Source: Crocinitomicaceae bacterium (GTDB lineage: Bacteria > Bacteroidota > Bacteroidia > Flavobacteriales_D > Crocinitomicaceae). Taken from it: a stretch of 64,000 nt of DNA. Shown here one piece after another: positions 1 to 64,000 of this stretch (the first letter of the stretch is position 1; each line of letters begins with the position of its first letter). Where the stretch lies: NCBI GenBank assembly GCA_021325675.1, contig JAJTCM010000003.1, positions 248,001 through 312,000 of the forward strand, written 5' to 3'. Both the position numbers and the translations under genes were made by a program. A model generated the notes under the pieces. The model was given only the letters and a program-made list of their open reading frames with translations. It ran no database searches and was not told where the DNA came from.

Positions 1-339
1 ATCGGACCTTACAGCCAGGCCATTCTACAAAACGGGACGCTCTACGTCAGCGGACAGATCCACCTGGATCCGAAAACCGGCGAGCTGGTGGGCGATACCA
101 TTGAAGCATGCTGCAAGCAGGTCCTTGAAAATATCGGCGCTCTCCTGCGTGAAGCCGGAATGGGCTATGAAAACGTTGTGAAATGTTCGATTTTCCTACA
201 GGATTTTAACGATTTCGCCCGCATGAACGCTGTTTACAGCGAGTATTTCCAACACGAGCCGCCTGCCCGGGAAACTGTTGAGGTGAGCCGCCTGCCGAAA
301 GATGCGATGATTGAGATTTCGTGTGTGGCTGCGCTGTAA
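1..339 (+). CDS. ridA: RidA/YjgF family reactive-intermediate deaminase, 5' end outside the window
   Basis: Frame 1 is open from the first base and reads IGPYSQAI, then LYVSGQIHLD and a GEL motif, the hallmark N-terminal half of RidA/YjgF/UK114 proteins. The second half carries NVVKCSIFLQD and ends in AMIEISCVAAL, again typical. RidA hydrolyses reactive enamines/imines made by PLP enzymes such as threonine dehydratase, releasing 2-oxoacids and ammonia; it is a small cytosolic trimer. The window lacks roughly the first 10-15 residues. A GTG at 88 in the same frame is internal and is not the start, because it would remove the conserved SGQ strand. The stop TAA at 337-339 is followed by the bases ATGGAGAAT, which also occur at other gene ends in this window. 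Confidence 0.93.
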   Translation: MGPYSQAILQNGTLYVSGQIHLDPKTGELVGDTIEACCKQVLENIGALLREAGMGYENVVKCSIFLQDFNDFARMNAVYSEYFQHEPPARETVEVSRLPKDAMIEISCVAAL

Positions 340-426
340 GATGGAGAATAAAAATAAAGATTGTTAGATTTCCGGATTATTTAGATATGACATTCCAAAT
401 CTAATTATCTAAAGTCTAAATATCTC

Positions 427-459
427 ACTCAATTAACACATTAAATAATCAGCACATTA
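427..459. repeat. Intergenic AGCACATTA-type repeat, copy 1
   Basis: The spacer in front of the glycosyltransferase holds AACACATTAAAT and TCAGCACATTA, members of a short AT-rich repeat family found at five places here (also 15107-15131, 21371-21396, 32971-33050, 45222-45258). It abuts the coding frame of the next gene directly. The preceding bases 361-420 carry interleaved inverted copies of TTAGAT. Confidence 0.6.
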
Positions 460-2397
460 CCCAAAATATCGGTTATCATCGTCAACTACAATGTTGAGTA
501 TTTCCTGGAGCAGTGCCTGAATTCCTGTATCAGGGCTTTGCGCAATGTTCCCGGGGAGATTTTCGTGGTGGACAACAACTCCATCGACGGCTCGAACGAC
601 ATGGTGAAAGCGAAATTCCCCACGGTAAAGCTGATCGAAAATAAAAAGAATCTCGGTTTTTCCACGGCTAACAACCAGGCGATCAAGCTGTCGCAGGGCA
701 AATACGTTTTACTGCTCAACCCGGACACGGTTGTGGAGGAAGATACGTTTGAGAAAGTAGTGGATTTCATGGATGCCCACCCTGATGCCGGAGGATTAGG
801 CGTGCGGATGCTGGACGGAAAAGGACGTTTCCTGCCGGAATCCAAACGCGGGCTCCCTACCCCGCTGGTTGCTTTCTATAAGATTTTCGGCTTGTCGGCG
901 CTTTTTCCCAAGTCGAAGCTTTTTGGTAAATACCACCTGGGTTTTCTTTCCGAATTTAAAACGCACGAAGTGGAAGTCCTGAGCGGCGCTTTCATGCTGC
1001 TCCGTAAAGAAACACTGGATAAAACCGGTTTACTGGACGAGCAGTTTTTTATGTACGGGGAAGACATTGACCTTTCGTACCGGATTACGCTCGGCGGCTA
1101 CAAAAACTATTATTTCCCGGAAACCCGGATCATCCATTACAAAGGGGAAAGTACCAAAAAAAGCTCTGTAAACTACGTTTTCGTATTCTACCGCGCGATG
1201 GTAATCTTTGCACAAAAACATTTCAGCAAAAACAACGCCCAGCTTTTTTCATTCCTGATAAACATCGCGATTTATTTTCGCGCGGGAATCGCCATCCTGG
1301 CCCGTTTCATCAAAAAAGCAACGCTTCCGGTAGTTGATCTCGGATTTATTCTCGGCGGCTTATTTCTCCTGACGCGTTACTGGCACCAAAGCAACATCGA
1401 GTTCCCGCAGGAAATCATCCGTTACGCGATCCCGTCCTACGCCCTGATCTGGCTGCTGTTCAATTTTTATTGCGGAAGCTACGATTTCCCGCAAAAGATC
1501 AAGCGCTTTTTCTTCGGCACCTTCCTCGGAACGCTGTTTATCCTGGTCAATTATGCGCTTTTGCCTAAAGATTACCAGTTTTCACGGCTATACACCCTGA
1601 TCGGCACATGCTGGGTCATCACATACTACCTGATTTCACGGATTTACCTGCATTTTACAGTGGGCAAAAAATTCAGGCTGGACGCTAAAACCAATGCGAA
1701 TTTCATTATTGTTGGTTCTTACGAGGAATCAGAGCGCGTTTCCACCATGCTGCGCCAGATCAACCCGCGGATCGAAAGCATTTACCTGGTTTCTTCTACA
1801 GATGAAAAAAACGACAAGCAAATCGGGATATCATCTCAGCTCGATCAATTGACGCACAACCTGCAGGTCGATGAAATAATTTTTTGCGCCAAGGATGTCA
1901 GCGCCCAGGAAATTATCCGCTGGATGAGTGATTTAGGCCACAAAAACCTGGATTTTAAAATCGCTCAGCCCGACAGTTTGTACCTCATCGGGAGCAACTC
2001 GATCAATTCCGCCGGGGATCTGTACATTATCAACATCAATGAGATCAGTAAAAAATCCAAGCAGCGCATGAAACGGACGCTTGACCTGCTGTTTTCTTTT
2101 TTAGCAATAGTGACCATTCCACTCAATATCTGGTTTTTCCAGTCCAAATGGCAATTTATCAAAAACATGCTTGCTTGTCTTGTGGGAAGAAAAACGCTCG
2201 TTGGTTACTACATCGATGATACAACTGAAGGCTCCAAGCTCCCGACCCTGAAAAAAGGCATCCTCACTCCTTTTGATGCGCTCAAATTCATGGATGACAG
2301 CCTGATGGGCAAGCTTAACCTTATCTATGCCCGCGATTACAATATTTTCAAGGACCTGGAAATTATCCAAAAAGCCTGGAGAAGACTGGATCGGTGA
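457..2397 (+). CDS. GT2 glycosyltransferase fused to a membrane / degenerate sugar-phosphate transferase module; start codon unclear
   Basis: The N-terminal about 250 residues form a family 2 glycosyltransferase: PKISVIIVNYN strand, VVDNNSIDGS, LLNPDT (the DxD-like nucleotide-sugar site, about residues 88-90) and GEDIDLSYR (about 201-209). Then come about five hydrophobic segments (265-400), a Rossmann-like stretch beginning NFIIVGS, and a C-terminus with KRTLDLLFSFLAI, VGRKTLVGY and RDYNIFKDLEII. That last part resembles polyprenyl-phosphate sugar-1-phosphate transferases, but lacks their catalytic KFRSM core. Likely role: cell-surface polysaccharide or glycolipid assembly at the inner membrane (inference). 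The frame is open from 445, right after a TAA, and contains no ATG/GTG/TTG before 538 except none upstream of the conserved first strand; the codon in the usual Met position (457) is TTA. A TTG at 538 would delete that strand. Confidence 0.75.
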   Translation, partial: LPKISVIIVNYNVEYFLEQCLNSCIRALRNVPGEIFVVDNNSIDGSNDMVKAKFPTVKLIENKKNLGFSTANNQAIKLSQGKYVLLLNPDTVVEEDTFEKVVDFMDAHPDAGGLGVRMLDGKGRFLPESKRGLPTPLVAFYKIFGLSALFPKSKLFGKYHLGFLSEFKTHEVEVLSGAFMLLRKETLDKTGLLDEQFFMYGEDIDLSYRITLGGYKNYYFPETRIIHYKGESTKKSSVNYVFVFYRAMVIFAQKHFSKNNAQLFSFLINIAIYFRAGIAILARFIKKATLPVVDLGFILGGLFLLTRYWHQSNIEFPQEIIRYAIPSYALIWLLFNFYCGSYDFPQKIKRFFFGTFLGTLFILVNYALLPKDYQFSRLYTLIGTCWVITYYLISRIYLHFTVGKKFRLDAKTNANFIIVGSYEESERVSTMLRQINPRIESIYLVSSTDEKNDKQIGISSQLDQLTHNLQVDEIIFCAKDVSAQEIIRWMSDLGHKNLDFKIAQPDSLYLIGSNSINSAGDLYIININEISKKSKQRMKRTLDLLFSFLAIVTIPLNIWFFQSKWQFIKNMLACLVGRKTLVGYYIDDTTEGSKLPTLKKGILTPFDALKFMDDSLMGKLNLIYARDYNIFKDLEIIQKAWRRLDR

Positions 2398-2496
2398 TTA
2401 TGCTTTTGACATAAAGCCAGCTCAAAAAGCCAGGAACGTTTTTCAGGAATTTCGCAGCAGATGTGAATTAAATGTTCTCAATTCATCACTTATAAC

Positions 2497-3693
2497 TCAT
2501 AAAGCGCTTTCATCAAACTTAATTTCATCTGAATCATCCCGGTATACAGGCTTGTCGATCGGTAAGGTAAAATAGAACGAAGAACCGATCCCTTCCGTGC
2601 TTTCAACCCAGATCTCACCGCCGTTTTTCTCCAGGAAACCTTTTACCAGCAGTAAGCCGATGCCCGCACCTTTGTTTGCTTTCCGGGTATTGGAGAGCGC
2701 TTTTACCTGGGGTGTAAAAAGTGTTTCGCGGATTTCATCTGACATTCCCTCCCCTGTATCTGTGATCTCAACAATGAGCTTGTCTTCCTTTCTTTTGGCT
2801 GAAATCGTGACTTTCCCCCCGGGTTTGGTATGTTTAATGGCATTTGAAACAATATTCTGCAATACGGAGAGCAGCATTTTTACATCTGCGAAAACCTGTT
2901 CGTTCTCTTCAATTTCATGGTGCAGGTTAATCGTATGCAGTGTTGCCGTTTCGTGCAAGGAATCAAAAACCTGCTGAACATACCCGGCAAGCTCGACTTT
3001 TACAGGCGAAAAGGCTTCAGAAGCATATTTGATCCGGGCCCATTCAACCAGGTAATCGAGCATATTCAGCTCATCCATCGAAGATTTGTAAAGATGTCCG
3101 AGAATATCCGTCACATCCGCAGGATCCATTTTTTCGAAATTCGATTTCAGGTATTTGGTCGTTCCGATAATCCCCGTTAAAGGGCTCCGTAAATCGTGTG
3201 AAAGAATGGCGAGTACACTTTCTTTGTGTGCATTCAGTTCCTCCAGGTCTTTGATGTACTTTTTGATGGCATCTTCGGCTTTTTTACGCTCGGTCAGGTC
3301 ACGGAGTATTTTAACATATCCCAGCATTTCGCCATTCATTCCTATCAAAGGGAAAACCAGGCCATAGGCATAAAACAGGCTTCCGTCCTTGCAAATATGC
3401 CAGCGGTTATCCGTTGCTCTTCCATCTTTCAGCGCGGTTTCAATTTCTTTGAGCGGGATTCCGCTATCAATATCTTCTTCTGTAAAAATTATGGAGAAAT
3501 GTTTCCCGATGATCTCATCTGTTTCATAACCGAAAATATTGGATGAGCCTGAGCTCCAGCTGTTAATAATATACTCGTTATCAAGGGTAAAGATGGAATA
3601 ATCCTGCAGACTGTCAATAATCTGGCTGTAGAACTCAGCAGTAGGAACATACAGGTTTCTCAGGATTTTTGGATTACCGGGTTCGTTTTTCAT
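2497..3693 (-). CDS. PAS-domain sensor histidine kinase (orphan)
   Basis: A 398-residue soluble sensor kinase with no signal peptide or membrane segment, so it should sense in the cytoplasm. A PAS domain spans about residues 21-135 (YSIFTLDNEYIIN, then NIFGYETDEIIGK, ending LRDLTERKKAE). A HisKA domain has the phospho-acceptor in SHDLRSP (His166). The HATPase domain shows the N box (NIVSNAIKHT), G1 (DTGEGM) and G2 (GAGIGLLLVKG). No response regulator lies in the same transcript: the neighbouring regulator at 3884-4588 belongs to its own kinase, so this one is an orphan and its partner is unknown. It converges with the glycosyltransferase gene; 190 bp of AT-rich sequence separates it from the next gene upstream. 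ATG at 3693 begins MKNEPGNPKIL. Confidence 0.88.
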   Translation of the reverse strand: MKNEPGNPKILRNLYVPTAEFYSQIIDSLQDYSIFTLDNEYIINSWSSGSSNIFGYETDEIIGKHFSIIFTEEDIDSGIPLKEIETALKDGRATDNRWHICKDGSLFYAYGLVFPLIGMNGEMLGYVKILRDLTERKKAEDAIKKYIKDLEELNAHKESVLAILSHDLRSPLTGIIGTTKYLKSNFEKMDPADVTDILGHLYKSSMDELNMLDYLVEWARIKYASEAFSPVKVELAGYVQQVFDSLHETATLHTINLHHEIEENEQVFADVKMLLSVLQNIVSNAIKHTKPGGKVTISAKRKEDKLIVEITDTGEGMSDEIRETLFTPQVKALSNTRKANKGAGIGLLLVKGFLEKNGGEIWVESTEGIGSSFYFTLPIDKPVYRDDSDEIKFDESAL

Positions 3694-3883
3694 GCAATTG
3701 ATTTTAAGAATAAATTTTGAGAATGCACCTTAAATCAACCTGCTAAATAAAAAAAAGGATAGTTGAAAAACGGGTCAGGAATACACAACATTCTAATTTT
3801 TATCTGTAATCCATTGGGTAAATATAATCAAAAAAGTAAACAAAACAAACTGAGATTAAAATTCCGGCAGGTATCAATTTTTT

Positions 3884-4588
3884 TCAGAGGGTATTATCTG
3901 CGAGGCGAAAACCTTTGCCATGCAGGCTGATGATCTCCAGGCCCGGGTCTTGTTTGAGGTATTTGCGAAGCTTTGCAATGTAAACATCCATGCTGCGCCC
4001 GCTGAAATAATCGTCGTTCTCCCAGATGTTTTTCAGGGCGAGCTCACGCGGAAGGACATCGTTTTTGTAGAGACACAGGTATTTCAGCAATTCGGCTTCC
4101 TTTGGGGAAAGCTGCATACAGGAATCGTTGAGGCACAGTTGGCGGATGCTGTAATCAAAGGTCAGCTTTCCGAGCTCAAACTTATTGGTATCGCGCTGCG
4201 GGACGCGGTTTCCAGAGCGGCGGCTGAGGGTTGCATTGATTTTATACTGCAAAACTTCCGCATCGAACGGTTTGATGATATAATCGTCAGCGCCGCATTT
4301 ATAACCCGTCAGCACATCATCTTTTAACGATTTTGCCGTGAGAAAAAACAAAGGAATTTCGCTGTTGAGCTTTCGGATTTCACCGGCCAGGGTAAACCCG
4401 TCCATTTCCGGCATCATCACGTCCAGCAGGCAAATATCCCAATCGGAGCGTAAATGAAAGCTCTTGAATGCCTCGATCCCGTTTTTGCACCAGCAGACGC
4501 TGTAATCGCTCAGCTCCAGGTAATTTTTGAGCACTTCACCGAAGTTAAGGTCGTCTTCTGCCAGTAAAATATTCACTCGCTCCTTCAT
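3884..4588 (-). CDS. OmpR/PhoB-family response regulator
   Basis: 234 residues. The receiver domain has the acidic pair (EDD, 11-13), the phospho-acceptor Asp56 in CLLDVMMP, the switch Thr84 in FFLTAKS and Lys106 in DYIIKPFD. The C-terminal part (about 135-230) is a winged-helix trans_reg_C domain: YSIRQLCLNDSCMQLSPKE, SGRSMDVYIAKLRKYL and ISLHGKGFRLA. It is cotranscribed with and lies just downstream of the kinase gene, overlapping it by four bases (ATGA), so the two form a cognate pair. Proteins of this family bind as head-to-tail dimers to direct repeats spaced 10-11 bp. Four such repeats lie in the divergent promoter region upstream of the kinase (6154-6191), making the adjacent secreted-protein gene the most likely target. 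Confidence 0.93.
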   Translation of the reverse strand: MKERVNILLAEDDLNFGEVLKNYLELSDYSVCWCKNGIEAFKSFHLRSDWDICLLDVMMPEMDGFTLAGEIRKLNSEIPLFFLTAKSLKDDVLTGYKCGADDYIIKPFDAEVLQYKINATLSRRSGNRVPQRDTNKFELGKLTFDYSIRQLCLNDSCMQLSPKEAELLKYLCLYKNDVLPRELALKNIWENDDYFSGRSMDVYIAKLRKYLKQDPGLEIISLHGKGFRLADNTL

Positions 4589-6108
4589 CGTTTTTGCGGT
4601 ATTGTTAATTTCACTTCAGTTCCCTGCCCGGGCCCTGACTTAATTTCGGCCTTGCCGCCATGCAGCTCCACAATTTTCCGAACGAAGCTCAGCCCCAGGC
4701 CGTATCCTTTGTTGTAATGGATATTTCCCTGGCCGGCGCGGTAAAACCGGTCAAAAACATAAGGCAAATCTTCTTTGGCGATCCCGCTACCGGAATCCTT
4801 CACTGTAATTTCAACTGAAGCGCCTGAATTTTGGGCTTCCAGGATGATCCGGCCGTTTTGCGGTGAATATTTAATCGCGTTATCCAGCAGGTTATTCAGC
4901 GCTTTGCCCAACAGGTCTTTGTCGGCTTCAACAGGCAAATTTTCCCTGCATAAAATTTCAACTTCCACTTCTTTTTGAGCGGCCAGCAAATGAAAAGCCC
5001 GGCGTGTTTCTTCCATCGCTTCGCCCAGGTTAAAATGCGAATAATGCAGCTCCATGCTGCCGGAACTTTCCAGCAAAGCCGATTGCAGCATATTTTTCAC
5101 GTCTTCATCAATGCGTTTTCCCTGCTCTTTGATTGCCCGCGCCATTTGATGAACCTGGCTTCCGGGATCAGCGCTTTGCTTCAGGATAATGTCTGATGCC
5201 ACCTGGATCGTAGCCAAAGGCGTTTTGAATTCGTGCGTCATGTTATTGATGAAATCAGACTTGATGGCATTCAGCTTTTTCTGCTTTTTGTAATTGGATA
5301 AGGTCGCATAGAACATAAAAATGAGTGAAGCCGTAAAAAGCACAAGAACGAGCAGCAGCCAGAGAATATTAGAGAAAATATAAGCATTTTTGCCAGGAAA
5401 ATCAACATACAACCGGCCTTCGCGCTTCAGTACGTCGTCCGGGAAAATCTCTGTACTGTAAGCCGAGCTGAACAACGCCGCAGAATCCGCTTCCGGGCTT
5501 TGGTAGCCTGTTTGTTCATGCAACTTCATTCCCAGTGAAAAAGGGAGCTTCACATTGTGCTTGCGCAGCCTGGAAGCCAGGAGTTGTTCCACTTCCTTTC
5601 CTTCCGGGATTTTCAGCAAAAAATCACTTTCGTCCGTCGCCATTTTATGGATCAGTACATTGATTTTGGATAATTTCGCATCCAGCGTTGCCAGTTTATG
5701 ATCCTCTTCCCGCAGCCTGACATGCATCATCGTATCGGAAGACAGGACAATTGTTTTCAGTTCTTTTTGCCGCTGGCTTTCATGTAACAAGGAATCTGAA
5801 TCCAGTTGGTATTCAAAACGGTGCTCTTGATCAGAGGTGTTTGATTTCCGGATGATCTGGATTTTCTCTGTCCGGAAAGCTCCCGGATTGTGTCCTTTCA
5901 CTATGCTGTCGGTCTCAAGATGCTTGATGAAAGTTATATTTTCGCGTTGCTCCAGCGCTTCAACCGTAGATTGTAAAGCATTAAAAACGGCATCATCAAA
6001 CTGCTTGTTTTTGATCTCGATGACTGAAAAGATCCAATAAGCCTGGATTGCCAGCGTACCGATCAGCACCAGAGCGAAGGAAACTGCAAGAAGCTTGTAC
6101 CTGTTCAT
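4585..6108 (-). CDS. Membrane sensor histidine kinase paired with the OmpR-type regulator
   Basis: Inner-membrane kinase of about 507 residues. A first membrane helix near residues 5-27, a periplasmic or exported sensor region of about 220 residues rich in charged residues, and a second helix (about 248-269, WLLLVLVLFTASLIFMFYA). Then HisKA with NMTHEFKTPLA (His292), N box LNNLLDNAIKYSP, G1 DSGSGI, and the G2 box GYGLGLSFVRKIVELHGG. No HAMP domain is evident. The reading frame extends to TTG 6117, but ATG 6108 (MNRYKLL) is the better start: it places the hydrophobic helix at the N-terminus and leaves a TATTTTTG box 10 bp upstream. The sensed signal is unknown. It resembles the RprX/VicK-type kinases common in Bacteroidota (inference). 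Confidence 0.92.
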   Translation of the reverse strand: MNRYKLLAVSFALVLIGTLAIQAYWIFSVIEIKNKQFDDAVFNALQSTVEALEQRENITFIKHLETDSIVKGHNPGAFRTEKIQIIRKSNTSDQEHRFEYQLDSDSLLHESQRQKELKTIVLSSDTMMHVRLREEDHKLATLDAKLSKINVLIHKMATDESDFLLKIPEGKEVEQLLASRLRKHNVKLPFSLGMKLHEQTGYQSPEADSAALFSSAYSTEIFPDDVLKREGRLYVDFPGKNAYIFSNILWLLLVLVLFTASLIFMFYATLSNYKKQKKLNAIKSDFINNMTHEFKTPLATIQVASDIILKQSADPGSQVHQMARAIKEQGKRIDEDVKNMLQSALLESSGSMELHYSHFNLGEAMEETRRAFHLLAAQKEVEVEILCRENLPVEADKDLLGKALNNLLDNAIKYSPQNGRIILEAQNSGASVEITVKDSGSGIAKEDLPYVFDRFYRAGQGNIHYNKGYGLGLSFVRKIVELHGGKAEIKSGPGQGTEVKLTIPQKR

Positions 6109-6118
6109 TTTCACCAAA

Positions 6119-6126
6119 CAAAAATA
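6119..6126 (-). promoter_or_regulatory. Candidate -7 box for the two-component operon
   Basis: On the minus strand this reads TATTTTTG, a match to the Bacteroidota -7 consensus TAnnTTTG, ending about 10 bp before the kinase ATG at 6108. No convincing -33 TTG was found at 19 bp, but the TTTAAC boxes lie 28 bp upstream and could support activation or autoregulation. Confidence 0.45.
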
Positions 6127-6153
6127 GCAGGAAAGAAACGCAATTCAAATAAC

Positions 6154-6191
6154 TTTAACTTTTCTTTAACCGGCTTTAACCTTTGTTTAAC
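6154..6191. promoter_or_regulatory. Four TTTAAC direct repeats: probable OmpR-type operator
   Basis: TTTAAC occurs at 6154, 6165, 6175 and 6186, that is at spacings of 11, 10 and 11 bp, one helical turn apart. This is the geometry of PhoB/OmpR-family operators, where each wing of a regulator dimer contacts one half-site. The array lies between the divergent kinase/regulator operon and the secreted-protein gene, and ends about 22 bp before the -7 box of the latter, a class II activator position. The regulator encoded at 3884-4588 is the natural candidate to bind it (inference). Confidence 0.72.
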
Positions 6192-6213
6192 CTCCCCGTG
6201 AAAACCCGCGGCT

Positions 6214-6221
6214 TACCTTTG
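6214..6221 (+). promoter_or_regulatory. -7 box of the secreted-protein gene
   Basis: TACCTTTG matches TAnnTTTG and lies 29 bp before the ATG at 6251. There is no TTG at the usual -33 distance, which fits a promoter that depends on the upstream TTTAAC array and its activator. Confidence 0.55.
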
Positions 6222-6250
6222 TCTCATAAACAATTCAAAAAACCGAAATC

Positions 6251-7123
6251 ATGAAAACAATAACAGTAGCTTTTGTACTTTTAATCAGTACCTCTTTGAT
6301 GGCCCAGGACAAAAAATCACGGGTTTGCATCAAAATCAACGAGAATAAAAACGGTGAAACCACCCTGGTGGATACATGCTTTGAAAGCGCTGACCATGCC
6401 GAAATCGAAGCTTTCATCCAGCGTATGGGCATGGACGGACATGTGAAAATGCTGCATGAAGGTGACGCCGGTCCCGGGAACGGTGAAAAAATCGTGATCC
6501 GCCACCAGGAAATCATCAAAGGCGACGGCGAAGCGCAGGAATTTAACATTGAAATCCCTGAAGGAGAGCTGCGCCAGCATGCATTGGAAGACCACATGAT
6601 CATCCGCATGGACGAAAACGGTAAAATCATCCACCACGAAGGTGAGCCGCACATCATCATCAGACAGCTTGAAGGTGACGGAGAGCAGCTTGAAATGGAA
6701 ATCCATGAGCTGATGAAAAATGCTGAGATGGACCTTAAAAACGGGGAGCCGGGAACAAAAAAGGAAATCCGGGTGCTGATGATCTCCCGTACAGTGGAAA
6801 TCAATTCCCTGACGAGCGAAGACAAAAAAAGCCTTCCCGAAAGTATCCGTACCCGCAAAGGGAAATCCTTCGAAAGCCTGAACATCTCACCAAACCCGGC
6901 GAAAGATGTCGTGAACATCAGCTACAAAAGCAATTCACCTGAGCCGCTGAAGCTGAGATTGTATGACGCTGCCGGACAGTTGATCCTGGAAGAAGAAAGC
7001 ATCAGCCCGGACAAAGAAATGAACAAGCGCTTAGACCTTTCGCCGCTGCAAAAAGGGATTTATTTCCTTCACCTGGAACAAGGCAAAAAAACGGAAGTGA
7101 AGAAAATCGTTGTCAGCGAATAA
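6251..7123 (+). CDS. Secreted protein with T9SS type A sorting domain, divergent from a two-component system
   Basis: 290 residues. The signal peptide is MKTITVAFVLLISTSLMAQ with cleavage expected after AQ. The middle (20-205) is acidic with many His and Met residues (GMDGHVKMLHEG, HHEGEPHIII) and has no recognisable domain; the His/Met/Asp content could suggest a metal or stress link, but that is speculation. Residues about 212-290 are a type A sorting domain: ISPNPAKDVVNISY, LRLYDAAGQLI, LSPLQKGIYFLHLEQG and a final KKIVVSE. The protein should cross the inner membrane by Sec and the outer membrane by T9SS, ending on the surface or outside. Its promoter carries the TTTAAC operator, so it is probably the main target of the adjacent two-component system. 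Confidence 0.85.
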   Translation: MKTITVAFVLLISTSLMAQDKKSRVCIKINENKNGETTLVDTCFESADHAEIEAFIQRMGMDGHVKMLHEGDAGPGNGEKIVIRHQEIIKGDGEAQEFNIEIPEGELRQHALEDHMIIRMDENGKIIHHEGEPHIIIRQLEGDGEQLEMEIHELMKNAEMDLKNGEPGTKKEIRVLMISRTVEINSLTSEDKKSLPESIRTRKGKSFESLNISPNPAKDVVNISYKSNSPEPLKLRLYDAAGQLILEEESISPDKEMNKRLDLSPLQKGIYFLHLEQGKKTEVKKIVVSE

Positions 7124-7160
7124 ACCCGTACATTTTTAAACATAAGTTATAGTTTAGGTT

Positions 7161-7195
7161 GGGTTCGCTCGTTTTCCGGGCGGGCCCTTTTTATT
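7161..7195 (+). terminator. Rho-independent terminator
   Basis: GGGTTCGCTCG (7161-7171) pairs with CGGGCGGGCCC (7177-7187) over 11 bp with three G-U pairs and a TTTTC loop, followed by a T-rich tail. It lies 38 bp after the secreted-protein stop codon. Confidence 0.8.
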
Positions 7196-7671
7196 CGGGA
7201 TCGTTAAGTCTGCAAAGTTTACACACAAAGGGCTCAAAGGCAAAGGACGCGAAATCCTGAACTCTCCAGGTTCAAAAAATCCTCCCCTTCAATTCCTTTC
7301 ACTAACGTCCAGTGTTAGCTGCGCTGCTGCCTTCGGCGGTCAAAACCCAGGCTTTTTCTCCTCTGAAGGGGGAAGTCCTGTTACTTGGATAATTATATGA
7401 TCCTAAGCGAGTACTTCCTCCTCCGCTTCTTCGCACAACTTAAAACTTTGCTATCTCTGCGAACCCTTAGCGTACCTTGTGATCCAAAAAAACTCTGTTC
7501 CCTATATAGTTCAAAAAAAACCTCCTCTTTCCCCGATAGCTATTAGGAACTGGGGGCGAAGTCGTAGAATCGACAAACACCGGAATATCTTCGCATCAAA
7601 TTCGTTTTAGTGGCTTCGGTTTGAATTTTTTTAATTAAATTCGCACAAAATTTTTCAAATTACAAAGCACA
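7196..7671. other. Long non-coding spacer with decayed repeat fragments
   Basis: No open frame of note on either strand. It contains phrases seen in other spacers of this window: AAAGTTTACACACAAAGGG and related AAAGG/CGCGAAA strings (compare 21280-21320), a TTAGCTGCGCTG element (7315-7341, second copy 27998-28021), and pyrimidine/purine pairs such as CCTCCCCTTC and GAAGGGGGAAG that could fold back. It looks like an accumulation of short intergenic repeats rather than a lost gene. The last 80 bp are AT-rich and should hold the promoter of the E2 gene, but no clear TAnnTTTG box was found. Confidence 0.5.
7315..7341. repeat. TTAGCTGCGCTG/CTTCGGCGGTC intergenic repeat, copy 1
   Basis: TTAGCTGCGCTG followed by CTGCCTTCGGCGGTC. 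The copy at 27998-28021 is identical except that this one has an extra CTG. Both are non-coding and both are preceded by TTCAATTC(C)TTT. Confidence 0.6.
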
Positions 7672-9003
7672 ATGGCACAAATTGAGATCAGGCTTCCTAA
7701 AATGGGAGAAAGTGTAACAGAAGCTACAATCACGAATTGGTTAAAAAACATCGGCGAAACGGTTAAAATGGACGAGCCTTTAGTTGAAGTTGCAACCGAT
7801 AAAGTAGACAATGAACTTCCTTCTGAAGCTGAGGGCGTGCTCATCCAGCGCTTTTTTGAAAAAGACCAGGTAGCACAGGTAGGTGACGTTATTGCTGTTA
7901 TCTCTACCGATGGCTCAGGCACTTCGCCAATCGTTGAAGCAGAAGCTTCTCCGGCCGCTGCTGAAGCGAAAGTAGAAGTTTCCACCCCGGCACCATCCAG
8001 CAACGGAAACGCGCCGAAAACGGTTTCTTCTTCGAGCAAATTTTACTCCCCGCTGGTGAGAAGCATCGCGGACAAGGAAGGCATTTCTTCCAGTGAATTA
8101 GATACAATAAGCGGTACAGGCCAGGAAGGCCGTGTAACCAAAAAAGATATTCTCGCTTTCGTTGAAAACCGTGGACAAGGTGGCTCAACGGCAGCTGTTT
8201 CTGCTCCGGCGGCCCCTGCTCCTGCCCAAACGGCAAGCGTATCCGCTCCGGCTGCACCGGCCCCGAAAAATGAGCCTGTGATTGTCCCGGGACCAGGCGA
8301 CGAGCTCATCGAAATGGACCGCATGCGCAAGCTGATCTCCGACCACATGGTGATGTCGAAGCACACTTCACCGCACGTAACTTCTTTCGTTGAAGCTGAC
8401 GTGACCAATATCGTGAACTGGAGAAACAAAGTAAAGAAAGACTTCGAAAAGCGTGAAGGCGAAAGCATCACCTTTACCCCGATTTTCATGGAAGCGATTG
8501 CCAAGGCGATCAAGGATTTCCCGATGATCAACGTTTCCGTTTCCGGGACAACGATTATCAAAAAGAGAGATATCAACCTCGGAATGGCAACAGCATTACC
8601 AAGCGGTAACCTGATCGTTCCTGTAATCAAGAATGCCGACCGCCTGAACCTCACCGGTTTGACAAAAGCAGTTAACGAACTGGCACGCAACGCCCGTAAC
8701 AATAAGCTCAAACCGGAAGATATCCAGGGCGGAACATATACCGTTACCAACGTCGGAACTTTCGGAAACGTAATGGGAACACCGATCATCAATCAGCCGC
8801 AGGTAGCTATCCTCGCATTGGGCGCTATCCGCAAATTGCCGGCAGTGATCGAAACACCTGAGGGCGACTTCATCGGGATCCGCCACAAAATGTTCCTCTC
8901 CCATTCCTACGACCACCGCGTGGTTGACGGTTCCCTGGGCGGACAGTTTGTAAGACGCGTTGCCGATTACCTCGAACAGTTTGACACTAACAGAGAAATA
9001 TAA
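7672..9003 (+). CDS. 2-oxoacid dehydrogenase complex E2 component (dihydrolipoamide acyltransferase)
   Basis: 443 residues with complete E2 architecture: an N-terminal lipoyl domain with the lipoylated Lys44 in EVATDKVDNE, a Pro/Ala-rich linker, a peripheral subunit-binding domain (about 125-163, SPLVRSIADKEGIS...GTGQEGRVTKKDI), a second Ala/Pro linker, and the catalytic acyltransferase domain with the active-site motif HRVVDGSLGG (His415, Asp419). It transfers the acyl group from E1 via lipoyl-lysine to CoA. Lack of E1/E3 genes nearby leaves the substrate open; the single lipoyl domain and the ATDKVD context are most like branched-chain 2-oxoacid or generic Bacteroidota E2 proteins rather than pyruvate E2. 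It heads a run of five same-strand genes. Confidence 0.92.
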   Translation: MAQIEIRLPKMGESVTEATITNWLKNIGETVKMDEPLVEVATDKVDNELPSEAEGVLIQRFFEKDQVAQVGDVIAVISTDGSGTSPIVEAEASPAAAEAKVEVSTPAPSSNGNAPKTVSSSSKFYSPLVRSIADKEGISSSELDTISGTGQEGRVTKKDILAFVENRGQGGSTAAVSAPAAPAPAQTASVSAPAAPAPKNEPVIVPGPGDELIEMDRMRKLISDHMVMSKHTSPHVTSFVEADVTNIVNWRNKVKKDFEKREGESITFTPIFMEAIAKAIKDFPMINVSVSGTTIIKKRDINLGMATALPSGNLIVPVIKNADRLNLTGLTKAVNELARNARNNKLKPEDIQGGTYTVTNVGTFGNVMGTPIINQPQVAILALGAIRKLPAVIETPEGDFIGIRHKMFLSHSYDHRVVDGSLGGQFVRRVADYLEQFDTNREI

Positions 9004-9025
9004 CAGCTTTTTTAGATTTTACACT

Positions 9026-11143
9026 ATGAAACACATAAACTACTTCTTGTTTCTGATGCTGGCGCTTCCTTTCACCGGGATGGCCCAATATGACGAAGCA
9101 GAGCTTAAAAAGATCATCAGTACGGCTTCCGAGCAGGACCTCGTTGTAGAAAATTCCCGGATGCTCCAGGAAGGCTACCTTTACCACGCAAGCCTTGTAG
9201 CCGACAAGCTCCTGCAGTTTGATCCCGAAAGCCCGAACTACAACTATCGCCGCGGGTATATTTACCTCGATATGAACTCGGATTTCATTAAAGCTCTGCC
9301 TTTACTGGAAAAAGCAGCAACTGATATCGACAAGAACTACGATATGTACTCTTCTAACGAGAAAAGTGCACCGACAGATGCCTATTTTCACCTGGCGCGC
9401 TGCTATCACCTGATGGAACAGCCGGATAAAGCTATTGAGTATTTCAACAGGTTCATCAATGAATCTTTGAAAGGCTCCCCGCTGATCCCGTACGCCAAAA
9501 TGAACATCAAGCAGTGTGAAAATGCGAAGAAAATGATCGCAAATGCACGCAACTACAAAGTGAAAAACCTCGGAAACGTAGTCAACACATCGCTTCCTGA
9601 ATATTCTCCGGTGATTTCCCTCGACGGTTCCGCCCTGTACTATACTTCCCGCAGAAAATGGGAAGATACGCTTACAGCAGCGAATGTTAAACCTGATCCG
9701 CGCTACAACATCTACCCGGAAGATATTTACGTAAGCTACCTCGATTTTGACAGCACCTGGATGGATCCGATCAAGCTCGAATTCTGTGATCCGGAACAAA
9801 ACGAAGCAACAATTGCCGTGAGTTCCGATGAGCGTAAAATCTATGTTTACCAGGATATTACCGGAGCCGGTGACATTTACTATTCAGATTTCTCTTCCAA
9901 CAAATTTAACGAGCTGAACCAGTTCAAAGCGAGAGGGGTTAACACCAAATACTGGGAAACGCACTGTACAGTTACCCCGGACGGGATGCACATGTACTTT
10001 GTTTCCGATCGCTCCGGCGGTTTTGGAGGACGCGATATCTACAAAGTCAGCAAATTACCTGACGGTGAATGGAGCGCACCGCAAAACCTCGGCCCGAAGA
10101 TCAATACCGAATTTGACGAAGAATCACCGTTTATTGCCATCGATAACAAAACGCTCTACTTCTCCAGCAACGGGGCAAACAGTATGGGTGGTTTTGACGT
10201 GTTCCTGACAGTGCGCGATGAAGACAACGTATGGTCCGACCCGATTAACCTCGGCTACCCGCTCAACTCCTGCAACGATGACTTGTTCTACACCACAACT
10301 GTGAACGGACTGAAAGGTTACCTGACTTCTTTCCGCAAGGACGGTTATGGGGAAAAAGATATCTACGAGATCGAGAACGATTTCCTCGGCCTGAACCAAC
10401 TGGCTGTATTCAAAGGGAAAATCAAAACGGTTGACAACAAGCCTTTCCCGGAAGATATGGGGATCACGGTTAAATGTCTTGACTGCGGAGAAGAACTGAC
10501 CCGCGGCGTTTACCCGAACATGCGCAACGGATTGTTCTACAGCGCCCTTGAGCCTTGCCGCCAGTATGAGCTGATCTTCCACTACAACAATGGCCAGACG
10601 GAATTTTACAAGGAGCTCGTAAGTACTTCCTGTGAGAAAAAATACGATGAAATTTACCGGGAAGTCCTTCTCGACGTAGACAAGATGGAAATCGTCAAAT
10701 ACGACACTACCCGCGTTGTGATCAACGATGTGGAAGTGAAAGTAGGCGACGAGATCGGAAAAGTAATCAACATCAACCCGATTTACTTCGACTTCGACAA
10801 GTTTGAGATCCGTCCGGATGCAGCTGTTGAGCTTGATAAGATCGTAGCGATCCTGAATGAGCACCCGACGATGGAAATCGAGCTGGGCTCACATACCGAC
10901 TGTAAAGGTAAAATGGTCTACAACGACTGGCTTTCCCAGCAGCGTGCCAACTCATCGGCAGCTTATGTTAAGGCCCGTATCACCAACCCGCAGCGTATTT
11001 TCGGTAAAGGTTACGGTGAACGCAAGCTCCAGGCAGCTTGTCCGTGTGAAGGAAAAACGGAGAAAAAGCAGTATGCTAAATGCCCTGCCGATCAGCACCA
11101 GCTGAACCGCCGTACCGAATTTGTGATTGTCAAACTGAAATAA
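9026..11143 (+). CDS. TPR / PD40 beta-propeller / OmpA-like outer-membrane protein (PorE-like)
   Basis: 705 residues from ATG 9026 (MKHINYFLFLMLALPFTGMAQ, a signal peptide); the frame extends further upstream but only into the end of the E2 gene. After TPR-like helices (about 30-160, PNYNYRRGYIYLD, ARCYHLMEQPDKAIEYF) come PD40 propeller blades (MYFVSDRSGGFGGRDIY, LYFSSNGANSMGGFDV), a small carboxypeptidase-regulatory-like beta domain with four Cys (CLDCGE, CRQYE), and an OmpA C-terminal peptidoglycan-binding domain (YFDFDKFEIRPDA, GSHTDCKG, NRRTEF). This domain order is that of PorE, which tethers the T9SS to peptidoglycan. A second protein of the same design is at 47251-49281, so which, if either, is the true PorE is open. 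The 22-bp gap suggests cotranscription with the E2 gene. Confidence 0.85.
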   Translation: MKHINYFLFLMLALPFTGMAQYDEAELKKIISTASEQDLVVENSRMLQEGYLYHASLVADKLLQFDPESPNYNYRRGYIYLDMNSDFIKALPLLEKAATDIDKNYDMYSSNEKSAPTDAYFHLARCYHLMEQPDKAIEYFNRFINESLKGSPLIPYAKMNIKQCENAKKMIANARNYKVKNLGNVVNTSLPEYSPVISLDGSALYYTSRRKWEDTLTAANVKPDPRYNIYPEDIYVSYLDFDSTWMDPIKLEFCDPEQNEATIAVSSDERKIYVYQDITGAGDIYYSDFSSNKFNELNQFKARGVNTKYWETHCTVTPDGMHMYFVSDRSGGFGGRDIYKVSKLPDGEWSAPQNLGPKINTEFDEESPFIAIDNKTLYFSSNGANSMGGFDVFLTVRDEDNVWSDPINLGYPLNSCNDDLFYTTTVNGLKGYLTSFRKDGYGEKDIYEIENDFLGLNQLAVFKGKIKTVDNKPFPEDMGITVKCLDCGEELTRGVYPNMRNGLFYSALEPCRQYELIFHYNNGQTEFYKELVSTSCEKKYDEIYREVLLDVDKMEIVKYDTTRVVINDVEVKVGDEIGKVININPIYFDFDKFEIRPDAAVELDKIVAILNEHPTMEIELGSHTDCKGKMVYNDWLSQQRANSSAAYVKARITNPQRIFGKGYGERKLQAACPCEGKTEKKQYAKCPADQHQLNRRTEFVIVKLK

Positions 11144-11147
11144 AAAG

Positions 11148-11996
11148 ATGAAGCTCCAACTGGAAAAACCAATTGCATTTTTGGACATTGAAGCAACCGG
11201 GCTGAATGTATCCAAAGACCGTATCGTTGAAATTGCAATTGTCAAGGTTAATCCTGATGGAAGCGAAAGCGAATTTGTAAGCCTTGTTAACCCCGAAATG
11301 CCCATACCGCAGGAAGTGATCGCTATTCACGGGATCACGGACGAGAAAGTGAAAGACGCTCCTACTTTCGGGGAACTGGCGCCGCAGCTGATTGCTTTTA
11401 TTGAAGATGCGGACCTGGCGGGATACAATTCCAATAAGTTTGACATCCCGATGCTGGCGGAAGAATTGCTGCGCGTAGGGAACACAGTCGATTTATCCAA
11501 AAAGAAATTCGTCGACGTGCAGAACATTTTCCACAAGATGGAACAACGCACCCTGGCAGCTGCATACCAGTTTTACTGTAAAAAAGAGATCCATAACGCC
11601 CATTCGGCGCTGGCGGATACGAAAGCCACCTGGGAAGTGTTCCAGGCACAGCTGGAGAAATACGAAGAGCTGAAAACAGATGTCGCTTTTCTTTCTGATT
11701 TTTCCAAAGGAGGACAGCTTGACCTCGTCGATTATGCCGGAAGACTGGCTAAAAATGCGGAAGGTGAAGTAGTTTACAATTTCGGCAAGCACAAAGGAAA
11801 ATCCGTGGAAGAAGTCGGTAAAATTGAACCGGGCTACTACGGCTGGTTTGTTTCCGACGGTACTGATTTCCCTAAATTCACCAAGCAAAAGCTCAAGGAA
11901 GAAATGGACCGGATCAAGGCCAAACAGCGTTCAGACAAGAATGAGATCACGCCAAATAAACTGGAAGAATTAAAGAATAAATTCGGCGGAAAATGA
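11148..11996 (+). CDS. DEDDh 3'-5' exonuclease (DnaQ-like) with C-terminal extension
   Basis: 282 residues. Exo I is FLDIEATGL (Asp13, Glu15), Exo II includes YNSNKFDIPML (Asp99), and Exo III is HSALADTKA with the general base His152 and Asp157, so all five DEDDh residues are present. The domain resembles DNA polymerase III epsilon and RNase T, and should remove nucleotides from DNA or RNA 3' ends. The C-terminal about 80 residues add a small domain (YNFGKHKGKSVEEV...GYYGWFV) similar to the stand-alone domain found after exonucleases in other Bacteroidota (DUF3820-like); its role is not known to me. It begins 4 bp after the OmpA gene and overlaps the next gene by 4 bp. Confidence 0.9.
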   Translation: MKLQLEKPIAFLDIEATGLNVSKDRIVEIAIVKVNPDGSESEFVSLVNPEMPIPQEVIAIHGITDEKVKDAPTFGELAPQLIAFIEDADLAGYNSNKFDIPMLAEELLRVGNTVDLSKKKFVDVQNIFHKMEQRTLAAAYQFYCKKEIHNAHSALADTKATWEVFQAQLEKYEELKTDVAFLSDFSKGGQLDLVDYAGRLAKNAEGEVVYNFGKHKGKSVEEVGKIEPGYYGWFVSDGTDFPKFTKQKLKEEMDRIKAKQRSDKNEITPNKLEELKNKFGGK

Positions 11997-12604
11997 AAAT
12001 CATCTGTATTGGCAGAAATTACAGCGACCACGCGAAAGAAATGAACGCCCCCACACCGGAAAAACCTGTTTTTTTCCTCAAGCCGGACGTTGCGCTACTC
12101 ACAAAAAATGCACCTTTTTATTACCCGGATTTTACCAAAGACCTGCATTACGAATGTGAGCTGGTAGTTCGCATTACACGCATGGGAAAAAATATCGACG
12201 AGCAGTTTGCACATAAATATTACGACGAAATCGGCCTGGGCATTGACTTCACGGCGCGTGACCTGCAGCAGCAATGCAAAGAACAGGGACTTCCCTGGGA
12301 AATAGCCAAGTCATTTGAGCACAGCGCACCTGTTTCTGAGCATTTTATTCCTAAAAGCGGGCTTGACCTTGCAAACATTTCCTTTTACCTCGAAAAGAAC
12401 GGGCAGGAAGTTCAGCGCGGCAGCTCAGCGGATATGATTTTTAATATTGATAAGATCATTGCTTATATCTCACAGTTCTTTACCCTCAAAACGGGCGACC
12501 TTATTTACACCGGTACCCCCGCCGGTGTTGGCCCGGTCACTATCGGAGATCAGCTAAAAGGATATATTAACGGAACTTTACTTTTTGACTTCGGAGTTAA
12601 ATAA
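11993..12604 (+). CDS. Fumarylacetoacetate hydrolase (FAH) family protein
   Basis: 203 residues, a one-domain FAH-fold enzyme. It starts MKIICIGRNYSDHAKEM, the usual beginning of YcgM/FAHD1-like proteins. Metal ligands appear as Glu54 and Glu56 in HYECELVV and Asp85 in GIDFTARD; the C-terminus has LKTGDLIYTGTPAGVGP. Family members hydrolyse or decarboxylate oxo-acids (acylpyruvase, oxaloacetate decarboxylase, 2-hydroxyhepta-diene-dioate isomerase); the exact substrate cannot be read from sequence. It overlaps the exonuclease gene by 4 bp (ATGA), so they are translationally coupled, although no functional link is obvious. Confidence 0.88.
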   Translation: MKIICIGRNYSDHAKEMNAPTPEKPVFFLKPDVALLTKNAPFYYPDFTKDLHYECELVVRITRMGKNIDEQFAHKYYDEIGLGIDFTARDLQQQCKEQGLPWEIAKSFEHSAPVSEHFIPKSGLDLANISFYLEKNGQEVQRGSSADMIFNIDKIIAYISQFFTLKTGDLIYTGTPAGVGPVTIGDQLKGYINGTLLFDFGVK

Positions 12605-12700
12605 TTGGTTCCACTTCCGACGGAAACCAAAAAAAAGCAGATAAATAATTGTTTTTTTAAGATTTATTCGTTTAATTTATGGTCAAATTTCACTCGAGCA

Positions 12701-14239
12701 ATGGCTAAATTAATTATAAGGCCCTTCCCGATCGCTATCCTGAGCTTTGTCATTTTACTCATGACGTCCTCCTCGCTGATTTTTTTGGCATACCATACTA
12801 ATACCATAAACCAGGAAAAAATTGCGGAAGAACGCCTGAATTCTGTTACACAGCTGATTGCCGCCAACCTGGAATCCAAAAAGCAGCTTGCCAACGTGCT
12901 CGCAGGTTTTGTTTCTTACAAAGGCTCCATTGACTCCGTTGAATTTGACAATTTTGCCAGGCATCTCATCAACCGCGAAGAAAGCCTGATCTTATCCCTT
13001 CAGTGGGCCCCGAAAGGCGTCATCACGTATTTATACCCGCTTGAAAGCAACCGCGAAGCCAAAGGCCTGAAACTGATGGAATACAAGACTACGCGGGATG
13101 ACACACGCCGATCGCTGCTGAGCCGTAAACCGCACGTCAACGGGCCAATCCCGCTCGTACAGGGCGGCACAGGTATTGTTTACCGCGTACCCGTTTTCAG
13201 TATTGACAGTCTTGACCGCAAAGGAAAGGATGCTTTCCTGGGCTTTGTCGCTGTAGTTGTCCGCCTGAATGAATTCCTGCAGGAAAGCGGTATTGATAAA
13301 ACAGATACGAACCTCATTGCGTTTAAATTTGCTTCGGATGCCAAGGAAAGAAAGTACTTCAATGATGAGATTTTCTTTGGAAATAAAGATCTTTTTAAGC
13401 AAACGGTACTCCAGGACACCCTGCATGTTTCTTCCGATAAATGGATTGTAGCCACACGGGTGCTAAACCTTTGGAGCCAGGGCTCATTTCTTCTTTTTCT
13501 GGGCATCGCATTCCTTCTTTGCCTTCTCTCTGCGTATTTTGTCTATAATTACGTAGGCAACATTTTGCTCCTCAAACATAAAAACCGTTTGTTAATCGGT
13601 AAAAACGTAGAAATCGGCAAACAGGTGAAGGAAAAAATGCTCCTGATCAACGAAATCCACCACCGGGTGAAAAACAACTTCCAGCTTGTCAGCAGTCTCG
13701 CCCGCCTGCAGTCATACGAGCTCAAAGACCCGGAATCCGTGGAAGCCCTCCAGGAATTCAGCAACCGGGTTTCATCACTGGCCCTCACCCATGAACAACT
13801 GCTCAAAAAAGGCGGACAGAAAAACGAAACTTCCATCCGGGAATACATCAGCTCACTCTGCGATAATTTACTCGACAAAACGGATAGCCCGAAAATCAGT
13901 ATCGAGCAGGACGTCGAAGAGCTCGAGCTTCCGATCAAAGAAGTGATTCTCATTGGAATTATTATCAACGAGCTGATTACCAATTCTGTAAAATATGCCT
14001 TTACTGGCCAGGACAACGGCCGGATCTATATTTCTTTCCACAAAAAAGACGGGGTTTTGGAGTTCAACTACAGTGACAATGGCGTCGGCATGGAGAAAAA
14101 CGTGCTCGAAAACCAACGCGAATCTTTTGGGATCGACCTAATCAAAAGCATTACGGAACAGCTGGAAGGGAAGATCAGTTATTATGTTGAGGGTGACCGC
14201 TCCGGGTTCAGGATTTTATTCAAATCCAACCCCAATTAA
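12701..14239 (+). CDS. CHASE-domain sensor histidine kinase, HisKA_2 type
   Basis: 512 residues from ATG 12701 (MAKLIIRPFPIAILSF); the frame opens at TTG 12605, but the ATG puts the membrane helix at the N-terminus. Helix 1 (about 10-30), a periplasmic CHASE domain (about 45-260, with LSLQWAPKGVI, and VYRVPVF), helix 2 (about 270-295, FLLFLGIAFLLCLLSAYFV), then HisKA_2 with EIHHRVKNNFQ (His320) and an HATPase domain (NELITNSVKYAF, DNGVGM, SFGIDLI). CHASE domains bind small extracellular ligands. HisKA_2 kinases usually phosphorylate stand-alone or output-linked receivers encoded elsewhere; none is adjacent. The last gene of the same-strand run, it converges with the DinB-like gene. Confidence 0.88.
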   Translation: MAKLIIRPFPIAILSFVILLMTSSSLIFLAYHTNTINQEKIAEERLNSVTQLIAANLESKKQLANVLAGFVSYKGSIDSVEFDNFARHLINREESLILSLQWAPKGVITYLYPLESNREAKGLKLMEYKTTRDDTRRSLLSRKPHVNGPIPLVQGGTGIVYRVPVFSIDSLDRKGKDAFLGFVAVVVRLNEFLQESGIDKTDTNLIAFKFASDAKERKYFNDEIFFGNKDLFKQTVLQDTLHVSSDKWIVATRVLNLWSQGSFLLFLGIAFLLCLLSAYFVYNYVGNILLLKHKNRLLIGKNVEIGKQVKEKMLLINEIHHRVKNNFQLVSSLARLQSYELKDPESVEALQEFSNRVSSLALTHEQLLKKGGQKNETSIREYISSLCDNLLDKTDSPKISIEQDVEELELPIKEVILIGIIINELITNSVKYAFTGQDNGRIYISFHKKDGVLEFNYSDNGVGMEKNVLENQRESFGIDLIKSITEQLEGKISYYVEGDRSGFRILFKSNPN

Positions 14240-14287
14240 TTCAGCGACCTTACCTTTCTGCTGGATCTGCAGGAAAGCTTCTGTGTA

Positions 14288-14791
14288 TCAATTCAGCTGG
14301 TTGAGATCGATCTGGCTGTAATAGCCCGTTTCTTTATTCGTAAACCACTTTGTTAACGTTGTTATTTGCCCGGTGTGGTAGGAAAAATGCTCAATTACAT
14401 GGATGATCGCCGAAAAATTACTGGTGGAAAATCCCTGGATCCGTTTGATCCGGAACAATTCTTCTTCGTCCATTTCCTGTAGTGTCAGGATAATATTCAT
14501 GCGCAGGTTCTCCAGCAGGAAAATCAGCTCGGATTTACGAATATTATGCTGGATTTCGAATTCCTGCGGGCGGTTGCGGTTATCAGGCTCACCACCAATG
14601 CCGGAAAGGATCCACTGGCGGGCGTTTCCACACAGATGGAGCACCAGGTTTCCGATCGTTGGAATGTTTTTATGGGGCGAGTGCCAGACTTGTTTTTCAT
14701 CTATCAGGGTCAGGCATTTAAAAATCCGGGCATAGCTTTCTTTAAACACGCGGGTTTCGAACTCTTTTATCAAAGTGTGTTTGACTTTCAT
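14288..14791 (-). CDS. DinB-like four-helix metal-binding protein
   Basis: 167 residues from ATG 14791 (MKVKHTLIKEF); TTG 14797 adds two residues and is less likely. The all-helical pattern and three metal-ligand histidines fit the DinB/DUF1572/YfiT superfamily: NLVLHLCGNARQWI near residue 50 and HVIEHFSYHTGQI near residue 135, where two His are four residues apart. Family members include bacillithiol- or mycothiol-dependent S-transferases and DNA-damage-induced proteins of unknown activity. No neighbour narrows the role. Transcribed toward the CHASE kinase gene. Confidence 0.8.
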   Translation of the reverse strand: MKVKHTLIKEFETRVFKESYARIFKCLTLIDEKQVWHSPHKNIPTIGNLVLHLCGNARQWILSGIGGEPDNRNRPQEFEIQHNIRKSELIFLLENLRMNIILTLQEMDEEELFRIKRIQGFSTSNFSAIIHVIEHFSYHTGQITTLTKWFTNKETGYYSQIDLNQLN

Positions 14792-14846
14792 AATCAAGCA
14801 GTTTAGTTTTTATGTTCTAAAAATATAAAAAAAAATGAAAGTTAAG

Positions 14847-14877
14847 TTTCTTAACTTATAAAAAAACTTTATATTTG
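14847..14877 (+). promoter_or_regulatory. Promoter of tRNA-His
   Basis: TTTC at 14847-14850, 19 bp, then TATATTTG at 14870-14877, a good match to the Bacteroidota -33/-7 arrangement. The mature tRNA begins 17 bp after the -7 box. Confidence 0.6.
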
Positions 14878-14894
14878 CACTCACAAATTAACAT

Positions 14895-14972
14895 GGTGGT
14901 TGTAGCTCAGTTGGTTAGAGCATCGGTTTGTGGTACCGAGGGTCGTGGGTTCGAGCCCCATCTTCCACCCCA
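14895..14972 (+). tRNA. tRNA-His (anticodon GTG)
   Basis: Cloverleaf with D arm GCTCAGTTGGTTAGAGC, anticodon stem TCGGT/ACCGA around loop TTGTGGT (anticodon GTG), T arm GTGGG/CCCAT with loop TTCGAGC, and an encoded CCA end (14970-14972). The G before position 1 (14895) opposite C73 (14969) is the extra G-1 that identifies tRNA-His to HisRS. The acceptor stem GTGGTTG/CTTCCAC has two adjacent T-T oppositions (positions 5-68 and 6-67). No other tRNA is adjacent. Confidence 0.95.
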
Positions 14973-14980
14973 AAAAACAG

Positions 14981-15017
14981 AAAGAGAAACAGGGCGAGAG
15001 CGAGTTTCTCTTTTTTG
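14981..15017 (+). terminator. Terminator of tRNA-His
   Basis: AAAGAGAAAC (14981-14990) is complementary to GTTTCTCTTT (15004-15013) over 10 bp with a 13-base loop, running into a T tract. It starts 8 bp after the tRNA CCA end. Confidence 0.8.
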
Positions 15018-15106
15018 TTTTACTTCATTCTTACACTCATTCTCATAGCTGATTAAGCGCGAATTTTAGCCAGGTGAAGAGAAACCTCATTCATCACCAT
15101 TACATC

Positions 15107-15131
15107 AGCACATTCATCAATTAGCATATTA
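15107..15131. repeat. Intergenic AGCACATT/TTAGCATATTA repeat, copy 2
   Basis: AGCACATTC at 15107 and TTAGCATATTA at 15121-15131, ending two bases before the ATG of the helicase gene. Same family as copies at 427, 21371, 32971 and 45222. Confidence 0.6.
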
Positions 15132-15133
15132 AA

Positions 15134-16432
15134 ATGAAGCAGTATTTATCGAACCTCGGAATTGAAGAATTAAACGCTATGCAGCAGGCTTACCTGGCTG
15201 ACAGCTCACCGTTTTCGATCCTGCTTTCCAATACCGGATCCGGTAAAACGCTGGCTTTTGTATTGAAAACCCTGCAAATCCTGGAACAGGAAAAGGACCA
15301 GGGCACCGTTCTGATCCTCAGCCCTACGCGCGAGCTGGCGAAGCAAATCCAGCAAGTGATCCAGAATATGCGCCTGCCTTACAGCTCGCTTGTTTGCTAC
15401 GGAGGCCACTCTTTCAAAAATGAACAGCTTCAATTCACGCAGCAGCCCCGGATCATTGTGGCAACCCCAGGCAGGATCCTGGATCATTTCCAGCGCGGCA
15501 CGCCCGGCTTGGCGGCTTTTTCACACCTGGTGATCGATGAATACGATAAAACGCTTGCGCTGGGCTTCCTCTCCGAATTATCCGACATTATGAAATTCAG
15601 CGCGGCAATCCGTTCGGTACAGCTGATCTCAGCGACAGTTATCGACCGCCTGCCGGATTTCCTGGAAGACCACCCGTACACAACGCATCGCTTTCTTTCC
15701 GAAAACCTGCCGGAAATTACATATTACACCGTTGGCGCAACTGAAAACGACAAGCTCAAAGCCCTTGCGCTGCTCCTTGTTGCCCTTGGAAGCGAGCCTG
15801 CCTTGATTTTTTGCACCCACCGCGAAGCCTGCGAACGGATTGCACAGCATTTGAGCGAATACGGCAAAGTTACAGCTGTTTTTCACGGCGGACTGGAACA
15901 GGATGACCGGCAGCTGGCCTTATTCAAATTCAAAAGCGAAGCCGTCGATTGCCTGGTTTGCTCCGATCTCGCTTCCCGCGGACTTGATATTCCTGAAATC
16001 AAACACATTATCCACTACCAGTTCCCCCACACGCTGGAAGATTTTACCCACCGAAACGGCCGCACGGCGCGTATGTCTGCGAGCGGAAAAGTGTACCTCG
16101 TTCACTCGGAAAACGAGCCGCTGCCGGAATACACGAAAGTATTGCCGCTTCAGCATTTTGCCCTTCCTCCAGAATTTACGGATTACCCGGAACCACAATA
16201 CATTACACTTTTCACGAATATCGGCCGCAAAGACAAAATCAGGAAAACGGACCTCATCGGATTTTTGACAAAGGAATTGCACATCGGCTTTGAAAACATC
16301 GGGACAATTGAGATTTTCGACACCTTTTGTTACCTTGCTGTCAAACAGGATTTTTTCCGGAAAAATGCATCAATTTTTAACGAATCGTTCAAATTAAAGA
16401 AGAATCGTTTTAAGATCAGGCCAAGCCGCTAA
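15134..16432 (+). CDS. DEAD-box RNA helicase with DbpA-type RNA-binding domain (DEYD variant)
   Basis: 432 residues. RecA domain 1: SNTGSGKT (Walker A, Lys38), PTRELA (Ia), TPGR (Ib), IDEYD in place of the canonical DEAD (135-138) and SAT (III). Domain 2: ALIFCTHR, VFHGGL, SDLASRGLDIP (V) and HRNGRTAR (VI). The C-terminus (about 350-425, TLFTNIGRKDKIRKTDLIGF...GTIEIFDTFCYLAV) is a DbpA RRM-like domain, which in DbpA binds hairpin 92 of 23S rRNA. This points to an ATP-dependent RNA helicase in large ribosomal subunit assembly. A Q motif is not clear; LNAMQQAYL may serve. The stand-alone gene starts right at an intergenic repeat. Confidence 0.9.
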   Translation: MKQYLSNLGIEELNAMQQAYLADSSPFSILLSNTGSGKTLAFVLKTLQILEQEKDQGTVLILSPTRELAKQIQQVIQNMRLPYSSLVCYGGHSFKNEQLQFTQQPRIIVATPGRILDHFQRGTPGLAAFSHLVIDEYDKTLALGFLSELSDIMKFSAAIRSVQLISATVIDRLPDFLEDHPYTTHRFLSENLPEITYYTVGATENDKLKALALLLVALGSEPALIFCTHREACERIAQHLSEYGKVTAVFHGGLEQDDRQLALFKFKSEAVDCLVCSDLASRGLDIPEIKHIIHYQFPHTLEDFTHRNGRTARMSASGKVYLVHSENEPLPEYTKVLPLQHFALPPEFTDYPEPQYITLFTNIGRKDKIRKTDLIGFLTKELHIGFENIGTIEIFDTFCYLAVKQDFFRKNASIFNESFKLKKNRFKIRPSR

Positions 16433-16522
16433 ATATCTGAAAATTTGGGCGGTTTGAAAATTAATAACATAATTTTGTTCATTAGTAAACCGATTTTACA
16501 CATTCGTTGTAATCTTTTTTTG

Positions 16523-16530
16523 TATTTTTG
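16523..16530 (+). promoter_or_regulatory. Candidate -7 box of the universal stress protein gene
   Basis: TATTTTTG, 14 bp before the ATG at 16545. A second match (TAATTTTG) lies near 16470. Neither has a clear TTG at 19 bp. Confidence 0.4.
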
Positions 16531-16544
16531 GAAAAAACCAAGCC

Positions 16545-17351
16545 ATGAGTAAAAATTTGTACATTGTTCCTCACGATTTTACCGAAGTTGGGGACGCTGC
16601 CTTAAGATACGCAATGAACCTGGGCCAGAAGGTCCGTACAGAAATCCAGCTCGTTCACGTGGTTGGCGATAAAGCTAAACTCATTTCCTGCAAACAAAAA
16701 TTAGAAAAAATCGTCCAGTCGAATACGGCCGGCCCAAATATTGAGCTATCAACCAAAGTTGTTGTCGGGAGCATTTTCGAAGACATCGGCAAGCTTGCAA
16801 AGAAAGAAGGCGCCCAGCTGATTATTATGGGAACACATGGCGTTGTCGGCATGCAGAAAATTTTCGGAAGCAACGTTATCAAGGTCGTGAGCAGCTCAGA
16901 AGTGCCTTTCCTGGTAGTCCAGAAAAACACGAAGATCACCGAAGTAAAACGGATTATTGTCCCGATTGACATGACGAAAGAAAGTCTCCAGATCACCAAC
17001 CTGGCGGGCGATTTGTCCAATATTTTCGGAGCTGAGATCCACGTTATCGCTGAAAAAGAATCCGATGAAATCCTTTCCCGCAAACTGGCAAACCGGATTT
17101 CACTGGTAAAAGACCAATACGATGAGCGCAGTATCAAAGCGCACGTTTCTTTGCTGAGCTCCAGCGGATCATACCAGAAAAAAGTGATCGATTACGCCAA
17201 AAACAACCAGGGTGATTTTATTGCTTTGGCTTATCACTCCGAAAGCTTGCTTCCGATGTTCGATACTTTTGCACAAAACCTCGTGGTTAACGAGCTAAAT
17301 ATTCCCTGCCTGATTATTAACTCCAAATCAGCTTCTAAACTTTATTTTTAA
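16545..17351 (+). CDS. Universal stress protein, two tandem Usp domains
   Basis: 268 residues forming two Usp domains. Domain 1 (about 3-125) opens LYIVPHDFTEVGDAALRYA and has the nucleotide-binding G-2x-G-9x-G(S/T) type signature in MGTHGVVGMQKIFGSNVIKVV. Domain 2 (about 130-262) opens RIIVPIDMTKESL and is degenerate in the ATP loop (ALAYHSESLLPMF). In Usp tandems one domain often binds ATP while the other lost it. Cytosolic, stress-survival role, exact partner unknown. It is 2 bp from the CvfB-like gene and probably shares its transcript. A second tandem Usp gene is at 55538-56347. Confidence 0.88.
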   Translation: MSKNLYIVPHDFTEVGDAALRYAMNLGQKVRTEIQLVHVVGDKAKLISCKQKLEKIVQSNTAGPNIELSTKVVVGSIFEDIGKLAKKEGAQLIIMGTHGVVGMQKIFGSNVIKVVSSSEVPFLVVQKNTKITEVKRIIVPIDMTKESLQITNLAGDLSNIFGAEIHVIAEKESDEILSRKLANRISLVKDQYDERSIKAHVSLLSSSGSYQKKVIDYAKNNQGDFIALAYHSESLLPMFDTFAQNLVVNELNIPCLIINSKSASKLYF

Positions 17352-17353
17352 CA

Positions 17354-18187
17354 ATGCTTTATTTAGGACAGTACAATGAGCTTCAGATCCTGAGGTTTAC
17401 CAGCGTTGGCGCGTACCTTGGTGATGAAGAAGGAAACGACGTACTTCTTCCCAACAAATATTTGGAACCCTCCTTCGAAATCGATCAGAAACTAACCGTT
17501 TTTTTATATCTCGATCACGATGAGCGCATCGTTGCCACAACGGAAAAACCTTTGCTGGAGCTGAATACCTTTGCTTACCTGAAAGCCGTTGAAACAACCC
17601 ATATTGGCGCTTTCCTCGACTGGGGACTGATCAAGCACCTTTTTTGCCCTTTCAAGGAGCAGCTTGTAAAAATGGAGGAAGGCAAATATTACCTGGTATA
17701 TCTTTATATTGATGATTCCACGCAGCGGCTCGTTGCTTCCGCCAGGGTGAAAAGGTTTCTCGAAAAAGACCACATTGTCGTACAGGAAGGTGAAGAAGTT
17801 GACCTGCTGATCTGCGACCAAACAGATTTGGGACAGAACGTCATTGTCAACGACACCTACAGCGGCCTGATCTTCTCCAATCATATTTCGCGTCTTCTGC
17901 GCCGCGGTGAACGCTGCAAAGGCTATGTGAAGCAAGTGCGCCCGGATGGAAAGCTCGATATTTCACTTGAAAAACCCGGCTTCCAGAAAATTGAGCCCGC
18001 CGCGGAAACGTTGTACAAGCTTCTCCAGGAACATGAAGGAAAATTGTATTTAACCGACAAAAGCGATCCTGAAAAAATCCGTGAAATTGTCGGAATGAGC
18101 AAAAAAACGTTTAAGCAAGCCGTCGGGAATTTGTACAAAAACAAGTTAATCACGCTGAACGATGACTCCATCGAAATGATTATCTGA
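17354..18187 (+). CDS. cvfB: CvfB-like S1 RNA-binding protein
   Basis: 277 residues matching the CvfB/YitL family throughout: an N-terminal S1-like pair (YNELQILRFTSVGAYLGDEEGN, LLPNKYLEP), a middle S1 domain (TTHIGAFLDWGLIKHLFCPF, KEQ), a third S1 domain (YSGLIFSNHISRLLRRGERCKGYVKQVRPDGKLD, in pieces) and a C-terminal winged helix (GMSKKTFKQAVGNLYK). In Staphylococcus CvfB binds RNA and affects virulence gene expression; in Bacteroidota its targets are unknown. Follows the Usp gene after 2 bp. Confidence 0.88.
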   Translation: MLYLGQYNELQILRFTSVGAYLGDEEGNDVLLPNKYLEPSFEIDQKLTVFLYLDHDERIVATTEKPLLELNTFAYLKAVETTHIGAFLDWGLIKHLFCPFKEQLVKMEEGKYYLVYLYIDDSTQRLVASARVKRFLEKDHIVVQEGEEVDLLICDQTDLGQNVIVNDTYSGLIFSNHISRLLRRGERCKGYVKQVRPDGKLDISLEKPGFQKIEPAAETLYKLLQEHEGKLYLTDKSDPEKIREIVGMSKKTFKQAVGNLYKNKLITLNDDSIEMII

Positions 18188-18338
18188 TCCCGCAACTAAA
18201 GTCTCCCGTAAATTTGCACGGATTAATACGCAGGTAACGGGTATTAAAAAAAGCGGGACATTAAAGCTCCTGAAGCATTATACAACAAAATCCGCATCAT
18301 CCGCGAACTGATCTGCCGGAAACAATCTGGTGAAAATC

Positions 18339-19217
18339 TTACTTCTTCAACGATATTTCCGTATCCATAATCAAGGACGCATCGCTGATCCTATCCACCA
18401 GAACGGCATGGATACTAAGCTTTTTGCCTTGCGTTAAAGCTTTGCTCCCCAGTCCGAAATAAATCTTTTCTTCAACGGCATCTTTCGAAACCCCGTCTTC
18501 ATAATAAGCTTGCAGGATATTGTCCTGGTGGAGGATGATTTCACCCTTTTCGTTTTTCACATCCAGCATCAGGCAGGGGTAAATAACGCCGTTTTGTTCA
18601 TTAAAGCCTTTCAGTCCTTCCAGGATAAAATACAGCATATCATCGTTATCGTATTGATTATCCGTTATGACGCGCCCGGTTTTCTCTGAAAAAATGTAGA
18701 TTTCGTTGTATTCAATTTTTTGGGATTTGACCGTTATATTGTCGTTTGATTTCGTGCTAAACTCAAAATCCACGTGCATTTTGCCTTTGCCTTTTTTATC
18801 CCAGAAATCCAGTTTCGCCCGCAGGATTTCACCGGTACGCATAGGTTTCGCTGCGATCATGCTTGCCGTCAGTGTAACAGGGTTTTTCCCAACCGGATCC
18901 TGGTCTGCGTACATATCATCGTAATACAGGAGCGAATCACCCTGCTTGTTTAAAACCAACAATTTCAGCCCGGGATAAATTTTACCTTTTTCGCGGATGA
19001 AGCCTTCCACGTTTACAAAATTCAGCGTAATCTCATCGCCGTAATCGAAAACTTTCAGTTCGGATTTTTTACCGTTCACCTCAATTTCAACGTCTTTATA
19101 GCTCAAGCCTTCGCTCTGTACCTTAATTTGTGCGCCTGATTCCGGATCAATCTGAATTTCGTTCTGGCAGGAAAAGGCAAGCAGCGCTATGCTGAAATAA
19201 AAGATGTATTTTTTCAT
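18339..19217 (-). CDS. Lipoprotein of unknown function
   Basis: 292 residues. MKKYIFYFSIALLAFSCQNE is a lipoprotein signal with the lipidated Cys at 17. The rest is beta-rich with two similar halves: each contains a sentence of the type KIYPGLKLLVLNKQGD or VIYPCLMLDVKNEKGE, and then LLYYDDMY or ILHQDNIL, so an internal duplication (about residues 25-155 and 160-290) is likely. No known family recognised. A TAATTTTG box on the minus strand (19243-19250) lies 26 bp upstream of the start. It stands alone between convergent CvfB and divergent thioredoxin-like genes. Confidence 0.72.
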   Translation of the reverse strand: MKKYIFYFSIALLAFSCQNEIQIDPESGAQIKVQSEGLSYKDVEIEVNGKKSELKVFDYGDEITLNFVNVEGFIREKGKIYPGLKLLVLNKQGDSLLYYDDMYADQDPVGKNPVTLTASMIAAKPMRTGEILRAKLDFWDKKGKGKMHVDFEFSTKSNDNITVKSQKIEYNEIYIFSEKTGRVITDNQYDNDDMLYFILEGLKGFNEQNGVIYPCLMLDVKNEKGEIILHQDNILQAYYEDGVSKDAVEEKIYFGLGSKALTQGKKLSIHAVLVDRISDASLIMDTEISLKK

Positions 19218-19299
19218 GTAAGGATATTTGCTTAAAAATACGCAAAATTACCGGAAGCGAGCTGCTTTTTGAATTACTTTTGACAGCAAAATAACGCGG

Positions 19300-19851
19300 A
19301 TGGATTTTAAAACATACCTGGAGCTTTTCGACGACATTCTTAACGGCAGCGCGCAAGCCAGTCCTTACGACCAGCAATCATACCTGGATTATACGGAATT
19401 AAACCGTTCCCGCATGAAACGCTGGCTGAAAAACGGCAATTTGTTGCCCGAAGCAATTGAAGCGGTCCAAAAAATCGGCGTTGAGCAGCATTGGATCCTA
19501 ATCACCGAGCCCTGGTGCGGTGACGCTTCCCATTCCGTACCTTTTATTGTCCGCCTGGCGGAAATCAATCCGCTGATCACCCTGGAAATCCAGCTGCGGG
19601 ACTCCGGTTCGGAAATTGACAACTACCTGACGAACGGCGGCCGGGCGATCCCTTACCTGATTATCCGGAATACGCATGGAGAAGATTTAGCCGTTTGGGG
19701 ACCGCGGCCAAAAGCCTGCCAGGAATTCTATTACGAAATGCGGAACAGCGACATGCCTGCAGGTGAACAGAAAATTGCCCTGCAGAACTGGTACAACAAA
19801 GATAGGGGTGAAACTATACAGCTGGAGCTTATTGAGAAAATGGAGAATTAA
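19300..19851 (+). CDS. Thioredoxin-like protein (WCGDA active-site variant)
   Basis: 183 residues with a thioredoxin fold. The active-site position reads EPWCGDASHSVP, so only one Cys of the CxxC pair remains; this is the signature of the bacterial thioredoxin-like family (Thioredoxin_9 / YbbN-unlike stand-alone proteins) common in Bacteroidota and Firmicutes. The cis-Pro loop follows as GGRAIPYLII. No signal peptide, so cytosolic. Role unknown, possibly thiol stress. A TACTTTTG box (19275-19282) lies 17 bp before the ATG. The end, KMEN and stop, has the same AAAATGGAGAATTA bases as the end of mfd. Confidence 0.78.
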   Translation: MDFKTYLELFDDILNGSAQASPYDQQSYLDYTELNRSRMKRWLKNGNLLPEAIEAVQKIGVEQHWILITEPWCGDASHSVPFIVRLAEINPLITLEIQLRDSGSEIDNYLTNGGRAIPYLIIRNTHGEDLAVWGPRPKACQEFYYEMRNSDMPAGEQKIALQNWYNKDRGETIQLELIEKMEN

Positions 19852-19870
19852 TTGCCATTTTTAATGCACA

Positions 19871-19897
19871 AAAAAGGGCGGAACTTTCGATCCACCC
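19871..19897 (-). terminator. Terminator of the transaldolase gene
   Basis: On the minus strand GGGTGGA and TCCGCCC form a 7-bp stem (one U-G pair), followed by six T residues; on the plus strand these are 19891-19897, 19876-19882 and the A run at 19870-19875. It is 24 bp after the stop codon. Confidence 0.75.
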
Positions 19898-19920
19898 CAA
19901 TATTAAGTATTTTCAGACTT

Positions 19921-20580
19921 CTATTTGCTGTTCCCCTTCGCGTAATCAGCGAGGAATTTCTCCAGGCCGATATCTGTCAGCGGGTGTTTTGCCAAAGCCA
20001 TAATCGCGCTCAGCGGCCCTGTCATTACATCTGCACCGATTTCAGCGCATTGAATGATATGTATCGGGTGACGGACAGAAGCCGCCAGGATTTCGGTTTC
20101 GAAGCCGTAATTGTCAAAAATCAGTCGGATTTGTGCAATCAGCTCGATTCCATTCGTAGAAACATCATCCAAACGGCCTACGAAAGGTGAAATGTAGGAA
20201 GCTCCGGCTTTCGCAGCCAGCAACGCTTGTCCCGGTGAAAAAATCAGGGTACAGTTGGTACGGATCCCTTTGGAAGAAAAATATTTGATCGCTTTGATAC
20301 CTTCCGGGATCATCGGTACTTTTACAACGATGTTCGGGTGCAGCTCAGCAAGCATTTCGCCTTCACGTACCATTCCGTCAAAATCAGTAGAGATCACTTC
20401 AGCGCTCACGTCACCGTCAACGATGTTGCAAATATCCACGTAATGCTTCAAAATACGGTCATGACCTGTAATTCCTTCCTTAGCCATCAAAGACGGGTTG
20501 GTCGTTACACCATCGAGAATCCCCAAATCGTTCGCTTCCCTGATTTCCTGTAAATTAGCTGTATCGATAAAAAATTTCAT
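19921..20580 (-). CDS. fsa: Transaldolase / fructose-6-phosphate aldolase family
   Basis: 219 residues, the short TalC/FSA form. [16 protein letters not shown] is the classic start; [13 protein letters not shown] (about 24-36) and VVKVPM with the Schiff-base Lys87 follow, then SPFVGRLDD and a C-terminus with [15 protein letters not shown]. It catalyses transfer of dihydroxyacetone units (sedoheptulose-7-P with glyceraldehyde-3-P in the pentose phosphate pathway) or reversible cleavage of fructose-6-P; sequence alone does not separate these. Cytosolic. The gene has its own terminator and lies just downstream of the SRP RNA on the same strand. Confidence 0.92.
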
Positions 20581-20614
20581 CTATATGAACTTTAAAATTT
20601 ATGCAAATAAAAAA

Positions 20615-20710
20615 GGGTAAGCTACTTTTATCGCACCGCTCAACTTCATACCTTTGCTACGTTCCCGTCCTGGAGGAGTCTGAAGGAGCTGGTCGTAAAA
20701 GACTTACCCC
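20615..20710 (-). ncRNA. ffs: Signal recognition particle RNA, small bacterial type
   Basis: The minus strand begins GGGGTAAGTC and ends GTAGCTTACCC, closing a long hairpin of about 96 nt. Its apex contains CAGGACGGGAACGTAGCA: a GGAA tetraloop closed by ACG/CGT, with the CAGG/AGCA internal loop that is the Ffh M-domain binding site in all SRP RNAs (compare CAGGTCCGGAAGGAAGCA in E. coli). No Alu domain, so it is the 4.5S-like type used for cotranslational targeting of membrane proteins. The 3' end is followed by a T-rich run, a simple terminator. The promoter at 20714-20743 agrees with the strand. Confidence 0.92.
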
Positions 20711-20713
20711 GTG

Positions 20714-20743
20714 CAAAAGTACGAAGTTTTTTAAATATATCAA
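20714..20743 (-). promoter_or_regulatory. Consensus promoter of the SRP RNA
   Basis: Reading the minus strand: TTG (20743-20741), 19 bp, then TACTTTTG (20721-20714), then CAC and the RNA 5' end. This is an exact TTG-N19-TAnnTTTG Bacteroidota promoter and supports a 5' end near 20710. Confidence 0.82.
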
Positions 20744-20797
20744 GCGAATACTGCATTTTTGCTGAATTTATTTGTAATTTTGCAGTGAAATTGATTG

Positions 20798-21193
20798 ATG
20801 GTACTCTTTTTAAGTGACATAGCCGGTTCTGAGGTTTTATTAATCCTTGCTTTTATTTTGATGTTTTTCGGATCTAAGAGCATACCGGGTATTGCCCGAA
20901 CTTTTGGCCGCACCATCCGCCAGATCAAAGACGCTTCCCAGGACTTACAGGACGAAATCCGCAAGTCCACCCAGGACATGAAAGGTGACCTGAACCTGAC
21001 GGGAATTATGCAGGAAACGGTACAGGATATCGAACAGCCGTTTGAAGAGTACGCCAACGACCTGGATGAATCGATTAAATTTGATTCTACGCAAACACAG
21101 CGCAACAATTACTTCGTTCAGAAGCAGCTGGAAGAACAGAAAAAAAAGGGTGAAAGCTCCGTTCCGCTCGATCAGCAGCACCTCGAAGAATAA
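20798..21193 (+). CDS. tatA: Twin-arginine translocase subunit TatA/TatE family
   Basis: 131 residues from ATG 20798 (the frame opens one codon earlier at TTG). A short N-terminal membrane helix (IAGSEVLLILAFILMFFGSK), the FG hinge and an amphipathic helix (SIPGIARTFGRTIRQIKDAS) are the TatA signature, followed by an acidic, unstructured tail that is longer than usual. TatA oligomers form the protein-conducting part of the Tat pathway in the inner membrane. TatC is not in the window. A TAATTTTG box (20775-20782) precedes the gene. Confidence 0.9.
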   Translation: MVLFLSDIAGSEVLLILAFILMFFGSKSIPGIARTFGRTIRQIKDASQDLQDEIRKSTQDMKGDLNLTGIMQETVQDIEQPFEEYANDLDESIKFDSTQTQRNNYFVQKQLEEQKKKGESSVPLDQQHLEE

Positions 21194-21370
21194 GCCCCGG
21201 ATTTTTCTCCCTCAGATTACGCTACGCGAAAGCAAGTGGGCGCATACTGATGCGAGAATTAAACGCAGATTTTTTTTGGAACGCAAAGTATACAAAGGTT
21301 ACGCAAAGAGTGCGAAGTTTGAGTTGAAGGATGCTAAGTGTTGGATGGAGTGAAGTACAGATCCAAGCTA

Positions 21371-21396
21371 ATTAGCACATTAACTTGTTAGCATAT
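21371..21396. repeat. Intergenic ATTAGCACATTAA/TTAGCATAT repeat, copy 3
   Basis: ATTAGCACATTAA at 21371-21383 and TTAGCATAT at 21388-21396 in the spacer between tatA and the amidohydrolase gene. The 21194-21360 part of the same spacer contains AACGCAGATTT, AACGCAAAG and TTACGCAAAGAG, a second type of repetitive phrase. Confidence 0.6.
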
Positions 21397-21444
21397 ACCA
21401 CATCAACAGCTACTAACCCCACATTCAACATTCATAGCTCTTCA

Positions 21445-22728
21445 CTACAAACCGTATTTCTTACTGTATTTCTTATACAAATCGGATTGCACGTTATCCA
21501 GCTCCACGAAATTGCCGTCAACGAGGATAAGGCTCACGCTGTTCGTTTTCATGTCGAGGGCGCTGCCTTTGGAAACAAATAAAGTCGCTTGTTTGCCAAC
21601 TTCAACGGAACCGTGTGTTTTTTCAATTCCCAGGATCTCACAGGTGCTGAGCGAGATCGCCCTGACAGCTTCTTCGTCCGGTAAACCGTGGGCCATTGCT
21701 GTTCCCGCCAGGAAAGGCAGGTTACGTACGTTCATAGCTTCCATATCGCCTTCGTTTTGCAGGCAGAATTTTACCTGGCCTTTGTGCAGTAAAGACGGTA
21801 GCTGGTAAGGCAAATCTACCGGGTCATCTTCGTTTTGCGGCAGGCTGTGGATCCGCGGAAGCATCACCGGGATTTTGGAATCACGCAAACGCTCCGTAAT
21901 CAGGTAAGCATCATAGCCGCCTACAATTACCGGGAATTTAATGCCAACAGCACGGGAGAAATCAATAATATCGAGTAATTGCTGTACTTCATTGGCATGA
22001 ATGTACAAGCGCTTTGTGCCGCTGAACAAATCTTTCATGGCTTCGTAGCGCAGCTCCGGTCCTTTTTCTGTGTCCGTTTTTTCCGCATAAGCTTTCGCCG
22101 ACTCGAAAAACAGCATGATTTTGCGCTTATTTTCTTCATATTGGTCACTGCGCTTGGTATCGGATGGTTTCGACCTCCAGCCGCCTCCCTGAACGCTTGA
22201 AGGCCAGTTCAGGTGAATTCCGTCGTCCACCTTCACAACCGCATCTTCCCAGTTCCAGCCGGCGAGGTTCATCACGCTGGAGGTACCGGAAATCACACCT
22301 CCCCGGGGCGTTGCCTGTGAAAGCAAAACGCCGTTTGTGCGGACGGTTGCAATAACCTTTGATTCGACGTTAAAGGCGATGAGCGAGCGCACATGGGGGT
22401 TGTACTCCCCAACTTCGTTGAAATCGTTGGTAGCGCGCACGGCATCGATTTCGGTCAGGCCCAACGTAGTGTTCGGCGCTACAAATCCCGGGTAAACATG
22501 CTGGTTTTTCAAATCAATAATCGTGTCCCAATCCGAATTTTTAATCGTCGTTGCGAGGGCGTTTTTTACAAATTTGATTTTTCCCCCTTCGATACCGATC
22601 GCCGCCGAGTTGACGATTTCGCCGTTTCCTACATGCAGGATCCCGTTCGTGAGCAGGATGCGCTTCGGGTTCTGGGCAAACAAAACCAAAGCCGAAAGGC
22701 TGAAAATTACACTGAATGCTGTTCTCAT
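21445..22728 (-). CDS. Secreted amidohydrolase-like protein lacking the HxH metal site
   Basis: 427 residues with a signal peptide (MRTAFSVIFSLSALVLFAQ). The overall pattern is that of imidazolonepropionase-like amidohydrolases: a beta sandwich that reads ILLTNGILHVGNGEIV, the barrel entry HVYPGFVAPNTTLGL, and the C-terminal AVRAISLSTCEILGIEKTHGSVEVGKQA (in pieces). In active family members the barrel entry carries HxH (PGFIDxHxH); here it is APNTT, and later His and Asp ligands are also missing, so it is probably not a metal hydrolase. It lies 3 bp after the larger amidohydrolase gene, suggesting that the two form a complex in the periplasm or at the outer membrane (inference). Confidence 0.82.
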   Translation of the reverse strand: MRTAFSVIFSLSALVLFAQNPKRILLTNGILHVGNGEIVNSAAIGIEGGKIKFVKNALATTIKNSDWDTIIDLKNQHVYPGFVAPNTTLGLTEIDAVRATNDFNEVGEYNPHVRSLIAFNVESKVIATVRTNGVLLSQATPRGGVISGTSSVMNLAGWNWEDAVVKVDDGIHLNWPSSVQGGGWRSKPSDTKRSDQYEENKRKIMLFFESAKAYAEKTDTEKGPELRYEAMKDLFSGTKRLYIHANEVQQLLDIIDFSRAVGIKFPVIVGGYDAYLITERLRDSKIPVMLPRIHSLPQNEDDPVDLPYQLPSLLHKGQVKFCLQNEGDMEAMNVRNLPFLAGTAMAHGLPDEEAVRAISLSTCEILGIEKTHGSVEVGKQATLFVSKGSALDMKTNSVSLILVDGNFVELDNVQSDLYKKYSKKYGL

Positions 22729-22731
22729 ATC

Positions 22732-25700
22732 TTAATGTTCATTTGCACCATCGCTTGCTTCTTCACCAAAAGTGTTGCAATGGAAATGTTTTGCTTTTTT
22801 CTTATTGAATGGCTTTGTATCGCCGCCTTTTTCGTTGCTTTCGAGCATTCTACCGATAATACGGGAACGCTCTGCCGCTACTTTTTTCCGTAGTTCGAGG
22901 TCGTTTTTCGCATTGAAAAGCACTTCGCCGTCTACCACTGTCATTTCTACTTTCGCTTCAATGCTGAGCGGATTGGCCGTCCAAAGTACCAGATCGGCGT
23001 CTTTCCCTACTTTCACGCTTCCCATGTGATCATCGAGGTGGAGCAGTTTCGCGGGGTTCAGCGTAACCATTTTCCAGGCGTCTTCTTCGCTTACACCACC
23101 GTATTTCACCACTTTTCCTGCTTCCTGGTTCAACCTGCGGCCCATTTCAGCATCGTCGGAATTAATCGCCGTTACAACTCCCATTTTGTGCATCAGTGCC
23201 GCATTATACGGGATCGCATCGGTAACCTCAAATTTGTAGGCCCACCAGTCAGCGAAAGTTGAACCTCCGGCGCCGTGTGCTTTCATTTTATCGGCCACTT
23301 TATAGCCCTCGAGAATGTGTGTAAACGTGTTTATTTTGAAATTCATGGAATCGGCTACGTGCATAAGCATGTTGATTTCCGACTGCACATACGAGTGACA
23401 GGTAATGTTGCGCTCACCTTTCAGTATTTCGCTGAGCACTTCAAGCTCGAGATCTTTGCGGTAAGCATTCGGACGGGCAGCTTTGTCTTTTTCGTAAGCA
23501 CGGGCACGCTCAAACGCATCGTACATTACCTGCTCAACACCCATGCGGGTTTGCGGGAAACGTACTGTATTGAATTCGCCCCAGTTGGCTTGCTTCACGT
23601 TTTCACCCAAGGCAAATTTGATGAATTTCGGTGCATTCGGGATCAGCATTTCTTCCGGTGTGTGGCCCCATTTGAGCTTCACCAGCGCCGATTGTCCGCC
23701 GATCGGGTTGGCAGAGCCATGCAAAAGCTGCGCTGCTGTCACTCCACCGCTCAGCTGGCGGTAAATATCAATATCATCAGCCTGAACGACATCACCGATG
23801 CTTACTTCCGCGGAAACAGCCTGGCCGCCTTCGTTTACGCCTTTGTTGATCGCAATATGCGAATGTTCATCAATGATCCCGGAAGTCAGGTGCATTCCTT
23901 TTCCGTCCACCACGCGGGCGTTTTTCGGGAGCGGGCCTGAACCTGCGCCTACATGCCTGATTTTTCCGTTTTCAACAACAACGGTCCCGTTATCGATCCT
24001 TCCCTCTTTTTCGTTGGTCCATATCGTCACGTTCTGGAATACGATACTTTCCTGGGCGGGCTTTTTCTCAAAACCGTAAGCCATGTTGGGGAACCAAACA
24101 TTTATTTCGTCTTTTTCCTCCTCTTTCTTCTCTTCCGGTTTTTTGTCCTTATCACCGGTTTCGTTGCGGATAGCGCTCCATCTTACCCAGCTTCCGTCAG
24201 TCAGGATACCGTCGCCTTCAAAAATCCCGAATTTGGAATTAAATTTAGCGTGCAGGCTCACATTTCCAGCCCATTTCAGGTCTTCGCTGTTGAATTGCAG
24301 CGTGATGTCATTTCCGACTAAAGCTAAATGGCAGGAAACTTCCAGTGTGTCGGATTTTGGCTTGTCGTCCGTTTTCTTTTTCTTCAGGTTTACACGCGGC
24401 TTGGTTTGCGATGCAGCCTGGCGGATTTTGATTTTTGCTGTCGGTTTTTCCTTCGTTCCGGCGATTTCCAGCGTCAGGTATTCTTCATCCAGGATCATGT
24501 TGTATTTTCCGCGGATATCAACCGATTGTGTTGCCTGGTAAACTTTTTGCTCACCCAGCAACCAGGATTCGAGCACTTGTGCTTCTTTTTCAAACGGGTT
24601 GTTGTCGTAGACCATGAACGAAGCCTTTTTGCCTTCATCGAGCGTTCCGAAATCTTTTTCGATCCCGAGAATCGTTGCCGGTGTCAGCGTTAAAGCATCC
24701 AACGCCTGCGAAGCCGTTAAACCGCGCTCCATTGCCAGACGGACATTTTTCCAGAACGTAGCGCCGCTCACTCCCTGTGAAGTAAAGGCAACCGGGATCC
24801 CCGCGGATTTCAGCAAATAAGCGTTCGAAGGCGCTGCTTCCCATTCTTTCAGGTCGCTCAGTGCAATTTCTTTGGCGATATACGGGTCTTTCACATCAAA
24901 AGCCAGCGGAAAATTCAGCGGCAAAATGATTGTTGTATTGATTTTCTTTAACTCGGAAATAATTTCATATTCTGTTCCCGAACCCAGGTAAACCGGCTTG
25001 AGGTTGAATTCGTCAGCGATCTTCTGGGCACGGAGGATTTCGTATTTTCCGTTCGACTGAAAGATCAGGCGCCCTTTCAGCTGGCTGTTCAGGGCTTCCA
25101 GGGACAAATTGGCGTCCTTGTCGTCTGCTTTTTCATACCACATCGCATCATACAGCGCCTGGCGCAGCAAAGCAATCGAACCCATCTGCGAGGAAGGATA
25201 AGTCTGCCCGGAAACACCTTTTTGAAAGCTGAAATAAGCTCCGCCTTCGGATTTGATCAAATGCCTGTTGTAAGAAGAAGTTCCGAGGGAATAAACAACC
25301 GATGTTCCCTGTGCTATTCCATCATTCTGGCGGGTAGAAACAATCCCGAAGCCCATTTTGATGTAGTCTTCCATCGCTTTTTCGTCAAAACTGTACAGAT
25401 CAACGGCTTTCACTTCCGGGTGAATGGCTTCATTCCAGTAATAGGCGCCGTTTTTATTGGATTCCAGCTGCGGAAAAAAGGAATGTCTTCCCTCGACTTT
25501 CGGCAAACCGATCGAGCTGTTTGTTTCGATAAATACCGGGATAATCGTTTTACCTGCATAATCCAGCACCACGGCTTCTTTCGGGATCATGGTCAGCAGA
25601 CCGATATTGATGATTTTATCGTCCTCTATGATAATCGTTCCTTTCTCAATAGTTTTATCGGGTGAAACGATGATAGTGGCATTTTTAATGGCAATCAGCC

Positions 25701-25794
25701 CGGGCCTGGAGGTTTTTACCCCGTTGACAGGATTTATTTCCTGCGCAAACACAAAGCTGCTGATCAACAAGAAAAAAAGAGGTGCAAGTTTCAT
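22732..25794 (-). CDS. Large secreted amidohydrolase with two amidohydrolase domains
   Basis: 1020 residues with signal peptide (MKLAPLFFLLISSFVFAQ). The N-terminal half (about 25-430) is a degenerate amidohydrolase: at the HxH position it reads VIPVFIETNSSIGLP. A linker with many Lys/Glu (KKKKTDDKPKS, KDKKPEEKKEEE) and a beta region follows. The second half (about 610-1000) is a complete amidohydrolase: GIIDEHSHIAI (HxH), NITCHSYVQSE, NTFTHILEGYK, the catalytic Asp in AINSDDAEM, and the C-terminal VTLNPAKLLHLDDHMGSVKVGKDADLVLW (in pieces). The substrate is unknown; homologues are often called imidazolonepropionase-like or cyclic-dipeptide hydrolases. The final KKKAKHFHCNTFGEEASDGANEH tail (in part) is unusual. 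Confidence 0.85.
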   Translation of the reverse strand: MKLAPLFFLLISSFVFAQEINPVNGVKTSRPGLIAIKNATIIVSPDKTIEKGTIIIEDDKIINIGLLTMIPKEAVVLDYAGKTIIPVFIETNSSIGLPKVEGRHSFFPQLESNKNGAYYWNEAIHPEVKAVDLYSFDEKAMEDYIKMGFGIVSTRQNDGIAQGTSVVYSLGTSSYNRHLIKSEGGAYFSFQKGVSGQTYPSSQMGSIALLRQALYDAMWYEKADDKDANLSLEALNSQLKGRLIFQSNGKYEILRAQKIADEFNLKPVYLGSGTEYEIISELKKINTTIILPLNFPLAFDVKDPYIAKEIALSDLKEWEAAPSNAYLLKSAGIPVAFTSQGVSGATFWKNVRLAMERGLTASQALDALTLTPATILGIEKDFGTLDEGKKASFMVYDNNPFEKEAQVLESWLLGEQKVYQATQSVDIRGKYNMILDEEYLTLEIAGTKEKPTAKIKIRQAASQTKPRVNLKKKKTDDKPKSDTLEVSCHLALVGNDITLQFNSEDLKWAGNVSLHAKFNSKFGIFEGDGILTDGSWVRWSAIRNETGDKDKKPEEKKEEEKDEINVWFPNMAYGFEKKPAQESIVFQNVTIWTNEKEGRIDNGTVVVENGKIRHVGAGSGPLPKNARVVDGKGMHLTSGIIDEHSHIAINKGVNEGGQAVSAEVSIGDVVQADDIDIYRQLSGGVTAAQLLHGSANPIGGQSALVKLKWGHTPEEMLIPNAPKFIKFALGENVKQANWGEFNTVRFPQTRMGVEQVMYDAFERARAYEKDKAARPNAYRKDLELEVLSEILKGERNITCHSYVQSEINMLMHVADSMNFKINTFTHILEGYKVADKMKAHGAGGSTFADWWAYKFEVTDAIPYNAALMHKMGVVTAINSDDAEMGRRLNQEAGKVVKYGGVSEEDAWKMVTLNPAKLLHLDDHMGSVKVGKDADLVLWTANPLSIEAKVEMTVVDGEVLFNAKNDLELRKKVAAERSRIIGRMLESNEKGGDTKPFNKKKAKHFHCNTFGEEASDGANEH

Positions 25795-25875
25795 AATTTT
25801 CGTTTGGACGCGTAAAGCTACAGATTTTTAAGGAAAAAATCGCTACGCTATTCGAAAATTCATCCGCTGCGCGGA

Positions 25876-25929
25876 ATTTGAAGATTTGAAAATTAATTCG
25901 CAATCTTCGAATCTAATGAATCTTCGAAT
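25876..25929. repeat. Direct and inverted AATCTTCGAAT repeats in a divergent promoter region
   Basis: AATCTTCGAAT occurs at 25902-25912 and again at 25919-25929; ATTTGAAGATT at 25876-25886 is its inverted partner (one G-U). They lie between the amidohydrolase operon (minus) and the 25961 gene (plus), where a regulator site or a hairpin in the leader is possible. Confidence 0.5.
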
Positions 25930-25960
25930 TTTTCTTATTTTTGTAAAAAAATGAAAAGCT

Positions 25961-26401
25961 ATGTATGAAATCTTAGTAAGCTCACATTCCGGTTTAAGAT
26001 GGGTAGCGCTGGCACTGCTGGTTTACGCAATCATCAATGCCATGATTTCCCGTCACCGCGGCGAATACCTGAAAAAAGACAAGATGATCAACCTGTTTGC
26101 GATGGTCTTTCTTCATGTACAGCTGCTCCTGGGATTAATCCTTTATTTTATCAGCCCGAAAGTTGTTTTCGTTGAAGGCTGGATGAAAGTTCCTCAAGCG
26201 CGTTTTTTCGGCATGGAACACATCGCCCTAATGATCCTGGCAATCGTATTGGTTACTGTTGGACGCAGAAAAGCGGAAAACGAGCCTGTTCCGGCTAAAA
26301 AGCACAGTAAGATCATGTTGTGGTATATCATCGGGCTGATCCTGATTTTTGCAGCAATTCCATGGCCGTTCAGAAATTTAGGAGTGACAACATGGTTTTA
26401 A
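25961..26401 (+). CDS. Four-helix inner-membrane protein next to cytochrome c
   Basis: 146 residues with four hydrophobic helices (about 12-30, 46-66, 88-103, 121-137). Conserved-looking histidines sit in or near helices: SSHSGLRWV, FLHVQLLLGL and MEHIALMIL. Such a pattern could bind haem b, and homologues in Bacteroidota are often labelled cytochrome b; haem binding is not proven by sequence. It overlaps by 10 bp the gene for a c-type cytochrome, which supports a redox role at the inner membrane. A TATTTTTG box is at 25936-25943. Confidence 0.7.
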   Translation: MYEILVSSHSGLRWVALALLVYAIINAMISRHRGEYLKKDKMINLFAMVFLHVQLLLGLILYFISPKVVFVEGWMKVPQARFFGMEHIALMILAIVLVTVGRRKAENEPVPAKKHSKIMLWYIIGLILIFAAIPWPFRNLGVTTWF

Positions 26402-26733
26402 AAACACTTGCCTTCAGCTCAGCCATCTTCCTGTTTTTTGCCTGCTCCGGGACTTCCGAAAGCGGCAGCTATGTGGAAGAAGAAACAAGTGAACCGATGG
26501 ACGCCAAGTCCCTGTATGTTTTGCATTGCGAATCCTGCCACGGCCTGGACGGCGATAAGGGAACATCAGACGCAGCCAAACTGAGTGAAAGCACGCTCGA
26601 TGACGGCGCAATCAGGCACATGATCCTGAATGGCAATGACAAAGGAATGATGCCGTACAAAGATATTATTACCGGCAAGGGAGAAGTCAATTCCCTCGTC
26701 GATTACGTTAAAAGCTTACGCGAGAAAAAATAA
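26392..26733 (+). CDS. Lipoprotein c-type cytochrome
   Basis: 113 residues from ATG 26392 (preceded by AGGAG, a good ribosome site), which gives the lipoprotein signal MVLKTLAFSSAIFLFFACS; longer versions of the frame lie inside the upstream gene. One haem-binding motif, CESCHG (about residues 44-49), and a distal Met in KGMMPYKD make it a small monohaem cytochrome c of the cytochrome c6/cbb3-like class. Located in the periplasm and anchored by lipid. The 10-bp overlap with the four-helix membrane protein and the 1-bp overlap with hflX suggest one transcript. Confidence 0.88.
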   Translation: MVLKTLAFSSAIFLFFACSGTSESGSYVEEETSEPMDAKSLYVLHCESCHGLDGDKGTSDAAKLSESTLDDGAIRHMILNGNDKGMMPYKDIITGKGEVNSLVDYVKSLREKK

Positions 26734-27923
26734 TGCAGGAAGGACACGTTACAGTTGATGCGGTAGAAGAGAATTGCGTACTAGTCGGCGTGATTACCCA
26801 AGACATTACCGAAGAGCAGGCCCACGAATACCTGGATGAGCTTGAGTTCCTCGCGGAAACAGCGGGTGCAACAACCATGCGTAAATTTCTGCAAAAACTG
26901 CCGATGGCCAACCCGAAAACCTTTGTCGGAACGGGGAAAATCGAAGAAATCCGCGAATACATCAAGGAAAATGACATTGAGCTGGCCATTTTTGACGACG
27001 AGCTCTCCCCTTCCCAGCTGCGGAACATCGAACGCATCCTGGAATGCAAGGTACTCGACCGCAACATTTTAATCCTGGATATTTTTGCTTCCCGCGCCCG
27101 CACTTCCCACGCGAAAACGCAGGTAGAGCTCGCACAACTGCAATACATGCTTCCGCGCCTGACGCGTATGTGGACCCACCTCGAACGTCAGAAAGGGGGA
27201 ATCGGTCTGCGGGGTCCGGGTGAATCCCAGATCGAGACCGACCGCCGGATCATCCAGACGCGGATCGCCCTGATGAAAGAAAAGCTCAAGGACATAGACA
27301 AGCAAATGGCCGTGCAGCGCAGCAACCGTGGTGAGCTTGTGCGCGTAGCCCTTGTCGGTTACACGAACGTCGGCAAAAGCACGCTGATGAACCTCCTGAG
27401 CAAATCCGAAGTGTTCGCCGAAAACAAATTGTTTGCAACACTGGATACCACTGTCCGCAAGGTCGTGATTGAAAACCTCCCTTTCCTGCTCACCGACACC
27501 GTTGGGTTTATCCGCAAGCTCCCGCACCAGCTGGTGGAATCGTTCAAATCAACACTCGACGAAGTGCGCGAAGCCGACCTGCTGATCCACGTATTGGATA
27601 TTTCCCACCCCAATTTCGAAGACCACTACCTGGTCGTAAACGAAACCCTGGCGGAAATCACCGCGAAAGACGCTGCCAATAAAGAGAACATCGAAAAACC
27701 GGTGATTCTTGTTTTCAATAAAATTGACGCTTACCAGCCCGAAGAAGGCGATATGAGCCTCGAAGAGCTGAAAAAAACCTGGATGAGCAAGATGAACAAC
27801 ACTCAATGCGTGTTTATCTCCGCCGAAAACAAAGACAACATTGAAGAGCTGAAAAGCGTTATCTACGAGGAAGTGAAACGCATCTTCCAAGTGAGGTACC
27901 CGTATCATCATTTTCTGTTTTAG
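26733..27923 (+). CDS. hflX: Ribosome-associated GTPase HflX
   Basis: 396 residues. The N-terminal HflX domain is followed by GLRGPGESQIETDRR, the family signature, a helical linker, and the G domain: G1 GYTNVGKST, G3 DTVGF, and G4 NKID. HflX binds the 50S subunit and splits stalled ribosomes under heat or stress. Cytosolic. The start ATG shares its A with the TAA stop of the cytochrome gene (TAATG), so translation is coupled although no functional link is known. The end of the gene marks the left border of the AT-rich island. Confidence 0.94.
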   Translation: MQEGHVTVDAVEENCVLVGVITQDITEEQAHEYLDELEFLAETAGATTMRKFLQKLPMANPKTFVGTGKIEEIREYIKENDIELAIFDDELSPSQLRNIERILECKVLDRNILILDIFASRARTSHAKTQVELAQLQYMLPRLTRMWTHLERQKGGIGLRGPGESQIETDRRIIQTRIALMKEKLKDIDKQMAVQRSNRGELVRVALVGYTNVGKSTLMNLLSKSEVFAENKLFATLDTTVRKVVIENLPFLLTDTVGFIRKLPHQLVESFKSTLDEVREADLLIHVLDISHPNFEDHYLVVNETLAEITAKDAANKENIEKPVILVFNKIDAYQPEEGDMSLEELKKTWMSKMNNTQCVFISAENKDNIEELKSVIYEEVKRIFQVRYPYHHFLF

Positions 27924-27997
27924 TTCGTTCCCGCAGATTATCGCTAATTTTTTTCGCAGATTCCGCAAAGTTCATACATCGCGATTTCAATTCTTTA

Positions 27998-28021
27998 TTA
28001 GCTGCGCTGCCTTCGGCGGTC
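27998..28021. repeat. TTAGCTGCGCTG/CTTCGGCGGTC intergenic repeat, copy 2
   Basis: TTAGCTGCGCTGCC then TTCGGCGGTC, the same as 7315-7341 minus one CTG. Located between hflX and the AT-rich island, after CGCAGATT/CGCAAAG phrases (27933-27970). Confidence 0.6.
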
Positions 28022-28173
28022 TTCATTTTCAATTGAATACCTGTTATTTTCTATAGGAGTATAAACACGTGATTTCGCAGGGGTTAACACGTGATTATGG
28101 CCGTGTATTAGCTTTTTATTTGGAAATCAGGAAGATAGTTTTAAGATTTGGCTTGAACTTAAAAACTACTGTT

Positions 28174-29310
28174 ATGAAAAATTTTTATTTGTTAGCAACA
28201 ATTTTAATTCTTATTCCATGTAAAATTACCTTAAGCCAAAGATCTGTAAGGGTAAGACTTACTGAACAATCTTCTTCCTTAAATGTCAATTTCCCTTTAG
28301 ATTATAGTGATAGAACTTTTATCAAAGGACTTGCTATGTTTAGAAATGAAATTGAAAAATTAGCTGGATCTTTGATTATTTTAGAAGATAACGGAAAAGC
28401 AAAAATTATCGGCCAGTATATTAAACACGATCAAGGTCCCTTAGAAAAAAAGGAACTATCAGATGTACTATACAGCTCAAAAATCAACTTCGAATCATCA
28501 GTCAATGGAAGCTATATGATTGCTTCAATTTCTGCCTCCTCCAAATCAATTATTGAATTAATTATTACAGATATAAATGGTGTTTTGGTTCCTGAAGAAT
28601 CAATTCCTTATTTGGAAATTTGTAGCGCTGCACAAAATATGGACAAAGAAATTAAAAAGAAAATTTATTATGTCCGAAGTGCAAAATTGACAAGTGTTCA
28701 TAGTAAAGCATATAGCCAAATTGATGCTTCTACAGCTATAAGTGGAACTGTTTTTAGTATTGGAGGAAAGGTTTATAACTCTTCGGATCAATTTAAAAAC
28801 GATTATGTTGTTTCTGTAGACCTTATAGACCTTAATAATCTTTTGATGACTAAAAATTGTGAAGAATTAATTACTTCAAATGAATTAGCTATAAGACAAC
28901 TAAGTGAAAAAGCGAAACAAGACGCTGAGAAAGCTGAAACAGAACGAAAAATCAAAGAAAATGAATTTAATATGGCTCTTGCTGAAGTTAATTCATTAAA
29001 AAATAAACTTTCAAGTATCCAAGACTCATTAAAAAATCAAAAAAATGCTAATCATAAATATAAAAGTTTAGTAGACAGTCTTACCAGTAATTTAAATCTT
29101 GCTCAAGAATCATTAGAATTATCTCAAGAACAATTAACAAAAGCCAATGATAAATCAAAAGAAATAACTCAGATAGCTATGCAACAAGAAACTAAATCAG
29201 AGGGCGAAAATAAACTAATTCAAAAATCTGATATTTCTGTAATCACAGAAGTTCAAAAATTATCTGAAGAAGAAATTAAAGGTTTAGGATTTGAACAAAT
29301 ACAACCTTAG
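28174..29310 (+). CDS. Secreted coiled-coil protein of unknown function in the AT-rich island
   Basis: 378 residues from ATG 28174 (MKNFYLLATILILIPCKITLSQ, a signal peptide); the frame extends upstream but without a better start. Residues 24-230 are mixed alpha/beta with no recognised family (LNVNFPLDYSDRTFIKG, LIILEDNG, YMIASISASSKSIIELII). Residues about 235-350 form a long coiled coil rich in K/E/Q/L/N (QLSEKAKQDAEKAETERKI, then LNLAQESLELSQEQLTKA), and the tail ends EEEIKGLGFEQIQP. No T9SS domain. GC content is very low (22-28% in lines I counted by hand), unlike the flanking genes, which suggests recent transfer. The coiled coil may form oligomers or bind another surface protein. Confidence 0.7.
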   Translation: MKNFYLLATILILIPCKITLSQRSVRVRLTEQSSSLNVNFPLDYSDRTFIKGLAMFRNEIEKLAGSLIILEDNGKAKIIGQYIKHDQGPLEKKELSDVLYSSKINFESSVNGSYMIASISASSKSIIELIITDINGVLVPEESIPYLEICSAAQNMDKEIKKKIYYVRSAKLTSVHSKAYSQIDASTAISGTVFSIGGKVYNSSDQFKNDYVVSVDLIDLNNLLMTKNCEELITSNELAIRQLSEKAKQDAEKAETERKIKENEFNMALAEVNSLKNKLSSIQDSLKNQKNANHKYKSLVDSLTSNLNLAQESLELSQEQLTKANDKSKEITQIAMQQETKSEGENKLIQKSDISVITEVQKLSEEEIKGLGFEQIQP

Positions 29311-29409
29311 ATAGTTCCATGTCATTCTTCCAAGACACAATTATAATTGGAGAAAATCAGACCTGAACACTCCATAAAAAGAAGTAAGGCAAATTTAAAA
29401 TCACTAATC

Positions 29410-29856
29410 ATGAAAAAGTTAATTTATTCGTTAATCGCTGTGGTATTATTTACTTCAATACCATTAGAAAGCTATGCAGATGCAAATGCTCACGCAAGGA
29501 ACAATTGTAGATTTGGCAAAAGATATAAATCCAAGGCTAAAGTAAATGGCCCAAATGGATGCGCCAGAACCGTTTTAAGAGATAATAATTGTACAGGTGT
29601 AGTTTCTCAAGCAGTCTTATACAGAAGTATGGATTGTGTCTGTCAAGGAAGCACATGGGGCCCAACTTATGCAGAAGGAGCATATGCTTACGGAAGAGCT
29701 GATGGAAGTGGATTGGAAACACATAGCTTTAAATCAACTGCGTGCTCAGGATATAGGGCTGGGGGCAGTTTAATTAATTCAGATCCAATCAAAAAACCAA
29801 CAAAATTTGATGGTGTAGTTCGCTCTGAATTGTCATTGACAAGATATCGAGTATGA
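29410..29856 (+). CDS. Secreted cysteine-containing protein, probably the N-terminal half of a frameshifted T9SS cargo
   Basis: 148 residues from ATG 29410 with signal peptide MKKLIYSLIAVVLFTSIPLESYAD. The mature part has six Cys (NNCRFGK, NGCARTV, NNCTGVV, MDCVCQG, STACSGY) and many Gly/Tyr/Ala, suggesting a small disulfide-stabilised domain of unknown type. It ends DGVVRSELSLTRYRV. From 29840 the +2 frame is open and continues a sensible protein (DIEYDYINNKISLKN) that finishes in a T9SS sorting domain. Removing one A near 29840-29842 would join LSLT to DIEYDY and give one secreted cargo of about 367 residues. So this is either a frameshifted gene, a sequencing error, or two genes. Confidence 0.7.
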   Translation: MKKLIYSLIAVVLFTSIPLESYADANAHARNNCRFGKRYKSKAKVNGPNGCARTVLRDNNCTGVVSQAVLYRSMDCVCQGSTWGPTYAEGAYAYGRADGSGLETHSFKSTACSGYRAGGSLINSDPIKKPTKFDGVVRSELSLTRYRV

Positions 29857-30514
29857 CTATATCAACAATAAAATCTCGCTCAAGAATGTTAAAGGTGCTT
29901 TAACTATAAATTCTGATGATTTTTTGAATGAGTACAGCATATTTCAATTAAGTGTTTCTATAATTGATGAAAATTCTACAGAAGAAAATGAATTATCAGA
30001 AACTATCTTTTTTGTGCAGGTCGGATTTAAAAATGGCAAGTTATTTGTCACTGGGGATCAAAATTGGTTTTCTGAATCAGATTTCGAATTAAGACACTTA
30101 CAATTCGGCCAAACCTATCAATTACATCCATCAAATCGGGATATTATTTTGGATCGAGATATTACTGAAGATATGATTATTGATGTGGCAGTTGTATCAG
30201 ATGCAGGTAATTTATCGGACGGTAGATCTGAAATTGAACAAGTAAGTACTGAATTATCTTCTGCTTTAAATATAAGTCTGAATAATATTGAAGTTAGATT
30301 AAAAGCTCATCATAACGATCATGGTAAAATCGAAATTCGTAACATGAATGGCTTACCTGTTAAAAACATTGATCCAATTGATTTAGAAGAAGAGATAGAG
30401 CAAGTTTTCACTATTCCAAGAGAAGAGCTTATGAATCATGGTAGATACTTCATTATTCTCTACATAAGTGACACTGGAGAAGTCGTAACAGACAACGTCA
30501 TTTTACCTGATTAA
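29840..30514 (+). CDS. C-terminal half of the split T9SS cargo (no ATG start)
   Basis: Open frame from 29840, with no ATG near its beginning; the first standard start is TTG 29924 (MNEYSIFQL), but the 28 codons before it (DIEYDYINNKISLKNVKGAL) look coding. The C-terminus has the shape of a type A sorting domain: IEIRNMNGLPVKNI, then ELMNHGRYFIILYISD and VVTDNVILPD. The middle (FFVQVGFKNGKLFVTGDQNW, then DMIIDVAVVSD) is beta-rich and unrecognised. A sorting domain without a signal peptide cannot be exported, which supports the frameshift reading with 29410-29856. Base composition is as AT-rich as its neighbours. Followed by a strong terminator. Confidence 0.68.
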   Translation, partial: QDIEYDYINNKISLKNVKGALTINSDDFLNEYSIFQLSVSIIDENSTEENELSETIFFVQVGFKNGKLFVTGDQNWFSESDFELRHLQFGQTYQLHPSNRDIILDRDITEDMIIDVAVVSDAGNLSDGRSEIEQVSTELSSALNISLNNIEVRLKAHHNDHGKIEIRNMNGLPVKNIDPIDLEEEIEQVFTIPREELMNHGRYFIILYISDTGEVVTDNVILPD

Positions 30515-30521
30515 ACTTTTC

Positions 30522-30555
30522 AAACCCCAATTAACTCTTTAATTGGGGTTTTTAT
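30522..30555 (+). terminator. Strong Rho-independent terminator
   Basis: AAACCCCAATTAA (30522-30534) is perfectly complementary to TTAATTGGGGTTT (30539-30551) with a 4-base loop, and runs into a T tract. Since A and T flank both sides it could work in both directions. It lies 8 bp after the split cargo gene. Confidence 0.85.
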
Positions 30556-30576
30556 TTTAGATTTGGAAAAGCGACA

Positions 30577-31293
30577 ATGAAAAATTTGATCATATCTTTA
30601 TTTCTAACATCATCTTTGTATGGTCAAAACTTCATTTCCATTGACTTCATTCCAAAACTCATTTTCTTCAATTACAAAGGGGACAATCCAGTTCCGCCGG
30701 AATACGAATTCAAAAAAATTAATCCTTCACCTTCATTTGCTTTAAACTATAAACAGCAAGTATATCGTAGAATTCACCTCAACATCGGCGCACATTACCA
30801 TATCAACAATTATTATTCACGTTATTATTACACAACTGAAAATAATGACGATTTCAACAGATCAAAACTGCAATTTTCCTTTTTTGAACCCAATGCCTTA
30901 CTGGAAATAAATCAGATAAGCATTTTTAACCTCGAAGGTTTTTATTTGCAGGCAGGAGCTGCTTATTCAATTTCAAAAGCCACTCCAATTACATTTATTT
31001 CAACTTTAAATCATTCAGATACCGTGATCATTACAAATTCAATCACCCCGTTAACAAACCCAAAATTCAAATTCTTGCTGAACATCGGGAAAACGTTTAG
31101 GTTGGGAGAATCACATTTCCTCCTAAATATCGGCTTTAATCTACGTTTATCAGCAGATGAAGAATTTATTGTAACTAAAATCCAGGAATCAACAGAAAGT
31201 CACCAATTTTCTTATAACCGCAATTCTTCTTATGTTGGACTGAATTTAGGACTGAGCTACCGTTTTAAGAAGAAAATCCCCGAAATCAATTAA
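30577..31293 (+). CDS. Outer-membrane beta-barrel protein
   Basis: 238 residues; short signal peptide MKNLIISLFLTSSLYGQ. The mature protein alternates hydrophobic and polar residues in long strands (PSFALNYKQQVYRRIHLNIGA, in part; FYLQAGAAYSISKATP; FKFLLNIGKTFRLG; SHFLLNIGFNLRLS), and ends SYVGLNLGLSYRFKK, the typical closing strand of a small OmpW/OprF-like 8-strand barrel. No T9SS domain is expected or seen. Its GC content is between that of the island and the chromosome. It overlaps the convergent glycosyltransferase gene by 8 bp. Confidence 0.78.
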   Translation: MKNLIISLFLTSSLYGQNFISIDFIPKLIFFNYKGDNPVPPEYEFKKINPSPSFALNYKQQVYRRIHLNIGAHYHINNYYSRYYYTTENNDDFNRSKLQFSFFEPNALLEINQISIFNLEGFYLQAGAAYSISKATPITFISTLNHSDTVIITNSITPLTNPKFKFLLNIGKTFRLGESHFLLNIGFNLRLSADEEFIVTKIQESTESHQFSYNRNSSYVGLNLGLSYRFKKKIPEIN

Positions 31294-32701
31294 CTTCCCT
31301 CTTTTTCGAAACCCAAACTCCCAACACCACCAATCCCAACGGCAAAACCGGCGTCAAATAACGTTCTTCGTTCATGCGCTGCACGTAAGCCAGGTAAAAA
31401 AGTGAAATTACTATCCCAAGCGAAATGATCAATACTTCGTTCACTTGCTTGTTTTTAAAAAAGCGGACTGGATAAATAAAACACGCGAGGTAAGTGGCAA
31501 AAAGCAGCAGGAAACAAGTCCAGCGCAGGGCTTCATTCCACCAAACGCCGCGGAAATCCACTTGGTGGATGCGCAGGTTGAGGTGCGAGCTTACGACGAG
31601 CTTTTTCAGGCTCCGGAAAGGCGTCAGCAGGTAAAAATCGGCTTTGTTTTCTGAGATCAGGCGGCTGCGCAGGGAACGGATATCTTGTTGAAAGGCTTTT
31701 TCGCCGGGCAAAGCGTGTTTGATTTTAGCCTTTTCGGTAAAATGGCTGCGGCGGTAAAACTCGATCTGTTGGTAACGTTGAAAGATCGGGCTTACTTCGG
31801 CGCGGTATTTTGCGGGCACATTTTGCAGCACATCGTTTAAGGTCCGGCTGCTGGTATCAATCGACAAAGCGGCAACAGAAGCGTGAAAACGGTCGCCTTG
31901 GTGTTCCCAGATCCGGTACAGATCGGTCATTTCAGCGTGCGGCGGACGGTAAAGTGAATTGTTCGTTTCCGAATAGATCGGGTGCATGCCCATCCATTTC
32001 CCGGCGATGCTTACAGAGCGCAGGTTCCACAGTAAAAACGGCAGAAAAGCGAGCAAACTGTACAATGCCAATTGGCGGCGTTTTTTCAGGGTGTAAAAAG
32101 CGATGAAAAGCAGCACAAAAACCAGCAGCTGCGGCCGGATGAGAATTAAAAAACCGCCGCTGAGGATAAACCCAAGTGGAAAACGCTCTTCGCCGCGATA
32201 GCTTTTGATCCAGAAAAACGTGGTCAGCAGCATAAAGAAAGGGGAAATACTTTCCGTGATCGTGAAGTACATGAAACCGCTGTAGCACGGCATAAAAGCA
32301 TAAAGTGACGTGAAAATCAGCTTGCGGCGTTCATTCAGCTTAAAAAAGCCCAAAATCCGGGTAAAAAGCAATACACTGAAAAAGAAAAAGCCGATTTGCG
32401 CTATTTTCATGGCCAGCCACACATACGAGCCGAAGAGCAATTTTAGGATCAGGAAATACAAACCAAACCCGGGGGGGCGCATAAAATGGGATGCTACGCC
32501 GGTAGAGCTGTCCTTCCACTCGCCTATTTCGAGTAAATTCTGGGGCGGGCGCAGATAACTGGCTTCATCAGCCGAAGTGATCAGTCCGTTTGATTCGGGA
32601 AAAAAATGATTGAGGTGGGCGAGATTTAGCTCCTGCCAGAAAACGGCAAGCAAAGTTCCCGCAAAAGCTATGAGAAGATAGTATTTATTGCGTTTAAGCA
32701 A
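31286..32701 (-). CDS. Multi-pass membrane glycosyltransferase, GT-C (family 39-like)
   Basis: 471 residues with about ten membrane helices. The first luminal/periplasmic loop after helix 1 holds SADEASYLRPPQNL, the acidic motif at the place where GT-C enzymes (ArnT/PMT type) bind the polyprenyl-phosphate sugar donor. A large periplasmic loop (about 235-380) and further helices complete the fold; the C-terminus has RYLTPVLPLGLVVLG, seen in many Bacteroidota GT-C proteins. It should transfer a sugar from a lipid carrier onto a surface glycan or protein. The start is TTG at 32701, overlapping the end of nfu by 8 bp; no ATG exists near it, so translation is probably coupled. Confidence 0.75.
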   Translation of the reverse strand: MLKRNKYYLLIAFAGTLLAVFWQELNLAHLNHFFPESNGLITSADEASYLRPPQNLLEIGEWKDSSTGVASHFMRPPGFGLYFLILKLLFGSYVWLAMKIAQIGFFFFSVLLFTRILGFFKLNERRKLIFTSLYAFMPCYSGFMYFTITESISPFFMLLTTFFWIKSYRGEERFPLGFILSGGFLILIRPQLLVFVLLFIAFYTLKKRRQLALYSLLAFLPFLLWNLRSVSIAGKWMGMHPIYSETNNSLYRPPHAEMTDLYRIWEHQGDRFHASVAALSIDTSSRTLNDVLQNVPAKYRAEVSPIFQRYQQIEFYRRSHFTEKAKIKHALPGEKAFQQDIRSLRSRLISENKADFYLLTPFRSLKKLVVSSHLNLRIHQVDFRGVWWNEALRWTCFLLLFATYLACFIYPVRFFKNKQVNEVLIISLGIVISLFYLAYVQRMNEERYLTPVLPLGLVVLGVWVSKKREVN

Positions 32702-32951
32702 ATGAAGGCACGTTAATGGCTTCCACGGACTTGATTTCCGGGGCCACCTTTTTCACGGCTTCCTCCAGGCCCGCTTTCAGCGTCATCATACTCATGGAAC
32801 AATCGCTGCAGGCGCCAAGCAAACGAACTTTCGCTATTCCTTCCTGCGTGATCTCAATCAGCTCCATATCCCCGCCGTCAGCAACCAGGAAAGGTCGCAG
32901 CTGATCCAGGGATTCATTTACTTTGATCGTCAGTTCCGCTATATTTAACAT
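32694..32951 (-). CDS. Nfu/NifU C-terminal domain iron-sulfur carrier
   Basis: 85 residues, the stand-alone NifU C-terminal domain. The motif LLGACSDCSMS holds Cys48 and Cys51, which in a dimer coordinate one 4Fe-4S cluster for delivery to apoproteins; FLVADGGDMELI is the other signature. It is downstream of the Mrp/ApbC gene on the same strand, so two Fe-S carriers are grouped. A long AT-rich inverted repeat lies in the 95-bp gap between them. Confidence 0.93.
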   Translation of the reverse strand: MLNIAELTIKVNESLDQLRPFLVADGGDMELIEITQEGIAKVRLLGACSDCSMSMMTLKAGLEEAVKKVAPEIKSVEAINVPSFA

Positions 32952-32970
32952 ACTTTTTATTAATGTGACA

Positions 32971-33050
32971 ATATGCTAATGAGTTAATGTGCTAATTCGT
33001 TCCATTTAAAATAATCAGCATATTAGCACATTAAAGTATTAGCATATTAA
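32971..33050. repeat. Intergenic AGCACATTA repeat, copy 4, forming a long inverted repeat
   Basis: ATATGCTAAT (32971-32980), GAG, TTAATGTGCTAAT (32984-32996), a 25-base loop, ATTAGCACATTAA (33022-33034), AGT, ATTAGCATAT (33038-33047). The arms are exact inverted repeats of 13 and 10 bp with the same 3-base gap, so a 26-base hairpin can form. The right arm includes the stop codon of the Mrp gene (33047-33049). Confidence 0.75.
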
Positions 33051-34132
33051 TCCTGTTTTGCTAATTTCTTATATTTCAAGCTTTTCACTTCCTCTACAAA
33101 CTTCGCCGTTAAATCTTCAAAGGCTTTGGATGTGATTGTATTTTCCTGGAACACCGCCGGACGCCCAACGTCGCCGGATTCGCGCACGCTTTGTACCAGT
33201 GGGATATGCCCGAGGAACGTTTCGCCCATTCCTTCAGCGAGGTTTTTCGCCCCGTCGCGTCCAAAAATGTAATACCTGTTGTCAGGCAGCTCTTCCGGCG
33301 TAAACCAGGCCATATTTTCTACCAGGCCGATCACCGGAACATTGATGTTTTCCAGCTTGAACATGTTCACCCCTTTGCGGGCATCGGCCAGCGCAACTTC
33401 CTGTGGCGTGCTGACAATTACAGCCCCGTCCAAAGGAACGGTTTGCACCAGTGAGAGGTGAATATCGCCGGTTCCAGGGGGAAGGTCGACCAATAAATAG
33501 TCCAGCTCGCCCCAATAAGTATCGGTAAACATTTGTGTGAGTGCCTTGGCAGCCATCGGTCCGCGCCAAACAACTGCGTTGTCCTGCTCTGTGAAAAAGC
33601 CGATCGACATAATTTTAATGCCGTAGCTCATCACCGGGTTCATCAGTGGCTTGCCTTCAACGTCGAGCATAGTCGGGCGTTCACCAACGACATCGAACAT
33701 TGTCGGCATGGATGGCCCGTAAATATCGGCGTCCACTACCCCGACCTTATAACCCGCTTTGGCTAAGCCGCCGGCGAGATTGGCCGTGACTGTAGATTTT
33801 CCAACACCGCCTTTCCCGGAGGCAATCGCGATGATATGCTTCACTTCCGGCAGGATCTTGCGTTTTGCATTTGCCTGGTCGGCCGGTAAAGCTTTTACGA
33901 TCGTCGTCAGCTGGATATCTTTTCCGAAAGCGTTTTTCAGCTGGAACTCCACGAGCTCCTGCATACGCTTGCGGGCATGAAGCGCCGGGTTGGTAATTAA
34001 AATCGTGGTGGCAATATGTTCTTCCGAAAACCCGATGTTTTCAACGAGGTTTTGGGAAACAATGTCTTTTTTGAGCTCCGGTTCGAGGACCTGGCCCAGA
34101 ACCGATAAAATATTTTCTCTGTTAATTTCCAT
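33047..34132 (-). CDS. Mrp/ApbC-family P-loop iron-sulfur carrier without the CxxC motif
   Basis: 361 residues. The N-terminal MIP18/DUF59 domain (about 5-85) is followed by the deviant Walker A motif ASGKGGVGKST (106-114), DADIYGPSMP, and DLPPGTGD. Mrp/Nbp35 proteins bind and pass on 4Fe-4S clusters and hydrolyse ATP. In most family members a CPxC pair near ENMxxF holds the bridging cluster; here the place reads ENMAWFTPEELPDNRYYIFG without any Cys, as in other Bacteroidota versions I know of. This raises the question of how the cluster is held. It is 95 bp upstream of nfu and 6 bp downstream of a lipoprotein gene on the same strand. Confidence 0.92.
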   Translation of the reverse strand: MEINRENILSVLGQVLEPELKKDIVSQNLVENIGFSEEHIATTILITNPALHARKRMQELVEFQLKNAFGKDIQLTTIVKALPADQANAKRKILPEVKHIIAIASGKGGVGKSTVTANLAGGLAKAGYKVGVVDADIYGPSMPTMFDVVGERPTMLDVEGKPLMNPVMSYGIKIMSIGFFTEQDNAVVWRGPMAAKALTQMFTDTYWGELDYLLVDLPPGTGDIHLSLVQTVPLDGAVIVSTPQEVALADARKGVNMFKLENINVPVIGLVENMAWFTPEELPDNRYYIFGRDGAKNLAEGMGETFLGHIPLVQSVRESGDVGRPAVFQENTITSKAFEDLTAKFVEEVKSLKYKKLAKQD

Positions 34133-34138
34133 TCAGGC

Positions 34139-34726
34139 TTATGCTGACTTTTTAACCGGTTTAACGGATTTGATTGATTTAGCCATAAAGTCGATAATTA
34201 CCTTTTCGAAGCCTTCGTCGCGGCTGCGGAATACATAGGTAATGCCATCGATTACTTTCTGGCCGTAAACATGGTAAGATTTGTGTTCCAGACCAACGCT
34301 TTTCGGCGCTGATTTTTCGCCCTCTACTTTCAGGATTCGTTCGTAGAAAATGAAATCAGGCTTATTCTCAATGTATTTGATTTTATAAAAATTCAATCCT
34401 TCGAGACGTTTTTTCTCAGCGGAAACCATTTCGCGGTCATCGCCCCAATCGTCAATAATCATGTGGAAATTCGGCCCAACGATCAGCTCCCATTTGAAAT
34501 CGTCTTCTGCGTGAATGATCTCCGGCGTGGTGGAAGCACCGATATTGGCCGTTTCGTCCGGCAGCATGATGGTTGCAGGAATATCGTATTCTTTCAGTGA
34601 AAACCCTTTGAATTCATACAGCTCTTCATCTTCGATTACTTCGTCTTCCCCATTTTCACCGCCCCCGCAGCTGAACAGAAAAAAGGCTCCTAAAATCAAT
34701 AAACTAGTATAAAAAAAGTTCTTCAT
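34139..34726 (-). CDS. Lipoprotein of unknown function
   Basis: 195 residues. MKNFFYTSLLILGAFFLFSCGGG is a lipoprotein signal (Cys20), followed by an acidic stretch (ENGEDEVIEDEELYEF) and a single mixed alpha/beta domain (WELIVGPNFHMIIDDWGDD, KPDFIFYERIL, SYHVYGQKVIDGITYVFRS, in pieces). No known family recognised. It stands 6 bp before the Mrp gene on the same strand, so the three genes lipoprotein-mrp-nfu and the glycosyltransferase may be cotranscribed. Confidence 0.72.
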   Translation of the reverse strand: MKNFFYTSLLILGAFFLFSCGGGENGEDEVIEDEELYEFKGFSLKEYDIPATIMLPDETANIGASTTPEIIHAEDDFKWELIVGPNFHMIIDDWGDDREMVSAEKKRLEGLNFYKIKYIENKPDFIFYERILKVEGEKSAPKSVGLEHKSYHVYGQKVIDGITYVFRSRDEGFEKVIIDFMAKSIKSVKPVKKSA

Positions 34727-34829
34727 AGCTGTATATTTTCACTTAACCACGCAAATTTACGGTTTTTTTTTCACATGAAAACCATATTGTTCATCAAACA
34801 AATTTATTTTTGCATTGTTGTTATTGCTA

Positions 34830-35711
34830 ATGGGAGTTTACAAAATCAAGGACTTGGAGAATCTAACCGGGATTAAAGCCCATACGATCCGTATTTGGGA
34901 AAAACGCTATGGAATCCTGAAGCCCGGGCGCACTGAAACCCAGATCCGGACATACGACGATACCGAGCTTAATATCCTGCTGAATGTTTCTTTACTGAAC
35001 AAACATGGCCTGAAGATTTCGAAAATCGCCCATCTTTCTTACCCTGAAATACAGGTGCTTGTACGCAAACAGCTCGACGCCGACGCTGAAGCGGGTTTCC
35101 ATGAGAACCTCCTGCTCGCCCTGCTCAACCTGGACGAAAACCTCTTCGGGCAGACTTTTGATAAATTACAGCAGGAAACCGGGCTCGAAAAACTGTTCGC
35201 TGAGCACCTCCTCCCCTTCCTGGAACGAATCGGCGTCATGTGGCAGGTTAATTCCATCACCCCGGCGCAGGAACATTTTATGTCGAACCTGGTCCGCCAG
35301 AAACTGCTCGTTGAAATCAATAAACTGGAGAGCAGCGCTTCCCGCTCAAGCGTGATCCTTTACCTGCCGGAGCATGAAATGCATGAGATAGGCTTGCTGT
35401 TTTACCATTATTTCCTGAAAAAGGCCGGGCTAAAAACTTATTACCTGGGCCAGATGCTGCCTTTGGATGCCCTTTTATATTCCATTCAAAAAATCAAGCC
35501 GCGTGCATTGGTCACGTCCTGGGTAACACACACCGGAGCAGAGAACCCCGCTGCTTATTTTAAAGAGCTTGGCGAAAATACCGGCATTCCTGTTTTTGGC
35601 GGAGGAAACCTGCTGAAAACGAATTATCAGTCCTTACAAAAACACCTGCACCTCATCGATTCCCTGAAAGATTTAGAACTTCTCGTTGCCCGCTGTCAAT
35701 CGATGCAGTAA
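34830..35711 (+). CDS. MerR-family regulator with cobalamin-binding domain (CarH/LitR-like)
   Basis: 293 residues from ATG 34830 (MGVYKIKDLENLTGIKAHTIRIWEKRYG is a MerR winged helix, in pieces); the frame opens five codons earlier. The C-terminal part has the helical B12-cap with W-x9-EH (Trp138, Glu148, His149) and a Rossmann-type B12 domain with E-x-H-x-x-G (Glu183, His185, Gly188 in EMHEIG), the set of residues known from CarH/CarA. In CarH, adenosylcobalamin holds a DNA-bound tetramer in the dark and light breaks it, derepressing carotenoid genes. No carotenoid or photolyase gene is next to it here; the divergent lipoprotein gene (34139) and the sigma-factor operon 168 bp downstream are the neighbours. 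A TATTTTTG box is at 34805-34812. Confidence 0.88.
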   Translation: MGVYKIKDLENLTGIKAHTIRIWEKRYGILKPGRTETQIRTYDDTELNILLNVSLLNKHGLKISKIAHLSYPEIQVLVRKQLDADAEAGFHENLLLALLNLDENLFGQTFDKLQQETGLEKLFAEHLLPFLERIGVMWQVNSITPAQEHFMSNLVRQKLLVEINKLESSASRSSVILYLPEHEMHEIGLLFYHYFLKKAGLKTYYLGQMLPLDALLYSIQKIKPRALVTSWVTHTGAENPAAYFKELGENTGIPVFGGGNLLKTNYQSLQKHLHLIDSLKDLELLVARCQSMQ

Positions 35712-35878
35712 ACTATTTCCCGCAAAAATCAAAGAAATTTCAACTTTTCACCAACCTTTTAGTGCCGGCCTGCGTTTTTGATTTAAATGTATGAACAAAG
35801 AAATAAAGTGTAACTGGTAAACCACTAATAAAGCGTATCTTGCAAATAATTTCGATACATAGTAAATACGGACCGAAA

Positions 35879-36454
35879 ATGCACATTGATTTAGACTTAT
35901 TGCAAAATTGTATAAACAATGATCGCAGGGCACAAAAAAAGCTTTATGAGCTGTGTTACCGTATTTTTATGCCCCTTTGCATGCGTTACAACAGGAATGA
36001 AGAGGATGCGCGCTTTGCGTTTAATAACTCTTACATGAAAATCCTGGCGGGACTTGAGAATGTGAACTTAAAAGAGATCATATTCTTCCCCTGGGCCAAA
36101 CGAATTGTAACAAATGCCTTAATCGATGAGTACAGAAAGCAAAAGTTACACCAGGCGCACTTTATTAACAAAGAAACCGACCGGGAATTAGAATTGCATT
36201 CAGCGAATTCAAACAACGAGGCGGAAAGTAACTTCGGATACGCCGCCCTGCTGAAAATGATTAGCGAAATCCCTGAAATGCACGCCCTCGTTTTCAAACT
36301 ATATGTCATGGAGGACATGAGCCACAAAGAAATAGCCGAACAGCTGGGTATTTCCGAAGGCACATCCAAATGGCATTTATCGATCGCACGCAAAATGCTG
36401 CGGGAGAAACTGGAAAAAATAGATGCGTTAACTGATAAAAAAATGGTAATATGA
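35879..36454 (+). CDS. ECF-type RNA polymerase sigma factor
   Basis: 191 residues from ATG 35879 (MHIDLDLLQNCINNDRRAQKKLY), with the frame opening 13 codons earlier at TTG. Region 2 (about 15-85, RIFMPLCMRYNRNEEDARFAFNNSYMKIL, in pieces, and FFPWAKRIVTNALIDEYRK) and region 4 with a helix-turn-helix (EIPEMHALVFKLYVMEDMSH, then KEIAEQLGISEGTSKWHLS) give the two-domain ECF layout. It overlaps the next gene by 4 bp (ATGA), whose product has a short cytoplasmic N-terminus that could bind the sigma factor. It should direct RNA polymerase to a small regulon in response to an envelope signal. Confidence 0.92.
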   Translation: MHIDLDLLQNCINNDRRAQKKLYELCYRIFMPLCMRYNRNEEDARFAFNNSYMKILAGLENVNLKEIIFFPWAKRIVTNALIDEYRKQKLHQAHFINKETDRELELHSANSNNEAESNFGYAALLKMISEIPEMHALVFKLYVMEDMSHKEIAEQLGISEGTSKWHLSIARKMLREKLEKIDALTDKKMVI

Positions 36455-37800
36455 GCTGGACGGACGATGAAATTGATGCACTTTTCAAAGAAATCCCTAC
36501 GCAACATAAACCTTCACCTTTCCAAGACTCATTCTTTGATGAGATTGAGCATTTATTGCCTAAAAAGAGGAGAAAAACAGGTTTATTCTGGGTATTGGGC
36601 TCTGCGCTCGTTGCCCTGATGACGACTTTTATATACAGCGACGCTTTACCGGGCAAAACACAACTTGCTGACAGCAAGCTAACGGGCACCCTTAACCCGG
36701 GGCAAAAACTGACCGCTTCGTTGAATACATTAAGCCCGCTGAATGAGAATGAGAATCAAAATGAGACCGCAGGCAGCACCGCAGGTAAACAGGGTGCGGA
36801 TGCCGGTCAGAATGAATTTACTTACACCAAACAAACCCGCAAGGCAAACAAACCGGCAACAGCAAATACAAACAATACACAGCCGGTAAGCAGATCTTCA
36901 CAGCAAAGCTCCGGTGAACAACCGGCAGAAGCAACGGACGATCTTTCTTTGAGCGGCTCACATGAAACTGCAGCTTTGGAAAGCAGGAACGAAGATGAGG
37001 GCGTGCATGTAAATCCGGACGAGTCCAGTAAGCTTTCAGAAGAAAATGAAGGTGTAAACGGGAGAACTGATGACACTCAGCAAAGACCGGAATTTATTTC
37101 ACCTCTGATTACTTCCCGCCTGAGCTTGCTTGCCCCGCAATATTTCAATACCGACAGCGAAAAACAAATCCAGGCGCTTTATTTGCCGATGCTGCACAGG
37201 AAACATTTCCTGACAGTTGAAGCGGGCGCAGGCTTTACCGAGAATTTCATCAAAATGGAGAATTCTTCTCAAAGACCGATGCCAACAGCCAGCCTGGGCT
37301 TGTCCTATCAATACCGTACGAAAGGCCTGTACTACTCAGCTGGTTTCAACTGGATGAATTTCAGTCCGAACAGCCTTAACCTGACCCGCGAATCCAAAGT
37401 TTACGGTTTCGAAGCTAACCAGTACAGCCAAAACATCGATTACAAATGGATTACTATGATGGAAATGCCGCTCACCGTTGGAAAACGTTTCCGGAACAGC
37501 GGTGTCAGCCTGGGAATTTCTCCGTCCCTCGTCCTTGGCAGCATGGTTGACTTCACCAAAACACAAAACGGGAACGTGACCGAAAGATCAACTATTTACG
37601 GTAACATGCTCGGCCTGAAGCAATATGCGGCTTCCGTTAACATCGCCTACGATTTACAAATTGCACGCAACCTGGACTTCGGCGTGAAAATTTCCAATAT
37701 GCTGCTTAACCCGCTGGATGAGACGCGTTTCATCGGCCAGCTCAACAAAAATCCTTTCCAGGCACAGGTAACACTTAAAAAACACTTCAGAATCAAATGA
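36451..37800 (+). CDS. Putative dual-membrane-spanning anti-sigma factor with outer-membrane beta-barrel
   Basis: 449 residues in three parts. Residues 1-43 are cytoplasmic (MSWTDDEIDALFKEIPTQ, ending PKKRRK); 44-62 form one membrane helix (GLFWVLGSALVALMTTFIY); 63-about 245 are an unstructured linker rich in N/Q/S/T/E with no hydrophobic segment; 252-449 look like an 8-strand outer-membrane barrel (KHFLTVEAGAGF, ASLGLSYQYRTKG, LYYSAGFNWMNFS, SLGISPSLVLGSM, ending QAQVTLKKHFRIK). The gene starts inside the sigma factor gene (ATGA). This domain order matches the Dma-type anti-sigma factors reported in Bacteroides, in which one chain spans inner membrane, periplasm and outer membrane. The role as anti-sigma factor is inferred from gene order and topology. 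Confidence 0.8.
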   Translation: MSWTDDEIDALFKEIPTQHKPSPFQDSFFDEIEHLLPKKRRKTGLFWVLGSALVALMTTFIYSDALPGKTQLADSKLTGTLNPGQKLTASLNTLSPLNENENQNETAGSTAGKQGADAGQNEFTYTKQTRKANKPATANTNNTQPVSRSSQQSSGEQPAEATDDLSLSGSHETAALESRNEDEGVHVNPDESSKLSEENEGVNGRTDDTQQRPEFISPLITSRLSLLAPQYFNTDSEKQIQALYLPMLHRKHFLTVEAGAGFTENFIKMENSSQRPMPTASLGLSYQYRTKGLYYSAGFNWMNFSPNSLNLTRESKVYGFEANQYSQNIDYKWITMMEMPLTVGKRFRNSGVSLGISPSLVLGSMVDFTKTQNGNVTERSTIYGNMLGLKQYAASVNIAYDLQIARNLDFGVKISNMLLNPLDETRFIGQLNKNPFQAQVTLKKHFRIK

Positions 37801-38861
37801 TGAAACTTAAGCACATATCGTATTTACTGTTAGCGGGTATTTTATTCACTGCCTGCAAGAAAAAGATTGTCGAAATCCCCGAATCCAACTCCCCTGTTTT
37901 CGTAACCACAGGGCAGCTCGGGGAAGACAACATCAGTATCGTTGCCGGCGACGATGACGCCCAGTTCAGCAACAGCATTTCTACAATTAACGGCGTCAGC
38001 TATTACAGCGGAACGCTGATCCAGGGCTCTACGGAAATTGAGCTCGGCATGTACAAAGGCGATAACGAGCTTCCGCAGCTGAACATCGACAACATCACGA
38101 GCCTGAGCAGCATGGGCTTTGCTTCTTTACCGCTTGGGCCTTTATTCGAAGTAAAACGCGAAAATTTCGAGAACAACAGCAACATCAAGGAAATCAAATG
38201 GTATGTAGACGATGTGTACGCCGGAACGAACTCCGTTAAAATTTTTGAGCCGGGCAAATACCGCGTGTGTGCCAAAATCCTCTATGCCAACAAATATGAA
38301 TCCGAAGTATGCAACGATATTATTGTCGGCTACACCCGCAGCAACGAGCTTGAGCTGGATTTTTCGCTTGAAGGCAACAACCAATTCACCTCCTGGATCG
38401 AATCCACGGGAACCGTTTCGCATGTTAAATGGTACCTCAACGAACAGCTGATCTCGGAAGAAACAAGCCTGTCAACCGTTTTACCGGCTACTTTCAATAA
38501 GCTGAAGGCCGAAGTCACTTTTGCCGATGGTTCTAAGCGGGTCCGGAGCGTAATGGTGGACGGAACACATTCAGATTGTTCTATCGAAGATTTTGCCCGC
38601 CAGGAACAAAACGATAACCTGTCCTGGGATTATAAGCTGCGCCTGAATATCAAGTATGAGGGCAACGAATATTCTTCCATGGATGTTGACAACAGCGAAA
38701 GCTCCCTGAAAATCAGCTCTATTGATTATTTTGGGATCGACAGCAAAGGAAACCCGGTTTACCTGGTGAAAGGCCTTTTGAAATCCAAAGTGAAATCCAA
38801 AGCAACCAACGACATCCTGGATGTAAATTTAAACATCTCCTGGGGTCTCGGTTTAAAATAA
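37797..38861 (+). CDS. Lipoprotein of the sigma-factor operon, function unknown
   Basis: 354 residues (or 353 from the second ATG). MMKLKHISYLLLAGILFTACKKK is a lipoprotein signal (Cys20), and the acidic-free KKK after Cys is unusual for surface export signals. The protein is beta-rich, with two PKD/Ig-like sections (IKEIKWYVDDVYAGT..GKYRVCAKILYANK and VSHVKWYLNEQLIS..KLKAEVTFADGSK) that resemble each other, so an internal duplication is likely. It overlaps the barrel-protein gene by 4 bp (ATGA), so sigma factor, anti-sigma-like protein and lipoprotein form one unit. A periplasmic or outer-membrane partner that loads or reads the barrel is a reasonable guess. Confidence 0.75.
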   Translation: MMKLKHISYLLLAGILFTACKKKIVEIPESNSPVFVTTGQLGEDNISIVAGDDDAQFSNSISTINGVSYYSGTLIQGSTEIELGMYKGDNELPQLNIDNITSLSSMGFASLPLGPLFEVKRENFENNSNIKEIKWYVDDVYAGTNSVKIFEPGKYRVCAKILYANKYESEVCNDIIVGYTRSNELELDFSLEGNNQFTSWIESTGTVSHVKWYLNEQLISEETSLSTVLPATFNKLKAEVTFADGSKRVRSVMVDGTHSDCSIEDFARQEQNDNLSWDYKLRLNIKYEGNEYSSMDVDNSESSLKISSIDYFGIDSKGNPVYLVKGLLKSKVKSKATNDILDVNLNISWGLGLK

Positions 38862-38866
38862 TTTCG

Positions 38867-38874
38867 TATATTTG
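38867..38874 (+). promoter_or_regulatory. Candidate -7 box for the T9SS cargo gene
   Basis: TATATTTG, 19 bp before the ATG at 38894 and only 6 bp after the lipoprotein stop codon. No TTG at 19 bp upstream; an ECF-type -35 might apply instead. Confidence 0.45.
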
Positions 38875-38893
38875 TTAAAGTATAAAAAAGCCT

Positions 38894-40006
38894 ATGAAAA
38901 AATTATTACTCTCTCTTACTGTATTTGTCTCATTAAGCCTTCAGGCACAAAACCCCATTACAATTACAACGGGTGATCTTCCTTCAATCGGGACCGGTTT
39001 CATTAATATCCAGGAACTGAACCTGCAGGGGATTTATCCGGGTGATCCGGGAGCTAACCAGGCTTACGATATTTCGGGTTTTCAAAACAGCGGCGAAGAT
39101 TCGATTTTCTTCCTCGACCCGGCACAAACGATGTACGCAGACGAGTTTGAAAATGCTACCATTACCCGTTACCTCGCAACAGATACAAGCTATGCTTTTA
39201 TGATCGAAGGCGAAACCAAAGTGGAAATTGAAGGACTTGTTATGAATGTTCCCGGAATTGCCGAGAAAGCAGTAGCAAAAGCTTCAGATCCGCTTACGCA
39301 GTTTACTTTCCCGATGACTTACGAGACAGCTTTCGATGACCTGGCAGCTTTCAGTACCAACAGCGTTTATTTCCACCAGGTAATTTCAGAGGACCCGTAT
39401 ACTTATTTTGATTCGGCCCGCCTGAACATCACCTACGACCGCAGCTCTGTAGTTGACGGCTGGGGAACGCTCGCAACGCCTTTCGGCACAACTTTCAGCG
39501 TATTGCGTCAAAGAGTAGAAGATATCACAGTTTACGCACCTGAGTTTTATCTCTTTTATGTAGACACACTTTTTGGCACTCCTGTAACCATTCCCCTTGG
39601 ATGGCAAACTATCCCGGGTGCAGAAATGAACGACACCACAACGACTTACTATTACCTCGCGAATACGGATTCCGGCAACCCGCTGATCCTGGCTGAGCTC
39701 CAGGAAAACACAAGCGGTTCCATCATCAGCGCACAATATGCCAAACTGCCGATGGCGGCCATTGATGAACTGAGTCTTTCCAATGTTTTTGTATTCCCTA
39801 ATCCGGCAGCAGATTACGTAGAGCTTAAATCACCGGTTCGCCTGAACAGTGTACGCATGCTCGGAAGCGACGGAAAAACAGTTTTCACAACTGAAGTGAA
39901 CAACAACACAGCAACAATTGACCTTACGGCTCTCGCCACAGGAATTTATACCCTGATCATTGATACAGAAAAGGGACAAGAAATTAAACGCGTAAGCAAA
40001 TTATAA
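38894..40006 (+). CDS. Secreted protein with T9SS type A sorting domain
   Basis: 370 residues with signal peptide [19 protein letters not shown]. The body (20-290) is a beta-rich extracellular domain of unknown family with many aromatic and acidic residues ([19 protein letters not shown], in part; YEFYLF absent, but [14 protein letters not shown] present). Residues about 298-370 are the sorting domain: [41 protein letters not shown] and IKRVSKL. It is 32 bp after the lipoprotein of the sigma-factor operon and could be a member of its regulon, but a -7 box in the gap suggests separate transcription. Followed by a strong terminator. Confidence 0.82.
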
Positions 40007-40040
40007 GTTTAATAACTCGAACAACTACTTTCGAAAACAG

Positions 40041-40068
40041 GCCCCGGATTTATCCGGGGCTTTTTTAT
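40041..40068 (+). terminator. Rho-independent terminator
   Basis: GCCCCGGA (40041-40048) and TCCGGGGC (40053-40060) form a perfect 8-bp GC-rich stem with a TTTA loop, followed by TTTTTTATTT. It ends the sigma-factor/T9SS cargo region. Confidence 0.9.
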
Positions 40069-40083
40069 TTCCCAATCTTATTT

Positions 40084-40140
40084 GCCACGAACCATACGAA
40101 TTCACGATTAATTATTTGTGTAATTCGTGCAATTCGTGGC
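40084..40140. repeat. GCCACGAA...TTCGTGGC intergenic inverted repeat
   Basis: GCCACGAA (40084-40091) pairs with TTCGTGGC (40133-40140); inner CGAATT (40097-40102) pairs with AATTCG (40122-40127); the right side carries AATTCGTG twice. It resembles the ATTCGTGTAATTCGTGGC repeats common between genes in many Bacteroidota genomes. Located just before fbp. Confidence 0.65.
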
Positions 40141-40187
40141 CACACAAACCAAAGATTTTCCTTAATTTTGCGGGTAAATTTTTTGCT

Positions 40188-41207
40188 ATGTCTAAAATCA
40201 CCACCCTGAACGAATTTATCCTTGACCGCCAAGCGGAATTTCCTTTTGCAACGGGCGAATTGTCCCGCTTGCTGAGCGATGTTGCCGTTGCGTCTAAAAT
40301 CGTGTCGAACGATGTGCGCCGTGCCGGTTTGGTAGACCACATTCTCGGAGCGCAGGGAGAAACCAATATCCAGGGTGAAGAACAGCAAAAGCTCGATGTA
40401 GTGGCCGATGAGCAATTCATCAAAATGTTCCGTTTCGGCGGAGAGGTTTGCGGCATTGCATCCGAGGAAAATGATGATTTTATGGCATTCGAGGACGAAC
40501 AGTCCAAAAAAGGAAACTACGTTGTCCTCTTTGATCCTTTGGACGGATCTTCCAATATTGATGTGAATGTCTCCATTGGGACAATCTTCTCCATTTACCG
40601 CCGTGTTTCTCCTGCCGGAAGCTCCGCCACTATTGCGGATATGCTCCAGGAAGGCGTGAAACAAGTGGCAGCCGGCTATGTTCTATACGGCTCCTCCACC
40701 ATGCTGGTTTATACTACAGGCCACGGTGTAAACGGCTTTACGCTTGATCCCGCGATCGGGGAATACTGCCTTTCGCACCCGAATATGAAAATGCCTGAAA
40801 CCAGCCGCTTGTATTCCATGAACGAAGGAAACATCGATATTTCACACCCTGGAATCCAGGAATACATCAAATATTGCCAGGGCGAAGAAAAAGCTACCGG
40901 AAGACCATACTCCGGGCGTTATATCGGCTCTCTTGTAGCGGATTTCCACCGCAGCCTGATCAAAGGAGGAATTTACATTTACCCGGCCGTGCCTTCTTCA
41001 CCAAAAGGGAAACTGCGCCTGCTGTACGAATGCAACCCGCTGGCTTTCATCGCTGAACAAGCCGGAGGGCTCGCAACGACAGGCTACGAGCGCATTATGG
41101 AAATCAAACCGACTGAGCTGCACCAGCGCGTGCCTTACATCGTCGGCTCCAAAAAAATGGTCCAACAAGTATTAAACTGCATACAGCAAGCCGACTCCCG
41201 CAACTAA
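40188..41207 (+). CDS. fbp: Fructose-1,6-bisphosphatase, class I
   Basis: 339 residues from ATG 40188 ([12 protein letters not shown]); the frame runs upstream into the intergenic repeat and is not coding there. Class I signatures are complete: [22 protein letters not shown] (metal-binding Glu), [19 protein letters not shown] (metal and phosphate site, in part), [21 protein letters not shown] and the sugar-phosphate site ending [15 protein letters not shown]. It removes the 1-phosphate in gluconeogenesis. A TAATTTTG box (40173-40180) lies 7 bp upstream. It is 1 bp from mfd and probably cotranscribed. Confidence 0.96.
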
Positions 41208-41208
41208 A

Positions 41209-44200
41209 ATGGATTTAAAAGTATTCAAAAGCTTATTTTCCCAACTTAAACAAATTGACCAAAGCGCTGATCAACTGCAATTCAGCGGAACAAAAATTCA
41301 TTGGAAAGGCATCGCATTTTCAGCCAGGGCGCTCGCAGCTTCCCAACTGGCGAAACAGGTTCCCGGAAACCATTTGTTCATCCTCACCGATAAGGAAGAA
41401 GCGGCTTATTTCCTGAATGACCTGCAAAACCTTTTCCCGGATGAAAAAAACGTGCTTTTTTACCCGGCTTCGTACCGCACGCCTTACCAATTCGAAGAAA
41501 CCGACAATGCGAACGTAGTTTCCCGTGCCGAAGTGCTTGAAAAGGTCAATAACGGCTCCAATGCCTGGATCATCACTTATCCGCAGGCTTTGTTTGAAAA
41601 GGTACCGACCCAGCGCAAGCTCACCAAAAATACGCTTCGGGTTGAAAAAGGCAAAAGCTATTCCCTCGATTTCATGAACGAGCTGCTGCAGGAATACCAT
41701 TTTGAGCGCGTTGATTTTGTGTACGAGCCCGGACAGTTTGCCATTCGCGGCGGTATTGTCGACGTATTTTCCTATTCCAATGATTTGCCCTTCCGCATCG
41801 AGTTTTTCGGGGATGAAGTGGATTCGATCCGGACTTTCGACCCCGTTGACCAGCTTTCGCAGAAAACACACGATTTTTTCAATATAATCCCCAATGTGCA
41901 GGGCAGCTTCCTGCAAGACGATTTCACTTCTTTCCTGAGCTTTTTGGGCCAAAATGCTACCGTTTGGCTTTCATCCCACAACCTGACGAGCAGCGTTTTG
42001 GGCAAGGAATATGAAAAAGCCGTTAAAGCATATGAGGGCTTGAACCATACGGTAAAACAAACGATTCCGGACACGCTTTACCTTCATAAAAAAGAATGGG
42101 AAAAGGAAGTCAAAGAGCTGAATGTCATCGAATGGGGACCGGATTACGCTTTTAAAGCTGATTTGACCTTACAGTTTACCGTGCAGTCCCAGCCGGTTTT
42201 CAACAAAAACTTCGAGTTGTTCCGCGATGATCTTAATGCCCGGAAAAAAGCAGGCTTTACGAACTTGTTTTTCTCCAATCAGCCTAAGCAGGTGGAGCGT
42301 TTGTATACCATTTTTGAAGATATTTCGAAAGAATCGGATTCCAGGGACTTTGACTTTATTCCGATGCCGCTGGCTTTGCACGAAGGGTTTATTATCCCGG
42401 AGCTGAAACTGGCCTGCTATACCGACCACCAGGTTTTTGAACGTTATCACCGCTTTAAGCTCAAAGACGGCTTTTCCCAGGCTAAGCAAGCGCTTACGCT
42501 CAAGGAAATTTATAACCTGCAAAAAGGCGATTATGTGACTCACATTGATCATGGAGTAGGACAATTTTCCGGTTTGCAGACAATTGACGTGAACGGCAAG
42601 CCGCAGGAAGCAATCCGCTTGATTTACAAAGATGGGGACGTACTTTATGTGAGCATTCACTCGCTGCACCGCATTTCGAAATTTACCGGCAAAGAAGGCA
42701 GCGTCCCGAAAATGAACAAGCTCGGTACGCAAGCCTGGACAACGCTTAAGAACAAGACCAAAACAAAGATCAAGGAAATTGCATTCGATTTGATCCAGCT
42801 ATACGCCAAACGCAAGAGCCAGCCCGGTTTTGCGTTTTCACCCGATACTTACCTGCAGGATGAGCTGGAAGCTTCGTTTATGTATGAAGACACGCCCGAC
42901 CAGGTAAAATCAACGCAGGCCATCAAGGAAGACATGGAATCCTCCACACCGATGGACCGCCTCGTTTGCGGTGACGTTGGTTTCGGGAAAACTGAATTGG
43001 CGATCCGCGCGGCGTTTAAGGCCGTGGCCGACAATAAACAGGTGGCAATCCTTGTCCCGACGACTATTTTGTGTCACCAGCATTTCCGCAGCTTCAGCGA
43101 ACGTTTGAAAGATTTCCCGGTGACAGTGGATTACATCAATCGCTTTAAATCAGCCAAACAAGTAACGGAAACACTGAAAAGAGTTGCTGCCGGCCAGGTC
43201 GATATTCTTGTAGGCACACACAAAATCGTGGGAGAAAAAGTCAAATTCAAAGACCTTGGCCTGATGATTATTGACGAAGAGCAAAAATTCGGTGTGGCAG
43301 TAAAAGATAAGCTCAAAACGCTGAAAACAACCGTGGATACCCTGACGCTGACAGCAACGCCAATCCCGCGGACTTTGCAGTTTTCACTTATGGGCGCGCG
43401 TGACCTCAGCATTATCAACACACCGCCACCCAACCGCCAGCCTGTATTGACGGAAATTATCCAGTTCAATGAAGAAACGATCCGGGATGCTATCGCGTAT
43501 GAAGTTTCCCGCGGCGGTCAGGTATTTTTTGTGCACAACCGTTTGCAGAATATCAAGGAAGTTTCAGGAATGATCCAGCGTTTGTGTCCCGGTGTACGCG
43601 TTGCCATCGGTCACGGACAAATGGATGGCGCTGACCTGGAAAAAATCATGATGGACTTCATCCAGGGCGAATACGACGTACTGCTTGCAACAACAATTAT
43701 TGAATCCGGGATTGATATCTCGAACGCGAATACGATGATCATCAACAACGCCAACAACTTCGGTTTGAGCGACCTGCATCAGCTGCGCGGCCGTGTTGGA
43801 CGTTCCAATAAAAAAGGGTTTTGTTACCTCATCGCACCGAAATTCCACGAAATGACTTCGGAAGCGCGCAAGCGGCTTGAAGCGTTGGTGCAATTCTCTG
43901 ATTTGGGCTCCGGTTTTAACATCGCCATGAAAGACCTTGATATCCGCGGCGCCGGGAACCTATTGGGTGGTGAGCAAAGCGGTTTCATTGCCGATATCGG
44001 TTTTGAAATGTACCAGAAAATCCTCAACGAGGCGATGGAAGAATTGCGCGAAACTGAATTCAAAGATTTGTTTGCAGAGCGCAATACCGACCAGTTTACG
44101 CAGTTTGTGAAAGATTGCGTAATCGAAACCGACCTCGAAATCCGGATCCCGGACGATTACGTGAACAACGTGGCCGAACGTCTGAGCCTTTACCAGCAAC

Positions 44201-44565
44201 TGGATAACCTTGAAAGCAAGGAAGCGCTGGATAAATTTTCGCTGTCGCTAATTGACCGTTTCGGGCCTTTGCCGCGTTCCGTAAAAGAATTGTTCAAATC
44301 CTTCGAATTGCGCTGGCTGGCAGAAGAAGCAGGGATCGAGAAGCTCGTGATCAAATCGTCATCAATGGTTTGTTATTTCGTTTCCAACCCGCAATCCCAT
44401 TTTTACGATTCGGAAGCTTTCCAGCAGGTTTTAAGCTACATCAAAAGCAACCCGAAAGATTGTAAGCTCAGTGAGAAAAACGATAAATTACGCTTACTCT
44501 ATTCGAATATTACAACGATTGACCAGGCTTATAAGAGATTGGAAGAATTGAAAATGGAGAATTAG
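41209..44565 (+). CDS. mfd: Transcription-repair coupling factor Mfd
   Basis: 1118 residues, full length for the family. The N-terminal UvrB-like part binds UvrA (YRTPYQFEETDNANVVSRAE, then GIVDVFSYSNDLPFRIEFFG, in pieces). The CarD-like RNA-polymerase interaction domain follows (GDYVTHIDHGVGQFSGL), then the RecG-like translocase: GDVGFGKTE (Walker A), DEEQKFG (Walker B), TATPIPRTL, and LRGRVGRS. The TRCF C-terminal domain closes the protein. Mfd removes stalled RNA polymerase and recruits UvrAB. The protein ends LKMEN and the stop codon falls where the toxin-antitoxin insertion begins; without it the frame would run on for several codons (see the 19-bp repeats). Confidence 0.97.
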   Translation: MDLKVFKSLFSQLKQIDQSADQLQFSGTKIHWKGIAFSARALAASQLAKQVPGNHLFILTDKEEAAYFLNDLQNLFPDEKNVLFYPASYRTPYQFEETDNANVVSRAEVLEKVNNGSNAWIITYPQALFEKVPTQRKLTKNTLRVEKGKSYSLDFMNELLQEYHFERVDFVYEPGQFAIRGGIVDVFSYSNDLPFRIEFFGDEVDSIRTFDPVDQLSQKTHDFFNIIPNVQGSFLQDDFTSFLSFLGQNATVWLSSHNLTSSVLGKEYEKAVKAYEGLNHTVKQTIPDTLYLHKKEWEKEVKELNVIEWGPDYAFKADLTLQFTVQSQPVFNKNFELFRDDLNARKKAGFTNLFFSNQPKQVERLYTIFEDISKESDSRDFDFIPMPLALHEGFIIPELKLACYTDHQVFERYHRFKLKDGFSQAKQALTLKEIYNLQKGDYVTHIDHGVGQFSGLQTIDVNGKPQEAIRLIYKDGDVLYVSIHSLHRISKFTGKEGSVPKMNKLGTQAWTTLKNKTKTKIKEIAFDLIQLYAKRKSQPGFAFSPDTYLQDELEASFMYEDTPDQVKSTQAIKEDMESSTPMDRLVCGDVGFGKTELAIRAAFKAVADNKQVAILVPTTILCHQHFRSFSERLKDFPVTVDYINRFKSAKQVTETLKRVAAGQVDILVGTHKIVGEKVKFKDLGLMIIDEEQKFGVAVKDKLKTLKTTVDTLTLTATPIPRTLQFSLMGARDLSIINTPPPNRQPVLTEIIQFNEETIRDAIAYEVSRGGQVFFVHNRLQNIKEVSGMIQRLCPGVRVAIGHGQMDGADLEKIMMDFIQGEYDVLLATTIIESGIDISNANTMIINNANNFGLSDLHQLRGRVGRSNKKGFCYLIAPKFHEMTSEARKRLEALVQFSDLGSGFNIAMKDLDIRGAGNLLGGEQSGFIADIGFEMYQKILNEAMEELRETEFKDLFAERNTDQFTQFVKDCVIETDLEIRIPDDYVNNVAERLSLYQQLDNLESKEALDKFSLSLIDRFGPLPRSVKELFKSFELRWLAEEAGIEKLVIKSSSMVCYFVSNPQSHFYDSEAFQQVLSYIKSNPKDCKLSEKNDKLRLLYSNITTIDQAYKRLEELKMEN
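44544..44562. repeat. 19-bp direct repeat, left copy (end of mfd)
   Basis: AGAATTGAAAATGGAGAAT, identical to 45187-45205. The two copies bracket the toxin-antitoxin pair and its promoter (about 640 bp), like a target-site or recombination duplication. Confidence 0.85.
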
Positions 44566-44909
44566 AAATTATCGAGTTCAAGACATGAAATTTCTGTATA
44601 TTCTTCTTTTTCAATAAAATCCAAAATTTCTTTTTCATACTTTACAAGTAATTTTACTAATCCATTGCTGGTCATATTACCCGTTTTCAACCAAATGATT
44701 TTTGGAGGTTGTCCTTCAATCAAGCTAATATCGTAGAAATCTGAATCGAATGTAACGATAGTAAAGTCATTTTTGCGGCTAAACTCCCATATTTTGGGAT
44801 CTTCTGCATTCAATAGACCTACATCAGAAACATGTTTACACTCTTTAAAAGATGAAGGAAGTTTTTTAGTTATACGAAATGAAATATTTTGATCGAACAG
44901 CAATTTCAT
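44562..44909 (-). CDS. DUF5615 PIN-like toxin
   Basis: 115 residues from ATG 44909 (MKLLFDQNISFRITKKL); GTG 44912 adds one residue. The pattern LLFDQNIS at the start, and DFTIVTFDSDFYDISLIEGQPPKIIWLKTGN (in pieces) in the middle, belongs to the DUF5615 (PIN-like) family: Asp residues in FDQN and TFDSDF are the likely metal ligands of an RNase. It is paired with a DUF433 gene with a TGATG junction, the usual order antitoxin-toxin. AT-rich base use unlike mfd. Its stop overlaps the mfd stop by 4 bp on the opposite strand. Confidence 0.82.
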   Translation of the reverse strand: MKLLFDQNISFRITKKLPSSFKECKHVSDVGLLNAEDPKIWEFSRKNDFTIVTFDSDFYDISLIEGQPPKIIWLKTGNMTSNGLVKLLVKYEKEILDFIEKEEYTEISCLELDNF

Positions 44910-45130
44910 CACGCACGGAGCAATTTATGTTCCCTGTCAGCAGCATAAGCCAAACAAGCTTGGATATCTTCTTTCGTCAATTCCGGAAAATCATAAATAA
45001 TTTCATCTACCGACATACCAGATGCAAGCCAATACAAAACATCATAAACCGAAATACGGGTTTCGCGAACACATGGCTTTCCAAAGCGCTTGTTTGGATT
45101 CCTTTGAATAATCTGCTTGTAATCAATCAT
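44909..45130 (-). CDS. DUF433 antitoxin
   Basis: 73 residues. The sequence is a typical DUF433 protein: RNPNKRFGKPCVRETRISVYDVLYWLASGMS (in pieces), then IIYDFPELTKEDIQACLAYA, a winged or helix-turn-helix-like fold. DUF433 genes sit directly before DUF5615 PIN-like genes in many bacteria and the pair behaves as a type II toxin-antitoxin module; the antitoxin should bind the toxin and its own promoter. The stop and the toxin ATG overlap by one base (TGATG). Confidence 0.87.
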   Translation of the reverse strand: MIDYKQIIQRNPNKRFGKPCVRETRISVYDVLYWLASGMSVDEIIYDFPELTKEDIQACLAYAADREHKLLRA

Positions 45131-45149
45131 TTTTAAGCTCTAATACATA

Positions 45150-45157
45150 CAAATATA
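45150..45157 (-). promoter_or_regulatory. -7 box of the toxin-antitoxin operon
   Basis: On the minus strand TATATTTG, 19 bp before the antitoxin ATG. It lies inside the 19-bp direct-repeat brackets, so the element carries its own promoter. Confidence 0.55.
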
Positions 45158-45186
45158 AGAAATTACTTCAAGAGTTTCCTAAATTT

Positions 45187-45205
45187 AGAATTGAAAATGG
45201 AGAAT
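45187..45205. repeat. 19-bp direct repeat, right copy
   Basis: AGAATTGAAAATGGAGAAT, exact copy of 44544-44562, followed by ATGCTGACAAACAACAAT and TAG, which would extend the mfd frame by seven codons if the insertion were removed. Confidence 0.85.
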
Positions 45206-45221
45206 ATGCTGACAAACAACA

Positions 45222-45258
45222 ATTAGCACATTATCACATTAAGTAATTAGCATATTAA
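45222..45258. repeat. Intergenic ATTAGCACATTA/ATTAGCATATTAA repeat, copy 5
   Basis: ATTAGCACATTA at 45222-45233 and ATTAGCATATTAA at 45246-45258, ending 2 bp before the stop codon of the VOC gene. Same family as 427, 15107, 21371 and 32971. Confidence 0.65.
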
Positions 45259-45260
45259 TC

Positions 45261-45650
45261 TCACATCTCAGTACAAATCTCTACCAAAAACCCATCCAAA
45301 TCCCGGACGTAAGCCACGACTTGTCCCCAGGGTTTTGTTTTGGCTTCTTCAACGAGGGTTGCACCGGCAGAAATAGCTTGTTTTACAGTAGCTTCGACAT
45401 CTACAGCTGTGAAACCGATCTCTATTCCAAAAGGCTTGTGCTTCAGATCGCTTTCAAGAAAACCGTTGGTGAGGTTTGATCCTGCCAGCTCAAGTGAAGC
45501 GAAGGAAAGCGTTGTTTCACCCGAAAGCAGCTCGGCGTAAACATTTTCAGGGGCAACGAACTTGCGCTGCATACCAAAAGCTTTTTCGTAAAACTCTACG
45601 GTTTTCACAACGTCTTTGACGTAAAGGATGGTGTATTTGAATTTGATCAT
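45261..45650 (-). CDS. VOC-family (glyoxalase/bleomycin-resistance-like) protein
   Basis: 129 residues with the paired beta-alpha-beta-beta-beta units of the vicinal oxygen chelate fold: KYTILYVKDVVKTVEFYEKAFGM at the start (in pieces), LSFASLELA, GIEIGFTAVDVEATVKQAI and AYVRDLDGFLVEICTEM at the end, with the last Glu as a likely metal ligand. The first ligand position is Tyr rather than His, so glyoxalase I activity is unlikely. Substrate unknown. It follows the DUF4199 gene by 4 bp on the same strand. Confidence 0.88.
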   Translation of the reverse strand: MIKFKYTILYVKDVVKTVEFYEKAFGMQRKFVAPENVYAELLSGETTLSFASLELAGSNLTNGFLESDLKHKPFGIEIGFTAVDVEATVKQAISAGATLVEEAKTKPWGQVVAYVRDLDGFLVEICTEM

Positions 45651-45654
45651 AAAA

Positions 45655-46185
45655 TCAGTTTAATGCTGTTGTTTGCGGCTTTTTTTTGAGGATCAAAGCG
45701 CTTACCAAAGCTACAAGCAATGCGAGCGGCAAAACTTCAGAATACGTAATCATAATCACAAAAAACGGGCTTTTGTACATTTCCCTGAAGTTGCTCATTT
45801 CGAGCATTGTTTGGTTTAATTCAGCGGCTGTGGCACCGTTGCGCGAAATCTCGTTCAACACATGCTGAATGTATTTATCCAGGAAATCGGGAACGAAATT
45901 GTAATATAGGATCAGCCACACTATGACGTAAATCGTGCTGGCTGTTAAGGCTGTGAGCGCACCGATTGCCAGGGCTTTGCCAAAAGTAATCGTTCCCCCG
46001 TGGTGCTTGCGGTAATTCCTGATCCCGAAAAAAATCAGGGAGAGAATGAGCAGCATCACTGCATATCCGAGGAAATCATTGCTGTGAAAATTAGGATCGT
46101 TGTAGCAAAGCCAAAGCATGTAGAGCAAATTGGCAGTGAGGATTGCAGCCATAATTGACCCGTAAAGGAGGATATTTTTGAGCAT
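45655..46185 (-). CDS. DUF4199 membrane protein
   Basis: 176 residues with four hydrophobic helices (about 5-27, 38-57, 75-97, 145-166). The motif HHGGTITFGKALAIGALTAL between helices 2 and 3 and the long loop before the last helix identify the DUF4199 family, nearly restricted to Bacteroidota. Members often sit next to glycosyltransferase or prenyltransferase genes; function unknown. The tail KKKPQTTALN is cytoplasmic. It lies 88 bp after the UbiA gene. Confidence 0.85.
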   Translation of the reverse strand: MLKNILLYGSIMAAILTANLLYMLWLCYNDPNFHSNDFLGYAVMLLILSLIFFGIRNYRKHHGGTITFGKALAIGALTALTASTIYVIVWLILYYNFVPDFLDKYIQHVLNEISRNGATAAELNQTMLEMSNFREMYKSPFFVIMITYSEVLPLALLVALVSALILKKKPQTTALN

Positions 46186-46273
46186 AAGCAGCGTTTTATT
46201 CTCCCAAATATAGGTTTATTGCACTTCTTTTCCAAGGATCAGACTCAAAATGACCGGGAAATTGTCAAGTTTC

Positions 46274-47254
46274 TTACAGCAGGATAATCCAGTAATAAGG
46301 AAGGATCAAGCCGAGAAGCATGGCAATCTTCAGGACGGAATCGTAGAATTTCAAGGATTTCCGGGTGTGGCTGATCAGCATCACTAAAGCCACGAAGCTC
46401 GACAGGACAATTGACAGGACAAAGGGAATAAAAAAGAGCAGATCGTTAAAAATAAAGCTGACATTGAAGAAATACATCATCGCGGCGGTAACCGGCAATC
46501 CAAGTAAAAACAAGGCCGCAATAGCGCAGGATTTCCTGATTCCGATCATCATAGGAAGGGTTTTGGCGTGGATCATTTCGTCTCCTTTGATATCCTGCAT
46601 ATCCTTGATAATCTCGCGGGAAAGATTGAGAATAAAGGCAAAAAAAGCCATCCCGAACACAAAACGTCCGTGCTCAGCCAGGAAATATACCCAGGCCGGG
46701 TAATGCGTCAGCAAATTCCCGCTTTCTTCCAAACGCAGGTCGGACAAGCTTCCCACGAGGTAAAAATGGATCCCGCATAAAATCGGAACGAGCGCTGTCA
46801 GCATGGCGATCAAAACGTTCCCGATCAAGGCTTTCCGCTTGAAATACATGGAATAGAACCACAAGGTATTGATCGAAATCAGGTGCACAAAAACATACCA
46901 GAACGTATGATAGCGGATACTGAGATATATTGCGATGGAAAAGGCCAGGCCGTTGAGCATCCAGTGGCTCATAATCGCCCAGCGCTGCTTGATATGACGG
47001 GAAATAATCAAACGTTCCGGCCGGTTGACGCGGTCTGCTTTGACATCAAAATAATCGTTTATGATGTTCCCTGCCGCCCCGATCATCACGGTAGAAATCA
47101 CCAGCAGGAAAAAATCGATTTGCTCGTGTAAACCGGCAAAAGAATCATGGACCTTATAATTGGAAAGGCCGACATAAAAGAAACGAACGCTGTACATCGT
47201 CAGGGCGATAATCAGCAAATTCAGCGGTCGGACCAGTCTTAGAAAATGGATCAT
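46274..47254 (-). CDS. UbiA-family prenyltransferase
   Basis: 326 residues with about nine membrane helices. The first Asp-rich motif is NDYFDVKADRVNRPE (Asn66, Asp67, Asp70, Asp74) and the second KDMQDIKGDE near residue 215; together they bind the Mg-diphosphate of the prenyl donor. The family makes quinones, haem O, chlorophyll or archaeal-type lipids; Bacteroidota copies of this length are often labelled geranylgeranylglycerol-phosphate geranylgeranyltransferase, and the acceptor cannot be assigned from sequence. It overlaps the OmpA-like gene by 4 bp. Confidence 0.88.
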   Translation of the reverse strand: MIHFLRLVRPLNLLIIALTMYSVRFFYVGLSNYKVHDSFAGLHEQIDFFLLVISTVMIGAAGNIINDYFDVKADRVNRPERLIISRHIKQRWAIMSHWMLNGLAFSIAIYLSIRYHTFWYVFVHLISINTLWFYSMYFKRKALIGNVLIAMLTALVPILCGIHFYLVGSLSDLRLEESGNLLTHYPAWVYFLAEHGRFVFGMAFFAFILNLSREIIKDMQDIKGDEMIHAKTLPMMIGIRKSCAIAALFLLGLPVTAAMMYFFNVSFIFNDLLFFIPFVLSIVLSSFVALVMLISHTRKSLKFYDSVLKIAMLLGLILPYYWIILL

Positions 47255-49281
47255 CTGGAAATGAATTTATACTCCGTACGACGGTTTTTCTGATGGGCCG
47301 CTTCTTTTTCCTTTTCAGTTTTCAATAAGGCAATTTGTGCATCTGAAATCACAGTCTGTGTTTCGCCGTAGCCTTTAGAGCTTAACCTCGAAGCTGCAAT
47401 CCCCTGCTGAATGAGGTAATTCATCACTGATTTGGCACGCCCTTCAGACAAAACCTGGTTGCCTTTGTCATCTCCGCGTGTATCGGTATGCCCGCCAATT
47501 TCAATTTTCAAAGTCGGGTTGGCATTCAGGAAGTCGCGCAGCTTGTTTAATTCTACAAATGATTCAGGACGCAGATCGGTTTTTCCGTAATCAAAGAATA
47601 CATTCGCCAGGAGAACAGGTGTCGCATTTCCTACCGGGATGAGCGGAACGTCCATGTGGATCGATTCCAGGCTGTCCGGATTGGTCATATTGAAATTCTG
47701 TGAGAAGAAGTTATAGTTCGGGTATTCCACGTTCAAAGCATATTCGCGGTTTAAAGGCAGTGAAACCATAAATTCCCCGGTTACCTTGTCCGCTTCCGAA
47801 CGAATGACTTCCTTCCCTGTTTTGAGATCGATCAGCTGGAATTTACCCGGGATTGGCGCCTTAGTTGTGGCATCGTACACAATTCCTTCAAAATAAAGCG
47901 TTTTTGTCGGCCGCAGGTGCTCCGGCATGACGAAGTAATAAATATCCAGGTCGCCAAAGCCACCTTCGCGGTTGGAAGCAAAAAAACCGATTTCCCCATC
48001 CGGGCTTACCATCAGGGAATTTTCATCGTACTGGCTGTTGATCGGATAGCCCAGGTTTTCAGGTTTTGACCAGTTCCCGTTATCGTCCATCCGGGTAACA
48101 AAAAGATCGAGCCCGCCCAATCCCTGGTGTCCGCGGGAAGCAAAATACAAAGTGCGCCCATCGGGATGGATCAAAACAGATTCTTCCTCCTGCGGCGTGT
48201 TCACATGATCCGGCAGTTTTTTCGCCGTGCTCCAGGAACCGTCATCCAGTAAGGTCGAAGTGTAAATATCGGAAGAACGCGTACCGCCCTGGCCGCGGAT
48301 CCCGCGAATGAAATAGATCGTTTTTCCGTCAGAAGACAGTGAAGGCTGGGTTTCCCAATTGCCCGTATTGAGCGCCCCGGGAATATTAATTGGGTTTTGC
48401 CAGCGTGAGCCGATGCGCTTGGTGATAAACAAATCGCAGCTTCCGCGTCCCGTCCGCCCGGTTCCGTAATCTGTTCCGGAAGCGTCAGGACAACCTACAA
48501 AAATTAAAGTACGGCCATCGGCAGCAATTGTCGGCGCGCCTTCGTTGTTTACCGTATTGATATTTTCCGGCATGGCTTCCGCCTTGATCCAGATATTGTT
48601 GTCGCTTAAATGTGAAATGTAAAAATCTTCCTGTTCCTTGAACGTTCCTGCCACGCGCGAGTCGTTGATCCTGCGGGTAAATAAAATCGTTTTTCCATCA
48701 ACGGTAATTGTCGGGAAATACTCCGGATCAGCGGTGTTGATGCCCGGACCGATGTTGATCGGCTTGAAATTGCTCGGGTTTTTCATCGCCTTGACAGCAA
48801 ATTCGCTGGAAGCATAAATTTCGTTGGCTGTTTTGAGCAATTCGGGGTTCGCATTCTTGTTTCTCATAAACAAATCCATCATTTTCAGCGCACCTTCGTA
48901 ATCGCCTTTGGCATATTTGAGGTTTCCCAGGAAAAAAATCGTTCCCCCGGAAGGACTGTGGTTCGGGTTGATGCGCAGCGCTTCTTCGTAATGATGAATT
49001 GCCTCGTCAATTTTCCCTGAATATTCATAAAATTCCCCGATTACAACATGCGCTTCCCAGAACTCCGGGTCTTTCTCAATGGCTTTTTTGAGCAATGCAA
49101 TTCCGGCAGCATAATCCGGCCTTCCTCCTACCGAAGCTGCATTGGGCGCCTGCTGGCCTTCTTCAAAAAGGGAAATGGCTTTTTTATTTGTCGTGGAATA
49201 ACGCGGCTGGGCCGTTGCGCAGGAGATTTGCACCAAAAACAGCGCAAGTATGATTGTAAATCTGAACATTAATTTCTTCAT
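47251..49281 (-). CDS. TPR / PD40 / CarboxypepD_reg / OmpA outer-membrane protein (PorE-like)
   Basis: 676 residues with signal peptide (MKKLMFRFTIILALFLVQIS; a Cys at 21 in SCATAQ may be lipidated). TPR helices (about 55-155, FWEAHVVIGEFYEYSGKIDEA, in part) are followed by PD40 propeller blades (TILFTRRINDSR, TLIFVGCPDASG, TIYFIRGIRGQGG, TLYFASRGHQGLGGLD, IGFFASNREGGFGDLD), a CarboxypepD_reg-like domain (YFEGIVYDATTKAPIPGKF) and an OmpA C-terminal domain (FFDYGKTDLRPES, GGHTDTRG, NRRTEYKF). This is the PorE domain order and is clearer here than in the paralogue at 9026-11143. Expected at the outer membrane, bound to peptidoglycan. It lies 4 bp after queE and overlaps the UbiA gene. Confidence 0.88.
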   Translation of the reverse strand: MKKLMFRFTIILALFLVQISCATAQPRYSTTNKKAISLFEEGQQAPNAASVGGRPDYAAGIALLKKAIEKDPEFWEAHVVIGEFYEYSGKIDEAIHHYEEALRINPNHSPSGGTIFFLGNLKYAKGDYEGALKMMDLFMRNKNANPELLKTANEIYASSEFAVKAMKNPSNFKPINIGPGINTADPEYFPTITVDGKTILFTRRINDSRVAGTFKEQEDFYISHLSDNNIWIKAEAMPENINTVNNEGAPTIAADGRTLIFVGCPDASGTDYGTGRTGRGSCDLFITKRIGSRWQNPINIPGALNTGNWETQPSLSSDGKTIYFIRGIRGQGGTRSSDIYTSTLLDDGSWSTAKKLPDHVNTPQEEESVLIHPDGRTLYFASRGHQGLGGLDLFVTRMDDNGNWSKPENLGYPINSQYDENSLMVSPDGEIGFFASNREGGFGDLDIYYFVMPEHLRPTKTLYFEGIVYDATTKAPIPGKFQLIDLKTGKEVIRSEADKVTGEFMVSLPLNREYALNVEYPNYNFFSQNFNMTNPDSLESIHMDVPLIPVGNATPVLLANVFFDYGKTDLRPESFVELNKLRDFLNANPTLKIEIGGHTDTRGDDKGNQVLSEGRAKSVMNYLIQQGIAASRLSSKGYGETQTVISDAQIALLKTEKEKEAAHQKNRRTEYKFISR

Positions 49282-49285
49282 GCTA

Positions 49286-49909
49286 TTAAGGTATATTCAT
49301 GTATTTATGAGTCTGCAAGGAGATTTTCCACGATGGGTTTTCTTTCACATATTCAATGATCATCGGCAAAAACCGTTCCTGTTTTGACCATTCGGTTTGC
49401 AGGTATTTAACCGCTCCGGGATTTACGCGTTCCGCATGTCCCTCCGCCCAGGCAAAATCCGAAGGGTGGGCAATAATGATTTTGATTTCACTGGCCTTTT
49501 CGTAAGCTTCGTCACAAGGCTGCTTAAACTTTTTCGGGGAAAAGCAATACCAGTCGATGTGGCCATTCAACGGATAGCAGCCCGATGTTTCCATCGCTAT
49601 TTCAACACGCAGGGCTTTGAGCTTTGCCGTTAAAGCTGTTAAATCGTACATTGCCGGCTCACCGCCAGTAATCACGACGAAATCCGTTCCGGAATTTTTA
49701 ACTTCAGCAACCAGGTCATCGATTTTCACCAGCGGATGCTCTTCCCTGTTCCAGCTTTCTTTGACGTCACACCACACACAGCCCACATCGCAGCCCGCCA
49801 AACGGATAAAATAGGCAGCCCGGCCGGAGTTCTTTCCTTCGCCCTGGATGGTGTAAAACTGCTCCATTACGGGGAGCTCAAGCGCTGTGTTTACTTCACT
49901 GATGGTCAT
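49286..49909 (-). CDS. queE: 7-carboxy-7-deazaguanine synthase QueE
   Basis: 207 residues from ATG 49909 (MTISEVNTALELPVMEQFYTIQGEG, in pieces); the frame extends three codons to a TTG. The radical-SAM cluster motif is C-x3-C-x2-C in GCDVGCVWCDVKES (Cys40, Cys44, Cys47), where the x14/x3/x2 spacing differs from classic CxxxCxxC only as known for QueE. VVITGGEPAMYDL and ETSGCYPLNG follow. It converts 6-carboxy-tetrahydropterin to 7-carboxy-7-deazaguanine with SAM, in queuosine biosynthesis. QueC and QueD are not in the window. First gene of the minus-strand run to 45261. Confidence 0.94.
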   Translation of the reverse strand: MTISEVNTALELPVMEQFYTIQGEGKNSGRAAYFIRLAGCDVGCVWCDVKESWNREEHPLVKIDDLVAEVKNSGTDFVVITGGEPAMYDLTALTAKLKALRVEIAMETSGCYPLNGHIDWYCFSPKKFKQPCDEAYEKASEIKIIIAHPSDFAWAEGHAERVNPGAVKYLQTEWSKQERFLPMIIEYVKENPSWKISLQTHKYMNIP

Positions 49910-49915
49910 TACCCA

Positions 49916-49923
49916 CAAAGATA
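49916..49923 (-). promoter_or_regulatory. -7 box for queE
   Basis: On the minus strand TATCTTTG, ending 6 bp before the ATG at 49909, so the mRNA would be leaderless or nearly so. This also argues against the TTG start inside the box. Confidence 0.5.
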
Positions 49924-49976
49924 GTAAAGTTCAGTGAGTTTGAAACGGAAGTAAGGAAGATTTCTAAAACCTGGAT

Positions 49977-51218
49977 TTATTCATGTTCAACTGCAATTTT
50001 TTGCACATTGCCGTTATTGATTTTCAGAAAATAAACCCCTTCGGACAGCTCGGAAACATCAAACCCGCTTTTGCCCATAATACCTTGCCGGACGACAATT
50101 CCCGACGAATTGAAGAGAACGTAGCTACTTTCTTCTTCCGATTCAATAAAAACAAAATCGCTTGCGGGATTGGGATGAATGGGCGGATCGTCTTTTTGGG
50201 CATAAACAAGGATCGTTTCGTAATAAACCTGCCTGCCATCAAAGTCGGTCTGGCTCAACCTGTAATAGGTGATTTCTGCCGGTTTGGGATCTACGACGCT
50301 GTATTTCAAAAGCTGATCGCTGTTTCCTGCCCCATTTATTTGCACCAGGTCAAAAAACTCCGTTCCATCCGTAGATTTTTCCACGGTAAAGAAATTGTTT
50401 TTGCTTTCACTGGCCGTTTTCCATTCTACCCGGTTTTGGCAGCCCCTATTTTTCCCGCTGAACGAAAGCAGGTCGACGGGAAGCACGCCGCAATTGGGTG
50501 TCCAGCGATATATTTGACCCGTAGCAGGGCGCGTTGTAAGATTGGTTGTATTCGTTGCTTTGGAAGCTGCCGGTGCTGCGCCGGTCCCGTTCAAGGTATA
50601 ATAATCGCCGGTAGCCAATCCACCAAGACCAATGGAAGCGCCACGAGAAGCGCCACCCGGTGCTGTGGCTTCCTGCCTGTAAATAAATTCAATTACATTA
50701 GTTCCTTCGTAGAGCTTGGCCTGGAAAGAAAGCGTTGAGCCCGTATTGGACCAATACCAAACCATGTTCCTCCATTCAACCGTGAGAATACGTGATCCTA
50801 CAGCTCCTGTCAGCTTGTAATTGACACTACTTCCGGCCGTCCAGCTTACGGAAAGATCATCCCAAAACGGAGCTATAATAGGCCGGCCGGCACTGAAGCC
50901 GTTGCTGCTTGTAGCAGTGCTCAGGTTGTTCACTGTATGAAAATCCGTACAATCCGGGTCCAGGCTCATCCAGCCGTTTTGTGATACCGAAAAACCGGTG
51001 TAGGGCGCACAGCCAAAATAAAAGGTAAAGCCAATATCCAGGTAAGGAATCGCAGCTTCATCATCCCCGCCCCCAATGACAACGGTCGGTGTGGCATTCG
51101 CCGTATAAGCCCCTCCAACTGCCTGAAATGTATAATTAATGGGTGCAGCGAGAAGCTGTTTTCCCGGGAGAAAAAAACTCAACACAAACAAAATAAAAAG
51201 CACGTAACCTTTTTTCAT
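49977..51218 (-). CDS. Secreted T9SS type A cargo protein
   Basis: 413 residues with signal peptide MKKGYVLFILFVLSFFLPGKQLLAAP. The first part (about 30-235) is a beta-sandwich with INYTFQAVGGAYTANATPTV, LDIGFTFYFGCAPYTGFSVSQNGWMSL (in pieces) and RILTVEWRNMVWY, typical of surface proteins in Bacteroidota (nidogen/lectin-like). The linker has VEWKTASESKNNFFTVEKSTDGTEF, a fibronectin-like motif found before sorting domains. The end (about 345-413) is a type A domain: PIHPNPASDFVFIES, SYVLFNSSGIVV and LSEGVYFLKINNG. It has its own spacer upstream with a 40-bp element shared with the SprB-like operon. Confidence 0.83.
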   Translation of the reverse strand: MKKGYVLFILFVLSFFLPGKQLLAAPINYTFQAVGGAYTANATPTVVIGGGDDEAAIPYLDIGFTFYFGCAPYTGFSVSQNGWMSLDPDCTDFHTVNNLSTATSSNGFSAGRPIIAPFWDDLSVSWTAGSSVNYKLTGAVGSRILTVEWRNMVWYWSNTGSTLSFQAKLYEGTNVIEFIYRQEATAPGGASRGASIGLGGLATGDYYTLNGTGAAPAASKATNTTNLTTRPATGQIYRWTPNCGVLPVDLLSFSGKNRGCQNRVEWKTASESKNNFFTVEKSTDGTEFFDLVQINGAGNSDQLLKYSVVDPKPAEITYYRLSQTDFDGRQVYYETILVYAQKDDPPIHPNPASDFVFIESEEESSYVLFNSSGIVVRQGIMGKSGFDVSELSEGVYFLKINNGNVQKIAVEHE

Positions 51219-51288
51219 AGCTTTCTGTGTTAGTTACAAATCAATGTTGTTAAGAAGATCTGTCAGGGAATAATGAGTTGCGCAGACT

Positions 51289-51328
51289 AAACAATAATAC
51301 ACATAAAATACTGAAAATCCAAATTTTA
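51289..51328. repeat. 40-bp element shared by two T9SS loci, copy 1
   Basis: AAACAATAATACACATAAAA then TACTGAAAATCCAAATTTTA. It matches 54544-54583 at 35 of 40 positions, with the last 17 bases identical. It lies 71 bp upstream of the T9SS cargo gene start at 51218. Confidence 0.75.
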
Positions 51329-51419
51329 GCTCACAACTTCTTACCCGTTTTTTATATAAAATCCCCGCTATCCTATGCTGTTTCGGGCATACCGGATTTT
51401 AGGACTAATTTCTTAATTT

Positions 51420-52403
51420 TCAATCCTTTCCCTGTTTCATGCGATAACGCAGAAAAAACTCAAGCCCGCCATTCCCGTTAGATGCCAGACTAAGGCCGGA
51501 AGTGTTCAGATCATAGGAAACCCCAGCACTGAAACTTTTGATGTCGCACATCAGGTTAGCAATCAGCGCGTCTCCGCTGCGGTAATATATCCCGAGGGAA
51601 ACAGCCGTTTGTTCTGAAAAATCATCCGAAGTTGTCCCTTTCACCAAATACCTGAAATTAGAACCCAGTGTGATTTCCCGGTTCGGTCCCTGGAAAAAAG
51701 TGTAAAATGCAGGAACAAGCGAAAACTCCTTGCTGGTATTGTAAACAAACTGCCCGTGGAAAATCAGCTTGCGGTAAAGACTGTTGTCGATTTCTGTGAA
51801 ATTAACTTTCTGCCCGGTGATGTGTGCAAGCGATAATCCCAGCGAAACGCGATTGTTCTTCGATAATTCCGCGTTGAAGTAAGCTCCGGCAGACATATCG
51901 AAGCGGTTCACTGTCCTGTTATCCGCCATGATATTTTCATTATTCGCCAGGCTTGTATTAAATTCCGTCCCCGTCCATTGATTGTCCCAGCTCGTGTTTT
52001 CGTTTTGGATACTGCGCTGGTACCAACCCGGCTGTAAACCAAAGGCCAGGAACTGATTTTTGGATAATTTTACCGCGTAGCTGACCGGCACGGAAACTTC
52101 GTTGACTTTGTACCTGCTGTCGCCGGCCACATCATTCATAAAATAAACCCCTGCCCCGAGAAAGCCTTCGTTTTCCATCACACGCATATCTGCGCCAACC
52201 GTTGTTGTTGTATACGGGTTATCGGAGACACTGCCCCACTGCGTCCTGTAATTTGAGAAAAGCTGCATGCCTGAAAAACCTGCAGCAGCCGGGTTCATAT
52301 ATACCGGAGATTCGGCAAACATCGAAAAATGCTTGTCTTGCTGTGCCAATCCAAAGGCAGCAGCCCCAACCATAAATGCTAAAAATACTATTCTTTTTTC
52401 CAT
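51420..52403 (-). CDS. PorP/SprF family type IX secretion outer-membrane protein
   Basis: 327 residues from ATG 52403 (MEKRIVFLAFMVGAAAFGLAQ, a signal peptide); the frame runs further upstream into the type B cargo gene and is not coding there. QDKHFSMFAESPVYMNPAAAGFSG is the PorP/SprF signature (in pieces), followed by a barrel with strands such as FLAFGLQPGWYQ, and LSKNNRVSLGLSLAHITG, ending FFLRYRMKQ. SprF proteins partner with a type B T9SS cargo encoded directly upstream and anchor it at the cell surface; the gene order here (cargo 52421, SprF 51420, 17 bp gap) is exactly that. Confidence 0.92.
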   Translation of the reverse strand: MEKRIVFLAFMVGAAAFGLAQQDKHFSMFAESPVYMNPAAAGFSGMQLFSNYRTQWGSVSDNPYTTTTVGADMRVMENEGFLGAGVYFMNDVAGDSRYKVNEVSVPVSYAVKLSKNQFLAFGLQPGWYQRSIQNENTSWDNQWTGTEFNTSLANNENIMADNRTVNRFDMSAGAYFNAELSKNNRVSLGLSLAHITGQKVNFTEIDNSLYRKLIFHGQFVYNTSKEFSLVPAFYTFFQGPNREITLGSNFRYLVKGTTSDDFSEQTAVSLGIYYRSGDALIANLMCDIKSFSAGVSYDLNTSGLSLASNGNGGLEFFLRYRMKQGKD

Positions 52404-52420
52404 CGTGCTTCGTATTTGCT

Positions 52421-54325
52421 TTATCTGACAAGTGTTGTATTTCCTTTGAGAATCCCTCCCGTTCCGCTTTCGAAGGTGTATTCCAGTACCCAGACAAAAA
52501 CACCCGGGTTCTCTTCTTTCCCGTTGAATTTCCCATCCCATCCTACAGCCTGGTCATCCGTTTCGAAGACTTTTTGCCCGTAACGGTTGTAGACCATAAA
52601 ATTGAGGGTCTGGATATTGTTCCCTTTCACGAAAAGCAGGTCGTTGTTTGCATCACCGTCCGGTGAAAAAGCTTCCGGTACGCCAATACTTTCCTGGTCA
52701 CAATCCTGGACAGTGATAAGAACTGTAGCCGAGCCATCGCACCCGTTCGCATCCGTTCCCGTCACCGTATATGTTAAGCTTGCCGCGGGAAGGAAAGGCA
52801 CTCCGTCGCTCACACCGTTGTTCCAGGCATAGTTTCCGGCGCCGCCCGCCACTAGCGTTACGGAATCCCCTTCGCATACTGAAGCGGAAGGAGAAGCGTT
52901 TATTGTAAGCATCGGAAGCGCGTTTACTGTGATAACGATTGTTGTGTCGTCGGAAAGTGTTCCGTCTGTCACTGTCAATGTTACATTCTGGGCGCCAATC
53001 GTGTTGAAGCAAACCTGCCCGGGGTTTTGTGAGCCGGAGCCTGCCGGGGAAGCGCCTGCAAACTGCCAGCTCCAGCCGGTAATCGCACTGCCTCCTGCCG
53101 AGCTGTTGTCTGTAAACGTAATACATTCGCCGAGACAAATTTCCAGGTCTGAAGGTGTAAACGACGCTTCCAGCTCAGCCGGGCCGCAAGGATTAAAGAA
53201 TTTGTAGGTGTTGGGGAGGCCCAATCCCGTGCTCGTAATAAAAGCCCCGCCGTTGGTAACGTCAATTCCCAGCGGGTTAAAATCACATCCGTTGCCCGGT
53301 ATATCGGGAGAATTGATTACCCCCAGGTAAGCAACCCAGGAAGTGGAAACGTAAATTTTTTCGCCCGGCCCCATGCGGATTGCCCTGATCTGGGCCCCTT
53401 CGTTGAAATCGGTGTATATTGTCTGTTCGGAAGCTTCGATCAAAGCAGCACTGGCTTGTGTAAGGTCGTATTGCAGCAGCTTGTTGTCCGATGAAACATA
53501 CAAGAGCTCGTCGTTGGGTGAAAATTCCGTTCCGTAAGGCTGAAACACGTTTATAATCTGTGCGTTTGAAACCGCCCCCGTGGCATTGTCAAAATCAACA
53601 ATATCAAAGACGCTGAGACCATAGCTTGCCATTACCATTTTTTGTCCGTCATTGGACGCTGTTAAATATCCATAACCGCGGTTTACGATCGGGCTGCTTG
53701 TTGTTACCGCTGTTCCTGTAGTTGATATAACGGGCGTTGCACCGACACCTGCTGCGCTGAAGAGCCAAACCCGGTAATCTGAGCTTCCGGCAGCCGACTG
53801 ATCGTGGGTTATGATCCACCAATCTACATCGTTGCAATGCCTGACAGCCGTTATTTTCTCGCAGGTGATATTTGCCCGGTTCGGCATCGGCGTATTTTTA
53901 CTGGCAGAAACGACGTCCCCCAATCCACCGTTCAATGACATGTCAACAATGGAGTAGCTCAGGTCACCTCCCTCGTCAGGCGGCACTGTAAACAGGTAGT
54001 ATAAACCGGTGCTTCCGGGCTGCTGTACGATCAGCGCCGACTGGGTGGTACTGACATTTCCTGTCAAACCTGTCCCGTTTGGCATCAGGGTGTTATTCCT
54101 GTCCCAAACGTTTACTCCCTCCGTGTAAAAAAGCAGGTTCCCGCTGGCGTCACACATGGAAGCCGTTCCTTCGCTCGTATTCAGCTGGCTGCCATCCAAA
54201 GCAGTGGGCACACCGTTGAAATCAATGGCCGCGTTTTGACCGAAATGCCAGACGTTGAACACATTTCCCTGCGCACAAGCAAGACCGGCAGAGATTAACA
54301 AGAAACATAAAATCCGAATTCTCAT
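52421..54325 (-). CDS. Large secreted protein with PKD domain and T9SS type B (CHU_C) sorting domain
   Basis: 634 residues with signal peptide MRIRILCFLLISAGLACAQ. The first part (about 20-360) looks like a beta-propeller or lectin-like fold (NVWHFGQNAAIDFNGVPTAL, in part; LLFYTEGVNVWDRNNTLMPNG, in part). A PKD domain follows (CLGECITFTDNSSAGGSAIT, GWSWQF, in pieces), then an Ig-like domain (VCEGDSVTLVAGGAGNYAWNN, in part) and the type B domain: IGVPEAFSPDGDANNDLLFV, then FMVYNRYGQKVFET and GVFVWVLEYTF. Type B cargoes include SprB-like adhesins and need a SprF partner; one is encoded 17 bp downstream. Upstream is a 386-bp spacer with the shared 40-bp element. Confidence 0.88.
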   Translation of the reverse strand: MRIRILCFLLISAGLACAQGNVFNVWHFGQNAAIDFNGVPTALDGSQLNTSEGTASMCDASGNLLFYTEGVNVWDRNNTLMPNGTGLTGNVSTTQSALIVQQPGSTGLYYLFTVPPDEGGDLSYSIVDMSLNGGLGDVVSASKNTPMPNRANITCEKITAVRHCNDVDWWIITHDQSAAGSSDYRVWLFSAAGVGATPVISTTGTAVTTSSPIVNRGYGYLTASNDGQKMVMASYGLSVFDIVDFDNATGAVSNAQIINVFQPYGTEFSPNDELLYVSSDNKLLQYDLTQASAALIEASEQTIYTDFNEGAQIRAIRMGPGEKIYVSTSWVAYLGVINSPDIPGNGCDFNPLGIDVTNGGAFITSTGLGLPNTYKFFNPCGPAELEASFTPSDLEICLGECITFTDNSSAGGSAITGWSWQFAGASPAGSGSQNPGQVCFNTIGAQNVTLTVTDGTLSDDTTIVITVNALPMLTINASPSASVCEGDSVTLVAGGAGNYAWNNGVSDGVPFLPAASLTYTVTGTDANGCDGSATVLITVQDCDQESIGVPEAFSPDGDANNDLLFVKGNNIQTLNFMVYNRYGQKVFETDDQAVGWDGKFNGKEENPGVFVWVLEYTFESGTGGILKGNTTLVR

Positions 54326-54711
54326 AGACCTGTTTTTTTATATTATTTTTTGTTTTACGCCAATAAGCTCCACAGCCGGCGTTTGTTTAAACCGATTTAG
54401 CTGATCAAGAATAAAAAAAGGCTTTCCCGCTTGTGAATATTACAAGACATAAAAACCGTCTGAAACGGGAAAAATAAAGAGATGTGAGCGTTTATAAAAT
54501 TCCTCATGCAGTAGTTCATTTTTACATGGAGGTCGTTTTAGCAAAACAATACTAACTATAAAATATTGAAAATCCAAATTTTAAATGAAAAAATATTATT
54601 CACAGCATAATAAATTCAAAGTAAAAGTGAGTTTCCTACAGTTGCCGGGGGAAATGGACAAGCGTGAGCCGAAAGAAAATAAGAATGAGAAAAAGCAGTT
54701 TCTGCCGGATA
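54326..54711. other. Spacer upstream of the SprB-like operon
   Basis: 386 bp without a plausible gene. It contains AT-rich runs, the 40-bp element at 54544-54583, and AAACGGGAAAAATAAAG with its partial inverted partner TTTCCCGC (54424-54475), possibly a hairpin. On the minus strand it should hold the promoter of the operon at 54325; no perfect TTG-N19-TAnnTTTG was seen. The last 110 bp are the 3' side of the unknown gene at 54712. Confidence 0.5.
54544..54583. repeat. 40-bp element shared by two T9SS loci, copy 2
   Basis: AAACAATACTAACTATAAAA then TATTGAAAATCCAAATTTTA; 35/40 identical to 51289-51328. It lies 219 bp upstream of the type B cargo start. The inner part AAAATATTGAAAATCCAAATTTTA is an imperfect palindrome (in pieces). 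Confidence 0.75.
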
Positions 54712-55296
54712 TTATTGCGGATCCTTTTCTCCTGTAAAGCCTTGAAGCAGTTCATCAACTCCGGGCAAACGTTCCAGGTGACCGTTCAGCTTTCCATACA
54801 AGTCCTCAAAGCTTGACTCATGATTGAGTACTTTTAAAGCATATTCAACAGGGTAAAGTGACAGAACGACCCCGTTTTTATTATATTTCAGTGTCATATC
54901 CCTTAGTGAAAATTCAGGCTCATTGTCTTTATATAACCTGAAATCATATTGTCCCATGAGGAACTCACTGAAAGCATAAGCGAGGAACAGGATAACCTGG
55001 CCATCTTCCAAGCCAAATGATTTACAATACGTATGAAACCCCACTCCTTCAGTAACAGCCTGGTCCAGGTTTACAGGATGATTGACCGGTTTTTTCACCT
55101 TGCTTTCGATTTTATTGTCCATGAAAAAGCTTTCCACCATCTTCATACAGCCATCTATTATTCCGGGCTTTTCATCCAGTTTTTGTTCAGTAAACCTTTC
55201 ATCAAAGTATTTTTCGGTGAAAACAGCGCTCACCTTTGTCTCTTGTTTATTGGCATCGTTCCCCTTTCCGGAGAATATTTTTTTAAAGAAGCCCAT
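54712..55296 (-). CDS. Cytoplasmic protein of unknown function
   Basis: 194 residues with no signal peptide. It starts MGFFKKIFSGKGNDANKQ (short amphipathic beginning) and then has a single alpha/beta domain: FTEKYFDERFTEQKLDEKPGI (in part), SFGLEDGQVILFLAYAFSEFLM (in part), DFRLYKDNEPEFSLRDMTL, LSLYPVEYALKVLNHESSFED. No known family recognised. Stand-alone gene, separated from neighbours by more than 200 bp on both sides; divergent from the universal stress protein gene. Confidence 0.72.
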   Translation of the reverse strand: MGFFKKIFSGKGNDANKQETKVSAVFTEKYFDERFTEQKLDEKPGIIDGCMKMVESFFMDNKIESKVKKPVNHPVNLDQAVTEGVGFHTYCKSFGLEDGQVILFLAYAFSEFLMGQYDFRLYKDNEPEFSLRDMTLKYNKNGVVLSLYPVEYALKVLNHESSFEDLYGKLNGHLERLPGVDELLQGFTGEKDPQ

Positions 55297-55537
55297 GTTG
55301 TTCTGTATTAAACTTTACAACGAAACTAAGAAAAAAAAGAATGAGAAACGAATGAGCCCGCCAAAATGTATGAGGTAAACAGAATGAGAGCGAAAACGTC
55401 ATCCATTTTTGTTTAAACGGCAAAAACGCTGGCAATGACCGATGAGATTTAGCCTGATTCCTCACAATAGTTCCCAATTAATCCCATTATACCGGCAATT
55501 TGCACTATCTTACAGCTAAAATATTGAACCTGGACTT

Positions 55538-56347
55538 ATGAAAACGATTCTCCTTCCCTGCGATTTTTCTTCTCTTGCCCTGAATGCAATTGAATACGGC
55601 GCTGAAATTGCCCGCCATACGCATGCAAAGCTTATTTTATTTCACGTATACACCGGATCAGTGGACGATGGGGTAAAAAAACAATGCCTGGAAAATTTGA
55701 AAAAGATCGAAGCTGATCTCACTACGCGGCATGGCGAAGGCCTTGAGGTCCAAAGCCGCTGTAAAAATGGCGTTTTCCTGAATGAAATCAACAATTTTTG
55801 TGAAAACCAACAGGTTGACCTCATCGTCATGGGAATGAAAGGATCCGGGTACCTGAGGGAGAAATTCATGGGAAATACCACTACTTCAGTGATTGACAAA
55901 GTGAACTGTTCCGTGATGATCATCGGTGAAGATGTCAAATACCGGGGCATCACAAAAATTGCATTTGCCTGTGATTATGAGGACCAGAGCTATAAAACAA
56001 TCCTGACGGACCTGATAGATTTTGCCCACCTGTTCCATTCGCCGGTATACATCCTGAATGTTGTCCCTGAAACCGAAGCGCCGGTATTATTGAGCAAGCA
56101 AGTCGAAAATTACAAGTTTGACCGCATCCTGGAAGGCATCGAACATAGCTTTCACCAGGTACAAAACGAGGACCTGATTGACGGAATCAATGAATTTGTG
56201 GAAGATCACGCAATCGACCTCGTCGTTATGATCCCCAAAATGCACAGCATGATTGAGAATATATTCAACGATTCAAACACCAAGCGCATGGCTTTCCACG
56301 CTAAAGTGCCCTTACTGTCGCTGCATGAGACGAGGGAGGACTTTTAA
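55538..56347 (+). CDS. Universal stress protein, two tandem Usp domains
   Basis: 269 residues. Domain 1: MKTILLPCDFSSLALNAIEYG, and the nucleotide-binding signature MGMKGSGYLREKFMGNTTTSVI (in part) with conserved Gly and Thr. Domain 2 is degenerate: KIAFACDYEDQSYKTIL and VVMIPKMHSMIENIFNDSN. Similar in layout to 16545-17351 but only distantly related, so the two are not recent copies. Cytosolic; likely stress or redox survival. It precedes a signalling operon after a 240-bp spacer. Confidence 0.88.
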   Translation: MKTILLPCDFSSLALNAIEYGAEIARHTHAKLILFHVYTGSVDDGVKKQCLENLKKIEADLTTRHGEGLEVQSRCKNGVFLNEINNFCENQQVDLIVMGMKGSGYLREKFMGNTTTSVIDKVNCSVMIIGEDVKYRGITKIAFACDYEDQSYKTILTDLIDFAHLFHSPVYILNVVPETEAPVLLSKQVENYKFDRILEGIEHSFHQVQNEDLIDGINEFVEDHAIDLVVMIPKMHSMIENIFNDSNTKRMAFHAKVPLLSLHETREDF

Positions 56348-56589
56348 TTAACCGGTCGGAAACTTTCTGATATAATAATGTCAAAACGGGCCACGATTTT
56401 TTCCCGGTGACGTATATAACAGGTTTTATGCTGACAGGTAATCTGCGTACATATACTTCAAAGGCGGGTATTAATACTTGTTTCAAAATTATATACTAAG
56501 ATATCAGGGATAATATATGTATATTGTAAAACACTGTAGGTTGGATTTCAGAATTATGAAACGCAACATTATAGTATTGACATATTTAA

Positions 56590-57696
56590 ATGGAAGTAAA
56601 AGAAGTTTTTCAAGCATTATTTTTACATTCCACTGAAGGGATTTTAGTCGTTGACAGCAAAGGGAAGATCATCCGGATAAACCCCAGCGCAGAAAAAATG
56701 TTCGGCTATGACAAAGATGAATTATTGGGACAAGGAATCGAAACCGGTATTCCCTTGCTGCCCGCCAGTCAGCCGGGTGAAAATTTTTTCTATACAAACC
56801 CTTTACCCCGGAGCATGGGGACAGAAACCGATTTATCAGGAAAAAGAAAAGACGGCTCCGAATTCTCGATTGAAATCAGCTTAAGCCCGTATTTGAAAGA
56901 TGATGCAGCCTTTGTTGTAGTGTTTGTGTTTGACATCACTATCCGGAAAAAAAACGAGCAGGACGTCATACAAAAGAAAAAAGAGCTGGAGCTACTGACC
57001 GAACACCTGAAAGAATCCAACCTGGAGCTGGAGAACTTTGCTTATATTTCTTCGCACGACCTGCAGGAGCCACTCAGGAAAATTCAATCATTCGGTGACC
57101 GTCTGAAATCCATGGAGCGGGAAAATTTTTCAGAGAAAGGAAAAGACTACCTGGACCGGATCCTGAATGCAGCGTCCCGGATGCAGAACCTGATTAACGA
57201 CTTGCTTGAATTTTCACGCTTGTCCAATCCTGTTCCCGAATTTTCAAGGATCGATTCCAATATGATTCTGAACGAAGTTATTTCTGATATGGAAATTACC
57301 ATTGAAAGGACAGGGGCCAACATTATCCAGGGAAAGCTGCCTTTTATTTCAGGCAATCCCACCCAGATCCGGCAGCTCTTTCAAAACCTGATCTCAAACG
57401 CCATAAAATTCGTAAAAGAAGAGGAAACTCCTAGCCTGAAAATTTATGCAAAATCCTCTGGAAAAATCACTCATATTTTTTTTGAGGACAACGGGATCGG
57501 CTTCGATGAAAAATACGTTGACCGGATATTCACCATTTTCCAGCGCCTTGAAAACCGCAAATATGCCGGTACGGGCATCGGGCTTGCCATCTGCAAAAAA
57601 ATCGCGCTTTTTCATCATGGGAATATTGAAGTGAGCAGCAAGCCCGGACAGGGCTCTATATTTAAGGTTACTTTGCCCCTGTGGACAAGTAAGTAA
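56590..57696 (+). CDS. PAS-domain sensor histidine kinase
   Basis: 368 residues, soluble. A PAS domain (about 10-125: GILVVDSKGKIIRINPSAEKMF, in part; GYDKDELLGQ; VVVFVFDITIRKKNEQD) leads through a coiled coil (KKKELELLTEHLKESNLELENF, in part) to a phytochrome-like kinase core: YISSHDLQEPLRKIQSF (phospho-acceptor His), NLISNAIKFVKEEE, DNGIGFDEKYVDRIFTIFQRL (in part), and GTGIGLAICKK. The SHDLQEPLR class usually works with small stand-alone receivers, and one is encoded 62 bp downstream. First gene of a three-gene signalling operon. Confidence 0.92.
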   Translation: MEVKEVFQALFLHSTEGILVVDSKGKIIRINPSAEKMFGYDKDELLGQGIETGIPLLPASQPGENFFYTNPLPRSMGTETDLSGKRKDGSEFSIEISLSPYLKDDAAFVVVFVFDITIRKKNEQDVIQKKKELELLTEHLKESNLELENFAYISSHDLQEPLRKIQSFGDRLKSMERENFSEKGKDYLDRILNAASRMQNLINDLLEFSRLSNPVPEFSRIDSNMILNEVISDMEITIERTGANIIQGKLPFISGNPTQIRQLFQNLISNAIKFVKEEETPSLKIYAKSSGKITHIFFEDNGIGFDEKYVDRIFTIFQRLENRKYAGTGIGLAICKKIALFHHGNIEVSSKPGQGSIFKVTLPLWTSK

Positions 57697-57758
57697 TCAT
57701 CCGGACGGACGAGGCCGTAACATTCGTTAATCCATTTATGTTTAATTAAAAAAGTAAA

Positions 57759-58214
57759 ATGAAAATCTCCAAATCCATCGAAATATTAATCGCCGATGAT
57801 GATCATGAAGACCAGATGCTGATCCTTGACGCACTCAAAGAAAGCAATTTAAAAAACCGGATCCGGTGTGTTGACAACGGCGAAGAGCTTCTGGCCTACC
57901 TGCGAAATGAGGGTAAATATGCTGACAGGCAGGAATACCCCACTCCCGGTATTGTGCTCCTCGACCTCAATATGCCCAAAAAAGACGGACGTGAAGCGCT
58001 TAAGGAAATCAAGGCTGATCCGAATCTAAAAAATATCCCGATCATTATCCTCACTACATCCGGTGCGGAATCAGATATTTTAAAAACTTACGATCTCGGG
58101 GCCAACTCATTCATCACCAAACCGGTTACATTTTCGGCTATGGTGGAAACCATGAGCGCTCTCAAAAAATACTGGTTTGAAATCGTAGAACTCCCCTTTG
58201 AAAATGACAAATAG
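57759..58214 (+). CDS. Single-domain response regulator, Rcp1-like
   Basis: 151 residues consisting of one receiver domain: ILIADDDHEDQMLIL (acidic pair), LLDLNMPKKDG (phospho-acceptor Asp), ILTTSG and SFITKPV (Lys). The insertion RNEGKYADRQEYPTPG before the active-site strand is typical of Rcp1-type regulators, which serve phytochrome-like kinases. No output domain, so it acts by protein contact, possibly relaying from the kinase at 56590 to the hybrid protein downstream. Its last 11 bp overlap the next gene. Confidence 0.92.
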   Translation: MKISKSIEILIADDDHEDQMLILDALKESNLKNRIRCVDNGEELLAYLRNEGKYADRQEYPTPGIVLLDLNMPKKDGREALKEIKADPNLKNIPIIILTTSGAESDILKTYDLGANSFITKPVTFSAMVETMSALKKYWFEIVELPFENDK

Positions 58215-59754
58215 CATTAAAGTACTGGTGATTGATGATGATAAGGAGGATTTTGCCATCATCCAGGATCTTTTTTCCAGGATTAAATCCAGCAGGTTCA
58301 CTCTCACGTGGTCACCGAACTATACCGATGCCCTTGAACAGATTGCCCGGAAGGAACACGACATCTATCTTATAGATTACCGTCTCGGTTCGGAGAATGG
58401 CCTCGGACTGATTAAAGAAGCCGTAAAAATAGGCATCGACGTTCCTTTAATCCTGCTAACAGGACTAAATGATATCGAAATAGACAAGCAGGCCATGAGT
58501 GCAGGCGCTTTCGATTACCTGGAGAAAGATTTACTGACACCCAGCCTTCTGGAAAGAACTATCCGCTATAGCATTGAGCATGCAAAAGACAGCAAGCGGA
58601 TCAAGCAATTAAATCTTCACCTCGTTAAAATCGGCAAGGAAAAATACCGGAATTTATTTCAAAACTCGCTGGTAGCCATGCATACAAAAGATGCAAAAAC
58701 CTTAAAAGTGATCGAAGTGAATGATTTCAGCATCCGGATGTTTGGCTACAAGTCAAAAAAAGAGTACCTGGATAATTTTGACACGAGCACTCATTTTGTA
58801 AACCCCGCGGAAAGGGATGATATTGTAAAGCTTCTGAAGAAAGAAGGAGGTACTATCAACCAGAGCATACATGAAATGAAGAAGCTGGACGGATCCCACT
58901 TTTGGGCAAATATCTTTATGAAACTGAATTCCGAAAGAAGCCTTTTCCAGGTCGTTATCGTTGATGTAACCGAGCAGGTCCATTCCCAGGAAGAGCTTGA
59001 AAACAAAGTCAAAATCCGGACCCTGGAACTGACCGAATCTCTCGCGCGTGAAAAAGCATTAAATGAATCTACCTCACGCTTCATTGCCGCCGCGTCCCAT
59101 GAATTCCGCACCCCCTTAACCACTATTCTTTCCAGCGCAACCCTGATCGAAAAATACTCAGGTGCACAGCAGGAACAAAACCGCTTAAAACACACACAAC
59201 GGATCTCCGCTTCTGTCAGGAACCTTACCGTGATCCTGGATGATTGCCTTTCTCTTTCACAATTTGACAAAGGAAGCATTCAAGCCCACTCTGAAATTTT
59301 CAATTTGCCCGAATTCTTAAAAAGCATCAGGGAAGAAACGGAAGGCATGCTCTCTAAAAAAAATCAGTATCTCCAATACCGGCACGAAGGTGACCTGATG
59401 ACAAAGCATGCTAAAAAAATATTGAAAAACATACTTTTCAACCTCATTTCAAACGCCAGTAAATACTCTCCTGAAAATAGTGAAATAGCGCTTTACTCCT
59501 CTATAATCAAGGAAAAAGTAACGATCATAGTTCAGGATAAAGGCATCGGAATCCCGAAAGCTGATCAAAAAAACCTGTTCCAGGAATTCTTCCGGGCGGG
59601 CAATGTCGGCAATATCCAGGGTACCGGCCTGGGACTGTGTCTCGTCGGAAAATACGTGGAGCTCATTCACGGAACGATTAAATTTTCCAGTAAACCAAAC
59701 AAAGGCACCAGCTTCACCCTCAATTTACCAAAAAGTATTGAGGAACCGTTGTAA
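58204..59754 (+). CDS. Receiver-PAS-histidine kinase hybrid
   Basis: 516 residues from ATG 58204 (MTNSIKVLVIDDDKEDFAII); TTG 58198 is less likely. An N-terminal receiver (VIDDD, IYLIDYRLGSENG with the phospho-acceptor Asp, ILLTGL, DYLEKD) is followed by a PAS domain (about 150-270: NLFQNSLVAMHTKDAKTLKVI, in part, IVDVTEQVHSQEE), a coiled coil, HisKA (AAASHEFRTPLTTILSSATLI, in part) and HATPase (NLISNASKYSPEN, DKGIGIPKADQ, GTGLGLCLVGKYVELIHG). Order receiver-kinase suggests that phosphorylation of the receiver controls the kinase. It overlaps the small regulator by 11 bp. A terminator follows. Confidence 0.92.
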   Translation: MTNSIKVLVIDDDKEDFAIIQDLFSRIKSSRFTLTWSPNYTDALEQIARKEHDIYLIDYRLGSENGLGLIKEAVKIGIDVPLILLTGLNDIEIDKQAMSAGAFDYLEKDLLTPSLLERTIRYSIEHAKDSKRIKQLNLHLVKIGKEKYRNLFQNSLVAMHTKDAKTLKVIEVNDFSIRMFGYKSKKEYLDNFDTSTHFVNPAERDDIVKLLKKEGGTINQSIHEMKKLDGSHFWANIFMKLNSERSLFQVVIVDVTEQVHSQEELENKVKIRTLELTESLAREKALNESTSRFIAAASHEFRTPLTTILSSATLIEKYSGAQQEQNRLKHTQRISASVRNLTVILDDCLSLSQFDKGSIQAHSEIFNLPEFLKSIREETEGMLSKKNQYLQYRHEGDLMTKHAKKILKNILFNLISNASKYSPENSEIALYSSIIKEKVTIIVQDKGIGIPKADQKNLFQEFFRAGNVGNIQGTGLGLCLVGKYVELIHGTIKFSSKPNKGTSFTLNLPKSIEEPL

Positions 59755-59810
59755 ACGGTTTTTCACACAGTACAGAATTCCTTTCATTTACGGGGCAAAC
59801 CTATACGGTG

Positions 59811-59842
59811 AAAAAGCCACTCCCCAAGGAATGGCTTTTTCT
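59811..59842 (+). terminator. Terminator of the signalling operon
   Basis: AAAAAGCCACTCC (59811-59823) and GGAATGGCTTTTT (59828-59840) form a 13-bp stem with one mismatch and a CCAA loop. Placed 56 bp after the hybrid kinase stop. The A and T ends allow it to act in both directions. Confidence 0.85.
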
Positions 59843-60015
59843 ACTTTCGTGGCCTTGAGCGGGGAAATGTCGAACTTTTTAGCGGAGGATATACAGCGGA
59901 TTTTGGATTTTACAGATCAGGCATTGTTGCATCATATTAAAGACAGAGTTAGAAGTTCAATTAAGCGCTCCGTTTATATTCAGTTTTGTTGGTCCTGCTA
60001 CAGGAACAGGTCCAT

Positions 60016-61518
60016 TTATTTCCTAATTATTAACTGTGATGTTTGGTTGATTCCAGACTTATCGAATAAACGCAAAACATAAGCCCCGGAATTAACATTA
60101 AGGTTAATCGTTTCGTTGACATCTGATTCAAATATCAATTTTCCTAACAGGTCGTATACTTGTACGAAACTTATATTTTCCAAAGCTTCGAGGTGTAAAA
60201 CATCAGTAAATGGATTCGGGAACACTTTTACATGACCCAGAGTAAGATCGTCCACATATACATAATTGAGACCTATTTTGACCAGCCAAATATCATTGTT
60301 CCCATAATGAGAAGCTGAACTTCCGCCGTTATTGTGTTTATGACCTACAATCAAGTATCCTCCATCTGGTGTTTCAATGGCCCCGGTGGCATAGTCTGAT
60401 TCAGGTGTGCCAATCCGTGTTTCCCATGTTATAGTGTCAGCGTTAAGTTTTGTGATCCAGAAATCTGTACTATACATTATTCCACCTGAAACATCACCTT
60501 CCCAGGACTGCGAATCACCGGCTAAAATATAACCGTTATCACTCGTTCTTCTTATCGATTTTGCAAAATCAAGGCTATTTCCCCCAAAGGTGTAATCATT
60601 TTCTATATTTCCGGCCAGGTCTAATTCTATCAAGCGGTAATCGTTATTCGAAAACCCAATAACAGCTATTCCCCCGGACGGGCTCTGACAGACTGAAGTG
60701 GCACAATCACCAAAGGAAGTTCCAATGGAGCGGTCCCATTCCCATGTTCCTAAACTGTCCATTTTGATTATCCAATAGTCCCGGCTATTTAAATCACTAA
60801 AATTTCCACCTGGTTCAATGGTAGAACCAACTACGACGAAACCATTATCGGAAGTTTGTTCGATAGAATAACTTATGTCCCGGAAGGATTTACGATAGGT
60901 TTTTTGCCATTCAAGATTTCCATTGGCACTTAACTTTATTATCCAGTATTTCGTTCCTTCTTCCGTTACATTTTGCACATCGCCATCCATGGAATTTGTC
61001 CAGCCCGTTACGATAAAACCGCCGTCACTTGTTTGACGGACATCTTGTGCAGCTTCATCATGTGACCCCCCAAAAGATTTCTTCCATATAATATTACCGA
61101 GAGCATTTAATTTGATTACCCAAAAATCGGAATAGGATACTGTACCATGATGTCCGCTCACATTTCCATCATCTGAATTCGAAGACCCGACAACGATAAA
61201 AGAGCCATCCGGGTTTGCCCGTACTGCTGAGGCTGCCTCATCTTGAGATCCCCCGTAGTTTTTATTCCAAATCAAATTTCCTGCAGCATTGACTTTAATA
61301 ATCCAAAAATCTGTTTGACTCGGAGTACCCGAAACATCATGGTCATCTGACCTTGTCGACCCGACAACAATATAGCCATTGCCAGCTGTTGTGTCTACAT
61401 CACTGGCATAATCGTCATTGGAACCACCATAATTATTTTCCCATAAAATAAAAGGGACAGCTTGGGCAAGTGATTGATAATGAAATGATAAGAATAAGAA
61501 TACTAAAAGAATCTTCAT
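60016..61518 (-). CDS. Secreted repeat protein with T9SS type A sorting domain
   Basis: 500 residues with signal peptide MKILLVFLFLSFHYQSLAQ. The body has about six to seven repeats of 55-60 residues, each with a (Y/F)GGSxDxAxxV motif (NYGGSNDDYASDV, YGGSQDEAASAV, FGGSHDEAAQDV, IGTSFGDCATSV, FGGNSLDFAKSI, RIGTPESDYATGA), a G(Y/F)IVVG strand and DFWIIKxNAxGN. This is the WD40-like/delta-60 type repeat family that forms a beta-propeller. Residues about 425-500 are a type A sorting domain (VKVFPNPFTDVLHLEAL, VQVYDLLGKLIF, SGAYVLRLFDKSG). Surface-exposed or secreted. Confidence 0.85.
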   Translation of the reverse strand: MKILLVFLFLSFHYQSLAQAVPFILWENNYGGSNDDYASDVDTTAGNGYIVVGSTRSDDHDVSGTPSQTDFWIIKVNAAGNLIWNKNYGGSQDEAASAVRANPDGSFIVVGSSNSDDGNVSGHHGTVSYSDFWVIKLNALGNIIWKKSFGGSHDEAAQDVRQTSDGGFIVTGWTNSMDGDVQNVTEEGTKYWIIKLSANGNLEWQKTYRKSFRDISYSIEQTSDNGFVVVGSTIEPGGNFSDLNSRDYWIIKMDSLGTWEWDRSIGTSFGDCATSVCQSPSGGIAVIGFSNNDYRLIELDLAGNIENDYTFGGNSLDFAKSIRRTSDNGYILAGDSQSWEGDVSGGIMYSTDFWITKLNADTITWETRIGTPESDYATGAIETPDGGYLIVGHKHNNGGSSASHYGNNDIWLVKIGLNYVYVDDLTLGHVKVFPNPFTDVLHLEALENISFVQVYDLLGKLIFESDVNETINLNVNSGAYVLRLFDKSGINQTSQLIIRK

Positions 61519-61681
61519 AATGGTTTGGGTTATTTAGGCAAACATAATCAAGCATTTACCTGGCCTGTTCTCTTTGCAATAACAAAGGTAAACTTTTTTA
61601 TAAAACCACTATTCTTTTCTTGAGTATAACAAAGAAAAAACAACATGAAGGACTTGTAGTCAATTGATTAAGGAAATAAAA

Positions 61682-63403
61682 CTACGATCTACTCTTTTTT
61701 AAGCGGAAACGAGATGTATCCTTAGCAATTTCTTTATCTTCGGAATTCAGACGTTTGAGCAGATCGGTCAGGTCAGGGTTTCGGGATGCTTTTTCAGCAA
61801 TGACTTCGTAGCTGAATTCACGTAAAAAAGGCTTTAGCTCATTTTGTTTGCGGTGTTCCTTTTCAATGACCTCGAGGAATTTTTTCAGATTTTTATCATT
61901 GGTTTTATGAGCATAAACCTGATTAACCGCTGCTTTTTTTTCCTCCGAATCACCAATTGCACTAAAATAATTTCCCAAACAACTTTCTGCTTCGTGTCCA
62001 GATTCCCAGCCTTCCAGCAAAGTATCTTGCGATTTTTGTGGGTTATTCATTTTTTGGCGATAAATAGAAGAGGCATTGAGGTATTTTTTCTTTGATTTTT
62101 CTTCTGCGACGGATTGTTCATAAAACTGGTAGGCCAGTTCCTTCTTGCTCAATTTTAAGTAAAGGTCTCCCGCCTTTTCGTATTTTTTTAGCTCTACATA
62201 AAGCTTGACAGCTTCATCGGTCATATTCCCCTTTTCATAGCATTCGGCAGCTTTTTGTGTGTTTTTAAGGTGTTTGAGATAGAGTGCCGCTGCTTCTTTG
62301 TAATAGTGCCCTTCTTCTAAAGTGCTGGCTGCTTTATAATTGTTTTTGAGCAACTTCATGTAAACAAAGGCCGCTTTTTCATATTCGCCCTTATCAACCA
62401 ATTCCTGCGCTGTTTTCAGGTATTGATTGGTCAAATGCGTGCCGTAATCACCGATATCTACCACTCTCCCGTTTCCTGAATTCGGGCTTTGAAATAAAGA
62501 AAGGTTATTCCAGCGAACATTCAGATCAAGAAAGCCACCTTCTTTTCCGCGCGCCGCACCACTGTTATCAATCGGAATTGCATACTTAAGCGCTTCTTCC
62601 GGGTTGTCTTTCAGCAACTTTAGCAATTTATCGATCTGCTTTTGGTTTCGCTCTTCCAGGTTTTCAAGGTCCCGCTGCATTTTTTCCAGCATGGGACCGC
62701 TTTTTGAACTAAGCCCGAGAATTAGTTTACCAAGCCAGGACGGTTTTTTCGTTTCATCTGCTGAGCCTGTAGTTTTGGTTCCGGAATTTGCCGGACGGAA
62801 AAGTAATCTGTAAAAACCAAGCTTGATTTTTTCCAGGAAATTCAAGGGATTGGAAGGAAGCTTTTCCTGTTTTGGAACAACGCTCTTTTCCAGTGCTTTT
62901 AACGGATCTTCCGTTTCATCCACTTGCACCCGAAAAGTTTTGATCCGCTCAGGAATGAAGTTTGTATCTTCAGGAGAAAAGACAAACCTGAACTTCTCTT
63001 CCGGCATAACAAACAAATTCCCGATCATTAAAGTTTCCTCAAGAATTACAAAGCCCGTTTCCGGATGAAAAACATGAATTTTGTTGTTAAAAAGTCTTTC
63101 ATGATCTTCCTGGGAAATCCGGGGGCTGACCTCACATTTTTCAGGAATATAAAAATCCGGGAACACGCGTTGGCAATATTCGTGCCTGCCGGCGTTAAAA
63201 TTGCCTTCACTTTCATCAACGAGAACGATGCAACCCCAAATGCTATTTGCAGTTGAACCGGGAAGAGGAAAAATCCGGATATCATGCAAACTCATTCCCA
63301 GCGATTGGATTTCGATCAGCCAATTCCTGGCGGAAGCGCCCCGGATAAAAAAGCCACCCACGCTAAACATATTTCGCGGTGAAGGTTTAATTTTGAGTTC
63401 CAT
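61682..63403 (-). CDS. TPR protein, possible component of a MoxR-vWA-beta-propeller-type system
   Basis: 573 residues from ATG 63403 (MELKIKPSPRNMF); a TTG at 63448 gives 15 more residues but lies deeper in the upstream gene. The N-terminal about 170 residues (FSVGGFFIRGASARNWL, then IRIFPLPGSTANSIWGCIVL, in pieces, and HVFHPETGFVILEE) have a compact alpha/beta look and resemble the bpX-type domains of MoxR-vWA-beta-propeller ternary systems as I remember them; this is a family guess. A basic linker (180-260) leads to a long TPR array (about 325-480: YEKAAFVYMKLLKNNYKAAS, YYKEAAALYLKHLKN, KAAECYEKGNMTDEAVKLYV, in pieces) and a charged tail. Cytosolic. It overlaps the upstream gene by 17 bp. 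Confidence 0.62.
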   Translation of the reverse strand: MELKIKPSPRNMFSVGGFFIRGASARNWLIEIQSLGMSLHDIRIFPLPGSTANSIWGCIVLVDESEGNFNAGRHEYCQRVFPDFYIPEKCEVSPRISQEDHERLFNNKIHVFHPETGFVILEETLMIGNLFVMPEEKFRFVFSPEDTNFIPERIKTFRVQVDETEDPLKALEKSVVPKQEKLPSNPLNFLEKIKLGFYRLLFRPANSGTKTTGSADETKKPSWLGKLILGLSSKSGPMLEKMQRDLENLEERNQKQIDKLLKLLKDNPEEALKYAIPIDNSGAARGKEGGFLDLNVRWNNLSLFQSPNSGNGRVVDIGDYGTHLTNQYLKTAQELVDKGEYEKAAFVYMKLLKNNYKAASTLEEGHYYKEAAALYLKHLKNTQKAAECYEKGNMTDEAVKLYVELKKYEKAGDLYLKLSKKELAYQFYEQSVAEEKSKKKYLNASSIYRQKMNNPQKSQDTLLEGWESGHEAESCLGNYFSAIGDSEEKKAAVNQVYAHKTNDKNLKKFLEVIEKEHRKQNELKPFLREFSYEVIAEKASRNPDLTDLLKRLNSEDKEIAKDTSRFRLKKSRS

Positions 63404-63989
63404 AAGCTGCTCGTATCGTGTGAATAAATGGAGTAATAAACTGTTCAAAAAACAGACTCGTACTTATTTTTTCGAGTTGTTCAAATCCGGAATCCTTCGC
63501 TTTCGTTTCAACAACCGTCCCGCAATCTTCCAATTGAGCCGTTAGTTCCGAGATTTCTTTTTCGTTGAAGTAATGTGCAATGGTGGTTGGTGTGTTGTCC
63601 ACATATGTTTTAGCTGCTTTGAGACCGCAGTTTGTTGCATTGGCAATTAGTTTGGTTTGCTGAAGCCTGTCACCCGCATTCGGAAGCAACGTCATTTCAA
63701 ATAAAGGTTCACGGTAATAAACATGATTACCCGCAAAAAAATCAGCTGTGGAAACACCTAAAGAAGCATCCAGAGCTGAAGGAATATAGATTTTAGGAAT
63801 TTCCAGATTACTGCTGCTTAGGATAAAAAGCCCGGACCGGTTAATTTCGATTGTACTGCCGTCTTCAAATTCAAAGAGATTGTGATTGATTTCAGCTGCA
63901 GTAATCAGCAAACTTTCCTGGTTTTTAGCAGTCGGGTTCAGTTTGATGTGGTGTCCGGCGTTTAGCACGAGTTCATGAATGTTGAACAT
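63387..63989 (-). CDS. Protein with a ribosomal L7/L12 C-terminal-like domain
   Basis: 200 residues. The first about 95 residues are a beta-rich domain of unknown family (TIEINRSGLFILSSSNLEIP, in part). Residues about 97-163 align by eye with the L7/L12 C-terminal domain: FEMTLLPNAGDRLQQTKLIA, then CGLKAAKTYVDNTP in place of LGLKEAKDLVExAP, and EISELTAQLEDCGTVVE in place of KxxLEEAGAxVE. The L12-C fold, also found in ClpS, contacts GTPases or AAA+ proteins. No signal peptide. The last 60 bp, EQFITPFIHTIRAAYGTQN, overlap the next gene by 17 bp; the ATG overlaps the stop of the gene upstream (TGATG). Three translationally linked genes are thus indicated. Confidence 0.6.
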   Translation of the reverse strand: MFNIHELVLNAGHHIKLNPTAKNQESLLITAAEINHNLFEFEDGSTIEINRSGLFILSSSNLEIPKIYIPSALDASLGVSTADFFAGNHVYYREPLFEMTLLPNAGDRLQQTKLIANATNCGLKAAKTYVDNTPTTIAHYFNEKEISELTAQLEDCGTVVETKAKDSGFEQLEKISTSLFFEQFITPFIHTIRAAYGTQN

Positions 63990-64000
63990 CAGTCTGCCAT
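63989..64000 (-). CDS. 3' end of an upstream gene of the same operon (fragment)
   Basis: The minus strand at the window edge reads ATGGCAGACTGA and continues TGTTC: the TGA shares its last base with the ATG of the next gene (TGATG), the same kind of junction as elsewhere in this window. Only the last three codons (M-A-D) and the stop are visible, so nothing can be said about the product; a MoxR ATPase or vWA protein would fit the guess made for the neighbours. Confidence 0.4.
   Translation of the reverse strand: MAD

Follow-up and report, generated by a model that had tools for sequence, protein, structure and literature searches.

In FecI-FecR-type signaling, an outer-membrane signal is passed through an inner-membrane anti-sigma factor to an ECF sigma factor, with a separate TonB-dependent transducer. 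The Dma and Reo anti-sigma factors have been described in gut Bacteroidales, where their effects reach NigD lipoproteins, polysaccharide loci, and vesiculation. A 2022 account from Phocaeicola reported an anti-sigma factor whose C terminus is predicted to form an outer-membrane barrel (PMC9308784), and under the name Reo it is described as crossing all five compartments (PMC13114119). The domain order of the anti-sigma factor treated here is also that of the Dma family in B. thetaiotaomicron (PMC13088901). Loss of the Bacteroides counterpart is reported to activate its regulon, and ecfO-reo is induced by the toxin BcpT or by Bd-A (PMC9308784, PMC13114119). NigD (PF12667) is described as required for the Dma1 effect (PMC13088901). 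In P. gingivalis, the T9SS CTD protein PorA is reported to influence SigP via a two-component system (PMC7712824). The titles and abstract openings covered by the literature searches described no barrel anti-sigma factor in Flavobacteriales or with a link to T9SS; the founding Dma paper (PNAS 2024) was outside that scope. The parts of PMC8999054 and PMC12045153 that were covered contain nothing on such an anti-sigma factor beyond a citation.

The window is a 64-kb stretch of a genome of 3.57 Mb in 12 contigs. A first-pass annotation of the window had read the ORF at 36451-37800 as a Flavobacteriales version of the Dma-type anti-sigma factors, encoded with an ECF sigma factor. The observation is confirmed as real. 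The protein appears to have an anchor in each membrane and to restrain a sigma factor that activates T9SS-exported surface proteins, these targets being predicted from promoters in related genomes. The architecture, gene order, and promoter were established by computation. The locus contained the following features.

35751-35776, plus strand: ECF-type promoter CCAACC-N16-CGTT, 102 bp 5' of the sigma ATG
35879-36454, plus strand: ECF sigma factor, 191 aa (PF08281, E 1e-11; TIGR02937 above cut-off)
36451-37800, plus strand: Dma-like putative anti-sigma factor, 449 aa (ORF, alignments, AlphaFold2 model)
36451-36579, plus strand: residues 1-43, putative sigma-binding segment, DxxIDxLF...YWxExExxL, conserved in alignments A1 and A4
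36586-36636, plus strand: single putative inner-membrane helix, residues 46-62, preceded by KKRRK (AlphaFold2)
36637-37203, plus strand: disordered putative periplasmic tether, residues 63-251 (pLDDT block means 41-60 over 61-250)
37204-37791, plus strand: predicted outer-membrane beta-barrel, residues 252-447 (AlphaFold2 and fold matches)
37797-38861, plus strand: lipoprotein, 354 aa, perhaps Ig-like, with Cys20 (invariant in 42 aligned proteins)
38894-40006, plus strand: T9SS type A cargo protein, 370 aa (PF18962, E 2.6e-10)

The sigma gene probably starts at ATG 35879 (191 aa), because M1 at this codon is invariant in 20 aligned sigma factors (alignment A2); TTG 35840, the start in the ORF list, was set aside for this reason. 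The anti-sigma gene had been annotated as starting inside the sigma gene, and its ATG does share bases with the sigma stop codon (ATGA). The lipoprotein gene (37797) overlaps the anti-sigma gene likewise by ATGA. The sigma factor did not reach the cut-off of TIGR02985 (72.3 bits versus 126.4), which we take to be the model standing for FecI-type cell-surface signaling sigma factors. TonB-dependent signaling was considered and set aside. FecI-FecR systems use their separate transducer, whereas here a receptor-like barrel and the anti-sigma factor are predicted in one chain.

The AlphaFold2 model was made from A4, in which the window protein is aligned with 46 homologues. It had a mean pLDDT of 72.1 and a pTM of 0.53. 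It had short helices at 5-13, 15-18, and 26-35 near the N terminus, where block means were 66-77 (residues 1-60), then a helix at 46-62 and a low-confidence stretch between about 66 and 250. Strands across 252-447 had block means of 87-98, the highest confidence in the model. The annotation had claimed a single helix at 44-62, a long linker, and a C-terminal barrel within residues 250-449, and the model agrees with all three to within a few residues. The Dma-family layout (N-terminal segment, one TM helix, long disorder, C-terminal beta-barrel) is thus predicted in one chain.

Residues 249-448 were compared with known folds. Foldseek matched OmpA 9fzc with an E value of 2.8e-7, and its top nine matches were OmpA, NspA, Tsx, Legionella porin, and OmpX. 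VIA-align gave Z 16.5 for Legionella porin 9nh2 and the designed transmembrane barrel 6x9z, Z 16.3 for OmpA 9fzc (157 residues), and Z 16.2 for NspA 1p4t (154 residues). These top matches (Z 16.2-16.5) were tied within 1. The soluble barrel PsbO was also matched, with Z 10-11; it was considered as the identity of the domain and set aside against transmembrane barrels at Z of about 16. The Pfam scan of the window protein matched no family, and the NCBIfam scan gave two matches far under cut-off (E 0.05-0.09). Searching PDB sequences with A4 yielded four hits, the best at E 0.078; none of them extended into the barrel, and all were taken as chance. OMP_b-brl was matched by 10 of the 47 aligned proteins; the window protein is not among them.

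The linker from helix to barrel contained 113-249 residues, with a median of 162, in 72 of the 80 named homologues (seven truncated proteins and one without a barrel match were left out). Its sequence is not conserved in A4, yet its length is bounded, which would meet the need of a tether that crosses the periplasm. The 12 residues before the helix had a net charge of 0 to +5 in the same 72 proteins, consistent with a cytoplasmic N terminus.

The Bacteroides and Phocaeicola anti-sigma factors share this layout as they are described (PMC9308784, PMC13088901, PMC13114119), so reading the protein as a Flavobacteriales version, as annotated, is correct for its architecture; likeness to the Bacteroidales proteins in sequence turned out to be weak. 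The gene also adjoins an ECF sigma gene, as in the Dma family (ATGA in the window; 80 of 80 best loci). Membership in that family further includes a sigma factor in ECF21. In the sigma tree, the sigma factors linked to barrel anti-sigma factors grouped together at 90/87, a value that became 67/83 without one long row, with alternatives not rejected.

Six full-length anti-sigma factors encoded beside NigD genes, from other families and presumed Bacteroidales, served as stand-ins for Dma1 and Dma2. Of the three that were scanned, each matched OMP_b-brl families above cut-off. In profile comparisons a TM helix inflates scores through its composition. The hhalign probability for the window family against the stand-ins was 69.5 (A4) or 63.0 (A1) with the whole protein. 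By part, it was 90.9 for the N terminus with the TM helix, 10.7 for the barrel alone, and 12.6 for the N terminus without the helix, where 100 column shuffles gave at most 3.5. The likeness of the window family to these NigD-linked stand-ins is weak. We regard the window protein as a counterpart, in Crocinitomicaceae, of the Dma/Reo anti-sigma factors of Bacteroides; homology in sequence is weakly supported, and common ancestry with the Bacteroidales proteins is plausible, not proven.

Dma1 and Dma2, with Das1 and Das2, are likewise sigma-adjacent tethered barrel anti-sigma factors in small operons, with their own operon as a target (PMC13088901). The neighbor of dma2 encodes DUF4943, whereas the operon here contains a T9SS cargo gene and another lipoprotein family. 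Unlike those of the Dma systems, the targets predicted here comprise T9SS cargo plus a second sigma factor. EcfO-Reo of Phocaeicola vulgatus and Bacteroides fragilis also has an anti-sigma factor whose predicted span runs from the cytoplasm to the outer membrane (PMC9308784, PMC13114119). Its inducers are described as envelope-damaging agents, and its regulon includes surface lipoproteins. It is a system of gut Bacteroidales with NigD lipoproteins, and those accounts, as far as covered, report no T9SS link, whereas a T9SS neighbor is present here. PorA-PorXY-SigP of P. gingivalis is alike in that a surface T9SS CTD protein affects an ECF sigma factor governing T9SS genes (PMC7712824). It differs in its two-component route without a barrel anti-sigma factor and in its targets, which are described as T9SS components.

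Related loci were retrieved by a sigma-alignment scan of named genomes. The best 80 of 528 confirmed relatives were kept, so the counts describe the nearest relatives and are no census. The nearest sigma records were mostly from Crocinitomicaceae or Flavobacteriales (Fluviicola, Brumimicrobium, Lishizhenia, and Crocinitomix). A Dma-like gene was downstream of the sigma gene in all 80 (E <= 1e-3), which exceeds what coincidence would give. The 4-bp overlap of the two genes was present in 56 of the 80, the anti-sigma start being taken as the ATG closest to the sigma stop. The window anti-sigma factor was matched in 30 of 99 related genomes, its own included (E <= 0.01). In the class, 236 of 396 genomes had an A1 match, a count that includes partial matches and is unsuitable as a prevalence.

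The annotation had suggested coupling to the lipoprotein (37797) and perhaps to the T9SS cargo (38894). Both proved to be conserved gene neighbors. The lipoprotein gene was retrieved in 64 of the 80 loci. Six of the other 16 stop at a contig edge and ten seem to lack the gene, of which six are Fluviicola. PF17957 (bacterial Ig) was matched by 3 of 42 aligned lipoproteins. A complete fourth ORF of 340-385 residues was present in 59 loci. The remaining 21 had no ORF of that size and contained contig ends, partial ORFs, or another downstream gene, such as the one for a 555-561-aa protein in L155, L157, L158, and L160. The cargo alignment contained 58 proteins from named loci and the window's own (L084 was dropped), and all 59 encode PF18962, the T9SS sorting domain. 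Mean column identity was 45% for the fourth protein versus 24% for the anti-sigma protein. The sorting domain of the window cargo was above cut-off for PF18962 (40.9 bits versus 27) and TIGR04183 (35.9 versus 23). The C-terminal domain of the cargo model matches the solved T9SS CTDs 8qb1 and 8glk; the structure search gave no convincing match for the fold outside the CTD.

A profile of the first 38 residues of the anti-sigma factor was found in more than one copy in 25 of the 80 proteins, several copies being weak. L096 and L111 contained three clear copies, and L114, L116, L118, and L121 contained four. All copies precede the helix. Only the N-terminal segment is repeated, which fits a sigma-docking unit, and the tandem segments may perhaps hold several sigma molecules.

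In 81 operons, the window's among them, a stretch of up to 400 bp ahead of the sigma gene was scanned for the promoter pattern CCAAC-N17-CGTT; 71 contained it, once each, and it was missing from the other 10. The 80 named loci contained 79 plus-strand versus 5 minus-strand matches. The site at 35751-35776 is the sole match in the 64-kb window. With 0.54 expected and at least one in 41 of 100 shuffles, the window site rests on its conserved position and not on rarity.

The unextended motif CCAACC-N16-CGTT showed no excess in the host's own genome (12 sites versus 13 for a reversed control). It was extended to CCAACC-HWW-N13-CGTT-H, with added bases derived solely from operon promoters. The extended motif had five sites in the own genome, all outside ORFs of at least 120 aa and 67-155 bp upstream of an ATG-started ORF. 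These precede the operon (102 bp), a conserved ECF sigma gene, the gene for a 747-aa peptidase C25 (gingipain family), a CotH-kinase gene, and a small secreted-protein gene group. PF18962 is encoded on the C25 protein, the CotH protein, and the second protein of the small group.

Operon presence in family genomes was called by an A4 search (E <= 1e-40 in 19 genomes); G025, with a partial A4 match of 5.7e-12, was counted as without operon. Seventeen operon-bearing genomes contained 67 extended sites outside the operon versus 38 for the reversed pattern. A site was called intergenic when it was not within an ATG-started ORF of at least 120 aa on either strand. This was scored for 64 of the 67 sites, three in G040 being left out. 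Fifty were intergenic, and 42 had an ORF start within 15-260 bp. Only 4 of 38 reversed sites in the same genomes were intergenic (p 1.9e-11), and 2 had a downstream ORF (p 4.4e-10). Ten family genomes without the operon contained 16 extended sites versus 18 reversed ones. None of the 13 examined there, in seven genomes, was intergenic (Fisher p 1.1e-7 versus 50 of 64). The intergenic promoter set depends on the presence of the operon. In G023, which contains a divergent operon, 5 of 7 extended sites were intergenic.

The 42 downstream proteins included 17 with PF18962, and 10 of the 42 were truncated where the fetched sequence stopped. Background was estimated at about 4% (at least 1,216 matches in 11 genomes and 38.4 Mb, assuming about 900 genes per Mb). 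The binomial p value for 17 of 42 against 4.6% was 1.6e-12; the 4% estimate may understate the matched background, since the regions ahead of T9SS genes may be long and free. Among the 42, the best matches to the cargo profile, which includes the sorting domain, were L255, L262, L284, and L301 (E 1.6e-22 to 5.1e-20). L317 from the divergent genome G023 also matches the profile (E 4e-32), and all five contain PF18962. Seven of the 42 were sigma factors, namely six copies of the conserved ECF sigma factor and one in G009 that was primary type, with regions 1.2, 2, 3, and 4. A Spy likeness of L164:1989-2435, noticed by eye, had no support from Pfam.

We consider it likely that the ECF sigma factor is held by a dual-membrane-anchored Dma/Reo-like anti-sigma factor, and that envelope disturbance frees it to transcribe its own operon and T9SS cargo genes. 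The single chain would have its helix in the inner membrane, its disordered tether in the periplasm, and its 8-stranded barrel in the outer membrane. At rest, residues 1-43 would keep the sigma factor at the inner membrane while the barrel end reports the state of the outer membrane. The trigger may be a barrel that is unassembled or one that is altered by surface partners; candidates for such partners are the lipoprotein and T9SS cargo from the same operon. We infer that the chain is then cleaved or degraded and the sigma factor released. The released sigma factor would read CCAACC-N16-CGTT ahead of its own operon. It would also drive a few T9SS cargo genes, among them relatives of the cargo gene in the operon, and, in certain species, the second ECF sigma gene.

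A narrower form of this explanation is a pure outer-membrane assembly sensor. The protein's own barrel would be the probe, BAM failure would lead to degradation, and the lipoprotein and cargo would be output, not input. We hold this form to be a reasonable contender, at a little under an even chance. Bd-A, which we read as bacteroidetocin A, a BamA inhibitor, is reported to induce ecfO-reo in Phocaeicola (PMC13114119, PMC9308784). Induction of the Bacteroides relative by BcpT and Bd-A favors barrel assembly as the primary signal, and the ten loci without the lipoprotein, six of them Fluviicola, point the same way. Against it, coupling to one particular cargo family is conserved, and many predicted targets are secreted proteins. 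The influence of PorA on SigP is a precedent for surface cargo signaling inward (PMC7712824). More tentatively, and on balance doubtfully, the barrel end may read the co-encoded cargo and lipoprotein as a one-molecule switch dedicated to T9SS. The sigma factor would then set cargo expression and start the second sigma factor, and some lineages would store sigma factors on three or four repeats.

Related ECF sigma factors often have promoter elements in common. The CCAACC-N16-CGTT promoters might then be read by another sigma factor that also drives the operon, such as the conserved ECF sigma factor, for which PRK12513 was the top NCBIfam match (under cut-off). Its gene bears the site in 6 of 29 genomes. 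The gene itself was found in all 29 genomes tested, yet the site precedes it in 6 of 19 operon-bearing genomes versus none of the ten without operon (p 0.07). With one mismatch allowed, this became 8 of 19 (p 0.03). The absence of the site before this gene in the ten operon-less genomes indicates that the site set tracks the operon's sigma factor instead. The 0 of 13 intergenic sites in seven operon-less genomes also argue against another reader, and we judge one unlikely.

It is similarly unlikely that the protein is an ordinary Dma1/Dma2 counterpart that controls vesiculation and has T9SS neighbors by accident. The domain order is as described for Dma2 (PMC13088901), but NigD (PF12667), required for the Dma1 effect, was not matched in the own genome, G000, at E <= 1e-4. 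A search of 12 presumed Bacteroides genomes retrieved it from 0 of 12, and the search was therefore made across the class, where 15 of 396 genomes contained PF12667, none in the window's family or order. T9SS cargo, on the other hand, is both within the operon and among the predicted targets.

Least likely of all, and quite improbable, is an anti-sigma factor anchored in the inner membrane alone, with its beta-domain staying in the periplasm and never inserting into the outer membrane. The lack of an OMP Pfam match in the window protein and the match to soluble PsbO would suit this reading, but OMP_b-brl in 10 of 47 aligned proteins, transmembrane barrels as top fold matches, and a linker of at least 113 residues in 72 homologues despite its unconserved sequence would not.

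The barrel anti-sigma layout is already known from Bacteroides and Phocaeicola. The additions here are the operon, the promoter, the T9SS targets, the linker range, and the tandem segments. The dual-membrane anti-sigma reading is directly testable, thanks to the promoter and to related genomes that naturally have or lack the operon. The own genome contains 142 matches to PF18962, and the system is a candidate answer to how bacteria with more than 100 T9SS-sorting-domain proteins tune cargo supply. A Flavobacteriales version with a conserved operon, promoter, and predicted T9SS regulon would provide a second model of one-chain signaling from the outer membrane to RNA polymerase.

Three additional sigma and anti-sigma pairs were present in the genome of the Crocinitomicaceae bacterium. 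They are listed here with further features of the same genome (L numbers in this list are loci of that genome, with local coordinates).

L211:3063-4577, sigma/anti-sigma pair
L212:2381-3625, minus strand, sigma/anti-sigma pair
L213:3035-4267, sigma/anti-sigma pair
L164:1465-2438, anti-sigma factor (170 aa), then secreted protein (149 aa)
L210:3331-4614, minus strand, sigma-linked anti-sigma factor (428 aa)
Window 34815-35711, MerR/B12-binding regulator directly upstream of the operon

The anti-sigma proteins of the three pairs are 411 to 505 aa long. Judged by eye, they contain barrel-like strands at the C-terminal end; none of the three passed an OMP cut-off in the Pfam scan.

The L164 anti-sigma factor is sigma-linked and contains no barrel. 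The secreted protein downstream appears Spy-like by eye and had no match in the Pfam scan. The arrangement resembles the cirYZ-spy gene set of Phocaeicola, as described in PMC13114119.

The proteins of loci L142-L154 and L156 come mostly from records with Crocinitomix in the title. Their segment ahead of the helix reaches about 160 residues in the longest proteins and contains several weak repeats.

The same operon as in Crocinitomicaceae was found in records titled Glaciecola amylolytica (L127), Chryseobacterium gleum (L086) and Chitinophaga pinensis (L093). These titles are probably wrong.

The top NCBIfam match of the MerR/B12-binding regulator was CarH, below the cut-off. In the operon-bearing genome G009, the extended promoter (CCAACC-HWW-N13-CGTT-H) sits 71 bp upstream of a primary-type sigma gene (L256).

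The L210 anti-sigma gene adjoins a C25 peptidase gene bearing a CCAACC-N16-CGTT site. At its C terminus, the L210 protein weakly matches InlK_D3 and CHU_C, a type IX secretion domain (E = 0.0013, below the cut-off). A T9SS-like tail on an anti-sigma factor, if true, would be odd.
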